A stretch of DNA of 64,000 nt from Thamnidium elegans (taxonomy: Eukaryota > Mucoromycota > Mucoromycetes > Mucorales > Mucoraceae): contig JAIXMG010000001.1 of NCBI GenBank assembly GCA_025201345.1, positions 1,116,001 through 1,180,000 of the forward strand, in the 5' to 3' direction. The first letter of the stretch is position 1. Each line of letters begins with the position of its first letter. The translations under genes and the position numbers were made by a program. Positions 1 to 64,000 of this stretch are shown here, piece by piece. The notes under the pieces were generated by a model that searched no databases, was not told the origin of the DNA, and saw only the letters and a list, made by a program, of their open reading frames with translations.

Positions 1-104
1 GCAGGAGCAGAGGCTTGAGCCTGAGCAATTTGCTGTTGTTGCTCAGCTGAGAGCTGTTGAACGGGGACAGCTTCAGCGGGGGTGACGACAGGAGAAGTAG
101 ACAT
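1..104 (-). CDS. 5' end of an unknown protein (truncated by window edge)
   Basis: A minus-strand ATG at 104 opens a frame that runs off the window. The visible N-terminus starts MSTSPVVTPAEAVPVQ and continues into a Gln/Ala-rich stretch (QQQQ, AQAQ). Upstream on the minus strand (105-300) is a purine-rich leader typical of the genes here. Codon use (GTC, ACC, CCC) is more GC-rich than in neighbouring spacers, which suggests a real, perhaps well-expressed gene. The family cannot be recognised from about 34 residues. Confidence 0.55.
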   Translation of the reverse strand, partial: MSTSPVVTPAEAVPVQQLSAEQQQQIAQAQASAP

Positions 105-1600
105 GACGAGCTTTTCGGGTTTTTCTATTTTATGAATTTTTTTTGTAGTTTATATTATTGATAATGTCAAACCCAAAATTATGAGATTAGACAATTAAAG
201 AAAACGGCGAATAAACGTCGAAAAGAAGAGAAGAAAAAAAAAGAGAGAAAGAGAGAGAAAAAAAAAAAAGAAAAAAAAAGAATAATACTGTTATACTACT
301 GTGTCTCAATAATCCACTCTTCCCCCGTTTCTCTGTCCGGCCCACGCTCATATTTATTTTACGCACTAAATAATACCCACTCTCCCTTTTATCTTGTACT
401 GGAAAAAATTTTCTATCGGGGTTTGCATTACTTTTCTGGAATTTTACGAAAAAATATGTTGAAAAAGAAACAAGGTCACACTTGGCTTAGCTCAAAAACT
501 ACTATACTACTTGCCTTAGTTTATATCACAGTTAAACTCAATGCATTGATATTAAAACTCTCGAAAAGCTAGTGCTTATACATAATTTTATTTTACCTGA
601 ACGAACTAAAATCAGATGCATTAATAACTCTAAACACTTATATTTTTCAGTTACTATTATAGAGTTTTTAACTAACTTATTCAAAGTTCTCAGACGTCAT
701 GTAACTTTGAATGCTTTATGATTTAAAGCTGTAAAAGCCTAATACCTCGTGAAAAGCACCTATAGAATCGCTATCATTAAAAAGAGATTTTGTCGAGGAA
801 ATAATAAAAAAGGACATCACTCATTATTTTAGTAGTATAATATAAACGCCTGAATTAACACTTATTATGCTGCGCTCGGAGATACATAAAATATGTCTTC
901 TATTAGTTAAGGCTTCAAGTTTATTTACAATATCTAATATATGTAGCAGCTATCGATGTCTTTTATTTTTATATATCATTTTCGTTTCTTTAGCACAGAT
1001 AATAGAGGCTAAAATAACTAATTATGCTATCTAGAATCTTCTACATATTATAACCGAGAGAAAAAACAACGATGTTCTTTTATTTTACAAGTTTTCTTTT
1101 AGGTTCCATTACTTATACGCTTAAGTACCGAGAATATAGTAACTAGTTACATCTGTCACAATTACGTTTTTCATATGCCCTCTCTCTCCGTAGCATTTGA
1201 CTTCCAGGTACGTAAGAATACAATCCTCGGTTAATATTAATCAGTTTTTAAATCGTTGTAAAAGTTGTTTTCAACCTATTGCATTGAAAAAAACTAAAGG
1301 TTTTTCGGGATCATCTTTTTTGAATTACTACATATTTGGATATGTGTTTACATTAAAAGTTCTGAGTTTAAATCATTTTGAATTAGAACTTTAAATTTTC
1401 TACTGGTTAAAAACTTTGCATTATTTCAATGTCTACATTACACAAGAAATAAGGGGGCGCATTGTATAGGCTTTAAAAAGAAACGATTTAAACAATTGTC
1501 TTAATTTTTCATTTGCTAAAATGCATTTAGTTTCGGGTTGCTTTATAAAAATACCATCATGCATTTTCTGTTCAACATTAATAACAATAAATCAAAATGT
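105..1600. other. AT-rich intergenic spacer
   Basis: It holds the purine-rich leader of the minus-strand gene at 1-104 (roughly 200-285) and then about 1.3 kb of AT-rich sequence. The only long open stretch (1197-1394) has no recognisable domain or codon bias. I see no RNA gene. Confidence 0.5.
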
Positions 1601-1633
1601 TTATGCTTACTACAAAAGTAATTATCTCCTTAA

Positions 1634-2400
1634 GTGTTAGGGACACTGGAATGTCTCTGTACAGCACTTTCTAGACCTAGACTTATTGATCCTGAAAGAG
1701 AGTCTGTTTTTACTGCCATTATCGGTCTAGATTCCAGTCAGCATCAACTTAGGCGCTGTAACACGAAATATTATTACCATTTATCAAGCCCTGCTCTTTA
1801 TTCAAGCAAACTACAGAAAAAAAATGAAGAAGGTATTACCGTAATTGAGTCTGTCATAAAAATATTTGGATACTAATAGTTTTCTTATGTAGTTATGCAG
1901 ATTATATGTTGATTCCTTCAGAAATACTTTTTACATTGTATGGATTATAAAGGCGAGCAGAGAGTTTCAGAATATATATGGACAATATGCTATCGAATTG
2001 TATACCAAAGTACAATAGAAAAAAAAAGAAGCAAAAAGAAAAATAAAAAGCTCAAGAATAAGGGCAAGAAAAAATAATCTTCAATTGTCAACAGGTAATC
2101 AAGTGCATTTTGCACCGTAAAGTTAAATTCAAGTAATAATAAGCTTTACAATTGTATAGAAATGATAAATAGAGCCCCGAAAAGCCCCAAGAGCAGGACA
2201 AGAAAATGTTCCTCCGATAGTATTTGGGAACGACATGTTTTGGTAAGGATTTACTGGAGCTGAAAGGCCTTCGATGTTGCGTTGTCGATATTTTATGGAG
2301 ATATTTAAAGAAGATATATCTTCTGGTCGTTCCGATAGACGAATTCAAAAAGAAACAAGTGCAGTGCAGATTCTCATGCCGTAGCGTATTCATAAATAAA
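1634..2400 (+). pseudogene. Decayed Fanzor (eukaryotic TnpB-like) relic A
   Basis: Fragments of a Fanzor RNA-guided nuclease of the kind multiplied in Mucorales. The frame at 1634-1876 carries LIDPERESVF, matching the RuvC-I block (family form DPGxRD), then RRCNTKYYYHLSS and GITVIESVI, which resemble the conserved R-x5-YY-L and GI-x-x-IES segments. Further on, after frame changes, come MDYKGEQRVSEY (about 1940-1975), a block around PPIVFGND (about 2205), and PIDEFKKKQVQCRFSC (about 2330-2375), which resembles the DEF-TS-x2-C-x2-C start of the zinc ribbon. The N-terminal half is absent and several stops and frameshifts lie between blocks, so it is not functional. The assignment rests on motif order and similarity to relics B and D. 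Confidence 0.6.
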
Positions 2401-3921
2401 TAATAAACAAATGTCGTCAAATGTACTACTTTGAAATTAACAACAAACAGTGGGACTAAAAAAATACAAAAATAGTAATGAACTTAATATTTAAATGATA
2501 CTTTTATACTATTCAGCGTATTTTTTTAAGGGATTTGAAACATCGATTATATTTATAAGTTTAATAGTACACTTTTAATTCAATAGAAGTGGCAGTTGTA
2601 AAGTTCACGTAGCTCAATAAGCTCCCTCTTACATGTACTAAGTAGCGTTTCCTCAGATCTATTCTGTCCCACAATAACACAAGGCACAAACTTTGCCAAG
2701 CAAAAAGTACACATATAAAAAAAAGAAAACTAGAAAACAAGACGTGATTGAGGGAATTAATACGATTGTAATATGACTAAAAGAAGAATAAAATAAAATA
2801 GTTAATAAAGGCACTATAAATTGACTTGCGCCGTGTTTATAAGTTAAATATAGATCCGTCATTACTTGTATTTACTATCCAATGCTAGTATGTTATGTAT
2901 ATAGTTACTCATATCACTCTATTTTATCAATCGGGTTATCTTGTATATACATATAACAGAATCATTAATGTAGTGGTTGCGGAGGTTCTATTTCCCGTCC
3001 GTTACAAGTTTACTGTATCTCCTGAAAAGGAACTTTATAACGGTCCAATTAGAGCTAAAGACCAGTGACGCTATAATTTGTCTAAATCTGTCTATTGTAT
3101 GTACCACTTTCAAAAAAGATAAACAAAAATAAACCGATGCACTTATCACGTTATAACATATATATATATTATTAGTTTAGTTATTTTATTTTATGTCATT
3201 CCTTTAACTACAGAATGGTTGCATGTTACATCAATATGAAATAATAGGCAATCATCTAAATTGTACGACCAGTTTTCAAAGACTTTTTTTCTTCTTCTAT
3301 TCTTACAGTCATGGCTAAAGAATAGTATCTACGCTAAAAATATAGTTACAATAGTATCCGACTAACGCTATATGATGGTTAAAATAAACTGATATATATA
3401 CTATATATTGTTTCAAAGAAAGCGTTTGAATATATTTTATGCGTGACATATGTAGCGAAATCCCAAACGCTTTATTAAACAAACAATAAAGAATTTGCGT
3501 TAATATATCATTATTAAAACCTTAAAATGATCTCTATTACATCTTTTGGAAAAATAAAGAAGTATCAGTTTTAATTGTAAATTGAACAAAACAATGGAAG
3601 ACATGTTTATCCCAAAAAGTTACGACTTTCCTGTAACACCGACCACTCTCTTTTTGAAACTTGGAAACCTAACGTTTTAAAAAGGATAAAATGACTAAAT
3701 TTAACTACTTTGTTAACTAAACAAAAGAACAAAAAAAAAAGTAACACGAAGCGAAAAAAAAAATAGAGTTATGCATAACTGATATTGTGATCAGTTCAAG
3801 TAATACAGAACAGATAACCTATTTTGTTTTAGTTGACCAAAAAAAAAAGATTTATAATAAAAATATATTCACAGTTTATAATGGGATTTAAAAATAAAAA
3901 ACAATGGAGAAAGGAAAGATA
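2401..3921. other. AT-rich spacer downstream of PMA1
   Basis: About 1.5 kb with short homopolymers and TATATA tracts. ORFs such as 2659-2862 show no domain. The part next to 3921 is the 3' flank of the minus-strand H+-ATPase. Nothing else is supported. Confidence 0.5.
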
Positions 3922-4023
3922 TTATTGTTTAGTAGGAGTGTGTGTACTTCCACCGCTAAGAACTTGTGCGACATGATTAGTCTAATAAAAAGAATAAATA
4001 AGTAATATGTTCTACAAAAGTAT

Positions 4024-4061
<38 letters not shown>

Positions 4062-6968
4062 TGTACAGATGAGAATCTTCTCATTTCATTAGGTTCCATT
4101 GACATTTTCTTATTTATACCAAAAATTCTCTTTCCAAAGTTACGAGGTCTTGACATAGAACGAAGTGATTGAGTACGATTAGCATAATAACGAGCAGATC
4201 CAGACGCAGAGACTACAGAAGGACGCCGTGAGCGACGAGTGGAAGTACCATCTGGCGCGGTATTATAACGTCTAAAGTATTTCTGCATGCCAAACTTAAT
4301 CAAATCTAACGGAGCAAACCAAATAAAGTTCCAGACCCAAGCAATACCTGCTAAAGGCCATTCGCATCCAACGATATTTGTAAAGCTCCAATCAGCATAC
4401 ACAGAAATAAAGGTAGCGGTCAATTGAGCAATAACAAATGCAACCATTAACAACGTAGAAGGACGTTCGAGGAAGAACCAACTCTGCGAACGAGTAACAA
4501 AAATAAGACCTTGAGAAATAGTAGACACTTGAAGGTAGATAACCGAATGAAGGACGCCGTCGTTCGGATCGGTAAATTCCTTAATACCAAAGTGAGACTG
4601 GAAAAAGCTAGTCTTATAAAGAACAGCAAAGAATACAATAGTAGATGCTGCTAGATATAGACCGTACATAATTGCATAAGAAAAGATTTCAAAAAGATTC
4701 CATTGATCAGGGAAAGGAGATGGTCTAACACGATCTGTTGAAATGGTCATGATTGTACCATCATTCAATACTGCTAAAATCAAAACCATAAAGGGCGGGA
4801 AGTTATATTTAAATGCAAATACCATAACTGCAAAACCAACTACTACACGAATAGTAACCGAGCAAGTATAAATAGAATAATTTCTCATACGTTGAAAAAT
4901 TTGTCTAGAATGAATCAATGCTTCAATAATAACGGAAAGACCCGGTTCGGTAAGTACAATATCTGCCGCGGATCTGGCAGCGTCAGAGGCATCAGATACT
5001 GCGATACCAACGTTAGATTTAGAAAGAGCCGGTGCGTCATTGACACCATCACCCGTCATTGCTGTCATATGGCCCATAGCTTGAAGTCTTTGGACAATTT
5101 CGTACTTGTGCTCAGGATACACACCAGCAAATCCGTCAGCTTGTAATACAAGGTCATCTATATTAGAGTAGCCAGATCCAGAAGGAGGACCGTCTTTTAA
5201 AGTAGTAGATAAGTACATGTTATCACCCATACCAAGTCGACGACCCGTTTCTTTAGCAATGGCTAATTGATCTCCTGTAATCATTTTAACCTGTACACCT
5301 AATTCAATAGCGCGATCGATAGTTTCCTTTGTATCCGAACGAGGAGGATCATAAATGGGTAAAAGTCCGATAAGACGGAAACCAGAACCTTTTGATTTGG
5401 GATCGTTACCATCAATTTCTTCAATAGCAACAGCGAGTGATCTTAAACCGCGACGAGCAAACTCATCAACGTCATCATTAAGTAATTGGATCTGCGCTTC
5501 TGTTTTGTCACGAGAGCAAAGATCTAGAATAAAATGGGACATTCCCTTGGTAGCACGGAACAATTTCCCATCTGATATTCTTCTATAAGTAATTTCTGTA
5601 CGTTTGTTCGTGGGATTAAATGGCTCAAATTCAAGTTCTTCAATATCATGCCTAGCTTCTTTAGGGTTAGGTAAAGAATTTACAACGCAAAAATCGATAG
5701 CATCTTGATTTTCAGTGCGTGAGGCATAAGCAGAGATAACAATAATTCCCTCAGCATCAATCTCAGCGTATGTTTTGATTGTAGGTTTGTCAACAATCAA
5801 CTTATTCAGTGTAAGGGTACCCGTCTTATCTGAACACAAAATTGTAACTGCTGCCATTTCTTCAATTGCAGTAATACGAGTGACTATAGCCTTGTGCTCA
5901 GCCAATTGTTTAGCACCAATAGCAAGCGTAACCGAAAGAACGGTTGGCATGGCAATAGGAATACCACCAATAAGTAACACAAGCAAATTATCAATACCAT
6001 CACGATAACTATAACGGAATCCAGCGTACATGACTAATATCTCTGCTACCAAAAACAATCCAATACTACACAGACAAAAGTTACCAATCTTTGCCAAGAT
6101 AGATTGCAAATGACCGACATCATCACCAGCGTCTCCAACCAATTTGGCGGCACGACCAAAGAAAGTATTTAATCCAGTGCCAATCACAACTGCCTCCGCT
6201 TCACCTTGCTTTACAGTAGATCCAGAAAATATTTCATCTCCAGCGTGTTTACCTACGGGCAAAGATTCGCCTGTTAACGCAGCTTGATCAATCGAGACTT
6301 GACCATGAGCAGAGATCAATCTACCATCTGCTGGGATAACATCACCGAGTTTAATACTAATAACATCACCAGGTACTAATTCTGCTGCTTCCATCGTTCT
6401 CCATTCACCATCACGTTTGACTTTACATTCAGGTGCTAATGATTCCATTAAAGCTTTGACAGCGTTACCTGCTTGACGCTCTTCCAAGAAACCGATAATA
6501 GAGTTTGCCAGTAGTAATAAAACAATACCAATAAAGTCTTCCCAGTCAGGAGGTTGTCCACCGCCATTTGATAAAGCAATAGCGACAATAGCTGCCGCTT
6601 CCATAACCCAAGAAAGTGGGTTCCACATAAATCCGAGGAATTGTAAGATTGGGTTTACTTCCTTGTGTTCCAATCGATTGTAACCAAATTTCTCTACACG
6701 AGCAACTGCTTCTGTTGAAGTAAGACCACCTGTAGTAGTTCTAACAAACAAAAAGATTAACAAATATATATATATATATTTATATATAATCACATTACTG
6801 TAAAAGTACAAAAACATCTCCTGGTTCCATAGTTGATAAATCGTATTTATCTTTATCATATAATTCTTCTACAGTTAATTGTTGCATTGGAGTTAAATCC
6901 TTTTTTTGATTTGAAGATGAACTTTTAGGCCCTTTTTCCTGTTCGATCTCGCCTTTTTCTCTCGTCAT
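3922..6968 (-). CDS. PMA1: Plasma-membrane H+-ATPase (P-type, P3A)
   Basis: This is the proton pump that energises the plasma membrane by ATP-driven H+ export. I predict three exons: 6968-6799, 6740-4061 and 3981-3922, giving 969 aa. The intron at 6798-6741 restores the conserved MEPGDVFVLLQTTTGGL junction; without it the first exon would be missed. Visible hallmarks are the actuator LTGES (about residue 213), the phosphorylation motif CSDKTGTLT (about 360), the hinge MTGDGVNDAP, and about ten hydrophobic segments. After the last helix comes a basic Ser/Arg-rich tail (RRSRRPS, TQSLRSMSRPR). The last intron (4060-3982) is mostly a homopolymer on this strand (GTAAAA...), and the final 19 codons end TPTKQ. 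The long tail and the MEPGDVF leader resemble plant-like fungal pumps more than yeast Pma1. It is divergent from the MYSM1-like gene, with 1.15 kb between them. Confidence 0.95.
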
Positions 6969-7518
6969 ACTGATTCAAGTAATTAAATAATGTATAAAAG
7001 AGTAAGACACAGTAAAAAAGAAAAAAGAAAATAATAAAAGAGAGAGAGAAAGAAAAAAAAGAGAGAGAAAATATTTATACCATTGGAAAAAAAAGGTGAT
7101 CATTTCTTTCCGATACGTTATACAAAAAAAATCAAGCACACTATTTTCATAAATCATTTTGTACAACATCTGCGTTAGACCTGTCATAAGTTAATATGTA
7201 TATTAAGTAATATCAAACAAATAAATAAAGATCTTGGATCTATTTTTTTATGGGTATGTTCAAATATTCTTGTATATTGCAAGTTATAAAAGTATACATA
7301 TAAAAAAAAAGTATATCGGTTTAAGCGTTCACTTGTTATTAACTACTGACTATTTAGGTAACAATTTTTTTTTTGCAAGATGTCATAATTTTCACTTGTC
7401 TAATAAATGAACCAGTAGATAATAACAAGTATTATCCAACATTAAATCAACATGTACTATATCAACAATATGATAAAAAAGACGTGTAACAATAATGGTA
7501 TACTAATCTGACCTTTAT

Positions 7519-7568
<50 letters not shown>

Positions 7569-8116
7569 ACCGTAATCTCGGTTCACTTGAAAAACATTGA
7601 TAATCTTTTTACATGAAACAGTTGCACCATGTGACGATTTACGTAATAAAAAGCGCAATATAGTAAAATATATCAAATGACTCTTTTCAGATGGAGGTAA
7701 GTCTGATGATTAAGGAAACTGTTACAAGGCACCATAAAATCATGAGAGGATTTCCAAGTACGAAACAAGGTTATACACAAAAATAAACTACTTGTAATCC
7801 TATTGATAATAAAAGATAATGCACGCTTTTAAAAACAATAGATTGCATATGTTGTCTGCTTAACGATTGTAACTACCCACAAAACCCTTTTTGTAACCTA
7901 TTCGATAAAATATGCCTTGGCAAAAAAAAAACCACACCCAATTAAATCAAAAAATATTGCGTAAAGCCACTTTGTTAAAATATATGCCAGTTATTTCGTA
8001 CCTTTTTTATTTATGAGAATTATTAGGTGAGAACAGTCACTCAAATGCTTTGAACGCTGTTTTTTATGTTTTTTTTTCTGAATACTTGTCTTAATAAACC
8101 AAAAAAAAAAAAAAAA
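6969..8116. other. Divergent promoter spacer between PMA1 and the MYSM1-like gene
   Basis: About 1.15 kb. It contains GA-rich leader sequence just upstream of PMA1 (7010-7080), a 46-nt pure T run at 7521-7566, and a 17-nt A run ending at the ATG of the plus-strand gene. No ORF with a recognisable domain. Presumably it holds both promoters. Confidence 0.6.
7521..7566. repeat. Poly-T tract (46 nt)
   Basis: An uninterrupted T run, the longest homopolymer in the window, lying in the shared PMA1/MYSM1 upstream region. Such tracts exclude nucleosomes in fungal promoters; a role here is inference, and the length may be affected by sequencing. Confidence 0.8.
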
Positions 8117-10789
8117 ATGGATCCAGACGAGGAGCTTATTGATATTGGTAGTGATGAAGAAGAAAACTCTACTATACCAAAGATAAAACCAAGGTTTGTT
8201 TTCTAATATGAACATCAACAAAACACATTTCTTTTTACTTAAGATACGCGCAAAAAAAAAATAGTATTGTAACCGATGACTGGAATGATAACAACATGGA
8301 TGTTGAATCTCGTAAATTAATCGAACAAATGTTGGCAGAGGAAGAATATTACTATCAACAAGATAGTTTACCCACTACTTCAAAAAAAAGAAAAGAAGCA
8401 ATTATTGATTCGGATTATAGTTTTCTTCCTAACGATTCATTTAAAAAGACAAAAAAAGAAGGTAACCTTTTTTTTAAAAAAAAAAAAGTTTCCTCCACTA
8501 AAAAAAACAATAGGTGTGATATCTTCGGCATCATTACCATCTCATAAAACACGCTGGAACTCAGAAGAAGATGATTTGTTGAGAGAGGCACTGGTAATAT
8601 ATACATGTAAATAATAAAAGGGCGAGATCATTAAATTATTTTGTTTAGGTAAAGTTTGGTTATGGTAATTGGAAAGCGATATCAGAGTACATAAAGACCA
8701 GGAACCCATTACAGTGTAAAAATCACGCTAGACATTTAATGCAAACCGATAAAGTTGAAGCTGTAACAAAACTAGAGAGCGAACACGATATACCCGTAGC
8801 CATGTCCGAAGAAGCACCACAAACAGAAATGAAACAAGAGATAAAACAAGTAAAATCTGATGTGAAACCTGTACAAGTTAAAAAATCTGAGCCTGTAGAG
8901 ATTAGAATATCTGAACATGTAGAGATTAAAAGGTCTAAACAGGCAGAGGTTAAAAACTCAGAACACGTAGAGATTAAACCAATGGAACCAGTAAATCTTC
9001 AATCTAAAATACAACTCCAACCGCATCAAAACCCATTGTTTGAACGCCACCAAGTCTCTGAAGAAGAAATGATTCATAACCCTGAATGGTTTAAACAAAA
9101 GTACAGTAAAACTCCAGATAGATACTTGAAGATCCGTAACCACATGTTGGACTGTTGGCATCAATGTAAACCGAAATATTTAACAAAAACCAGTGCACGT
9201 AAAGGATTAAAAGATTGTGGGGATGTAAATGCAATTGGTCGCGTACATCAATATTTAGAATCTGTTGGCGCCATTAATGTAGATTGTACAACACATGCTC
9301 CAAGACCTCCTAAACGAATCCCACGTGAAGTATATGAACAAGATGACCCAGAAGAATTTGATGCATCTGAATTTGTGGTTGGATATGACGGGTAAATATA
9401 AACACACACACATTGAAAATGACCTCATTTACATTGAAAAATTCTAAATAGACCTAGAAAGAGAAAAGTGAGGAATGAAAAAGGTGATTGGTAAAGTACT
9501 TTTTTTTTATTGTTGTTGTTGCTATGGTAATACTATATATTTTATTAATATTACATTTTTATATAGGGTGGATCCAAAAGAATTAGAAGGAAGAGTGATA
9601 GAGCATGGTCAAGCTGTCGTTCAATTAGGTAAATATATATATACATTTATTTATTTATTTATTTTTATACATCTTAAAACGTTTCATAGATGTAAAACCG
9701 AAACGTGTAATGAAAAAATCAAATCAATATTATGGTGGTGATGATTTTGGTAGAGGTTACGATCCATTTAGACTAGTCCCAACAAACCACTACAACGATG
9801 ATTTACCTGCTCCTTTTGAAGTAGAAATCCTAAGTGATGCTTTAGTAAGTCTTGATTTGCTTGCTAAAAAAAAACTAACATACATTCAAGCTTGTAATGG
9901 ACTTTCATTCTCATTTAGCACATACAGAAATTATTGGTTTATTAGGTGGCAATTTTATTACAAGAGGTGAAACAAAAATATTACAAGTGAAATCCGTGTT
10001 TCCTTGTCAAAGTACAAGTACAGGCATTCAATGCGAAATGGATCCTGCTTCTGAAATGAAGGCTCGTGAAGTATTTGCAGATAAAGGATTTGATGTAGTA
10101 GGTTGGTACCATTCGCATCCTACTTTTGAACCTCATCCAAGTATAAGAGATATCGAAAACCAAACATCTTATCAGGTAATATAACTTATTTTTTTAAAAC
10201 AGCATCGATCTAAAAAAAAAATCTCTTTTTATAATATAGACATTATTTAGAAAGGAAGATACTGGTGATGAACCATTTATTGGTGTCATCGTCACACCAT
10301 ACGACCCTGAGATTCTTAGTGACCACTCACAAATACAATACTTGCATATCAGTAAAGAATGGAACGAACTTCATTCATTTCGTAAGCAAATTTTTATATT
10401 GTGTGTACTCTACAAAATAAATAAATAAAACTAACTATTGTATATACAGGTGTACCATACGCATGTCGTAGAACCGTTTTACAAAGCGAGCAGGTCTCGT
10501 CCGAAATATTCAATCAACTAGTCGATTTAATTCAAGAATATAAAGATTATGAACAGTAAGTAACCCCACAAATATATATATACATGTATACTAAACTTTA
10601 AATATACGTAGTAAGGTCAACATGTTACTACCATTTAGTACTCAAACCAGACTAGATAAATTGTTAGATTCACTAAAAGCTCATTTATTTTTAAGACAGC
10701 AAGATGAAGAAACGTTTATTCAATCTGTAAAAGACCTAGTACTTGCCAATTTCGTACCTAAAGAACCAATACAAGATTGTACACAGTAG
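8117..10789 (+). CDS. MYSM1: MYSM1-like histone H2A deubiquitinase (SANT-SWIRM-MPN+)
   Basis: Zinc metalloprotease predicted to remove ubiquitin from histone H2A in chromatin. Exons by frame and splice motifs: 8117-8193, 8244-8461, 8514-8593, 8649-9391, 9452-9490, 9567-9628, 9690-9844, 9891-10175, 10240-10381, 10450-10555, 10612-10789. Domain order is that of animal MYSM1: an acidic N-terminus; a SANT/Myb repeat split by an intron (TRWNSEEDDLLREAL then VKFGYGNWKAISEYI); a Lys/Glu-rich linker with repeated VEIK-type units; a SWIRM domain (PEWFKQKYSKTPDRYLKIRN ... YLESVGAIN); and a JAMM/MPN+ domain. The catalytic JAMM set is complete: Glu in AHTEIIGLLGG, and HSH-x7-S-x2-D in WYHSHPTFEPHPSIRD. 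The protease is therefore predicted active. It converges on the NDT80-like gene (165 bp apart). Yeasts lack MYSM1, so this is a retained ancestral gene. Confidence 0.9.
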
Positions 10790-10889
10790 GCTTCTTTTTT
10801 TTCTTTATTATACAACTATTTATTAAATAAAAAAAGAAAAGAGAATGGTATGTAAAAAGAGAGATAAAATAATAGGTGGGATAAAAAAA

Positions 10890-10924
<35 letters not shown>

Positions 10925-10954
10925 TTGTTGTTTTTTGGTTCAAGGTTACAATTT

Positions 10955-12909
10955 TTATACAATTTGCTTGTTCATAAGATTAGGTACAGCGTTATTATTA
11001 TACTTTCTTCCTGAGTTAGCATAAGTAGGTGTTGTAGGAGAATAAGAGGTCCTAGTCTCATTTTGAGAAAAGTAAGCCTGTTGAGACCCTTCAGTTTGTT
11101 GACCAGGTGATGGTGCAGACGAAGAAGAAGAAGAACTGTTGTATCGTGCTCTTTGCCAATCATATCCACTATGAGGTGATTCAATAGGCCCAGTTTGTTG
11201 CATATTAAAAGAATGCTGCTGTATAGCTTTTGTCTCCTCGTTATTGTTATTATTATTCTGGAATTCATTAGAATAAGTTTCTGAGTGACTAGTAGCATCA
11301 TGAATAGCATAGTTGGGGACTTGCGTATGATGAGCGTAAGGTGATGGAAGAGGAGGATGAGATGCAGGTGAAGATACATTGGAGTTAACATGTTGTGCTT
11401 GATTGTTATTATTACCATATTGATGATAACCAGCAGCAGAAGGAGGATAATAAGGATATCCAGGTTGATTACCATTGTACTCTACACCAGGCCCTGAAGG
11501 CTTTTGATATGTTGAGAATACATGTTGACGGTGGTTTTCTTGTATAGTAGAAGCACCTTGTCCAGCAGCAGCAGCAGCGGCAGCGGCAGCGGCAGCGGCA
11601 GCAGCAACTTGAGGTCTATCACTAATATCAGCATAATGACCGGGACTTCTACCACGGACAACCAATGGAGAAGATCTGCACGAAGCTACCTTGATTAATT
11701 CATGACGATCTGTATCGGCAAATAGCTCTACTACACAGACATAATACTGTTGAGCAGCTCTACGTTTACCATTATTTGCTGTAGCCGTCTTAAACTGAAC
11801 ACGTTCAAAGGTAACGATATTTTGATTGTTTGCTACGGAACTCATGGTTAAATTACCACCTGGAGTAATAGGTTTAGGGTCAGGTCTAAATTGAGGACCT
11901 TTATCACGTTTAGGTGTATGTTGGATTAATTCAATTTCTTTTTCGCTATTAGCAACATGAGCAGTAATACCAAGTAAAAACCTGTGTACGGGCACCAGTC
12001 CTTGCTCTCCTTGTACGAAAATTTGTTGCATTTGATGAGATTCATTGATAGAATAATAATGGTTAAAGCCGTGAATAGAGAATACACTGCTTACTTGAAA
12101 GTAGTTTCGACGGTAACACGTCCAATCATTCTCTGCCATAAAGAAACCTCGATCCATTTTAGATTGGACCCGAACGGATAATCTAATAAATAAAAACTTG
12201 TAAATATGTGTATAAAAGTTATGCTTACATAATAATAATAAAAAACTCTTACAGGGTAGTTTTGTCAGAAGAGTAAAGGTTTTCAAAAGGTTCGACAGGA
12301 CTGAAATAAGGACCTGTTTCGTTAGCAAATAAACTAGTTCTACCGCGTACACTTGTACGTGCGGGAAAAGATGTAGGCTGTTGATAAATAGGTGATTCTT
12401 GTTGACTTCTGTTTTCAGGACGAGGTGTACCAGGTTGAGAGTGAGCAATCATACTAAAAAGAAAGAACCAATAAGAACCCCTCTTTAATTGTATATATAA
12501 AAACAAATAAATGAAACTTACCTAGGTAATCTACTTGTATCGGGTTCTTGATAAGATGTTTGCTGCCTAGAGTTAAAATAAAATAAAATTGTAAGCGTTT
12601 TTTTTTTTTTTTTTTTTTTTTTTTTTGTAGTACCTGTTGCACTAAACAGCGACAGGTACAGCATAAAAATGACATTCTTTTTCTTTTTCTTTTTTTTTTA
12701 TTGACGTTTAAAAAAAAAAAAACTTACATAGAATTTGATTCAGGCTGTGAATACCCATTAGAATGATTATAGTTTGTACTCGCAGTACCAGCAAAGGTAT
12801 TGTTGTTGGTGGTAGGTTTAGGAGATGATGGGTCTATTGCTGTAGGTGGGCTTTGGAGCGGCGCTTGAGGCACACTGTGCCAATCTTTAGAATCGTGTGT
12901 TGTATTCAT
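10955..12909 (-). CDS. NDT80/PhoG-type (Vib-1-like) transcription factor
   Basis: DNA-binding regulator with the Ig-fold NDT80/PhoG domain. Predicted exons on the minus strand: 12909-12728, 12566-12522, 12453-12253 and 12182-10955, giving 551 aa. The domain spans roughly residues 120-290, with MDRGFFMAENDWTCYRRNYF, TFERVQFKTATANNGKRRAA and VASCRSSPLVVRGRSPGHY; these blocks match Neurospora Vib-1 and yeast Ndt80 relatives. After it lie a run of 13 or more Ala (GCA/GCG repeat near 11567-11600) and a Gln/Asn/Ser-rich, probably disordered region. Intron 1 is long (about 160 nt, with a 22-nt T run). An 8-nt microexon there would break the frame, so I splice directly. Relatives control starvation responses, cell death or development. 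The exact role here is unknown. Confidence 0.88.
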
Positions 12910-15359
12910 AGTTTATTTAAAAAGAAGTTTTTATATACTTGTACCACAATAATAAATATTACACTTCTTTTAATAAAAAAAAAAAGAGAGGAAAAAGAGA
13001 TGCAAAGAAAGAAAGAAAAAAAAAAAAAAAAAAAAGAGCGAAAGTTTAAATAACAAAAAAGTCGGGGTACTAAAAAAAAAAGGACAGCTTCCTTCCAATA
13101 TAGAGTTGCCGTGGGGAAAGAGTTTTTTTTATTTGTCTTTCTTTTTATATATAAAGTGACAACTTTTTTTTATTATTATTACTTTTATTATTTAAACAAA
13201 AGAGTATTGTTTAAACGGATCTACGCGTGCCTTTTGATATTGTTACTATTTTTTAGTTGTCATACGAATATGATATCAGTATACATCTGCTCTCTCTTTT
13301 GATGAGGCGGGAATCAAGTATTTCTTTTTGTACCACATTAAAAAAAACCCTTTTTTTTTCTTTTTTTACATGTAAAATCGCCGTGATTTTATTATTTTCA
13401 GCCCATCTTCCCTTCGCAGTGACCATTTTTATCATTAACGATTATATATATCTTTTTTTTTAAAATAGGTATTCCGAAACTGTGTCTACACTTAAAAAAA
13501 ATCCCAAAGTCACACACACCTTAAACAAATCTTTAGACGGAGTTTTATTCTAACTGAGCCATTTAAAGATATTTGTTTACACGCTGTTGTTTTTGCAAAA
13601 AAAAAAAATCAAATGACTCACGTATAAACTTTATACAGTAGAATAGATTATGCTTTACTAAGAAAAAAAAAAGTCAATGGTATCCATAACAACAATGGGA
13701 AAAAAATTCCAGATTGATTCTGTAGTCTGTGCGTATAGGTAACAAAAATACCAAGTACCAATCCATTTGTAACACTTTAAAAAAAAAAAAAAAGAAGGAC
13801 GTATAATATTTAAGCAATAGAGAAAAGTATATATTTGTTTACTTTTAGGCAGTTGATTATAAATACTAGTTTATAAAAGAAGATTGAGAAGTAAGCACTT
13901 ACTTAAAAAAATCTACTCTGCGAAATAATGACGATTCGTTACAGCTACACAAAAGCCACAATCGAAACGATTAACAATTGTAGATACTTGTATCGATTAT
14001 TATTTTTCGTTAGTAATGTTAACTATTGCATGTAATCTAAAAATACACTACATAATAAATGCTCTAAAAAAAAAAAAAAAAAACTTGTTTTCTTAATCGT
14101 GGTCTCATTTACAAGTTTCGCGTTTCGGATTAAATCAAAGAATTAGTTATATGTATATCTGTCAGCCACTGTTGTACAATTCAAACTAGAACAATAATGC
14201 AGTAATAAACAATAAGTAGTAATGTTTGTTACATTGTCATATTCATTTTACCTATTGTCAATGGTACTACACTGTACTAGAACAATTTTTTGATTTATAA
14301 CCTTATAAACAATCATGTACTCTCTCTCTCTCTTTCTCTCTTTATTGTACTACAATAATAAATAATTAGTGGAAAAAAAAATTGATCTACGTATTGCTTT
14401 AATATCTATCATTCGTCAAATTTTTAAACCCATATTTTTAACGCTTAGACTTGTCTTACATAGAAGGTAGAAATATCAGTGAGCGGGTAGTAATTTCTTT
14501 TTTTTTTAAAAAAAAAAATCGATAAAATATTTGTACAGAAATATATAAAAGAAGCTATAATACCACAGGGGGGAATACATTTCTTACCAGGCCATTGATA
14601 GGCAGAAAACCGTTTCCGAAAAGCTACAGGTTTTTGATACAGTAAACCGCTAGCACGAAATCCATATGTCGCCGATAGATGAGAACTGTTACCAGAAAAC
14701 TACAGTAACTATGTAACAAATGATTTATACAGGCCTAAAGTAACACTGTACTAAAGAAAAGTGTTGGACAACAAATTACTAAAAATAAATCTATGGTTTG
14801 GTCCCTTTACTAACGTAGTATTCAATACCACGAGCTATTGTATCGCTCAAGTGAGTCAAGACTTTGATAATCTACATTCAAAAGAATATGTCAGTTAAAA
14901 AGTTTTTAAAAAGTATACTAGGAGGCTTACCTCTAAAGCTTCATGTAATTAAAAAAAAAAAGACTAACGTATTTATGATTAGAGAGGAAGAGCGTAAGAG
15001 TTTTATTTTACAAAGACAGAGAAACAGGACAAATAGTAATAATTTCTACTTAAAGACTCCGTAGTCCCTTAATTAAACAAGACAGTTAATCTTATGTATA
15101 GCTGTTAGTGCCTGTAAAAATAAGTGTTTTGAAGAACATCTAGTGATAAAGTATACTCGAATCACCAATCTACTCACATATTAATCTTTTTATTTTATTC
15201 GCCGCTTACTTTACTTTTTCTTTTTCTTTTACTTTTTTTTTCAATAAGAAAAAATAGTTATAATATAAATACATGAAGGAGAAAGGAAAATATGTTGATA
15301 ATAAACAGACTGACGGTACATAGAATTAATAATTATTTCTATTAACTTGTCTAATAATA
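12910..15359. other. Gene-poor AT-rich spacer
   Basis: About 2.4 kb. Next to 12910 is the A/G-rich leader of the NDT80-like gene. The rest holds many 10-17 nt A or T runs and a CT repeat near 14321-14341. The open frames at 13111-13463 and 14864-15064 show no domain. No gene is supported. Confidence 0.5.
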
Positions 15360-17660
15360 CTGAAAGCAAAAAACTTTGTAGGCTTTCACGGTAGCTCTAG
15401 TGATGACGACTTCCAGCCAGTCGTTTTATACAGATTAAGAAAGAAAAGAAGTATGTTTTACTGTTTACAATAAACTATTCTAGAAAAGTTATCATAATAA
15501 AAATAAACTTTTAAATAGGTTATGGTAACATGGGCAATATTAAAAAGCGTAGCAAGGGAAAAGAAGCAGACATTGTTGGGTTTAGTTCTTCTACTGCAGT
15601 TAATTCTTCTGTCGTTTGTACTTCTGCTGTTGGTTATAGTTCAACTGTTGTAGGCACTAATATTTCAAATAAACGCGTAATAGCCATCAAAAGCACTGTA
15701 AGAAATATATGGAAACTCTCGTACAAACCAACGTTATATGAGTTGGTGAACGTAACAAACATGATTGTTACAAACACCTTCAAAGTACATATTTTTAAAA
15801 GAATTGGACTCGAACATAAATTTTGACTTGAAATATTTCGTTAACAAAGGATTATTTGTGGAAGTCTTTACGAGTCTCATTGACAAGCAAGTACGTGACG
15901 GTACATCGACTGGACATTCAAGGCTTAGAGATTCTATAAGAAGTTATAGACGGATTATAGCTAAACACAAGAACAATTATATTAGATATGCAGACTATAC
16001 ACCACCTAAACTCAGTAGATAGCGTTATATGAATGCACTAAAATTGAAACTGCTTATTTGAACAATATTAAAGCTCATTTTGGTAATAGATTTCATATGT
16101 TTTTGAATTATCTTTGCAGTAAAAAAAGAAAAGTTGGACGATCTTCAAAAAAGGTTAGCAGTTGAAGGGTATAACAAAAATATGATCAAAGATAAGAACC
16201 ATGAAGAGGTTTTAGAGCCCTGCAACCAGATCAAGCTATCTATCTCTAAAAAGAAGATGTCTGAAACGGATAGATTATATGATATATCAAAAGTTAGACT
16301 TCAAACATTGTTGTCAATGTATGAAACTGATTACAAATTTCAAAAAGATTGGATTTATTATGACGTGAAATCTCGCCCATTAAATCATTTCAAGGCATTT
16401 TACAAACTTCAAGAACTAGGTGAATCGATGGAATTTAAAAAAAAAATTGTTTCCCAATCAGGACTCCTTTTATACCTTCATACATGACATTGGACGCAAA
16501 GATAGTAAATTATCATATTTTGAAAAGCAAAAAGCCTTTAAAAGATAAATTTGACACTTGGGGTCAAGTCATTAATCTTAAGAAAAAAACTTTCAGAAAA
16601 CAAGGTGGTGAAAAGTCTTTACGTTTTGAAGGTACGATAGAATCTGATGGAATCGGTGTCTCTATAATCAAACAAAATACTCCAACAAATCGAAGAGTTC
16701 CTACGAACGCCAATAAGCAACAATCCGCAATTAAGGATAATTATGAGGTCAAGCATATTGAAAATTTGACTCAAGAAAATCTAAGACAAACTGTTGGTGA
16801 ATGTGTTTTGGTTGATCCAGGTCACCGTGACTTAATGTATTATATGAAAGAAACGAGCACTATTAATAATAATAAAAAAACCCCTCCTAACATTCACCAA
16901 GAACTATCATACAAAATGTTCCAGACATTTTAGATCTTTAAGAAAGTCTAATCAACCCGTTGTGGTAAAATCAGCTGAAACAGCTCTTTCTGAAACGGTA
17001 TCTGGTTCTGTAAGCTTATAATATATTAAGAAAATAGCTTCAGTAAAAAACTTTCCATATGAATATTATGAAAACGGGGCGATAAAGAGTGAAGAGATAT
17101 TTTTTCCTGACTCTGAATTTGATTTTCGCGTTGACAAAAAGTACGACTTATATTATAGAAAGCAAGAATACGAGGTTTTTATTCCCAACTTGAGCATTAC
17201 TACTCTGATAGCTCTTCAAATTCTCATACCTATACTACTTATTTAAAAGTAATGTTGCAGCAAGAAAGTATTTCAGAAAGATTAGACAAGACGGAGAAGG
17301 CTAAACTTGTAGAATTGGCAGACGACATGGATACACAACAAATAAATAACATTTTGAAAGCTCAAGTTTTCTGCTAAGCTCTACTTCGATCAGAACGATC
17401 AAGAAGTTGAAAAGTAAATTCGGTTCAGATACTGTCCTTATTCTAGGAGATTGATCCGCCCGAATACCAAATATCAAGAAATAACAAGAAACAAAGGATT
17501 TATAAAGATGTTGAATCGCTGTATACCTGATCAACGGGTTTAGAACGTCTTCTATTTCCAATTTGCTTTCACAAAGTGGAGAAATTCAAAGTTGTAACAA
17601 ACCCTGGTCAATATAAAAGGCAGAAGAGACCAAATGTGATATGTCATGAGTTGTTGAGGT
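15360..17660 (+). pseudogene. Near full-length but broken Fanzor (eukaryotic TnpB-like) gene, relic B
   Basis: Decayed Fanzor, a eukaryotic homologue of the RNA-guided nuclease TnpB. Blocks in order: an acidic N-terminus (GSSSDDDFQPV, about 15390) with a probable intron ending near 15518; IKSTVRNIWK...YELVNVTNMIVTNTF (15690-15780); a frameshift near 15795 into YIFLKELDSNINFDL; a stop at 16020; ALYECTKIETAYLNNIKAHF (about 16024-16083); a frame change near 16125; IYYDVKSRPLNHFKAFYKL; another frame change near 16470; then MTLDAKIVNYHIL, FEGTIESDGIGVSIIKQN, and RuvC-I GECVLVDPGHRDLMYY (about 16794-16842). Past a stop at 16931 the frame is shredded, but FPDSEFDFRVDKKYDLYY (about 17105) and RNKGFIKML (about 17490) persist. 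The first RuvC Asp (DPG) is kept. The zinc-ribbon end is not recognisable. At least three frameshifts and several stops make it non-functional. Confidence 0.75.
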
Positions 17661-18292
17661 AAGTTAAAGAAAAAAAAATTAATTACTGATAACTGATGCA
17701 ACATAACCTGTAATTTTCTTAAAATACTACAAAGCTTGAGAAATACCTGTAAACGTCTTGCTGCTTTCCGCAGAAATAATTAAAAAACAAAACAATTTGT
17801 TGAAGTTATCGCTTCTACATTTTAATATCGGGTATTGTCATTTTATATTGTAGACCAACAGTTATTTTCAATTTTCTCATTCAGGCCAAGGCTTTTCTTC
17901 TTTCGGAAGTTTCTCTCTGGGTGTAGTGATTGAATACCTAAAGGGAAAATATGTAGATTTTCAACTGTTGGTACCACAATGACGACGATATATATATATA
18001 CGCATATAAAAGGAGCAGTATAAAAAGGAAATATACAACATGGTTTAAAAATAACATTTTACGTGTCAGTCGACAAAAGGCTTTTTTACTGCAGAAAGAG
18101 TAGAACGCATGAACACGTAAAAAAGGCACGGACATTTATTCAACCGCAATTGTGTTTGCTCAAGATTCAAACACTTGTTTCAATTTGATTGGTCAAAGTT
18201 TTTTTAAAACAAATTTTACTATAAAAACTAAAAACTGACCCTTTTTTTTTTTTCTTTAGTCGACTTTTTTTTTTATTTCTACATACATTTTA
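17661..18292. other. Spacer and promoter of the HAC1-like gene
   Basis: About 630 bp. The last 60 nt before 18293 are T-rich, with TTTTTT blocks, and probably include the transcription start region. No ORF with recognisable content. I did not find a clear UPR element by eye. Confidence 0.45.
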
Positions 18293-18309
18293 TTTTTTCC
18301 ATTGGGTGG
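18293..18309 (+). promoter_or_regulatory. HAC1: 5'-leader arm complementary to the HAC1 intron
   Basis: TTTTTTCCATTGGGTGG lies 29 nt before the bZIP start codon. It is the exact reverse complement of 19025-19041 inside the unconventional intron. In budding yeast HAC1 a comparable leader-intron duplex stalls translation until Ire1 removes the intron. The complementarity is seen directly; the function is inferred from yeast. Confidence 0.75.
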
Positions 18310-18338
18310 TAAAAAAAAGCTTGTAACGTATTATTATA

Positions 18339-19292
18339 ATGAACAACAATAACAATAATAACAACAACAACAACAACAATAACAACAACAATAACGGTGT
18401 AAACGATTTAACCGAGTTATTATCTTTACCTGTTAATTTCACTATGGATCCTTTAGTCTCTCCCTTGTCTATGCCTCAAAAAAGACAAGCATCCTTTTCA
18501 TCAGCATCTTCTGTGTCCTCTGAATCTGAACAATATTCTTCTTCAGAATCTATTGTGTCACTAAAGAAATCCAGGCTCTCATTGGATGACAAAGATCAAA
18601 AGACCAAAGAAAGGTAAAAAAAAAAAAAAAAAAAAAATAACTTTTAATAAATTACTAATTAAATTATATAATAGAATCTTACGCAATAGGGCTGCTGCTC
18701 AAGAATCTCGTGATAAAAAGCGTAGATATGTTTCCGACCTTGAAAGTGCCAACAAAAAGCTTGCGCAAGAAAATGATAAAGCCAACAAGAGAGTTAAAAC
18801 TCTTGAAGAACAAAATGCTGTATTAAATTCTCAATTAGAAGCGTTTACTAGGCAACTAGCAAATTTGCAAGCACAAATTAAATTCAATGCGACTACTCCC
18901 ATCTTGTTTCATGACTTTTGCGATTCAGCACGGATCGCGAAGAAGGAAGGTTTAAAAGGGTACAAGTTAAAGAAGAAGCGCTCAATTATGTGTATATAAA
19001 ATAATCAATTCGTCAACTCAAAATCCACCCAATGGAAAAAAATACATATAAATGTATTATATACGCATACAACTTTTTCTTTTTTTTTTATATATACCTT
19101 TTTTACACTCTCTTTTTCCCTGCAGCGGAGGTTGTGAAACCAGTTGAGAGTATCAAGCAAAGAAGAAATTTATTATTACCATCTCCAATGTTGTCCCCTT
19201 CTTTTTCATCTGATGAAGAATCTGTTTATTCAACTCAAGACTTTCAATTGGATGAATTATTTGACTGGGAAGGTCAACAGGCTGGTAACTAA
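18339..19292 (+). CDS. HAC1: HAC1/XBP1-type bZIP factor of the unfolded protein response, with IRE1-type intron
   Basis: Predicted master regulator of the endoplasmic-reticulum unfolded protein response. Exons: 18339-18613, then after a normal 61-nt intron (GTAAAAA...ATAG) 18675-18928, then 19123-19292 after an unconventional 194-nt intron; 232 aa. It starts with an Asn run (about 17 Asn), a Ser-rich stretch, and the basic region LRNRAAAQESRDKKRR (N-x7-R, about residues 95-110), close to the HAC1/XBP1 pattern. A leucine zipper follows. Spliced, the tail becomes DSAAEVVKPVES... ending in an acidic-hydrophobic DFQLDELFDWEG, a likely activation domain. Unspliced, the frame runs into a basic KKKRSIMCI tail and stops at 18999 (199 aa). 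A GT-AG alternative (18950-19125) would also be in frame, but its donor is poor (GTTTAA) and it ignores the hairpins. RNA reads would settle it. Confidence 0.85.
18916..18942 (+). promoter_or_regulatory. HAC1: 5' IRE1-type splice hairpin
   Basis: Arms 18916-18925 and 18933-18942 pair over 10 bp (seven Watson-Crick, three G-U) around a 7-nt loop CAGCACG. The predicted cut is after loop base 3 (CAG|CACG, after 18928). The core GCGAT/ATCGC is perfect. IRE1 loops in XBP1 and HAC1 are also 7 nt with C at position 1 and G at position 3. Position 6 is C here instead of the usual G. Confidence 0.75.
18929..19122 (+). other. HAC1: Predicted unconventional (IRE1-type) intron, 194 nt
   Basis: Bounded by two 7-nt-loop hairpins and lacking GT-AG ends. 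Removal joins G|CA to give Ala-Ala-Glu in frame. Retention gives a stop at 18997-18999. At 194 nt it is much longer than the roughly 20-nt HAC1 introns of filamentous ascomycetes and closer to the 252-nt yeast intron. It carries the leader-complementary arm at 19025-19041. Confidence 0.75.
19025..19041 (+). promoter_or_regulatory. HAC1: Intronic arm complementary to the 5' leader
   Basis: CCACCCAATGGAAAAAA is perfectly complementary to 18293-18309 (17 bp, including an 11-nt mixed-sequence core). It would be lost on IRE1 splicing, freeing the leader. See the leader arm for the yeast parallel. Confidence 0.75.
19115..19131 (+). promoter_or_regulatory. HAC1: 3' IRE1-type splice hairpin
   Basis: Five-bp stem (19115-19119 with 19127-19131; C-G, C-G, U-A and two G-U pairs) closing the loop CTGCAGC, identical to the 3' loop of metazoan XBP1. 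The predicted cut is CTG|CAGC, after 19122. Confidence 0.75.
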
Positions 19293-19437
19293 TTAAATTT
19301 GTTTAATAACAACAACAACAACAACAACAAAATACTCTTTTTCATTCTTTAATATGCATTTTAATCCCCCACTTCATCATTCTTTCACAAATATAAATAT
19401 AATAAAAAAGACCTTTTTTTTTATTATAATTAATTTT

Positions 19438-20352
19438 TTAATCAGTAAACATGTATCTAACTTCATTAAAATAAGCGTGACTTAAAGCATCTTTTGCGCT
19501 TAATCTCATTTGAGGTTGATATTGTAACATACGATTTAACAAGTCTAATCCACAAGAGTCAATATTGGTTAAAATTTGAGAGATATGTTGAATAGGATAG
19601 ATAACTTGAGGTTGTTTATATTCAGGAAATTGTGTAATATTGGGCCAAGTTTGTTCATTAGGAGTACCTAACAATCTAAATATCTTTTGTAATTGATCTT
19701 CATTATTTGTACCTGGAAATAAAGGTCTACCAGTATACATTTCTGCCATAATACAACCTGCAGACCAAATATCAATAGATGTTGAATACATGCGTGAACC
19801 TAATAATACATCTGGAGCACGATACCAAAGAGTAACTACTTCATTTGAAAAAGTATTGACAGGTATACCAAACGCACGAGCTAAACCAAAATCTCCCAAC
19901 TTTAAGTGATTGTGCTTGTTAATCAATAAATTTTGTGGTTTTAAATCTCGATGTAATACTCTGTTCTCATGACAATAAGCAATTCCTCTTAACAATTGAT
20001 ACATGAAGGACTTGATCATACCAGGTTCTAAAGCTCCTTGAGTTGCTCTTGCTGTAGAATCCATAAACTTTTTTAAATCTTGATCCATAAATTCAAATAC
20101 CAAACTCAACTTATTTTCTGTATGAATAATATCTTGTAAACGAACAATATTTGGGTGCTTTAATTCTTTCATTAAGGATATTTCTCTAATGGCTGTTGAA
20201 GGTGCTCCTTCCTCCGGGTCAAGATGAATTTCTTTTAAAGCAACAATCTCTCCTGTTACTTTATTCTTTCCTTTAAATACTGTTGCATAAGTTCCTTCTC
20301 CCAACTTTTCTAAACGTGAGTACCTTTGATCTGGTGCAAGATTATTAGCCAT
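19438..20352 (-). CDS. PHO85: PHO85/CDK5-type cyclin-dependent kinase
   Basis: Intronless 304-aa Ser/Thr kinase, almost exactly the length of yeast Pho85 (305). The glycine loop [12 protein letters not shown], catalytic Lys in IVALKEI, cyclin-binding [37 protein letters not shown] and the APE-like APDVLLG are all intact. The AFGIPVN activation segment without a Cdk1-type TY loop fits the Pho85/Cdk5 group. Partner cyclins of the Pcl/Pho80/Clg1 families direct it to phosphate, glycogen, polarity and cell-cycle targets; one such cyclin lies at 58.5-60.1 kb. It shares a 274-bp divergent promoter with the AGC kinase at 20627, including a TG repeat (about 20459-20477) and a GGGCGGGG patch at 20423. 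Confidence 0.95.
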
Positions 20353-20626
20353 TTTTTCTTCTTCTTCTTCTTCTTTCCCTTTGCTTAAAAAAGAAGATGG
20401 GAAAACAAGAAAAAAATAAAAAGGGCGGGGGGCGAAGGGCGGGGATTACGTGTCTTTATGTGTGTGTGTGTGTGTGTATGTGTCTGCGTTAGTCTATAAT
20501 TCAATCCCCACTTGCCTAAACTAGAAGAATGTTTTCTTCATTTCTTTTTTATTTTTCACTTTTTGTTATTATTTAACCCTTTTATTTCTTCTTTATACAT
20601 ATATACATATATACATATATATAAAA
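20353..20626. promoter_or_regulatory. Bidirectional promoter region PHO85 / AGC kinase
   Basis: 274 bp between two start codons on opposite strands. It contains a CTT repeat just 5' of PHO85, a G-rich patch (GGGCGGGGGGCGAAGGGCGG near 20423), a TG dinucleotide repeat and a TATACATA repeat directly before the plus-strand ATG. Regulatory function is inferred from position. Confidence 0.5.
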
Positions 20627-23258
20627 ATGTCAAATTACAATATTCCGATAAAAAATCTCTCCGTTCAGTTTGCTAAAGAACAAAGAGTATTTCAACAATT
20701 AACAAACAAGAATGCACTACTTGATGCACTGGTATCTCTTTACAATAATACATCAAAATGTTTGCATAAGCAAGAAGATACGACTAATAAATTTATACAA
20801 CTATGTAACGTATTTTTATTTTATTTATATACATATATAACTCACACTATTAAAAAAAATAGATAAACCAATCTATCATGAAATCAATAAATCAAAAGTA
20901 TCTTTAAAAGATTTCAACTTACTTTACAAGAATTTTGTAGAAGGGGCCTTCGGAAAAGTAACTATAGTGAAAAGTATCCATGATACTGAAAACATTTACG
21001 CCATGAAAACACTAAACAAATCATACCTCAATCAACAAATCGATCGTTCTTCACCTATGGAAGAAAGGTTAATTTTATCAAACACAAATGAAGAATGGTT
21101 ACCATTTTTATACGCTTCTTTTCAAGATAAAAAAAACCTGTATCTGGTGATGGAATATGCTCACGGAGGAGATTTAGAAAATTTAATGGAAAGAAGATCA
21201 TATCAATTCAATGAATCCGAAGCTAAATTTTACTGTGCTGAATTAATTTTAGCTGTAGAAAGAATACATCAATTAGGTTATATGCATAGAGATATTAAAC
21301 CCGCAAATATATTGATTGACAGTAAAGGTCATATCAAATTAGGTGATCTTGGTTCTTGTATATCTACTGATACAAATGATGATTTATTCATGGTCGGTAC
21401 CATGCCTTATATTTCTCCTGAAATGTGTAATTTCGAAAGTTCTGCTTATGGTTCCGAAGTAGATTGGTGGTCTGTTGGTATTGTCTTGTACGAACTTTTA
21501 TTTGGCCAAACTCCTTTTACTGGAAGAGATATTCAAATTCAAATGAATTTATTAAATCCTAATCTTTCTATACACTTTAATCCCGATATCCACATATCTG
21601 ATCAAGCAAAAGATCTATTAACAAAATTACTATCAAAATCAAAACATGATCGATTAAAGGATCCTAGTCATATTAAATTGCACCCATTCTTTAAAGACTT
21701 GGATTGGGATACACTACATACTACCGCAGTTCCTCCTTTTATCCCATCTATTAAATCATTAGATGATATCTCTTTTTTTGCATCAACAAACAATCAAGAC
21801 GAAGAAGAAGAAGAAGAAGAAGAAGAAGAAGAAGAAGACGATGATGATGAAGAAGAAGATGAAGATGTGGATAGGGATCTTCCTTATATTGGTTACACTT
21901 ACTCATGTAACGCATTAAGTAATATTTTAGCATTACAAGAAAATGTAGGTGATAATAATAACAATCGAACCTATCTTACACAACTACGACAAAAGCTAAT
22001 TCAGCCGGAAGAAGATAAAAAAATACGACAATATGACAAAGAAATATCCACTCTAAAAGCTCAACTGATTGAAAAGGATTATATCATTGATACCATGAAA
22101 CAAAAAGAACAATGCATGCAAACCGAAACTGAAAACCTGCAGTCTTTACTAGACCAGAAGGATACAAATATCAATACACAATCTCAACGTATACAACATT
22201 TGGAATCTAAACTCGATACCACAATCAAACAAGAAATTACCAATTATCAACAAACAATAACATCTTTACAAAGAGAGTTGGAACACAAAGTACCTCTTTT
22301 AGAAAAAGAAAACAAACAACTGTCAACCGAAATTTCTACTTTGCGGCAGCAACTACTGCATCAATCAACTGAAATTTCGAGCTTGGAGCAGCAATTACTG
22401 TGTCAATCAAAAGATCATCTGTCCCAATTTAAAAACCAGGATACAGATTACACTATGCTTATCAATCGAGCACAATCTGAAATCAATGAATTAAAACAAG
22501 AATTAGCTAAATTACAAAATTCGACCACCACTCGATTCATAAAAAGAACAAACAAGTCTTTACCTATTATTCCTACTATTACTACTACTACATCGTCTAT
22601 ATCACAAGAGTATTCACCTGCTCAAGGTCGTTCCTTAATTCTTTCAACCATGTGGCAACGAGACCGAAACTCTTTAAAAACCGTACAACAAGCTCTTGAA
22701 GCGTCTGAAAATAAATTGGCGTTTACAAAAAGACAAGTACAACGCTTGAAGAAAGAAGTAAAATGTTTTCAAAAGTATACATTTGAACAAGGTAGTTCTG
22801 ACTCTACATGCCTTTTAAATACATGCGAGCCCAATAATAAGATACACGTTAGGCCTGCTTTACCTACTACACCGCCACTTGATGCTACTGAGTTTTCAGC
22901 TTATACAAAACAGAGGTATAATATATACACATATATTAAAAAACAAAAAACTTACTCGTTCATAAGTAGTTTACAGTACGACCTAATAAATCAAATAAAA
23001 AAAGAACAGAGTTTTATCAATAGTACCAGACGAACTCTATTAGCTCGTACAAGACTATCTCGTAGCAGGACTGAAATGGATGATGAATTAACCAAATCTT
23101 TGGAGCAAGCCAATAAAAACATTTATATACTACAAGACAAACTTAAAAACCAAACCAAGGTATTATATTTATAAAAAGGTTTAAAAAACGTACTAACATT
23201 ATTTTTTTTTTTTTTTGGCAAAACAAAAAAGTTTGATAAGAAATGGGATATAATTTAA
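20627..23258 (+). CDS. DMPK/ROCK-like AGC kinase with coiled-coil tail
   Basis: Predicted Ser/Thr kinase acting downstream of Rho/Cdc42-type GTPases at the cell cortex, by analogy to MRCK/ROCK. Exons: 20627-20804, 20863-22915, 22970-23159, and a likely 23232-23258 (TACTAAC branch site before it); 815 aa. The kinase core has a degenerate glycine loop FVEGAFGKV, YAMKTLNK, MEYAHGGDLENLM, MHRDIKPANIL (Asp about 202) and VDWWSVG. The metal-binding motif is DLG instead of DFG (about 221). A 'VPPFIPSIKSLDDISFF' hydrophobic-type C-tail follows, then a Glu/Asp run (about 21799-21867) and long heptad-rich coiled coils to the end. The intron at 22916-22969 is 54 nt and stop-free, so retention would only insert 18 residues. 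No PH, CNH or Rho-binding domain is visible, so it is shorter than animal MRCK/ROCK. Confidence 0.82.
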
Positions 23259-23579
23259 AGAATTGCCCTGTTATCTCGGCTAAAAGAGTTTTTTTTTTTA
23301 CTGCAAATTCAATTCAACACACATATCCGTAATTTTATCATAATAAAAATCGCTGTTCAATTCACTTTATAGACCTTTTAGTTAAAACTGTCGAGAACTC
23401 AACTATTGGCATTGAATGGAAGCTTCTAGTACATATCCGAGTAAGAATCTTCCAAAAGAAGAGAGAAAAGCTCGAGCCTAAAGAAAATAACTGTCGGTTA
23501 GTTTTAATAATTCTTTTTTATCTTAATAAAAAGAACCAAAACTTAATTTGACTAAGATATAACAATAATTTGGAGGGCC

Positions 23580-24370
23580 AATAAAAGATCATTCTGATCG
23601 TAATAGAGCTTGAAATAAAACTTCATCTTCTTGAACAATAGTAACAGTTGCAATTTTCCAGTAATCTACTAACTTGTTGTTTCAAGTTGTCTTGACCGTT
23701 GGTTTCAGTCGTTCCCAGAAAATACATCGACTTGTTTATGCTTTGTAATTAACTGTCTGTAATATACCGTCTTTCCAAGCAGTTTCCTAAGTCTACTGCT
23801 TCTAACAATAAAACCTCCTTTTTGTTCTTGAAGAAATATAGAAATGAAAATATACGCTTTACTAGTGCATCGGTTACATCCACCAATTCATGTAAAACAC
23901 GTATATAGTTGGGCTTCCAAATATCTTATACTGTAGTTTTTACTGCCTTTACACGCTTATCTACAGTACTTGTATCTACCCTTGAAATATTCGAACCGGG
24001 ACTTGTAGTAGCGCCATCAGATTAGATATTAAAAGTATCAGAAGCGTTGATATATTTATCAGTAACAGAACTGAATTTCGAGCTAGCCCCAGATTTAGAA
24101 AATGAAATACTAGAACCAGACACAGTAGCGGTACGTTTGCCAGGTCCACCCACATTACGTTGTTTAACATTAGGTTCGAAGAAACCATCGAAATCATAGT
24201 TTCCCGAAGTAACAGAGGTAGAAGCTTCACCTCCAAAAGTAGAGAAAGGTTACTTTTTCTTTTTCCTTTCTTTTTTTTTTGAGAGCTACTTACAGGTGTA
24301 GATTCCTTCCTATTTATTGTGGGTTGGGAATCTTCGTCTGAACTCTCTTCGTATTCATCTATAATTGCAT
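23580..24370 (-). pseudogene. N-terminal half of a decayed Fanzor gene, relic C
   Basis: Read on the minus strand from about 24370: an acidic start DEYEESSDEDSQP, a Lys/Arg-rich patch, a Ser/Gly-rich segment ending in a TAA after SDTFNI (near 24026), then VDKRVKAVKTTV, a stop, DIWKPNYIRVLHELVDVTDA and LVKRIFSFLYFFKNKKEV. The last blocks align with relic B (IKSTVRNIWKLSYKPTLYEL, VNVTNMIVTNTF), so both descend from the same Fanzor N-terminus. No RuvC or zinc-ribbon block is found downstream. Stops and the missing C-terminal half make it a dead fragment. Confidence 0.65.
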
Positions 24371-25141
24371 CATTTTTCGGTCAGTATCATATCAGTTAGT
24401 CATTGGTATACATGTTACATTCGTTTCTATGTCTTTTTTTGACGTAAAGGAGTCACGATGTGCTTTCCTTTCCTTTTCATTTAGTGAAAAAACGTAAAAA
24501 AAGATGTCTCGGTAAACTATTTTGTAGTCGAAGAGAAGCAGAAAAAAATAGTCGGTAAGAAGATGACCGAACTCTTTTACAAACAATAGAAGAGATAGAT
24601 TCTCTTACTAAATTGTACTGTTACACATATATATTAATAAATATGTTATGCGCTTCTCTTTTGTACAAAAAAAGTCGATCCGCCTCTTTATTCTCGTCAT
24701 AAATCCCTTATCTCAACCATCCGTCAAAGTTGTTATACGTATACCAAGTGTGACCAGTAGTATACTACTTTACTTTCTCACAATATACCCATCCCAGACT
24801 CTCTTCCTTATCTATTACTTTACAAACAAAATATACTATTTTCTGTCGTGTAAGCAAAACTGAGAACCTTCTTTTTTGGGCTTTAAAAAAAGTAGTCGTC
24901 AATTTTTTAAAAGAAAGGATATGAGTGAGGACTGGCTTGTTCTATAAAGATCTATCTTTTTTTATCCCATATTTAAAGACATTTTTATAGTACATCTCGT
25001 CGGTCCAGCCTTTTTTTTTTTTTTTTTTTTTTTTTTTGTTTAATACTGGAATGTGAATTAGGAATATTTTTTTCTTTTTCATTTGTTCTTCTTTTTACTT
25101 TTTTTTTAAAAAAATAAAAAAATAAAAAGGGCTTAAGCATT
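24371..25141. other. Spacer and promoter of the CorA-like transporter
   Basis: About 770 bp with short A/T homopolymers and a 25-nt T run at 25013-25037. ORFs here show no domain. The final 100 bp is the T/A-rich leader of the gene at 25142. Confidence 0.45.
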
Positions 25142-26851
25142 ATGGCTGATTCCTCTACATTACGTAGAAGAGGTACGGTATGTACTTCCACAGGTACAGA
25201 ATACCCTAATTACCTTCCAACTTTCCGAAACGCCAGTTACGAATTTGAACCAGTCCCCGTTTCACCCACCACCACCACCGCGAAGAAACACAAGGCATCT
25301 AGTTTACATGGTAGTTTCTTGACTGAAAAAGAATGTTGGGCAAACGATGAACAAGATGTAAAAACCGATGTCCTGTATCCTCGTTTTCAAGCTAGTAGAG
25401 ATGACCCTGTTGATATGGAAGCCTTTCAACAGATGGTACAAGATCATACTCGTAAATTATCTACAGGTACATTGAAACTTTCGAGAACACTAAGTAGACA
25501 AAATCAATTGTATGGACAATCAAAGTATGGTGATTTAGCTCCAGCTGGTGTACGTTTTAATATTTATTCAACTCAAAATTTTGCAGCAAAGCTTGATGTA
25601 AAGTTGGAAAAGTTATTAACTGAAGAAGGACAACGTGCTTTAGAAGCTGTGGTCGCTTCAAAAGGATGGTGGGTTGATGTTTTATCTCCTTCTGAAGATG
25701 AAATGAGAATTTTAAGCAAGGTAAATATGTGCATATGCTGTTTATTCTTTTTCTTCTAATGCTTTTTATATATATATAAGTGTAGACTTTTCGTATTCAT
25801 CCTTTAACAACAGAAGATATTCAAGCGCAAGAACCTAGAGAAAAAGTAGAGCTATTCCCTAATTATACGTTTGTATGTTTTAGAGCACTTGATATTGACC
25901 GTGTCTCTGATCAATTCCGACCTTTTAACTTTTATACTTTGATTTTTAAAGAAGGATTACTTACTGTAAGTAATTTTTTTTTTGTTATGTATATATGTAC
26001 TGATACACATAAAAAAATAGTTTCATTTTAAAAGATCACAACATTGTAATACGGTAAGAGATCGGTCGGATCAACTGAAGGAGTACATGTCGATTACACC
26101 GGATTGGCTCAACTATGCTTTAATTGATGCAGTTACTGATAGCTTTGCGCCTATTATCTTGCAAGTGGAAATAGAAGCTATTTCGATTGACGAACTTTCA
26201 TTACTATTAAAAAAATCAGAACAAGGAGATATGTTGAGACGCATTAGTCGATGCAGAAAGAAATCTACACAATTAGCTAGATTACTTGGCTCCAAATTGG
26301 ATGTTATTAAAAGTTTAATGAAACGGTATGAGGATAAAACTAGAGAATTGGAACAAAAGCAGCATACTTTCCCTCAGCAGGTAAATCATGCATTGATGGC
26401 TGCCCATTTAAATCCAACGAAAGTACCTACTTCTATGCAATCAAAAGTAAATACCGCTACAAATTCACCAGTATATAATGTAATGAGCGAAAAGAAATCA
26501 CTTAATGATGTGTTGTTGTATTTGGGTGATATTCAAGATCACGTTGTTACCATGTTGCAAAATATTAACCATTATGATCGTATCTTACATCGAGCTCATA
26601 CCAATTATCTGGCACAAGTAAACTTAGAATTATCACAAACGTATAATATGACAAACAACGTAATGAATCGATTGACATTTCTTGCTACTGTTTTTATTCC
26701 ATTAACACTGGTAGGTGGTTTATGGGGTATGAATGTACGAGTGCCTGGTGAAACATACGGTGATAAAGTCTATTTCTTTTGGATTTTAGGTGGTATGGCT
26801 TTATACTGTACCGCTTGTCTTGTATTTGGTAAACGAGTTGGTTTGCTTTAA
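25142..26851 (+). CDS. CorA-type Mg2+ transporter (Alr1/Mnr2-like)
   Basis: Magnesium channel of the CorA/Alr1/Mnr2 family, on the plasma or vacuolar membrane. Exons: 25142-25720, 25786-25965, 26021-26851; 529 aa. A polar N-terminus with Ser/Thr-rich stretches leads into GVRFNIYSTQ and GWWVDVLSPSEDEM, then IHPLTTEDIQAQEPREKVELFPNY and the CorA cytoplasmic helices (DWLNYALIDAVTDSFAPI). Near the C-terminus are TM1 (FLATVFIPLTLVGGLWGMNVRVPG), with the signature GMN, and TM2 (FFWILGGMALYCTACLVFG). The junction HFKRSQHCNTVRDRSDQLKEY matches Mnr2-type proteins. The N-terminus is shorter than in yeast Alr1 (859 aa), which favours an Mnr2/fungal MgtA-like member, but the location cannot be told from sequence. 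UTP6 follows 138 bp later. Confidence 0.92.
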
Positions 26852-26989
26852 TTATAAGTAAAAACCTCGGTGGCTTGGCGGAAACCAAAGTCACAGGGCA
26901 TCCTTTTTTTTTTGACACATTTTAACAAAAAAAAAAGAATAAAAAAAAACTGTTTGTTCTTGCTTTAATAATAGCTTTTTTTAATAACA

Positions 26990-29171
26990 ATGGCTGAATC
27001 AGTACAATATTACCTCGAGCGTATGATCCCAGAGCTTGAGGCTCTGGAAAAGAAACATATTTTTTCACCTGTTAGTAGTTTTTTTTTGTTTTTTACGTTA
27101 ATTTATATACACTAAACTTTTTTGTTAGGTTGAAATCAAATCGATTATTAAAAAGAGAACTAATTTTGAATATGCTTTACAACGTCGTATTAAACAAAAA
27201 ATTGATTTCTTGAGAAGTATCGAGTATGAAATTAATCTTGAAGATCTTCGTAGAAAAAGAGTCAAACGTTTAGGTTTACAAGATGCTTTGAAAGGTGATA
27301 ACTTACAATATTCTGGAGCTAAAAGAATTTATAATTTATTCAGAAGAGCTACTATTAAATTTACTGGTGATATTTCGCTTTGGTTACAATACATTGATTA
27401 TGCTAAAAAGAATAAGGCCAATAATATTTTATCTGGTATTTTCGTACAGTAAGTTTATTTATTTTTATTTTTTAAAAAATAGTGAGGATATTAATTTTTT
27501 TGTATGTGTATAGAGCAATTCAATTTCACCCTATGAATGCTTCGTTATGGATTATGGCAGCTACTTGGGAAAACGAATATAATTCGAATATGGCAGCAGC
27601 ACGAATTTTGTTACAACGTGCGCTTCGTTTAATGCCTCAAAACCAACAATTATGGCACGAATATTTCCGTTTAGAATTAATTTATATTGAAAAGATTAAG
27701 CTTAGAAGACGTGTACTCGGTATTGAAAAAGAAAAGGGAGAGGATGCTATGGAAGTAGATAATGAAAATGTTGATGATAATACAATTCAATTACCTGCTG
27801 TTACAGGTGAAGATGTATCTAAATGGGAGGAAGATGAAAATGATGATAAAGGAAAAAAGAAAAGAACATTAGATGAAAAGAATATAGCTAAATTAGAAGA
27901 AAGCAATAACCCTATCCTTCAAGGCCTTTTAGCAAAGATTATTTACGATAATGCTATTGATACAATCCCTAATGATATCGAGTTCCGTAAAAAGTTTGTA
28001 GATATTTATCGTGAATTCACCAATACAGAAACACATATTCAACATGTTTATGATACTATTCGTCGTGATATGAGTGACGTACCTGCTGCTCGTGGATTTC
28101 TTGCTGCTAGACACCTGTTTGTAATCACAAAGAAGGAAGAAGGAAAAAAGACACAATATATTTCAGTAAATGATCCAGCTTTTATTCCTGCATTAAAGTT
28201 GTGTGTAGAGGAGTTTGATGAAGCTATAAAGGAATTAAATATATCTGAAATGTGGGAACAATATGTCAAGTTCTTATTAAACTGGTTCTCACTTGTATCA
28301 GAAGCAAACTTGAAATTATACCTCTGTAAATTATTACAAAAGACTTTTAAGGCGTGCAAAAAAGCAAACAAAATGTCTATGGAGTTGTACGAGCTATGGA
28401 CTTCATTTATGGTAGATATTAAAGAAGAGAAGGAAGATATTGAACGTATTGTTAAGCAAGGTCTTGACGTATATCCTGGCTCCGTTAAACTTTGGATCAA
28501 ACGTGCTGAATTTGCTTCTGATGATGAAGAACAACTGGAGTTATATAATCGTGCTTTAGAATTAAACCCAGATTCTCTTTTATTATGGACAGAGTATAAG
28601 GATTGCATTCTTGCTCAAAGTAAAAAGCAAGTACTTGATTTAGAAGAAACTGAAAAGTTGTTCTTTAAGGCTTGTGAAAAGGCAACACTTTTATTACCCT
28701 CTGTCCTTACTAGCTCCGCTGATCGTAATTATATCAAACAAATGTTACAATCAAGTTTTGTTGAATGGGCTGCTAAAGCAAAGGGTATTGACTTTGCTAG
28801 AATTGTGTATAAAAAGATTATCAAGAACTTTTATCCTACTTATTCATTCTTTATGAAGTGTATTGAAATCGAAAATAAATATGGTGATGCAAAGACTGGA
28901 CCTGAATTTGTAGAATATTTATATGATAGAACTACGCGCTTAGAAGATGATAAAGAAGGTATTGTATATTTTAATCTTATATATGTATGGTGTTACTGAT
29001 ATTTTTTATTCTTAAGGAACCTATATTTCTTATCTCGCTTATCTCTATTCTCAAAAGAAATTTCAAATGGCTAATATCGTGTATAGTAGAGCATGTAAAG
29101 AAGTTCCTAATAAGGACGCATTTGATATTCGTGTTCAAAAATTAAAGTCTACACATACATCTGTCTTATAA
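26990..29171 (+). CDS. UTP6: U3 snoRNP / SSU processome protein UTP6
   Basis: Component of the small-subunit processome, which matures 18S rRNA in the nucleolus. Exons: 26990-27070, 27129-27448, 27514-28958, 29017-29171; 666 aa. The N-terminus MAESVQYYLERMIPELEALE and KSIIKKRTNFEYALQRR are diagnostic of Utp6. They are followed by half-a-TPR (HAT) repeats, for example SGAKRIYNLFRRATIKF, LWLQYIDYAKKNKA, ASLWIMAATWENEYN and MAAARILLQRALRLMP, and more HAT-like helices to the C-terminus. An acidic insert (EDAMEVDNENVDDN, WEEDENDDKGKKK) sits at about residues 220-270. The last exon encodes GTYISYLAYLYSQKKFQMAN. All introns are short with good GT-AG ends. Confidence 0.95.
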
Positions 29172-29263
29172 TCCCTCCATCACATAGAAAATAAAAATAA
29201 TTACTGCTTTTGTTGTCAAACTCAGATTAAAACTTTAAAATATGAGTATTGCTAAAAAAAAAC

Positions 29264-30350
29264 ATGACTAGACAAGTTTATATTGATTATAAAACCCGTG
29301 CTAAGAAACAAGATATCGCAGTAAATAAATCCATAACTGTAGTTTCTACCAAACAAGAAGTTGACGATCAAAAGCATTCCGATCGTATTTTGCATTTTCA
29401 AATAAAAAAGGAATCTCTTCATTCCGAAGAAAGCAAGACTCTGAAGCGTAAGTTTTTTTTTTGAAGTAAAAAAAAAAGTTTAAATGCGGTTTTTATTAAC
29501 TATATCTTATAAAACTAAAAACCGAAAGTTTTACTGTGATACATGTCGAAAAAAATGGGTGTATAACTGTTCATATCGAAAATATATGATTAACTCGCAC
29601 GACATCTTTATTCCACCCGGTATTTCTGACATCAGTACTGTCCATCACACTTGCGCCTCAATAACATGTAATTCAGAATAAGCCAGTCAGTAGGCTTACT
29701 ATAAAAAATTACTCATTCGACGCAGTCAATCATCGCTAATCTTGAAAGCAACTGTTGTAAGCCCCAATAACTATTGTATTGCTTGTAAAATAACGCTTGG
29801 TTCCAAAGGAAGTTATAGGAGACATTTGATCCATAAACACAGAATGACACTGACAAAACTGTCAACAGGTACATCTTGCTGCTATGATTACACGAAGATT
29901 TATTGCAAAATATGCGATATAAAATTTAAAAATTAAAAAGAATTTAATCGACATACCAAAGAAGCAGATCGTATTTCACACACAAGTTGTAGACAAGTCT
30001 ATTCTGATTTAATACCAGATATAGATGATCCGAAAAATTTCTGTATTGTTTGCAATAGAGGTTTTAAAAGCAGGTAAACTATATTGAGCATTTACAAAGA
30101 CTCTATATTTTAAGTATGCCACAATTATATTTTGGAGCCAAGGATACTCGTCCAAACAAAAAATATATCACCAGGAATCGTTATTGTACGGTGTGTAAAG
30201 AAACGCTTATAACGAAAGGACTGTATCAAGCTCACAAAAACAAATTTCATCTCATTCGAGTTGTTGTAGTAACAAGAAACGTTATCGCTGTTATACTTAT
30301 TTCGCCTTTGAATAAGCGGCTGTTTCAGTCTTCATATGCGAAGATTAAAT
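29264..30350 (+). pseudogene. Broken multi-finger C2H2 zinc-finger gene
   Basis: Five C2H2 units lie in order on the plus strand. Two are intact in form: YCIACKITLGSKGSYRRHL with HKH (about 29774) and YCTVCKETLITKGLYQAHK with KFH (about 30182). One has lost its first His (YCDTCRKKW...RKYMINSH, about 29532). One is interrupted by a stop directly after FKN (29933). One is split by a frameshift after FCIVCNRGFKSR (30075) and resumes as NYIEHLQRLY. The N-terminal frame (MTRQVYIDYKTRAKK) does not splice cleanly into the fingers. I conclude it is a decayed gene. A real gene with missed introns is possible, but the stop inside a finger argues against it. UTP6 ends 93 bp upstream. Confidence 0.6.
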
Positions 30351-33300
30351 AATCGTTTAGTCTTCTTCAGTATTGCTTATATTCGACCATAAGTTATGTC
30401 GTCCTCTGTTATAACTGGAAAACACTTTCTTCGTTTTTCGTTAAAAGCTTGACTTTTTTATGATACTTAATTCTATTTATTTATTTTATAGAAATACACT
30501 ACTCTGATAATCAAGATGGTTGTAGAAACTCTTTGCTCTGCTTGGACTCTTGTTTTACTTGGACTCTGAATGAGTCTAGTAATGTTTTTATGGTTTTTGG
30601 TGCCAACTGGTATAGGTATATTTTCAAGCTGATGTTACTCTTCCTCTTGTGCTATTTTTTTTTTCCTCATAAAGGGTTTTTTAAGAGGTTCTTATTGATG
30701 CCATTTATTCATATTTATCACAAAGGCAAAATAATGATACATACATATTGATATCAATTTTTTTTTTATCATTTACACTGTAGTCTCATCATGCTACAAG
30801 TTCCTAAAAGCTAATTCTGGTATGGTCTCTAAATGCAAGTACGCGGTTTCCGTTACAAAAAGTATTTTATGTTGTTACATATGATGTTTAAATATCAATT
30901 TTATGCAGCTTGAAGGGCTGTTTCCCCAGCGTCCAGTGTATACTGATAAAACAATAATCTGTGTAATACATTTATACTAATATCAACTTCTTTTTTTTAG
31001 TCTTCAATGCTACTACTAGGCTAAAGCAACTATTAAGATGTGAACTATTTCAGTAGCTGTTTCATCCAGTCATCAAACTCCTTAAGACGAGACCATTTTT
31101 TTAATTTTATGGGGTAATGATTTTTTACGAACATTTGCTTACTCTATCGCGAAATAAGGAAGAACAGAAAATGTGGCTTAAATAATAAAAAACGAAAAAA
31201 TTTATTTATAATATATACAATTATACAAATACCTAAAAGAAATAAAAATAAAGTTAATAAATTGTAAAAAAATACAAGATAAAACGTTTTTCAATTTGTA
31301 AATGATCATTTTTTTTTCAGAATGTAGTAGCTAGCAGCCATTTTCATCAACTGATTTATGAAGACCGTCGTGATATATTATCATCACTGTAAAAAAAAAT
31401 GACCAGAAACAAAACAAAAAAACTATAGGATAAAACGAAAGTTTACCTTAAATAACTATGAGAAATGAATGTCAGTGCCAAATTCAGAAAAATGGTAATG
31501 AAAAATAGTAAAATTGATATAGAAAAAAAAATGATTCAGAATATCAGACAGGAAAAAACTCTTCAGGTAATCAGACATATGCTTGTCTTTGTTTTTTAAT
31601 ATTCATCAATTAAGAATCATTTCTTTCTTACAATATTTACATATTTACATTAATCGAGAGATTAATTACCATTGGAATACATCTTGAAAATAGACAAGCC
31701 ACAATTATATAGTAGAGCATCTAAAATGTAAATAAAAAATGTAAATAAAAAAGGCTCATGCTAAACAATTAAAAAAAAAGGTTTTCTTCTTTTTTTCATG
31801 TTTCAGAAAAGCATGAATGGTAATATAAAAGTTGTCTCAACATCGAATGACTCGTCAGACTCGTCATCTAATAGAAATCATCATTTAATCATGAAAAAAA
31901 GAAGAAAAGACCTTAATTGGAATTTGTCAAATTACCTATTCAAATGATCTGAAAAAAATATTTAGTAAAAAGTTTTTTTTTGTAAATGTAAAAGAAATTA
32001 TAGATTCAAGGTTCTATCAGACAAACAGCCAATTTGTGTCTACAGTGCATTCAGACGGTAATTCCAACTATATAATAGTTCGATCATCATATGAACCTTG
32101 AACCCATTTCTTTTTAAAAGAAATGAGATTGCTTACCATGACAGAGAATTTTTCGTTTTCATTAAAAAAAAGTAATAAAAAAAACCAAAGAGGATAACAA
32201 GTTATCTATATTTTTAATTGTAAAATATTAGCAAAAAATAAATAAAAAATTGACGTAAAAACGTTAAAATAGTATTAAATGGTTTTAGCATCAGGTATAA
32301 AGATTCACATCAATGGATCAGAAACTCTAGTTTGTTTGACATAAAGCATCTTTTGCGCAAACCAAATAATACTCTTTTAAAGCATTACAAATATTATATT
32401 AACTAACCTTTTGATTTTATTTATAATTAAGAAAAACTACTTACTGTCAGAAATTTAAGCCTTTTTATAACCCTTTTTTTTTTTCTGAAAAAAATTTTTC
32501 TTTCGAAAAAAAACCAGGTATCACTTTGTGCAGTCACTTTTTAAGCCAATTAATTTTTATCGTTCTCCCAAAAATCTCCGTTTTTTTAAGCTTGGCTACT
32601 AAAGGATTACCCTAGAAACTATGAGCTAAATAACAACCTAATTTTGACCTTCGAAACAAATTTAGTTATTATTTTTTTAAGGACCCTGATATTTTTTTTT
32701 ATGTAAAGTATATTTCTCTTAAAAGAAAACATGTTATTTAAAGGTGTCTCTCTTTGAGATATAAATAAGTACGTAATTGTCGAGAGCTAGTTCGCATTAT
32801 CTACTGGAAATTATATATTCTAACACGTTAATAATATATTAAAGTATTTATACTTGTATATATTAAAGTATTAGTATATCTACATTGATTCTCATCCGAT
32901 ATGAGCATAATTTCGTTACTTTTAAAGCATGTTTATTACGAGTATGCGCTTTAAAAGTAACTGTTTTTTTTTGGAATAGTTAATCATAGAACCAGTAATA
33001 AAAATGAGAAGCTGTGTCTGACTGACATGGCATAATAAAGCAGGATGCCAATAAACATCACTAAGAAAAGCGTATAGATGTGCATTTTTTAAAAAAAGAA
33101 AAAATGGGTGTTGAAAGTACCCTGATTTTTTTTTTATTTTTTTTTATTGAAAATAACATTTTTAAACGTTTTAGACAAATAGGACTTGTCAGATAAAGAC
33201 ATAACTGTCTCTAAATAGCAATCAAAGTGTGGATATGTAGCTTATGTATATGTTAAAAAAGATTGTTTTATTGATAAAAGAAAGGATTTGGTCAACTGAT

Positions 33301-34087
33301 TTGTACACACCGGGACATTAATGTTTGTTGTATGAAACGAGTTATACGCACTTACGAAGTCAAGTTAACTTATCTTTAAATATAGGAGCAGCAATGTAAT
33401 CCGGTAAAGAAGTGTGTTATTATCCACTTTTTGATTGCGTTACCACTAGTACCTTCACTGAATAGAGTAAGAAGTACTATTTCGACATTTGTAGTCACAA
33501 TGGCGGAATTTTTATTATGTACTTGTTCTTCTTTAATGACGACTAGTTAGCTAAATGTTGTACAGGATAATTGATATCACCGGTTCTGTTGTTATGTCAC
33601 GATAAGGATGGAATAACTTATCTTTTATTTAAAAAAAAAAATTAATTATTGCTTTGCAAAAGGTATTCTATAGATGAGTCGACAACCGCATCTTGCATTT
33701 CACGACAAGTTTTACTTCTATTCAAAGTAATAGTAATAAAAAATATTGACATAAAGATATTCTTTCTATTTTGTAAAAGCATAAATGGAGACATATATCA
33801 CACATAAATCAAGTATCTGTTTAATATAAATGTTCTTTATATCCAATTTCTTATAAGTAGCCGTTCTTTTATCTGACTTAGTTTACACGTTGGGCAACTC
33901 AACGTAGATATTATAGCTAATGTATCTGAGAAGATTTTGTTGTATTTTAATTCCCGGAATTAAGTCTTTAAAATTGATGGCATAGAAGTATTAGAAAAAG
34001 GATGCTCTATGGTTACCAAAACTCATATATTGTTGCTTTAAATGTGTTTATTATTTTAATGAAAAAAATAAAATAAAAAAATCAATA
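30351..34087. other. Long gene desert
   Basis: About 3.7 kb of very AT-rich DNA without a convincing ORF. Structure seen: an inverted 10-mer (TTCAAGGTTC near 32005, GAACCTTGAA near 32095) and a 14-bp hairpin at 32915-32961. Probably old, unrecognisable transposon debris; no RNA gene identified. Confidence 0.5.
32915..32961. repeat. 14-bp perfect inverted repeat
   Basis: GTTACTTTTAAAGC (32915-32928) and GCTTTAAAAGTAAC (32948-32961) are exact reverse complements, separated by 19 nt. It lies in a gene desert. It could be a foldback remnant or terminator-like hairpin; function unknown. Confidence 0.7.
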
Positions 34088-35371
34088 TTAAGTATTTGAC
34101 CCTTTCGCGTCTATAACAGCCTGACACCTTCTAGGCATACTTTCGACCAGACCTTCTAGATACGAAAAATCAAATTTCCTCCACTCATCTTGAAGACAAG
34201 CCTTCAATCGCTAAATATTTCTAGCTTGAGTCTTTCTTTGACAAGCCTTTTTCTCCAAATGAGCCCAGACATGCTCAATCGGATTTAAATTAGGACTTTG
34301 GGCCGGTCAAAAGTCAAACTCTTCAATACAACGCCTTCTTTTATACCAAGCTGCATACTCGCCAGTGTGACAGGTAACACCGTCTTCTTGAAAAATAAAG
34401 GATTTACTCTCTTTTCGTGTCAATTCCGCGAACCAAGGAAGAAAGTTGTCACCCAAACATTGGACGTAAACCTCCTGATTAACATTACTATCCAACATGG
34501 CCAGAGGTCCGACTCCACCTGCCCAAAAACAGTCCCAAATCATGACAGACCCCTTTCCGTACATACTTGTTTTTTAGCTTTATCATCATCGTGTCTCTGA
34601 CCAACTTTTCTGATGACTCTATCAGCTTGTATTCATGCTTTTACTAAGTATCGGGACTCGTCTGACCAAATTACACGTCTCCAGTCCTCCAACGACCAAT
34701 TTATCTTATCTTTGGCCCATTGCAGTCTTCTTTTTTATGGGTATCGTTTAAAAATGGTTTTTGAGAAGGTATACAAGATCTATAGCCCATATCCTTAAGT
34801 TTTGGCTTTAAAGTGGAGCGAGATATTTCTATTCCTGCAAGATTCAAATGCTGCAATATTTGGTCGTAAGTCGCGAAGGGTTCACGGCGGATATATCTTT
34901 CTAAAGCTCTCAAATTTATCGGCTTTACTTTTTTTGGACCACTACAACGTGGAGCAGACTCCATAGTCTCCTTAGTTTTCCATTTTTGAATGATTCCATA
35001 AACAGAGCTATATGGTACGTTTAATTGTCTCGCAATATCCGGAATTGTGGTACCTGACTCCCATTTTCCAATAGTGCGGCCTTTTGTAAACATATCGTAC
35101 TCGGTATTTTTTTCATGATAAAGGTTAGACTTCTTAGATGATGTGTTAGTAATTTTCGAAAGTGGCATAATTCTTATGCTGTGATATGGGTAGAATAAAT
35201 GTTAAAAAATAAAAAGTTACAATTTTCTAAGATTCATTAGCAGCCACTGTATAATAATACGCGTAATATCTAACCATACGACACTTATAGACGCCCGTTA
35301 CAAACTAAACGTAGTTTTATTTCGTTAAATTGCGCTGGGCCGTCAGCCAAACTACCTAGCCCATCCCTGTA
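34088..35371 (-). mobile_element. Dead Tc1-type (DD34E) DNA transposon
   Basis: Transposase coding remnant on the minus strand from ATG 35168 to about 34088. The N-terminal paired HTH is clear: GKWESGTTIPDIARQLNVP and VYGIIQKWKTKETMES, then YIRREPFATYDQILQHLNLAGI. After a frame change near 34705 come VIWSDESRY (first Asp), FIFQEDGVTCHTG (second Asp) and PNLNPIEHVWAHLEKK (Glu). All three catalytic acids are kept. The frame is broken by TGA in VKA*IQ, TGA in EEFDF*PAQSP (normally Trp) and TAG in RNI*RL. On the right, CCATCCCTGT followed by TA at 35371 looks like a terminal repeat end (CAGGGATGG reading inward) at a TA target. I find no matching left terminus, so the element is truncated or its left end is too diverged. 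Confidence 0.82.
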
Positions 35372-36623
35372 ATGATTTTTATTTTTATTTATTTTTGGTC
35401 CTCTTTGCACACAAATTTAACGAATCTAAAGAGGCTTTTTATTGAAATATACTTCAAACTCCAGAAGCAGAGCAGAGTAACTGGGTTTCCCAAAAATAGG
35501 CACTGAATTTTTCGGATGTCAAATCAGCTTGTTTGAGTACGGGTATTTCCTGAACGTTTTTATTTATTGTCCACTTTAGCAGTTCGGTCCAGACAAAAGA
35601 TATTATTTTTCCGGTAACCAACTTTCAGTCCGGCTTTTATTAAGTTGGGTTATTAAAAGCCACCTTTTGTTATAATTCCAAGTAAATTACTTCGAATTAT
35701 GTACAAAAAAAAAAGACAAATAGTTTCTGATTTTGACAAGTAATTGTTTTTCGACAAATGTTTTATAAAAAAAATAGACTAATAGTTGTTTGGTTTTGAC
35801 AAGTATAATTATTTTATTTAAGAAAAGGGAATAATATCGAGAATAAAAAAAATAAAGCTATCTTTGAACGTTTATTGTTCTAAAATGAGAGCAATAAATG
35901 GGGTAGAGGTAACAGAGGGAATAATGGCGGACGAAGGAGAGGAAGAAAAGGGGAAAACAGGCATACTACTTTCAAAGAGGCTACTACCGCTGGCAATAGT
36001 AGTGTTCTCAGTTGAAAGGGATAACTTGTTCGAAGGATCGATTGTTCGTAAAGAATATTCACTTATCTGAATACAAAGAAAATGCATGTTTACAATTACT
36101 TTAATTTCTTTATTGTGCTAGAAACATCAGAGGGCTTGAAAGCTTGGTTGGGTTGGTAACAGTGGTAAAGTTGGAGACATTAGACATTTTTAGTTTGATA
36201 AAAGGGGAAGAGGTATAAAAAACTTTTCGTTGGTATTGTAATAATTGGGGTTAAAGTGACTGTTATGAAAGTTATAATAAAAATGATTATCTTTTATTTC
36301 ATAAAGTTAAGGAAAGTATTTATATCAATTCATATCGGATTTAAGCATAGAGGTCAGTTTGCATAAGTGACAGTACAGGCATAATATTCAAGTGTGATAA
36401 CTAAATATAGAAAGAGCGTGACTTCATAATTATTATTACAGGTATCGCGTTAGTTGTAATGAAAGTAAAAAAAGAAAGCTTGTCACAGGAATTGCCGGAC
36501 TGAAAAAGTTAACCGGATGCCGAACTGGTAAAGTGGATAATAAATAAAGGATTTCATAAAAATGACTGCGTTAAAATAAGGAATTGGAAATTACCTTTTG
36601 CCTTTTACCAACACCACCAAAAA
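35372..36623. other. Spacer upstream of the DNAJC17-like gene
   Basis: About 1.25 kb. Overlapping open frames on both strands at 35864-36087 encode Ser/Thr- or Glu/Lys-rich strings without a domain, and I do not call them. A/T-rich leader sequence precedes 36624. Confidence 0.45.
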
Positions 36624-37794
36624 ATGAGTACAGAAGTCGATTATTACGAGTTACTTGGTATACAGATTACTGCATCTGACAAAGAAATCAAAAATGCGTA
36701 CCGTAAAAAGGCACTGAAAGTGCATCCTGACAAAAACCCTAGTCCTGATGCAGGCACGTTTTTTCTTTTCTTCTATATAATATTTATGTTGGCAGAGTAA
36801 TTAACATAAACCTTTTGTTTATAGCTGTACTCTTTCATAATTTAACTCAAGCCCAGGAATTATTATTGGATACAAAAAAGAGAAGCGAATATGACCAAAT
36901 CCATAGAAGTCGTCAAGAAAGACAAAAGAAAAAACAAGAGATGGATTCAAAAAGAAGAAACGCTCAAGATGAATTAGAACAACGAGAAAAGGATGCCAAA
37001 AAAGCTAAAACAGACCAACAGCAGGCGAAAGCTCAATATGAAGCTGAAATTGCTCGTATGCGTGAAGAAGGTGCCAAAAGAAGACAAGAGGATTGGGGTA
37101 GTAACGATAACGAAAAAGAAGGTAAATGAATGATTGCAATTTATATATGTTCGAGTATATTTAATATCCCAGTTTTATAGAACTGCCCGAAGAAACTGAG
37201 TTGGATTGTGCATTAAAGATTAAGTGGAAACGTAAAAAGTATGATTTTTCTGAAAGTGATTTGGAACGTATTTTAGATCCTCTTGGTAGAGTGGATTCAA
37301 TTGCGTTATCTCAAAAGAAAAAGGGTGGAGCTATAGTCGTATTTAAAACGGTGGTAGATGCTTACAGTATTATTACAAAGAAAGAATCACATCCAGCGTT
37401 ATCTCAGTTTGAAAGTATCGATTGGGCTACAGGTAAAGTACCTGCGCTTGTGTTAAGAATGAACAAGGCGGAGGAAATGAAAAAGGAAGCGAGAGCTGCA
37501 TTATTTAGTGCAAATGATAGAGCTACTCCTGCTACTGGTAAACCCTTATTCTCTATGGGATCTCAATCATCATTTTTTAAGCCTGCCAACTTACCAAATT
37601 TCAAGGTAAACTACATATTTATAATGTGTGTGTATATATAAGCACATCTCCTAACCTAACACCTATTTATTATTTAGGCACCTTCATCTTCAAAAATATC
37701 CGATAACGATTACGAAGCCCTCACATTAATGAAAATGAGACAAGCCGAAAGAGATAGAATCATTTTACTTCAACAAAAACAGGCTACTAGTTAA
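36624..37794 (+). CDS. DNAJC17-like J-domain and RRM protein (spliceosome-associated, Cwf23-like)
   Basis: Predicted Hsp70 co-chaperone associated with the spliceosome. Exons: 36624-36753, 36825-37121, 37181-37605, 37678-37794; 322 aa. The J domain is [20 protein letters not shown] followed by an Ala-Tyr-Arg-Lys helix, then [20 protein letters not shown], with the catalytic HPD at about residue 36. A charged helical linker ([13 protein letters not shown]...[11 protein letters not shown]) follows, then an RRM-like fold ([36 protein letters not shown]). The C-terminus is [18 protein letters not shown], shared with DNAJC17. Intron 1 uses a GC-AG pair (CAG|GCACGT ... TATAG); only this donor keeps the conserved SPDAAVLFHNL junction. 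No near neighbour suggests co-regulation. Confidence 0.9.
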
Positions 37795-38988
37795 TAATTA
37801 TGTATAATAACAAACTTGATGTAAATAAAATATATCCTTCCTAAAAAAAAAAAAGAATACTGAGAATACAGTCGTTCCACTGCCAATTAAAAACTATTTC
37901 TGTGCTTTGGAAAAGGAAAAATTAGTAAAAAGTTACTTCGAAAATTAATATGAAAACTTAAAATTGATTAAAAAGTGACAGACAGAACGAAAAGACAGAA
38001 CAAAGAGATAGAACAAAGAGATAGAATGAAGGAAATAAAGAAATAAAAAGGTTAATATATGAAAGAATGAAATGAATAATTTCAACTTACGCGCCCTCCG
38101 TGATAGGATGAGATGCATCTCGGGTTGACGATAGGCGATAACCAGGTCGGAATAGTTGGTGATGTTAGTGACATAAGGAGTATAAGCGGTTTAAGGGGTG
38201 TAACTGGCGAAAGTATACATGTGTAGAAGTATGTCAACTGGAACAGCCAATAATACTTCAATGACCTGCCTTAAATTTTAATTTACACAAATTGTTATTA
38301 TGTACCTTTGAAGACCATATGTACGTGTATAGTTTTAATTTGGTCACCCGGAGTCTAAGTTCTTGCGATACATGAAGGACTTGCGGATGACTGGGCGAAG
38401 AATGGACCAGTAATATAGAAAGTAGCGCGAACAGTTTAGATATTTCATTACAACAAAAATATCTTAGTAGTACGTTATTGTAGGTACTTATTTGCCTTTT
38501 TTTATACGCACGAAGAAATTTAGATGAAATATATTCAGAAGTTTGAAGAAATATAACTGGTATCGAGATGCTACTTTGTCGTATAAATAATTGGATACGC
38601 AGAATCTTTCGGGAGCATAAACTTTTTTTGCTCTGATGCAGCACTTTTTTTTTTCGTCTTGGACTATTTGCTCTGAGCCGGTCTCATCTGGTGAGATATA
38701 AAAACGGAATACGAGGTAACTTTATCAAAATACTAAACATCTTAAATTTGGATCTCAAATGAATTTCGTCAATCTTACTACGGAAACTTTAAGTATATAT
38801 CAAAAAAGGTCTAGTTTTTAGGTCTATTACCCTTGATAGGGCACCGTTCATATCCTATAGCGAGGTTAGTTTAGAGGGGAGAGAGGAAATATAATTCAAG
38901 AAACCTGTCACTAACTATACTTATTTTATTTCGAAAAAAAGGGATCAATTGGCATTTTAATCATAAACATAGAAAGGAAGATAATACA
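37795..38988. other. Spacer with a short GA-rich tandem repeat
   Basis: About 1.2 kb. Around 37980-38030 is a purine-rich, partly tandem stretch (AGAACAAAGAGAT units). The minus-strand ORF at 38258-38644 shows no recognisable domain and is not called. The right end is the 3' flank of the sulfotransferase-like gene. Confidence 0.45.
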
Positions 38989-39734
38989 TTATGTACTGGT
39001 TACAGGAGCCAAGTTATTAGCTCCCTTACCCTCAAAGAAATATTCCTTAAATTCATTGGTAGTGTTGACTTTCGGATAAGGAACTTGCGGAACCTCTTTT
39101 CCTAGAAATTTACATAGTTTTTCCCACCCACCACCTAATTCCAGTATACATAGTTGATCAGCAGGAACGATTCGCTTGACTTCAGCAATATGCTCATTAT
39201 AGAGACGTTTAACTGTCTTTTCGTCTGCAAATTTTTCAGGGTTTCGAATCCATCCATCCATACAAACTGCGTCAGCCAGTTTTAAAAACGAGTGTAATGG
39301 GTCACCGGGTCCTAAGTCAGGCATTTCTTCAACGCTTTTCAAGATTGTGTTTTTAACAGATTCATACCAACTATCAACAGGACGTATTGTAAGTAGAACT
39401 TTGGCATCTGGATACTTGTGGAGCAACTCCTTATAGAATGTGGCAGCTGTCCAGTCTGTACAAGCATCGAATTTTTCGTAAAGTTTATCCCAGTCCGTAG
39501 TTTCTCGATTATAGTATGCGTGGAGCCAGTCACTTGCTTTAATAGTAGGGTCTTCGAAAAAGCATTTCATATGATGTGTTTTATACCTGTTTTTGTTATT
39601 TTTTTTAAAAAAAGTATAGGGTATTGATAATAGGTTGTATATATCGTTACTTACCCGAGAATATCCAAAGCAGTACGTAGACTATCTGTACCGCTACGTC
39701 CAAGACTTGCGCCAATTACTTTGATTGGAGCCAT
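38989..39734 (-). CDS. Sulfotransferase-like P-loop protein
   Basis: A 225-aa protein of the sulfotransferase-fold family common in fungi (substrate unknown). Exons on the minus strand: 39734-39655 and 39586-38989; the intron joins DILG to YKTHHMKCFF. The 5'-phosphosulfate-binding loop MAPIKVIGASLGRSGTDSLR is at the very N-terminus. The 3'-phosphate region YPDAKVLLTIRPVDSWYESV (about residues 95-115) has the expected Arg and Ser. Further blocks are WTAATFYKELLHKYP and WEKLCKFLGKEVPQVPYPK, the usual C-terminal signature. Length fits intact family members. It converges with nothing near; METTL4 lies 200 bp downstream of its start on the same strand. The donor of the activated sulfate and the acceptor cannot be told. 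Confidence 0.88.
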
Positions 39735-39933
39735 CCTTATTAAAAAGAAAAATAAAAAAAGATAAAGAGAATATATTATCAGCTCGTATTTATCAACTGG
39801 TTTTTAAAGTTAATTAGGACGTTTATCTATTTACATATGAACTACTATGCGTTCATTATTGAATAACATTCGTATTTATTTTTATGATATCATTTATTTA
39901 CATGTTCTAAAAAAAAGGAGGCTTGGAGGCAAG

Positions 39934-41311
39934 TTATTCTGTTTTCTTGTCAAAGTAATTCAAATGTTGAAATCTCAAACATTCGTTACCCCAGCTAATC
40001 CATCTCGGTGTAAGACACCGCGCGAATAATTCAACTTGAATAGGATCCGATGAGTTATTTAAATAGGGTTTTAAAACATCTAAAATAATTGTTTTAGCTA
40101 TTATTACCAATATATATATATATATATATATTATATATGTATATATATGTATATATATGTATATATATTCTTTATTTACCTTCCAACGGTGGTTTTCGCG
40201 AATGCCTTATGCTAGGTATACTAACAATGGTATTATGCATAGGTACTGTGCCAAGCTGAGCTATATCCTTTGGTTTACCTAAAATTAATTGCTCATATGG
40301 CTTTTTATGCATAGAGTCTAACGGAAAGATGCATTCTGCTTGTGTTGTTACTTTGAGCCAAGCCCATTCACCCACGCACACGAGACCCCAGGCAGGAAAT
40401 AACTTGTTAAGAATAAAGTTTCTAAACTTTGGTTTATTCGTGACCCATATAGCTACAACACAATCTTTTGAAGCCATCATTTGAGAGATCGGAATAGAAT
40501 ATAAATCATAAATATCTTGCGTTTCGTAATGTGAGGACCTTGACACTAAATTATTTTGTAAATATTAAATTTGTGTAAGGTTTTTTTTATATACTTGTTT
40601 TGCTTTACCACTTTTGTTGGGCCATGGAGGATCCATTACGATTAAGTCTGCTCCACCCTTTCTATTTACTTTATAGAGTTTTTAAAATTAGTTAAATAAA
40701 TGGTTATTTTTTCTATTTGGTACGTTACCGTAGTTTCCAAGTTGTGATAGACTATTAGCTATGGAACCCATTAGAAAACTTGATTCGGGCGGTATAATAT
40801 ATTGGCAAGCAGGGGTGATTTGCAGTAATTTTAAGGTGTTTTCAGTATTAATGCAAATGAGATTAAATATCGAAAACATATCGAGATCAGTTGTGACTGC
40901 AGCGGCTAGGTTATATTCTGCATTATCTTCTTCATCATCATCATTTTGACCAAATTTACCGCGGGCCATCTCGACCATAGCTTGTATACTAGGAAAATCA
41001 ATTGTTTCCGCCTTGACTTCGTTTATGGCTCTAGGTGTTTTAATTTTTTTCCATGACTCTGGCCATATAGATTCGATTTGTTCCAAGCATGATACTAAAT
41101 TAGGTCGTATTTCTTCGTGTCGCTTTTGTGTTTCAACGTCGGCTACACTGGGTGCTTTCGGAACTGTCTTTTTTCGTTTTTTTGGTGGCTCTGTCGATTC
41201 TTTTTTAGGGCGAAAGTAAGGCTCGCATACGTCAAATTCACCCTCTATTAAGGTATAAGGAGTAATATCTCGAGAAAAACATTTTTCTGAATCTATAATG
41301 TCCATGAGCAT
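39934..41311 (-). CDS. METTL4: METTL4-type MT-A70 adenine methyltransferase
   Basis: S-adenosylmethionine-dependent N6-adenine methyltransferase; family members modify DNA (6mA) or U2 snRNA (m6Am). Exons on the minus strand: 41311-40729, 40668-40609, 40545-40180, 40079-39934; 384 aa, in frame throughout. The N-terminal part has a basic patch (PKKRKKTVPK), a possible nuclear signal. The catalytic DPPW is in ADLIVMDPPWPNKSVSRSS, split by an intron directly after NKS. MT-A70 family features follow: VVAIWVTNKPKFRNFI, GEWAWLKVT, IFPLDSMHKKPYEQLILG, HSRKPPLED, ELFARCLTPRWISWGNE and LRFQHLNYF. HKKPYE and LFARCL...SWGNE are typical of METTL4 rather than METTL3/14 or MTA1. Intron 3 (40179-40080) is mainly TATATATG repeats. 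Early-diverging fungi are rich in 6mA, so the substrate matters. Confidence 0.92.
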
Positions 41312-41439
41312 AACGATCTTTTCAAAAGAAAAAAGAAAAAGAAGTATCGGCTTTTTAAATAAAAAACGGTACCAACACCTGAAAAAATAAAAAAGCAGGA
41401 ACCTTGTTTCCCTTCATTCTGCTTTTTTCTAAAAAAAAC

Positions 41440-41921
41440 ATGGGTTTATTTTCTTGGTTTGGTTCGTCAGAAACTAAATCTACTGAGGGTTTAGACAATG
41501 GCATTCCTAAAAAAACAGAGTGTTATCATATTGTAAGAACTTGTCATTTGGGAACATGTGCAGAAAATAAAAAAGAAATGCTAATAATGAAATAGGAAGG
41601 ATTTTTAAGCTGTTCTTATTTTACAAATGCAGTAGAAATAAGCGATAAGTTGTCAGCTGAACATCCCAATGTGAAAGTAGATGTCAGTGCATATATTCAG
41701 CAGCAGTGGGCTGAACGTTCTCGAGAATTACAGCAGGTATGAGGATAATCATTTGTATAGAAGCATGCAAGATATTTATATTTCTTGTATAGGAATTCAA
41801 CACCAGCCATAGAACATCACCTTTTATTTATGAAGGATGTGATGTTAATAACCAAAAGTTGATTGGTGGTTATACAGATTTTTCTCAAAAGATCAAGGCA
41901 ACATATAAATTATCAGTCTGA
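41440..41921 (+). CDS. Small glutaredoxin/thioredoxin-fold protein
   Basis: A 120-aa predicted protein. Exons: 41440-41532, 41596-41736, 41793-41921. Splicing at GTAAGA after ECYHI and at AATAG gives ECYHIEGFLSCSYFTNAVEI, with CSYF in place of a CxxC active site. It continues LSAEHPNVKVDVSAYIQQQW and, after the second intron, TSPFIYEGCDVN and LIGGYTDFSQKI. The Ser-Pro (cis-Pro position) and GG-x-TDF match a glutaredoxin-like fold. With one active-site Cys it would be monothiol or non-catalytic. The N-terminal MGLFSWFGSS could be N-myristoylated (Gly2, Ser5), an inference. It diverges from METTL4 across a 128-bp promoter. Confidence 0.65.
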
Positions 41922-42640
41922 AGAGTGTACATAATAAAAATGAGACGCAATATATAAGAGCTTTTTTTTTTATCTTTTTAGACAAAATAAGTTTATATTT
42001 GAGACATTGCCATCGTTCAAAAAAAGATGTCCTAGCAGTCAACCTAATTTTTATTTTATTTTTGCTACATTCTGTCTCTTCGTCCTGTCTGTCTATTTTG
42101 CTATTTTTTTATAATCAATTGTACAAGAAAAATAAGAAGAAGCCTGTTTTGATACATATTTTTTCTCCATCTCAAATAATAAAACTTTTTATCTTAACTT
42201 GTTTACCAAATTTCGTACTGGAAATATACAAAATTACCCTTACACTTCTTCTTCAAAAACAAACTACTTAACTTTTGATCAATGAGGTATGAATATTCCT
42301 TTTCCGTTAAAAGACAGCAAATCATCTCTTTCTTTCTTTTATGATGTATTACTTATCATAATTGGTGCTCAAATTGCAAACTGTAGATAAGGCTGCGTTA
42401 TTTATTATGTTCGAACACTAATTTGACCGTTAATAATTTAAGCATATTACACACCCCGTCGACATAGTGAATTTTAAATTTCACTATAGTTTTCACTATT
42501 TTCGTTCATTTTTAAGTCGTTTTTTTTTTCATTTTTCACTAAGATAGTAAAAGATAGTGAAAATGACTATAGCCGATTTGCAGCTAAAAAAAAAAATACG
42601 CCAACTCATTTTTTTTTCTTAACTAAATAAATAATACAAA
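41922..42640. other. Spacer with clustered TAGTGAAA motifs
   Basis: About 720 bp with no supported gene. Between about 42464 and 42575 the octamer-like motif TAGTGAAA or its complement TTTCACTA recurs in both orientations, including an ATAGTGAA...TTCACTAT dyad at 42464-42487. This sits directly before the SANT-like ORF. Confidence 0.5.
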
Positions 42641-43640
42641 ATGAACCCTACAAACAACAACCAAACCTTTGAAACCATTATGTTTGATCCTAAAGCAAAG
42701 AAAGCAGATGGAAGAAAACGTCAAGTAACGGATGAGCCAGAGGGAAATACTCAACCAAGTACTAAAAAAAAGAGTAGAGGCCCCAAAGATGAATGGACTC
42801 CTGCCAGAAGACTTGCAGTTCTCAAACTGTACAAGGACTTCAGACCTCTTAGGGTTTCCCACAGCGAAAAAAACCCCTAAATGGACAGACTTGACCGCTG
42901 CTGTCAATAAGGTAGATGCAGAGGGGGCGAGGGCAAATCCTATTTCGGTAAAATCTGTTCGTGAAAAGCTGGCGGAGCTTATCGAGATGTATAGATCTTT
43001 TTTTGATCGAATTAAAAATGAAAAGAGATCTGGGAGTAACAAAAGAAAGTGTTTTATCTACGTAATATATGCTAACAATATCGAATTAGACATAGCTTAT
43101 ACAAGTACTTATATTCTCATATAATCACTTACATAATCTATACACAATTAACTATTTTTACTTATATTACTCAGATACTTAGCGTTCTATCGATTGAATA
43201 TAAATTTATAAACGACTGTTAATACTAATTGAATAACTAAGATAACTGGTTTACATAAATAATTGTCACATTATTTATAATCCACAAGCCTCTATCTTAT
43301 ATCATTTAGCCTTGAAGCCAATTAGAAAGATAACAGGCATCGCTGCTGTTATAATTAATCTTCTGAAGAGAAAATGGAGAGATAACGTTGATGGTGAGAG
43401 ACAGAAATGGTATCTGAAAGTCAAAGGAATCAAGATGGAGAAAAAAAGATTGATGATCGCTATTCGGGACATAAAGCAGGATATTCAGTCAATTAAAAGA
43501 CAAATTTATGATCATTGTCATCCGCCAACGTCGTCTACTTCGGCACTCCTCGATCCAAATATTGCTGATAGTAGACTATTGATACAGCTTAGGATAAAAA
43601 GTTGTAAAGTTTGGAAAAAGATTATTAAAAGTGTATAAAA
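42641..43640 (+). pseudogene. SANT/Myb-like DNA-binding ORF, frameshifted
   Basis: The first block at 42641-42840 reads MNPTNNNQTFETIMFDPKAK...GPKDEWTPARRLAVLKLYKDF and then shifts frame to TSDLLGFPTAKKTPKWTDLT, AAVNKVDAEGARANPISVKS, VREKLAELIEMYRSFFDR (about 42850-43020). The pattern W-x11-L-x2-Y-x2-F and the tryptophan-spaced helices suggest a SANT/Myb-like DNA-binding domain. A second block at 43312-43580 (IRKITGIAAVIINLLKRKW, a helical basic stretch) could be its C-terminal exon. At least one frameshift breaks it. It lies directly 5' of a Fanzor C-terminus; whether the two belonged to one transposon is unproven. Confidence 0.45.
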
Positions 43641-43679
43641 CAACAGATAATAAGAAAGTAATAAAAGTAGTGAGCACCA

Positions 43680-44220
43680 GACTATTAGTTGTCAACTTAG
43701 AAAGACTTATAGGTTATTTATTTACAATCGTAAAAGAAGACTTGAATTGACCAAGAGACGATACTGTGACAAGACTACTGCTATTGAGGGTAAATTCTCT
43801 GGGACAAAGAAGCCGATCATGTTTATCGGTGGCCGAGGTCGTGGGATTAGATCCAGTATAAAGGGTCATCAAAGGTTTGGTGAATTCAAGAAACAAAACA
43901 AACATGGTCAGAATACACCTACGCTTATTACAAATGAGTACAATGGTTCGCAAACTTGCTTGTTCTGTTTTAATAAGCTTTCTCATCCTGTCTCTGCCGC
44001 TGCTGATAAAATTTCCATTTCAAAAGGAACTTTTATTTGTTTGAATAGTAATTGTCCGAAGGCATTTAAACCAATGTGTAGAGACAAGGTCTCCGCACTG
44101 ATCTCGCTTATTTACCCTTTGGTTTGACCTTTCCTTGTTTCGATCAAACCTCTACTCGTACTTCCAAAGCACGATTCATTAATTAAGCCCTCGATTTTCT
44201 GTACAAGAAACAACGAATGG
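43680..44220 (+). pseudogene. C-terminal part of a decayed Fanzor gene, relic D
   Basis: The frame through 43747-44127 reads RKRRLELTKRRYCDKTTAIE, PIMFIGGRGRGIRSSIKGHQ, LITNEYNGSQTCLFCFNKLS and TFICLNSNCPKAFKPMCRDK, ending VSALISLIYPL. This fits the C-terminal half of Mucorales-type Fanzor: a segment before RuvC-II, then a zinc ribbon with C-x2-C ... C-x4-C, and RD-x-x-SA carrying the last RuvC Asp. The following codons (TFPCFDQTSTRTSKARF) also fit the usual tail. The DE(F/Y) position reads NEY, so an acidic residue is lost, and the N-terminal half is missing. Probably non-functional. The zinc ribbon is the best kept of the four relics. Confidence 0.65.
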
Positions 44221-45540
44221 GCTCACCTGCCAAAGGTGGCAATACTCTTTGAGGTATGTAATTATACATACAAAAAAGACATTGAATTAATTTAAAATAT
44301 AGCATCCGTTTCTTCGCCCTCTAAACCAAATTCTCTTCTATTTCGGTAAGCCTATGTTTAAAATATTTCGCTAATCAATTTACTAATTTTTTTGAAATCC
44401 ATAGTTCATTTACCGCCACAGTATTTATTGTTATGTCTGTCAGGCTGATACAGACATTTACCCTCAGCATTTGAATTGTCCTACTTGGATAAATATTGAA
44501 TATTATATTGCGTTTTTAAAACAGATCATCCTGGAAGATATATTAACGAATTACTGTAGAAAGAGACGTTAAATGATTGACCGTCTGTTGATGTACTCAT
44601 CTCGCAAAAACCCTCGTGCACCCATGAGTCAATTTAAAGGCAGTTTGGACTGGTTTCTACGGTTGAAATTTTTTTCCAAGCCACGCTTTTATAAAACTAT
44701 TTAAGCGACAAAAAAATTTTCAAAAAAAAAACTTTATTCTTTTTAGCTTTTTGATGGTAAGTGTTTAATATCTAATAATTATTGTAATGAAAAAAATGAA
44801 GTTGCGATTATCCCAATGATTATAACCTATAACGTCTTAATAATACGTGTTGATTCTCCAATCTGATTTAATGAGCATGATGGGATAACCGCAAGGTCAT
44901 CTTTTTTTATAACTAAATAATTTTATTATTATTTTTTTTTATTAACTTTTTTTTTTTTTTTTACAGAAATGTCAAAGGTTTAAAAACGTCAATTATCCTC
45001 CACCCTCCCCCCTTTTTTTTTGTGTAATATAAATAAATAAATTTTTTTTAAAAAAAAAACCTGTATTTTATTTATTTTTGAGTGTACACACCATAGCAAG
45101 AAACTCTTGGAACAAGGGAAATCTGTTAAGAGAAACCTGCAAGTAGTTGTTGGTATGTTTCGACCATTAAGTGGCGAGTATGAAGTATACTATCTTTTTC
45201 GTTTTTATCCCCAGGGGATTTTCTTACGTAGCCCACAACTTCAACGGCTAGTTTTTTTTTTTTTTTTTTTTTGGGAATTATAAATCTTTTATAGCTCCTC
45301 ATACTTAATAATACTTTCTCTGATATTCACTATAAATAGGCTATCAAAGAGAAGATCTTATAAGAAAAGGGAGATTTCCTAAAATATTGCGTATCTAAGC
45401 CCGTAGATGTTCCAAGGGCTGTCCGAAACCATTGATAAGCAAACGGTATACAGAGGGAAAACGTTCGAGTGCTATAAAATCTGCTTCATCATCTTCTAAC
45501 CTACGTATTTCCAGTTGATCAAGACTAGATAATAATGGGT
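44221..45540. other. Relic-rich AT spacer
   Basis: About 1.3 kb. A stretch near 44410-44690 reads in pieces like a cysteine-containing protein (CYVCQADTDIYPQHLNCPTW), but stops intervene and I do not recognise it. The rest is homopolymer-rich, with T runs near 44930-44962 and 45253-45272. Confidence 0.35.
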
Positions 45541-46680
45541 TTTATGCTACAAATACCACATTTGAAGACAAGTGTATAATGGTACTTTCGGATAAGCGGT
45601 TTAAATCTACATTTGAGAAATTATATCCTACAGACGAAAAGATAAAAATTGATTGCTTATTATCAAATACTCTTATCACAGGGCTTTTTTCTTGGGGGTA
45701 TTTTTGCTTCAATCAATTTGGGATTTATGATGCTAGAAGTGTCACTACTGGAAGAAGGATAAAGTTGCAGATGCAAAGCTATATACTGCTCCAAATCTTC
45801 TCTTTCAATAAAATGCTTTAAGCAGGATACGCAGACCATATTTATCTCAAGGCTATCGTCCACATTTTTACCAATTGGATTTAAGTAAATAAATTATTCG
45901 GAATCTACACGACGTCGTAGAGGCAGTTGAAGAATATGATTTTTCAATAGATGTGTACACAGTACCGTCAACTGAGAATATCGTTTCCCACACATATGAC
46001 AAAGGTTTATAAGCATAGCTAAAACTGCCATTGTAGAATAATAGAAGATATGTATTTGGATAAGTGAAAAAAAAACTTCTGCGATACAAAGACTTGTATT
46101 TGAGATCAAGCGAGTAAATGTCCATATTTGTGCCCTCTAAATGGACACCCAAAGTACAATTTCCTAATTCTGATCCTTAAATATCGTCAATTGAGCTTAC
46201 TGTCGTTACCACAGGTAAGCTTCACCTTACTTTTTATTGACTTCTTTTCATTTATTATGATGTTTTTCTTCGAGTCATCCACGGCCACAGAAACAACATA
46301 ATAGGCCTTCTTCCCTTGTAAAGAGGGTCAAACCTTTTTCTGATTTTGGTTTACTACCGTGATAAAATTAAGAATCGATCTTTCATCGAACGAATATGGA
46401 TTACTTTCTTTAGCCTTTTGAACGATAGTTTCTATGTATAATAAAAAAATGTTTCGAAACATCGACACCATTTGCGATAAATGAACTGAATTCTGGATGT
46501 TCCGTAATTTTCAAATCATAATCAGTTACTTCGAGACCAATTAAATAATCCGTAACATATTCTATAGATTCTTCATCGCTACTGTTACTGTAAACGTAAT
46601 CAGAGCCTTTGTCTGAATTTTCAATACCTCTATATAGGTGCCTTCCTGTCTGGCCCGAGTCTTGTTGTTGTTTTTAGTGT
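45541..46680 (-). pseudogene. Fragments of a C2H2 zinc-finger gene
   Basis: On the minus strand one complete C2H2 unit is visible (CHMCGKRYSQLTVLCTHLL with KNH, about 45930-46000), and a second partial one (CVSCLKHFIEREDLEQYIALH, about 45770-45835). An upstream stretch on the same strand (about 46400-46640) is open and acidic: DYVYSNSSDEESIEYVTDYL then IGLEVTDYDLKITEHPEFSS. The three pieces are in different frames with stops between them. They may be one decayed gene of the same family as the zinc-finger pseudogene at 29.3-30.4 kb; the acidic piece could be unrelated. Confidence 0.4.
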
Positions 46681-47179
46681 CTATAAATAGTAAGCATACA
46701 CTTTTTTTTCGGGCGTTTATTTGTTTATATTTTTCGACCAGGAATAATCATGAAACTATAAGCAGTAAAAAGAATAAACAGAATGATAAATAAGGGATAA
46801 TGGAATGCTGTTTATTGAATAAGGGATCATTACTACTTCTATCTTAACTGACTACTGCACTTACGATAGACCGAGAAAAATTGATTGATTACTACACTGA
46901 GACAAGACCCAACACTAGGCAATATATAATTACTTTTTTATTTATTTAAGGCGCTCTTCAGCATTGTGTTTTTACCTGGGATGTTATCCCAAAAATGCTT
47001 TTTAAATTTTAATGTAACTCTAAATTTCTAAATATATTCCAATGTTTTTCGAAAGTTTGAATTTCTTACGCGAAATACGTGTAAGAGACACTTTTTAATT
47101 AAAATACACAATACACTATTTCCTAAAACTATTGTGGCAGATAAAGAATATAATTGGAGCAGATAAAAAAATAAATCTA

Positions 47180-47776
47180 GAGCTATATTTACCAATGAGT
47201 CCGCATTTCATATTAATATGAAAAGATCAAGAAAAGGTGAAAGAGCTGTTATTGTCGTGCCAAAAACCAGAGCTAAAACCACTACTATACTTGGTGCAAT
47301 TTCTCCAGAAGGCATAATAAGTATTAGCGTACGATGGCCTAGAGTAACTGCTGCCTCAAAAAAGCGAAAGCCTAACAGAAGTAACAAAAGGCTAATAACC
47401 CGAAAACTGGTACTGTAACAGGCTATTACTTTAACTTTATCGCTAGTACTTTGGATATTTTGGACAAAAATGAGCAGTTTAAAACAGTGTTATGGATAAT
47501 GTTCCTATTTACACGAACGATGATATACAAAAGTATATAGAGAAGAGAGGATACAGTTGCATTTATCTCCCTCCTTACTCGCCTGAGCTTAATCCGATTG
47601 AAAAGTTTTGAATAGTTTGTAAGAGCAAGTTGAAGCGTGAGGAACTCCTTAGTGAAGAAACATTAACTTCGAAAATAGGAGTGGCATGTAATAGTATTTT
47701 GCTAAGTGACCTTGAAGGGTTTTGTAGGTATTCGCAATCAAAATTTGACGATCGTCTGAAGTACCTTCCTTTGTAA
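47180..47776 (+). mobile_element. Decayed DDE (Tc1/mariner-superfamily, DDE_3-like) transposase
   Basis: Plus-strand remnant. FTNESAFHINMKRSRKGERA (about 47188) fits the first catalytic block, normally LDES, so the Asp has become Asn. TTTILGAISPEGIISISV follows. After a frameshift near 47400 comes TGTVTGYYFNFIASTLDILD. After another near 47495 come VMDNVPIYTNDDIQKYI (second Asp kept) and LPPYSPELNPIEKF (Glu kept), then a TGA where Trp is expected, and KSKLKREELLSEETLTSKIG to a stop at 47776. No terminal repeats were found. It differs from the Tc1 element at 34-35 kb in both sequence and spacing, so it is a separate family. Confidence 0.75.
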
Positions 47777-48115
47777 TAAAAGCTTAAAAAAACTGGGGCG
47801 TAATTATGATTCAAATATTATTTTATTTCGCTTTTTATTTTTGCTTAATTTCATAGACCCGCATTCACCCTTCGGGGGTTACCCATTTAAGGTTTTTCTG
47901 TATATTAAGATATACTTATATGATTCTTGAAAAAGGTCCAAAAAAATATTATTAACTGTATCAATACAAATACATATACATATGTCTTTTATAATAAAAA
48001 GTATTCCGACCATTCAAATATTTTACTGGTCATCATCATAAAAGAGAACATTTGTTGTTAAACGCCAAACCCTTCTCTTGTATGATATGTGCATATTTGT
48101 TTATTCAGATTTTCC

Positions 48116-48156
<41 letters not shown>

Positions 48157-49055
48157 AAAATATAATCAAATATCTGTTTTTTTAATACGAATGCCGCATT
48201 GTTACCTAGTTAGTTGGTGTCTACTCACCTGCAATTGATCAGGTATGAAAAAAAAGAAGCAAAGCCTGATTTTTTTTGAGATCCTCCACGCAACATAATA
48301 TTAGATAGGTGATTATTATTCGCAGCATCTACTATGTTATCTCTACAGTCATGGATTGTATAAGCGTCATGTGTATATTCTATCGGTGGTGCCAAGTGTT
48401 TCATTATTACCAGATAAGCTTTACGAAGCAATTAAAATCGACTAGCTTAAATGTCAATACCGTAAATATATTTTTTTTACAGTAGAAAAAAAAAAAGAAG
48501 AGCAATGCTATAGGCTTTTTTTTTGAGATACGTATCATATTTAAAAAACACCAGGAAGCTTCAGAACCGAATTATTTTTATACCGGATGTAAAATGGCCA
48601 ATTTTTGAGACCGGTGTGCTTGCATAGCTATAAGACGCAAACATGATAGTAGATCAACACGATCCCTGTCTGCCTATCTTGAGCAATTTATACTCAATCG
48701 TTTTGAAATATATTTAACTTTATTATTATTATCTATCCTATGTACAAAGACAGAAAAAGGTATTTACAGAGAGAACATATATCCAGTTATATACAGATCG
48801 ACAAGAATGGCAAACTCATTGTCAGTAGGGGTCAATAGAAGGAGCAATACTTCTTATTATGTATATTAAACAGGGAATGCCGGTAATTATTATCCTGATA
48901 ATGTCAGTATAAAAAATTGAGCAATGGAAACTTTATTATGGAGTTTATGAAATAATTACAGAATATCTATTGCGCCTGCTTCTACCGTGTAACAAGATTT
49001 AGAATTAAAATTGATTGCTACTGAAATTGAATTATTTCTTGGGCACACGTAGTAA

Positions 49056-49086
<31 letters not shown>

Positions 49087-51299
49087 GTATATTACTTGAT
49101 CCTCACTCGCACAACTACCTCAACTACAAAAAATGGCACTAACCCGATTTCTCTCGTACACGTTTCTTTATATAAGGAATTTTACTTTGTGTTTGGTGAA
49201 CTTTAAATAAATAATGTAGGAAGTACAAACTGTTCAAATGAGATTTATCGCGCTTTATTTTTCTTTTTTTATATATGTTGGCTACTAAAAAAAGAAAAAG
49301 AAAGAAAGATATACGTATAATACTTCTTTTTATTTATTCGTATACACAGTTGGATGAGTAAACTTCAATAAATTGTGAGTTGGTTAATTAAAAACGCGAG
49401 TCGATCAAACGCGCAATTTTTTTTTCTAAAATCGCTGTAGTACAGAAACTACCAGTGTTCAGGTTATTGTTATTGTTCGAACCCAGATTTATAAACATAA
49501 TAAATAAAAAAGTGATCTTAGTTACGCAATTATTAACAATAGAAGATATATTCAAAGATCGAGACTAAGTTTGTTGATGTACCAGTATGAACCATTTTTC
49601 TTATAATAAAAAGATATTAATTTCTATTTTGTAACACGGTTACAGTATAAAGATGAAACGGGCAAGAAAAGGACGGTTAAGCTAAACTTAAAAGAGGTGT
49701 AAAGAAGTGCCGTGCAATTCCAGATACTGAAATAACATGAGATTAAATACCAGTATTAATCACTGACTGTGAATCACCGATTGACGAAACCCCCCAGCAT
49801 AGATTGGTTAGACATATTATTGCGTAACCCCACACACATAACAAATAAGAGAAAGTAAATTTAAAAGGTGCTATTAAATGAATAAAATTAAGTTTTGTAC
49901 TCACAAAAACACAAAAGATGTGGGTAACCTTTATGCAAACATTAGATTTTTAAAGTACAATTTATTTATTTATATATGAGTATAGTGTTACAGCAAAAAG
50001 TGACAAGAAGAACACAATCCCATTGTGTATATATAAGGTTAAAAACCCGAAGGTAGAAAGAGTATGTATAGAGCGACTATAAATAATTGCTGAGCAAGCT
50101 AGTTCTAGCAAGTATAATTCAATGGGGTAAATTAATTTAGACACGAACAACTGGTGCACGCAATTATTTGTGCACAATGCGCAAACAAAAATTACTGTAT
50201 ATTGCCACATTTATTATAAGACGCAATGCGACTAAAAAACTGGGGTAAACCTTTTTTATTGGTGTTCCGAATTTCTGGAGGTGGTTGTGTGTCTTACTAT
50301 AGATACACACGAGGTAAGACTTTTTCTTTTCTCCCCTGTACCTCATAACAATCTAATCTTTTTTATCACGGCTAGATTTTTTTGCCTATCGTGCAGCAGA
50401 ATCTACTATAGTAACAAATGTTAAATAATAAAACACAGCTGTGCGATAATAAAAAATCATTCGTTTAACTCGAAAAGAAGAAAGAAAAAAGACCGGGTAG
50501 TTACGGTGTAAAATAGTAATCTCACCTTCTTTCCAAAGTAAGGTAAACATCCATGGAAAAAAAGCCTATAAAAAAGATGGTTACACGTTGATTTTTTTTT
50601 CTTTTTTTAACCAAGTAGACAGATTGGCGATCTCCCACTCATAATTTATATACTATATGATTATTATTTTAAAAAAAGATAAAAAAAAAGAGAGTATGAA
50701 ATTAATTAGAGTGATACGAATAGATCATGGGAAGTTAGTGTTAATGATCAGGTCCTTTTACTATATAAAAATGGGTTTTCTATTCATCATGAGGTTCAAT
50801 TTTGTAGGACAAAAAGATAATGTAGATGGTCAATAACCAATTAAAACCTTTTATTTTTGGTTACATTAAAGGTAAGGTGGTCTTTTTGTATTCTGGCCTT
50901 TTTATGGTAATGCATACAATGTGAGAAAAACTAAGGGGACGGGTATTCATTAAAAAATGGATAATTGCACGCCACTCAATTGCCTTTCCAAATAAAGAAG
51001 ACTTAGTTGCGTTTCCACATTGACTTTTTTTCCTCTGCATCACATTACTCTTTTTTTTTTTTCTTTTTTTCCCTCTTCTTTTTCCTTTATATTTTCATTT
51101 CTTTCTCTCTCTTTCTCTTTCTCTTTCATACACACACATATATATATATTTTTTAAAAAAAATAAATATATTCGCAGTTGAAAAAAAAAAAACCTTAAAA
51201 GACATATTATTTGTTACGAATAAATATTGTTCAGAAGGTAACAACCTAAAAACAATATATAAAAATATTTTTTTTTAACTCAATTCATCTCTTATAGTC
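47777..51299. other. Gene desert, ending in a CT-rich promoter
   Basis: About 3.5 kb without a supported gene. Features: a short CCCTTCGGGG hairpin (UUCG-type loop) near 47871, a 38-nt T run at 48118-48155, a T run at 49057-49086, and at 51045-51130 a CT-rich strand asymmetry followed by ACACACATATATATAT, typical of a fungal core promoter before the HMG gene. Confidence 0.5.
48118..48155. repeat. Poly-T tract (38 nt)
   Basis: An uninterrupted T run in a gene desert, second only to the one at 7521-7566. No associated gene. Confidence 0.75.
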
Positions 51300-51438
51300 A
51301 TGTCCGAACAAAATTTATTAAATTACAATATATTTAAAAGTAATGACTACAATTTTGATTTCCCCATTGCAACTACAACCTTGTCTGATCAAAGAAAGGT
51401 ACGACAACAGCAACAAAAAGAAAAAACATTTTTTTTAA

Positions 51439-51477
<39 letters not shown>

Positions 51478-53069
51478 ATAGGTTGCTATAACAACGACAA
51501 GTAATGCAACTAGAAATTATAATGCGTACGATTATACAATAAACCAAACATCATCGCCTTACTATTTACCGCCTATATCAGCCTCCGAAAACACAAATTT
51601 AACATTCTCTTCATTAATGCATCAAAAGGAACTACCAGAACAATGGGACGATGTTTCACAAGTAATAAGCTGTTATATCATGCCTTTTTTTTTTATTAAA
51701 TATTTTTTTTTTATATATAAATAGTCAGCCATCATTATTAATGACAAGGCTCAACATTCTCAACAACAAGATCGTCATAGTGCTGGATCACCATCTGATG
51801 ATCAGGCACCAACTCATATTGTTTCGCCTGAAGCTATTCGAGAAGCATTAAAAGAAGAAAAAGAAGAAGCACTAGGCCACAGTCAAAAACCATTTTCACA
51901 ATATTCCTCATTTCATGCACTAAAACAGCGTCGATTCTCTAGCGATAATTCACCGCCTAGTTTTTCTATTCCTTTTAGTCCTTCTCCTTCTATAAAGAAA
52001 ATGAGCTATGACGAAGAAGAAGAAGAGGGACCTCAGACTCCTTTCCCTCATAATGAAACTTTAGATCAAACCAACTTAAAAAAAGTCTTACCAGGGAAGC
52101 TAAAAAGGCCACCCAATGCGTACCTATTATTTAATCGAGATATGCGTCGTAAATTACTAAAAGCTTCACCTAAAATGACTGTCGCTGAAATTAGTAAAGA
52201 AGTTGGTGACTGGTGGAAAGCCTTACCAGATGTATGTTCTCTCTCTCTATCTCTCTCCCTCTTTCTCATATAAATATTTATATACTAATAATAATAATTA
52301 TAACCTTTAGGACAAAAGAGAATACTATGTCAAAGAAGCATCTATACTAAAACAAGAACATTTAAAAAAATATCCTGATTTTATTTATACCCGACGATCT
52401 AAAGCCGAATTAGCTGAAGCCAAAAAATGCTCCAAACTCGGTCGAAAGTCGAAAGCGGAAACTGTCATGTTAAACCATTCAGACGAAGAAGATAGTATAG
52501 ATGTTTATAACCGACCAAAATCAATAGATTTAATTTTAGTAAATAATAGTAGTAATAATAGTAATAATAATAAGCAACCACCACCGCCACCACAGACCAA
52601 GAAAAGATCTAGGAAATCAATTGGTACTGGTGGTCAAAGAGATCCTAGAGGTCGCAAAAAGAAGAGACATAAGCATCCTTTTGCTCCTAAACACCCCATG
52701 TCTGCTTACCTGTATTATCTTGCCTCCGTTTACCCTCAAGTATCTCTTAATTTTCCTGGTTCCACAGTGGGTCCCATAAGTAAATCTATCTCAAAGACCT
52801 GGCATGCAATGTCGAACGAAGAAAGATTACCTTGGAAACAAAAAGCTGAGTCTGATAAAGCAAGGTACGCTAGAGAAATGAGAGTTTATATGGCAACAAA
52901 TAATGAAGAACAACTACAAAAACAACAACAAGAAAAACAACTACTACTGCAGCAACAATTACAGAAATTACTATCGGAAGAAGAAGAAGAAGAAGAAGAA
53001 GAAGAAGATGTTGATGTCAATACACTAGCAGCTGTTGTGAATATGGTAAATAATGGTACAACTTTTTAA
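51300..53069 (+). CDS. Double HMG-box transcription factor (MATA/Sox-type plus Nhp6-type)
   Basis: Exons: 51300-51398, 51482-51661, 51725-52231, 52311-53069; 514 aa. The first HMG box (about residues 215-290), LKRPPNAYLLFNRDMRRKLL ... VAEISKEVGDWWKALPDDKR ... YPDFIYTRRSKAE, is of the sequence-specific MATA/Sox/Ste11 kind (RPPNAYLLF). The second (HPFAPKHPMSAYLYYLASVY ... ISKTWHAMSNEERLPWKQKA, about 395-460) is of the non-specific Nhp6/HMGB kind, preceded by a basic patch (KKRSRKS, RGRKKKRHKH). Poly-Gln and poly-Glu runs close the protein. The two box types in one chain are uncommon. It is not the Mucorales sex locus as far as flanks show: no triose-phosphate transporter or RNA helicase, and the neighbour is BRO1. 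Intron 1 holds a 30-nt T run. Confidence 0.88.
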
Positions 53070-53333
53070 GAAACAAATGTATAGTAATATAATTCCTTTT
53101 GGGTAAAAATGCATGATTCAATTGTCACACAAACAACGCCCAATAAAACAAATAAATAAAACATTTTTTTTATATGATTTTGTATGCCCGCTTTTTTCTC
53201 ACCAAAAAATAATATTACTCTCTTTCACGCTTATTTACCTTTATACAGTATTCCTTTTCTTTCTTTACCCAAGTTGTACCCAATACTTTATTCAGTTTTA
53301 TTCAAAAGAGAAGAACCAATCGAAAAACAAGTC

Positions 53334-56002
53334 ATGGAAGAATTACCTCGTAATTTACTTTTAAACATTCCTTTAAAAGTGCCTGACAAGTTAGAATGGG
53401 CTTCTTCTTTACTTGCTTATATTACATCTAGTTACGCTGAAGATGCCGAAAAGTATAAACAAGATGCAACAACACTTGATGCCATGAGAGACCGAGCTTT
53501 ATTTCAACCCACCACTTGTTCTTTTGCTTTAGAAGACTTGTCAATGTAAGTACCTTAAAAAAGGTGGCACTTCGTATTTGATATCTTATATCTTTTTTTT
53601 ATTTAGTTACTTTAACCAACTGACATTCTTGGGATCTCGGTTCCCTTCTGATGTACGAAAAAACAAATGAACTATACTAATTTATTGATCACTTATCACA
53701 CTATTATTATAGATCAATTTAAGCATTGGATGGTTTCCAATTTTCATACCCCAAGAAAAACCAGGTACAAGAATATTAAAGCACGTGAAAGCTGATGAAT
53801 ATACTTAATTGTCCATAATAGAAACCATTAGCAATCTAAACTATGAAAAATCATGTGTACTCTATCGCATGGCTGGACTTTACAGTGAACTTGGTTGTTC
53901 TCAAAACTGGGTTTCAACAGAAGGAATTCGTAAAGCATGTCAATATTTCCAAGTAAGTTCTCTTCTCTTTTTATACATATATTTTATCACTAAAAAAAAA
54001 ACGATGTTAGAATGCAGCTGGTTGTTTAAATTATATCAAGACAGAATTGGTACCAGAACTTCGATGTAATCCACCAAAAGATTTTGAGATACTGGAATCG
54101 CTTGTAGCCTTAATGATGGCTCAAGCTCATGAATGTATTTGGCAAAAAGCAGTAATGGAACATATGAAGTATGGGACTGTAGCCCGACTCGCTATCCGAG
54201 TATCTGATTTTTACGACTTATTTCTTTCAGCTGCCACATCCATCATACCCGAGAACTGGAAATCATATGCTGATACCAAATCCAATTTCTTTAAGGCATT
54301 TGCTCAATACCAAAAGGCCAACGAAGCCATCTCCAATGGAAGATACGGTGAAGAAATTGCTCGATTAAATCTAGCTAAATCGAACATTCTATCTGCTATT
54401 CGTCATTTGGAAGACGCCACTTTATTAAATCAAGCTTTTATTGATCAGATCCATACTTTACAACAATCGATCGACCGTGATTTAACTCGAGCTGAAAAGG
54501 ATAACGATGTGGTTTATATGGAGTCAATACCCGTGGAAAGTGCGTTGGCTCCCATTTTACGATCTGACATGGTAAAGCCCATTTTACCCAACTTTGTCTT
54601 GAGCCCCAGTTACTGGTTAACATTAGCCGATCGCCCTAATAACGAACTATTTATCAAACGACCTTTATTTGAAAAACTGGTTCCTTTTGCAGTTCATCAA
54701 GCTGCCAGTGTCTATTCAGATAAGAAGGATTATATAGTTAAGGTAGAAGTGATTGCTAAAAATCAAGAATTAAAAGCAGAAAGTCAAAAGTAAATATTTT
54801 TTTCCACAAGGTTGATAAAATATAAATTCCTTTACTAAAAAAAGAAAAGAATAGGCTTTTAAATGAACTTTGTTTACCTTATGCTCTTGATATAGTGGAT
54901 ACGTTACCCAAGAGGCTTGTAGAGTATGCCGAAGAAGTTCAACATGAGGGTGGTATTCAATCCCTATACGATATGCTGCAAAAGATTCAAACAATGTCTC
55001 GCAAAGCCACTAATTTAATTGAAGAAGGATTTAATGTGATTGAAGACGAAAATGAACAAGATGTACAATTAAGTAGACAATATGGCAAATGTAAGAATAT
55101 ATATGTATAGTGTTTGCATACAAGAAAAAAAAATTAAAAAGAAAGAAACTTTTTTTTATATAAAAATATTATAGTATGGGCTCGACCTACATCAAGGTCA
55201 TTAACTCACAACTTGTTAACAATGGGAGGACAATATAACGATACAGTTCAAGCAGCACAAAAAGCAGATCGTATTGTACAAGCAAAGGTATCCAACTGGG
55301 GAAAAGCCATTGCCATGCTATCAAAACCCACCGACCAAGTTCAAACTTATTTACCCACTTTACAATCCGACGAAGAATACTATACATTTATTCAAGAGAA
55401 CCTAACCAGTTTAAGAACTTTACTTGATCTGTTACAACAAGAATTAAACGAGCGAGAAAAGTTACAAGATAAGGTGACTCATATGGCAGATAAGGACGAT
55501 ATTTCTTCCCATTTAGTAACAAAGGCAAATGAATTAACGAAAGGTTCACCTATCGTTAAATTAGAACCAGAGCAGTTTTCTTCCATCTTTGAACAGCATT
55601 TATCTGCTTATAAGGTATTTGAAGATCAAATGAAGGTTCATATATCCAAACAAGCAGATTTGTTACACAAGATTCACGACTTGTATGGTCAATTTTCGTT
55701 TATTGTTGCGAATAAGAGTGTATTGAATAAAAGAGAAAAGGCTATCACCAATTTAGAATCTGCGTTTACAAAGTTTAAAGAGATTCGTACAAATTTAGTT
55801 GAAGGAATTAAGGTAAAAAAAAAAAAAGTCAAAAATTAAAAGATCATTCACTTATATATTCATATAGTTTTATTCACATTATACTGATACGCTAAGTCAG
55901 TTTAAAGACGATTGTAATGATTTCGCACTAGCAAGAAGATTAGAAGCGTCCGAGTTAGCAAGAGATACCAATCCAGGCAGACTTTTATTGCTGAAAAAAT
56001 AA
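53334..56002 (+). CDS. BRO1/ALIX-family protein (PalA/Rim20 or Bro1)
   Basis: ESCRT-associated adaptor. Exons: 53334-53545, 53607-53652, 53713-53764, 53822-53952, 54011-54789, 54855-55090, 55175-55812, 55868-56002; 742 aa. The BRO1 domain (about residues 5-370) is evident in IYFNQLTFLGSRFPSDINLS, YEKSCVLYRMAGLYSELG and the Snf7-binding area around EILESLVALMMAQAHECIW. It is followed by a V-shaped helical domain (RDTNPGR near the end). The C-terminus stops without the Pro-rich tail of Alix, which fits PalA/Rim20 (pH signalling, binds Rim101/PacC and Vps32) rather than Bro1, but this is a judgement. The very small exons 2 and 3 (46 and 52 nt) carry conserved BRO1 residues and confirm the model. 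Confidence 0.9.
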
Positions 56003-56147
56003 ATTTCTTAAAACGCAAATATTTACCTAAAGGAGATTTTTTTTTTTAAAAATAATAATAAATACGTCATTAACCTCACTCTTATCGTTAAATAAAAAAG
56101 ATGCTTTTATTTTTATTTTTACGTTTTTCTCTTTATCTCTTTATAAC

Positions 56148-57555
56148 ATGAAGTTTTTATCCTTATCTTTATTATCTGTGTCAGCACTTTCAGCTTTTGT
56201 TCAAGCTGGTCCTTTGGCTGCTATGGATCAACTTCGCATATTCCGTACTTCAGAACCTGAGCTTCGTCTTATCCAATACGGGTAATAAATAGTATAGTAG
56301 CAACCCCTGGGAAAAAATCGTACTTATTTTTTTCTGTTGTAGTGAGGATACACCCCCCAAATGGATGACTGAATCAGATAAGGAAGCATTATTTCGTGCA
56401 GGTGTAAAGTATATGGATATTACCGACCATCGTAACGCAGCTGCTTCAACTTTTTCTTCTTGGACACCATGTAAAGCCCTTTTTTTTTAAAGTGTTTCAA
56501 AAAAATATTTTTTTTTTCTCACACATTGACACATGATATATGTACAGATATTCCTACCAAATCTAAATACCAAAGCGAAGTGACTCCATTTATTGGAAAC
56601 CTTACAACCGATGGTATGGTAGAACATTTAACAAAGTTAACAAGCTTCCGTAACAGATACTATAAGTCTTCTTATGGTGCTCAATCTTGTCGCTGGCTAA
56701 TTAAGCAAATCCAAGGTATTGCAGAAGGTACCGATCATGTGTCCGTAAAAGAATTCAAGCACAAGGTAAAAAAAAAAAAAAAAAAAAGATGTACGCAATA
56801 TTGTAACACGAATTTTTTTTTTTTTACTAGTGGGATCAATTCTCTATTATTGCAAGATTCGAAGGTTCTAACAAGGATTTAGATAATGAGCTTGTAATTG
56901 TAGGTGCTCATCAAGACTCAGTCAATATGTGGTTACCAACGTATGGTCGTTCTCCCGGTGCTGATGTAAGAATAATAAACTTGTTTTTCTATATCATGTG
57001 ATGCTAAAAAAAAATCGCATTTGCTTTATATAGGATGACGGAAGTGGTACTGTAACTATTATCGAAGCATTCCGTAGTTTAGTAGAAAACGGCTTCAGAC
57101 CTGAACGTCCTGTTGAGTTCCACTGGTATAGTGGTGAAGAAGCTGGTTTATTAGGCAGTCAAGCCGTCTCTGAAGCATATCAAGAAGAAGGCCGACATGT
57201 TGTTGCCATGTTGCAAAACGATATGACCGGTTATATTGGTGATAATGGTGAGGTGATTGGTATTGTTACTGATCATGTTGATGAAAAGTTGACTGACTTC
57301 CTCAAAAATTTGGTTGATAATTATGCTGATATTCCTTATACACTTACCAAGTGTGGTTATGCCTGTAGTGATCATGCCTCTTGGCGTAAACTTGGGTATC
57401 CTTCCGCTTTCACTATTGAAAGTGCATTTGATGACTCTAACCATTATATTCATACCGGGGGAGATACCATTGATAAACTTTCATTTGATCACATGAAGGA
57501 ATTTTCAAAGGTTGCTATTGGTTTTGCTGTCGAATTATCTCATCTTCGCGATTAA
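56148..57555 (+). CDS. Secreted M28-family leucine aminopeptidase
   Basis: Zinc exopeptidase that trims N-terminal residues from extracellular peptides. Exons: 56148-56281, 56343-56470, 56548-56765, 56831-56965, 57034-57555; 378 aa. The signal peptide [20 protein letters not shown] is typical. The di-zinc set of M28E enzymes is complete: His and Asp in [10 protein letters not shown] and ADDDGSGT, the Glu pair in [11 protein letters not shown], Asp in LQNDMTGY, and His in [10 protein letters not shown] Cys pair (KCGYACSDH) matches the disulphide of these enzymes. The propeptide precedes [11 protein letters not shown]. Intron 3 begins GTAAAAAAA. Length and order match Aspergillus and mucoralean leucine aminopeptidases (about 380 aa), and no catalytic residue is missing. 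Tail-to-head neighbour of TPT1, 54 bp away. Confidence 0.95.
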
Positions 57556-57609
57556 ATGTATATTTTTTTTTTCATAAATAAATCGTTGTTTTTCTTTTTT
57601 TTTTTTCTT

Positions 57610-58349
57610 ATGAGCCTTAGTCCTCAAGAGTCTGTTCAGTTATCAAAACTTCTTTCTTATGTTTTAAGACATGGCGCAGCTAAAGAAAGTTTAACTATTT
57701 CTGCAAGTGGCTACATTGCTGTATCAGACTTGGTAAATACTCAATATTCATTTTTCATACATCCTCATTCCTCTAAATTGTTGCCATTTAGTTACAAAGA
57801 CCAAAGTTTAAAAACATTACGCTACAACAAATTCAACATGTTGTCGATACTAATGATAAAAAAAGATATCAGTTAACCGAAATAGAGGGTGAATACTTTA
57901 TTCGAGCTAATCAAGGTCATTCTTTAAAAACAGTGGAAGCAAAAGATCTTTTACAAGAGATTCAAGAAGACATCTCACCTGTTATTCACGGTACTAGTTT
58001 AAAGGCCTGGGAGAGCATTAAAGAACAAGGGTTGTCAAAGATGAATCGAAACCATATTCATTTTGCTGCTGGATTACCTAATGATAAAGGTGTGATTAGT
58101 GGTATGCGTAACTCAAGTCAAGTATACATCTATATCAACGTATCAAAGGCTAGATCAGGTATAAAAAAAAAATGAATACAAAAAATTTAAACTAATTATT
58201 AAAATAAATTAGACGGTGTTATATTTTATAAATCCAGCAATAATGTTATTTTATCAAGTGGAATTAACGGTATTATAGAACCAAAATATTTTGAAAAGGT
58301 TGTAAATAAACAAGGTGATGGTTTGCAATATTTTTTATTTTTTTTTTAA
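57610..58349 (+). CDS. TPT1: tRNA 2'-phosphotransferase Tpt1
   Basis: NAD+-dependent removal of the 2'-phosphate left at ligated exon junctions, on tRNA and, in yeast, on spliced HAC1 mRNA. Exons: 57610-57732, 57792-58158, 58213-58349; 208 aa. Conserved features: LSYVLRHGA (Arg-His, about residues 16-24); a winged-helix lobe with ISASGYIAVSDLLQRPKFKN and YQLTEIEGEYFIRANQGHS; the ADP-ribosyl-transferase lobe VIHGTSLKAWESIKEQGLSK, HIHFAAGLP and GVISGMRNSS; and the C-terminal DGVIFYKSSNNVILSSG with GIIEPKYF. These include the Arg-His-Arg-Arg tetrad of the family. The end DGLQYFLFFF runs into a T tract; a further small intron after NKQG cannot be excluded. It converges on the cyclin gene with 116 bp between. 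Interesting next to a HAC1-like gene in this window. Confidence 0.93.
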
Positions 58350-58465
58350 TTTTGCTTACAGTAAATATTGGAAGTGTTGTGGGGAAGGGGGGTTGGGGTT
58401 GGGGATATATTTGAAATTGGATAGTTATTTGAGTGGGATAATTAATAAGGTTTATATTTACAATC

Positions 58466-60097
58466 TTAATGATGATGATTATTTGTTCGATAAGAATCAA
58501 TAGCAGTGAGTGGATCTTCCATGGTAGGACCATTATTATAGACTTGCTGCGAATACATATAATGTCCATTTGGTGTTACAGGTACATTCTAATAATAATA
58601 AGTTTTTATAAAAGATTATACATATTATTTAATATATTACCTTGTACGATGTAGATCTCGGTACTGTTGACCTGTTATAGATATCACTTATATTATTCGT
58701 ATTTGCTACGTATGGATTATAATCAGCCGGTGATTGAGTAGTAGTTGTTGGATTTGCAGGAGTATCAACATAATAACTAGTCGTCGAGGGAAAACTCAAT
58801 TGAATATGAGGTTGGTATACGTTATTGTTTGTGGGTGTACTAGAAGGTGTAGCATAATAGTAAGAAGAGTTCTTTACAGTTAAATCCAATCCGCCTGATT
58901 GAGGTAAAGAGGATGTACGATGACTGGCACGAGTACCTGTTGCAAAAGGTTGTTGATTGGCAATAGGAGTCGTAAATGGTGATGGTTGTTGTTTTTGATA
59001 AGGTGCATAACCAGTATTTTCTGCAGGTCTTCTATTAGGACCAGAGGAAGAGTAACGGTGTTGAACGTTATTGGGTGAAGTATCATATAAAGTAGAATAA
59101 ACCGGATGACTTGGTATTCTTAACGGTACTCTAGCTAAGGGTCCATTAAATGTAGGTTGAACAGGAAATTGTTGTTGTGCTTTAGAAAACAGGTAGAAAT
59201 TATGCGATGCATGTTGTTGTTGCATAGTTGGTTGCAACCATGGTTGCGTCGATAGCGCCATGGTTTCCATAAGTTTCTGTCGTTGGATTTCAACAGGTAC
59301 TCCCATAAGTTGACCACGAAATCCAAATAATGCTGTCCGCCATCTTTCGTATTCTTCTTTTTGAATTGACAACTTGAATCTTAATACATCTAAAAATTCT
59401 AATTCCATAATGTTTAAATCCGTCACTTTCATTCCAGATACTTCTGACCATGTCTTATTCGTAAATGTATTATCATCTAGAAACTTATTTGCTATACCAC
59501 AACGTTAATAAAGATATACAACATTTGCTTTTTTTATGTGCTGCTTACCCAACATAAGTGCAACTGTAAATAATCGATATTCGGATCCATCTGCACCTTG
59601 AATATTTGGATTATTCTGTAACAGCATTGCTATATATTTTAATGATAATAATACAACTGATTCTGATAATTGTGTAGCACCAAGTATCTACATGTAAAAA
59701 AACTAATTAGTTGCATTTTATTTTATTTTATCTTATTTTTTTGTACCTGTCTACAAAACTTTTTAAATGCTGCACTAGTCATATTAGCCATATCTGCTGT
59801 AACTCTAGTTTGTTCCAAATTGTTATTGTTTTGTTGCACGCAATCTACTTTAGAGCTCGAATGCAGGTCCATGACAGATTGTCTTCTCGCATGCCACATC
59901 AAGTAAACCATGGTAGAGGAAAATTCTGCTATTTCTGTAATAGATAACGTAATATTTGGTTTACCATCTGTTGCACTTGGTAAAGGTTCTTTTCTTTGTG
60001 AAGGTAGAGTCGGATAAAGTGGAGATTGTAAACGTTGGTATTGTTGTGGCGTAGAATAAACATTATTATCTATAACTGGATAATGTTGTGAATACAT
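58466..60097 (-). CDS. Pho80/Clg1-type cyclin (Pcl family)
   Basis: Predicted cyclin partner of a Pho85-type kinase. Exons on the minus strand: 60097-59747, 59687-59549, 59491-58641, 58588-58466; 487 aa. The cyclin box spans about residues 50-205: ITEIAEFSSTMVYLMWHARR, then a Gln/Asn insertion, ILGATQLSESVVLLSLKYIA, EYRLFTVALMLANKFLDDNT, WSEVSGMKVTDLNIMELEFL and LRFKLSIQKEEYERWRTALF. ANKFLDDN-x-FTNKTWSEV is the hallmark of Pho80/Pcl/Clg1 cyclins. The long Pro/Gln/Asn/Ser-rich C-terminus (about 300 residues) is probably disordered, as in fungal Clg1. The PHO85-type kinase at 19.4-20.4 kb is a plausible partner. The His run HHH ends the protein. Confidence 0.92.
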
Positions 60098-60134
60098 TTT
60101 AATACAAGATGGTAACTTAATACAACCCTATACA

Positions 60135-60167
<33 letters not shown>

Positions 60168-60840
60168 GAAAAAAGAAAACGCAAAAAAACTGAGTTATAA
60201 ATCTAAAAAAATATTATCATGATCCTAATTTGGTGAAGAAAGAACCACCCAAAATATTAGCCAATCGTGACTGTTAATACTTTAAAAAAATGCTTTGTGT
60301 TCAATTTATATTTGGCTAAGTTTGGAAGCCAAGATCCTACTTTTATCAAATGTGAGGGAGATATCATGCTAGAAAAATATGATTTAACAAAAGCATATCC
60401 TCCTTCTCTTCTTCTTCTTCCTCCTTTTGTGTGTCATCCTATTGTTATATATTCGCTTTGCTTTGGCATAATAAAACTTTAAAATAATAAGGTTAGCCAA
60501 AAAAAAACAATAATATTTGCAAGAAAAAAAAAAAGGCTGAGGTGTTTATCTTTTGTTGCTTTGCGATCTCCTTATATAAAAAAAAATCTTCGTAAATATC
60601 TAGTCAAAGATTTATATGAACAGATTAAATGATATTGGGTGATAGACCAGTGTTTTTATTTTAGCGAACTTATTTATAAAAAGCGTCCTGAACATAGGAA
60701 TATGAACATTAGGGAATAAATTGTATACATAATATACTAACAGAGCAAGTATCAATTCAGCAGTTGTAGGTTCATCAGGTCTCAGGTCAGTGGGTGGGTG
60801 TAGATGGAGACGTGGATGTGGATGTAGTCGTCTCGGCATA
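60098..60840. other. Promoter side of the cyclin gene and spacer
   Basis: About 740 bp. A 30-nt A run (60136-60165) precedes the cyclin ATG on its strand. Other A runs and a CTT repeat near 60400-60420 are present. No gene is supported. Confidence 0.45.
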
Positions 60841-61510
60841 TGTCTGCTGATTAACGGAGGCCAAATTCAGTGTATCGCCAAGGGTTGACATTTGCATAAA
60901 ACTTTTTTGCGTGGAACGTCCTCACCAGAGATGTTTGTCACGATTGTATTCTAAATAACGTTTATTAGTACAATGTATCACATCTTTTTAAGTGTTTAAG
61001 TAGCATAACTTACATATAAAACATCTTCCCCTTTGGCTAAAGCTGGCTTCACTTGAATTGGTAACAATGGGCAGGAAATATTCATATTCACAGCGTAAAT
61101 ATTAAACAGTTTACTTGAATCAGCCATCGTTCCAAAGTGTAAATGCGCATATCTGTAATCAGGTTGAAAAGTTAATTCTAAGTTTTTACGCAGCTTTTTC
61201 GGTTTTTCTACTTATCCTTTTTGACTTTCTTTATAAACGTGAATCACTTTTACGATTGAACAATTGTTTATTCTTCTTTCAAGTTCTGGACCATTTAAGT
61301 TTACTAAACATGCGCCTTGAACATACGCATGGCAATTGCATTTTCAGCAACTGCCACAACGCCAAAGAAACCAGTTTGTTTTTTTTTGGTTAATTCTAGG
61401 TACACCACTAGTGTCAATTTAGCGAAATTCCTGCATCGACACCACCATACCATAAGGAAATATTTAGATATTTGATGATATAAAAGATACTTGCTTGTAT
61501 ATGAATTCAT
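60841..61510 (-). pseudogene. Unidentified gene or gene relic, probably multi-exon
   Basis: Minus-strand pieces with protein-like composition. MNSYTSK starts at 61510 with a GTATCT donor after it; QTGFFGVVAVAENAIAMRMF then KAHV follows near 61310-61380, and a stop follows it. MADSSKLFNIYAVNMNISCP then LLPIQVKPALAKGEDVLY is at 61126-61013 and ends exactly at a GTAAGT donor. After a TTTAG acceptor near 60952 comes NTIVTNISGEDVPRK. Beyond that the frame dissolves (FYANVNPWRYTEFG appears in another frame). Good splice signals argue for a real gene, while the stops argue for decay. I do not recognise the family. Confidence 0.3.
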
Positions 61511-61560
61511 TGTTAAAAAAAAGGAAAGGAAAAAAAAAGATGGAATAAATAGGTGATTTT

Positions 61561-61672
61561 AATCATGATAAAAAGGGGTTTATTTAACTATGATAAAACG
61601 AGGTTTATTCAACTATGATAAAACGAGGTTTATTCAACCATGATAAAAAGGATTTATTTAATCATCGTGATA
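61561..61672. repeat. 25-bp tandem repeat, four copies
   Basis: Units begin at 61561, 61586, 61611 and 61636 with consensus AACTATGATAAAACGAGGTT plus TATTC; the two middle copies are identical, the outer ones differ at a few sites, and a partial fifth begins at 61660. In a spacer; no known role. Confidence 0.85.
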
Positions 61673-62356
61673 GTTATATTACAATTTCCTTTCTCACAAT
61701 ATTAAGAAAAAAAGAAAGTCGTTTTTACATGTATCAAAAAAAAAAAACCTTATCCTGTGGCGAAATAGGGAGATTCTTTAAAATAGTTACACGTCAACGA
61801 GCGAGGATAAGTTAAAAAAAAACGGGTCTTATCTAATGGAAGGGGATTCTGAGCCGAACGGTGTTGAACCGCGGCAAATGAAACTTTTCGAAGTTTCCTC
61901 GTTATATATCTTGCTTAAGCCTAGCAGTAGTGTTAAAGATCATAAAACAAAACTAAAAAAAAATAAAATAATATTAACATAAACGTATTATCTAGATAAT
62001 TGTGGTAAAATCACGCATAAAATAGAATATATAATAATCGATGAACTCATCGATTATAAAACATAACAAACATTAGGTATCAAAATGAACCTCATGTATA
62101 TAAAAAAGCGCAGGGTCTAGAAATCAAGATCCTCAGGCTATAAAAGTCACTAGATAGTCTTTTGTAATAGTGGTCACACTATTGTGATTAATCGTTACAT
62201 TTAGGTTTGATAAATAAGAAATCATAGTTAGCAATCCCTTTTACCGTGATCGATTTTTACAATTAAAATAAGAAATAAACGTTATTAGACATTTAATCTT
62301 ATTCACCTGTTTTTATTAATTTTTCTGTGTTAAATCAAAAGTATTTCTCCGCAATA
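61673..62356. other. AT-rich spacer upstream of an unidentified gene
   Basis: About 680 bp. Contains a short dyad TCGATGAACTCATCGA near 62038. No convincing ORF, RNA gene or promoter motif beyond A/T richness. Confidence 0.4.
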
Positions 62357-63175
62357 ATGACTATAGGTAAATATATATCGCGCTCAATTTTTTTGAACAA
62401 TAACTAATATTTTTGTTTTATTATAGCCAAGAAAGCCACCAATAAAATAATTAGACATCTTCAATACGAAGATTTACCAAACGAAGAAGAAATACCTGTA
62501 TTTAAAGATCTTTACGATCGTACAAAATTAATGTATGACGCTGACTTTCTTGCTACAGAACCTGAATATTTATTTGATTACGAAAGCGCCAAGACCCATC
62601 CGTTAAAATTTTTACGTGTAAGCTACCGTTTACTCCAAGAAGCTTTAAGTCTTGGTGATTGGCAAGTCAAAGTTTGGTGTCTCCTTCCTTCTTCGTCAAC
62701 TCATTGTATTGTTTATTTTCCGCTTAATTCCTATACTACAATGCATGGTCTATTTCATAGGGCCTATATTCGAAATATTCGCATACCGAATTTTTCATTG
62801 GGTGTTGATGGTAATTTAATTGGTATTACTGCTTTTTCGGATATGTACACGGGACGTCACAAACAACAAATTTGGGAAACTCTTTTTAATATTAATAAGT
62901 TAGAAAAACGATGTTTAACTTACTTACCAGAAGGAAATGATAATCTTAATATAGACGATCTTAACCGAGGAGTAAAACTTGGATTTGGTTTAACTACTGA
63001 TGACCATATGACCTCAATTCTGTTTGAGCGAATATCTAGGGAGAACGTAGCTTTTACTATAAAAGAAGTAAAGCTTCATAAAAGAAATTTTAACTTGGCA
63101 AACAAGGTCCGAGGTATATACCCTTTATATAAAAACCCAACTGGTATTACACTGCAGGACAGGCACCTAGGCTGA
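62357..63175 (+). CDS. Unidentified two-exon protein
   Basis: Exon 1 is only 10 nt (62357-62366, MTI plus one base). After a 60-nt intron with a TAACTAAT branch-like site comes exon 2, 62427-63175; 252 aa. Composition is that of a real, folded cytoplasmic protein: mixed charged and aromatic residues, no signal peptide, no long hydrophobic segment. Readable blocks are VWCLLPSSSTHCIVYFPLNS, MHGLFHRAYIRNIRIPNFSL, FSDMYTGRHKQQIWETLFNI and RGVKLGFGLTTDDHMTSILF. I recognise no domain and propose no function. A foldback repeat begins 4 nt after the stop codon, so that hairpin may serve as a 3' end or mark a transposed unit. Confidence 0.6.
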
Positions 63176-63179
63176 AAAA

Positions 63180-63255
63180 ATTCGCTTCATCCGCTTAAAT
63201 TGAATAAACAGTTAATGGATTCGCGCGACCATTTTTTTAAGCGGATGAAGCGAAT
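63180..63255. repeat. 20-bp perfect foldback repeat
   Basis: ATTCGCTTCATCCGCTTAAA (63180-63199) and TTTAAGCGGATGAAGCGAAT (63236-63255) are exact reverse complements with a 36-nt spacer. It starts 4 nt after a stop codon and runs into the 9-bp repeats on the right. It could be a miniature inverted-repeat element or a 3'-end hairpin. Confidence 0.9.
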
Positions 63256-63275
63256 GAGGCAAATAGGAGTAAACG

Positions 63276-63330
63276 GGGCGAGCGGAGTGAACAGGGCGAA
63301 CAGGGCGAACAGGGCGAACAGGGCGAATGG
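63276..63330. repeat. 9-bp minisatellite (AACAGGGCG type)
   Basis: About five near-perfect AACAGGGCG units, flanked by degenerate related units (AAACGGGGCG, AGCGGAGTG, AATGGAGC). They are strikingly GC-rich within AT-rich DNA and directly follow the foldback arm GCGGATGAAGCGAATG, itself GCG/GAA-rich. A 23-nt T run follows at about 63351. Confidence 0.85.
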
Positions 63331-63345
63331 AGCATTTAAAAGCCG

Positions 63346-63376
<31 letters not shown>

Positions 63377-64000
63377 GCTATAATCCATTATGAATTATAT
63401 GGATATTCTATAGCCAAGTCTAGTATTTTTAATGCTATTTACCAATATTCTTTTTTAAAAAAACATGCTCTTTAAAATGTATTCCATATAAACACCTATC
63501 AAAATTGCTCCTTTTTTAGAACCAAATAAAATACTTTTACCAAGTAAAATAAAGCTCATCCTCATTCTTATCCCTATATGTTTAAAATTAAGAATACTGG
63601 GTACTACTTTAAAACAGCATATTTGGTACCACAGCCTTTTTTTATTTCTCTTTTTCAGACCACAGGTTCGCTAGGGAGGGGTACACTCTTTTATTATTTA
63701 TCGAGTAAAAGAGGACGTGTGCTAATCACAGGCACTTTAAAATTATATCGAACCATTTCCAACTAGAGTGCGAGATGAGTTTTCTTTTACCACTATAAAT
63801 CAACATTAATAGTTATACATATATATATATACTATAGTTTATATTTAGAGTAGAAATGGATAAAGCAGTGCTTAAAGGAAACATGCCGCTTTCTCCCTTT
63901 TTTTTTATCTTGTCTTTAAATATAAGTATTATTTATTTTTCTCACAAAAAAAAAAGGCACTCGAAGTTGTATTGAGCCAGACCGTTGATCACCAACTATT
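63331..64000. other. AT-rich right-edge spacer
   Basis: 670 bp with poly-T, TATATATA and short ORFs lacking domains. The frame at 63578-63766 is not supported. The last about 45 bp (from 63958) are more GC-rich and may be the edge of a gene beyond the window, but no frame can be defended. Confidence 0.35.

What the first reader, a model, noticed from the sequence alone, without database searches (positions are those of the whole stretch)
18293..19041. 17-nt perfect complementarity between the HAC1 5' leader and its intron
TTTTTTCCATTGGGTGG at 18293-18309 (29 nt before ATG) pairs exactly with CCACCCAATGGAAAAAA at 19025-19041, inside the segment that IRE1-type splicing would remove. The 11-nt core is of mixed composition, so chance pairing in a window this small is unlikely. 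In S. cerevisiae such a leader-intron duplex blocks HAC1 translation. Finding it here suggests translational attenuation of HAC1 is ancient or arose twice.
Basis: partly seen in the sequence, partly recalled or inferred. Interest (0 to 1): 0.9.

Follow-up and report, generated by a model that had tools for sequence, protein, structure and literature searches.

The report
HAC1 leader pairs with its intron
In a Mucor-like mould, the stress-response gene HAC1 carries a 17-letter stretch in front of its start codon that is the exact complement of a stretch in the segment cut out during stress, and pieces of both stretches recur in related moulds, which suggests that these fungi may hold the message silent by the same trick as baker's yeast but with unrelated letters.

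Summary
In detail: 18293-18309 is the exact reverse complement of 19025-19041, 29 nt before the ATG and inside a predicted 194-nt Ire1-type intron (18929-19122) of a HAC1-like bZIP gene. No run this long arose in 2000 dinucleotide shuffles (longest 14); among 2524 real placements in the window only this pair reached 17. The fungus is a Mucorales member near Helicostylum pulchrum, with Ire1 RNase and RNA ligase domains in its genome. No relatives' DNA was reachable, but protein records that happen to read non-coding DNA show the arms: the 11-nt leader core fits 2 of 3 leader read-ins, the intron core 3 of 8 relatives' intron read-ins, in two frames each, which argues against coding constraint. 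The 11-mer is no common genome motif (8 copies in 34 Mb; reversed control 11). Best explanation: a yeast-like leader-intron duplex (-26 kcal/mol) that blocks initiation until Ire1 removes the intron. Against: nested whole-mRNA folding gives it zero probability (it must form as a pseudoknot), no compensatory change was seen, no record shows both arms, transcription start and function are untested. Passages seen of published papers confine this block to long introns of Saccharomyces relatives.

The parts
18188..18192 (+). ATTGG (inverted CCAAT box) of the probable promoter
   Evidence: function inferred
18220..18227 (+). TATA-like element TATAAAAA, beginning 73 nt upstream of the leader arm; makes a transcription start upstream of the arm plausible
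   Evidence: start site not tested
18293..18309 (+). leader arm TTTTTTCCATTGGGTGG (positions -46 to -30 from the ATG); 11-nt core 18299-18309
   Evidence: core fits leader read-ins of P0057 and P0054
18339..18613 (+). HAC1-like gene, coding exon 1 (start ATG 18339; no other ATG from 18221 to it)
18614..18674 (+). predicted spliceosomal GT-AG intron, 61 nt
   Evidence: the KER|ILRN join is present in relatives' proteins
18675..18928 (+). coding exon 2, bZIP domain (PF07716, PF00170)
18920..18938 (+). 5' Ire1-site hairpin GCGATTCAGCACGGATCGC, cut inferred after 18928 (CAG|CAC)
   Evidence: deviates from CxG|CxGx at +3
18929..19122 (+). predicted Ire1-type (non-spliceosomal) intron, 194 nt
   Evidence: junction as in gene models P0002 and P0034
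18929..18999 (+). intron-coded tail of the unspliced protein (RIAKKEGLKGYKLKKKRSIMCI, stop 18997-18999)
19025..19041 (+). intron arm CCACCCAATGGAAAAAA; 11-nt core 19025-19035; lies near the tip of the predicted long intron hairpin
   Evidence: core fits P0065, P0066, P0032
19123..19292 (+). coding exon 3 of the spliced form (AEVVKPVES...EGQQAGN, stop 19290-19292)

Best explanation
The 17-nt leader arm and the intron arm of this Mucorales HAC1 mRNA pair with each other while the Ire1 intron is still in place. The duplex sits about 30 nt before the start codon and stops the scanning ribosome, so unspliced HAC1 mRNA is stored silent. When ER stress activates Ire1, the intron is cut out, the exons are ligated (probably by the Trl1-type ligase), the intron arm leaves with the intron, and the spliced mRNA, with the exon-3 tail, is translated. 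Shown here: the perfect complement, its rarity, the gene anatomy read from sequence, Ire1 RNase and RNA ligase domains in the genome, and recurrence of both arm cores in other Mucorales. Inferred: the Ire1 splicing itself, that the leader arm is transcribed, that the duplex forms, and that it blocks initiation.
For: Perfect 17-nt complement, 0 of 2000 shuffles, only this pair in 2524 real placements. Helix -26.0 kcal/mol, core -19.6; opening costs of the two arms in local folds 4.6 and 4.7, so about -17 net. Published yeast values: leader -38 to -20, 11-bp core, 15 bp predicted, -25.15 kcal/mol (PMC8881652, passages). The intron arm lies near the tip of the predicted intron hairpin; keeping it single-stranded costs 4.8 of 61.7 kcal/mol. 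Leader core CCATTGGGTGG fits the leader read-ins of P0057 (PLGG) and P0054 (LHWVG), 2 of 3 examined; intron core CCACCCAATGG fits P0065 (PPNG), P0066 Mucor lusitanicus (IHPME) and P0032 Apophysomyces ossiformis (PPNG), 3 of 8 relatives examined; chance per fitting segment 0.0002-0.005. Two reading frames in each arm argue against coding constraint. The core is not a common motif: 8 in 34 Mb, reversed control 11, two of the 8 being these arms. Ire1 RNase domain with a kinase-like frame just upstream on its strand (by eye), RNA ligase domain. No upstream ATG from 18221 to the start.
Against: Nested folding of the whole unspliced mRNA gives pairing probability 0.00 for all 17 pairs in 6 of 6 transcript choices (three assumed starts, two ends), and forcing the helix costs 11-16 kcal/mol in the 2 choices tried. 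I put this down to its excluding the intron's own long stem; it would have to form as a pseudoknot, which the program cannot score. In the spliced mRNA the leader arm is itself partly paired locally in the same folds, up to 0.98 per base. Total duplex energy is not exceptional. No compensatory change was seen: the visible cores are compatible with one and the same sequence, so conservation cannot be told from a conserved binding site by covariation. No record shows both arms. 5 of 8 relatives' intron read-ins do not show the core (four begin at an AUG followed by GAR, where it would already be cut off), and 1 of 3 leader read-ins (P0020, 13 codons) lacks it. P0054, P0057 and P0065 come from unnamed assemblies and are placed by protein similarity alone; P0032 is a gene model whose segment may not be contiguous DNA. 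The arms were noticed by eye before the test. The 5' Ire1 site deviates from the published consensus, and no RNA reads were seen. The start of transcription is unknown.
Confidence: 0.72

Rival explanations
1. The duplex forms but serves mainly to place or fold the mRNA for Ire1 (for example bringing leader and intron loop together for docking, or hiding the AUG inside the intron arm) rather than to block initiation.
For: The intron arm contains an AUG (19032) in frame with exon 3 in the window, and P0060-P0063 also begin M-E in frame with exon 3. The arm sits near the tip of the predicted intron hairpin.
Against: In P0065 the AUG of the core is out of the exon-3 frame (PPNG is the frame that runs into exon 3), so its product is not conserved. 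The place of the leader arm before the start codon fits an initiation block, as in yeast.
Confidence: 0.12
2. The two arms are a DNA site in two orientations, for example a CCAAT-box-like site (ATTGG is in the core) in promoter and intron, or binding sites of one RNA-binding protein; the complementarity is a by-product.
For: The core contains ATTGG/CCAAT, and a CCAAT box can stand either way (recalled).
Against: The 11-mer is not enriched in the genome (8 against 11 for the reversed pattern). A site of 5-10 bp would not by itself give 17 matched bases. There is another ATTGG at 18188 just upstream of the TATA-like element. One RNA-binding protein would be expected to need the same orientation in both arms (inference).
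Confidence: 0.1
3. Chance, or a leftover of a small inverted duplication, without function.
For: AT-rich, low-complexity surroundings; 6 of 17 pairs are T/A; total duplex energy not exceptional.
Against: Run length and recurrence of both cores in other Mucorales in different frames.
Confidence: 0.06

Closest known systems
Saccharomyces cerevisiae HAC1 5'UTR-intron translational block (PMC8881652 and PMC5114014, passages seen; Ruegsegger 2001 and Sathe 2015 only as cited there)
   Same: bZIP gene with long Ire1-type intron; leader arm shortly before the ATG (here -46 to -30, yeast -38 to -20); 11-nt core; similar energy (-26.0 here; -25.15 published); intron arm internal to the intron and removed with it; unspliced ORF ends in an intron-coded tail.
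   Different: Other phylum (Mucoromycota). Arm sequence unrelated: the yeast leader has C at -33, -32, -30, -29, -27 and -23 by the passages; this arm has C only at -40 and -39, and no register of the 100-nt leader carries C at all six spacings. Intron 194 against 252 nt; exon 3 codes a tail of 56 residues against 18. Function not tested here.
Kluyveromyces lactis HAC1 (PMC6116095, passages)
   Same: Pairing of the 5'UTR (-52 to -28) with the intron, found by sequence.
   Different: Saccharomycetaceae, for which an attenuator like that of S. cerevisiae is proposed.
Cryptococcus HXL1, Candida albicans HAC1, XBP1, bZIP60 (PMC3154848, PMC6116095, PMC4891664, passages)
   Same: Ire1-spliced bZIP mRNAs, as reported there; HXL1 like the window gene also has a short conventional intron upstream (55 nt; 61 nt here).
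   Different: Shorter Ire1 introns; pairing reported as not detected in HXL1, thought excluded by intron size in C. albicans, and said to be found only in HAC1 when set beside XBP1 and bZIP60.

Membership tests
HAC1/XBP1-type Ire1-spliced bZIP mRNA | bZIP domain coded upstream of the unconventional intron | tested here: met
   PF07716 and PF00170 above cut-off
HAC1/XBP1-type Ire1-spliced bZIP mRNA | non-spliceosomal junction joining an in-frame new C-terminal tail | tested here: met
   By sequence only: join 18928/19123 is in frame; gene models of Mucor lusitanicus P0002 and Hesseltinella vesiculosa P0034 have the same FCDSA|AEV junction. No RNA reads were seen.
HAC1/XBP1-type Ire1-spliced bZIP mRNA | stem-loop with CxG|CxGx at both sites (consensus from PMC8881652, passage) | tested here: inconclusive
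   3' site CTG|CAGC fits; 5' site CAG|CACG has C for G at +3 and folds as a 7-bp stem with a 5-nt loop; the 3' hairpin is not predicted in the expected form in isolation
HAC1/XBP1-type Ire1-spliced bZIP mRNA | Ire1 and an RNA ligase in the same genome | tested here: met
   Ribonuc_2-5A over cut-off with a kinase-like ORF upstream on the same strand (by eye); RNA_lig_T4_1 over cut-off in three stretches, one with a stop codon inside (the search ignores introns)
Yeast-type HAC1 leader-intron translational block | long perfect or near-perfect complement between leader and Ire1 intron | tested here: met
   17 of 17 nt
Yeast-type HAC1 leader-intron translational block | both arms conserved in relatives | tested here: inconclusive
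   Cores compatible in 2 of 3 leader and 3 of 8 relatives' intron read-ins, never both in one record
Yeast-type HAC1 leader-intron translational block | duplex predicted in the folded mRNA | tested here: inconclusive
   Nested folding gives 0.00 in 6 of 6 transcript choices; pseudoknots cannot be scored; local accessibility favours it
Yeast-type HAC1 leader-intron translational block | leader arm is in the mRNA | not testable with these tools
   No transcript data; TATA-like element 73 nt upstream
Yeast-type HAC1 leader-intron translational block | breaking the pairing raises, re-pairing lowers, translation of unspliced mRNA | not testable with these tools
   needs a reporter experiment
Yeast-type HAC1 leader-intron translational block | common descent with the yeast element (similar arm sequence) | tested here: not met
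   The six C positions of the yeast arm quoted fit no register of this leader; the yeast sequence itself was not fetched

The most novel reading that the evidence does not exclude
An order-wide, nearly invariant leader-intron lock on HAC1 mRNA in Mucorales, evolved independently of the yeast one with unrelated sequence, held by an 11-nt core (CCATTGGGTGG / CCACCCAATGG) in which the leader kisses the tip of the Ire1 intron hairpin as a pseudoknot.
Probability: 0.55. Interest if true: 0.85.

Novelty: new variant of a known kind. Interest (0 to 1): 0.75.

Why it matters
The passages that I saw treat the leader-intron block as peculiar to long introns of Saccharomyces relatives. A second, sequence-unrelated case in Mucoromycota would suggest that storing a silent, Ire1-releasable HAC1 mRNA is a solution that evolution reaches repeatedly (or is old and mostly lost), and it gives a ready comparative test: the same two short arms can be looked up in every Mucorales genome.

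Tried and rejected
Relatives' DNA: scans of viral contigs and genome contigs with a 20-protein alignment gave 8 and 167 pattern stretches, none confirmed as a relative; the window's genome has no relatives in the genome search. So covariation counting was not possible.

Leader read-ins: a third protein search with exon-1 sequences (52 proteins listed, 7985 best candidates scored) gave 9 new proteins, none with a leader read-in long enough to show the arm. P0064 was first noted as an arm match (starts M-E) but by eye its M-E lies next to the splice site (as SEAFFFP of P0061), so it was dropped. Unspliced tails: 0 of 48 hold the intron core; P0001, P0003 and P0004 were left out because their models run on into exon 3. 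The leader segments and the segments of P0032 and P0066 were cut by hand in that script.

Summed duplex energy as a measure was rejected as uninformative. Nested whole-mRNA folding does not predict the helix.

Rfam at gathering thresholds finds only two snoRNAs in the window. Literature: the listings (30 of 36 shown; 13 of 13; 20 of 40; 20 of 586; 8 of 8; 6 of 6) show by title and start of abstract no paper on HAC1 leader-intron pairing or Ire1 splicing in Mucorales. Two that name a Mucor or Rhizopus beside HAC1 were checked by passages: PMC7711463 mentions Hac1 only in passing, citing yeast, and PMC10781871 mentions Rhizopus only for fumaric acid. Most subscription papers are not held, and Hooks and Griffiths-Jones 2011 (PMC3225973) was not held, so it is known only as cited in others. 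Long HAC1 introns also exist in the Candida parapsilosis group (PMC6222058, passages); that paper's text holds no 'base pair' or 'UTR', so it does not say whether they pair. PMC10512342 on anaerobic fungi (passages) says nothing on the point.

Full report
What is there. The window is AT-rich and lies in a 34.1-Mb, 64-contig genome. The gene at 18339-19292 codes a bZIP protein whose best relative is a Helicostylum pulchrum protein (94% identity over 92%), followed by Mucor and Parasitella, so the organism is a Mucorales fungus; the species was not determined. Exon 1 is 18339-18613, a 61-nt GT-AG intron is 18614-18674, exon 2 ends at 18928. Unspliced, the frame runs into an intron-coded tail and stops at 18997-18999. 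Joining 18928 to 19123 gives an in-frame 232-residue protein with a new tail. The same junction (FCDSA|AEV) is used in gene models of Mucor lusitanicus (P0002) and Hesseltinella vesiculosa (P0034); since the boundaries in the window are not GT-AG, I infer that those models rest on transcripts. The genome has an Ire1-type RNase domain with a kinase-like open frame upstream on the same strand (judged by eye) and an RNA ligase domain of the T4/Trl1 kind (one of its three stretches holds a stop codon, introns being ignored).

The complement. TTTTTTCCATTGGGTGG at 18293-18309 and its exact reverse complement at 19025-19041 are confirmed. In 2000 dinucleotide shuffles of leader and intron the longest complement was 14; of 2524 real placements 3 had 17, all containing this pair. 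The 11-nt core occurs 8 times in the genome, against 11 for the reversed pattern; two of the 8 are these arms, on opposite strands of one gene. It is therefore not a widespread site. The summed duplex energy, by contrast, is nothing special (19 of 1000 shuffles, 700 of 2524 placements as low).

Relatives. No DNA of relatives could be fetched. Protein records from other sources sometimes translate non-coding DNA, and these were used. In P0057 the residues before the presumed start codon include LLFPLGG, which fits TT-CCATTGGGTGG; in P0054 they include LLHWVG, the same core in another frame. In the intron, P0065 has SNPPNGKK, which by eye fits all 17 nt of the arm; Mucor lusitanicus P0066 has KIHPME; Apophysomyces ossiformis P0032 has PPPNG. 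A codon-compatibility test found the leader core in 2 of 3 leader segments and the intron core in 4 of 9 intron segments, the window's own included (3 of 8 relatives), in 0 of 48 unspliced tails, and the wrong core in none of the 60 segments; per-segment chance was 0.0002 to 0.005 for those that fit. The five intron segments that do not fit are 5-22 residues long; four of them (P0060-P0063) begin with M-E, as they would if cut at the AUG of the arm, and P0064 does not bear on it. P0020, with 13 leader codons, shows no arm. I had noticed the arms by eye before the test, and cut some segments by hand. P0054, P0057 and P0065 are from unnamed assemblies and are placed in Mucorales by similarity. 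The distance from leader core to start codon varies (5, 29 and 79 nt in P0054, the window and P0057, if the starts are right). Use of two frames in each arm argues that the conservation is of nucleic acid, not of protein.

Energetics. The helix is worth -26.0 kcal/mol, the core -19.6. Opening the arms in local folds costs 4.6 and 4.7. Whole-mRNA nested folding, however, gives the helix zero probability in 6 of 6 transcript choices and a penalty of 11-16 kcal/mol when forced in the 2 tried, and predicts local pairing of the leader arm in the spliced mRNA. My reading is that the intron arm sits near the tip of a long intron hairpin that also carries the two Ire1 sites; helix and hairpin together are a pseudoknot, which the program cannot represent. 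Leaving the arm free in the hairpin costs 4.8 of 61.7 kcal/mol. I read this as compatible, not as support.

Comparison. In yeast the leader (-38 to -20) pairs with the intron with an 11-bp core and a predicted -25.15 kcal/mol (PMC8881652, passages), and breaking and restoring the pairing moves the mRNA into and out of the translating fractions (PMC5114014, passages). The K. lactis review (PMC6116095, passages) and PMC8002603 (passages) say that the block seems limited to long introns of Saccharomyces and near relatives; in Cryptococcus HXL1 it was not detected (PMC3154848, passages). The yeast arm, by its published C positions, is a different sequence. So the present case works like the yeast one as far as anatomy goes, and probably is not homologous to it.

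Verdict. What is missing is proof that the leader arm is transcribed, joint presence of both arms in relatives, compensatory change, RNA evidence for the splice, and a translation assay.

Noticed in passing
window 18929-18999 and unspliced tails of 48 Mucorales proteins: The intron-coded tail of the unspliced protein has a Cys among its last three residues in 18 of 48 tails (MCI, VCV, SVC and the like), while Cys is 21 of 495 residues in the middle of those tails. It may be a C-terminal degradation signal like that of yeast unspliced Hac1.
   Followed up: partly
window 19032-19292: The AUG inside the intron arm opens a frame through the intron into exon 3 (86 codons); in at least one relative (P0065) the AUG of the core is in another frame, so it is probably not a conserved protein start.
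   Followed up: partly
window 18282-18338 and 19000-19058: RNAduplex extends the pairing with 8 more AT-rich pairs upstream of the arm and a broken stretch up to the start codon; weak, and not exceptional in total energy.
   Followed up: partly
window 18926-18932: The 5' Ire1 site reads CAG|CACG, with C where the published consensus has G at +3; the encoded residues FCDSARI are invariant in the 20 aligned relatives, though D varies in some others such as P0027, P0035 and P0046, so the deviation may be widespread in the order.
   Followed up: no
window 31801-32094, minus strand: Two C/D snoRNAs, snR75 and Afu_300, about 130 nt apart, a possible snoRNA cluster.
   Followed up: no
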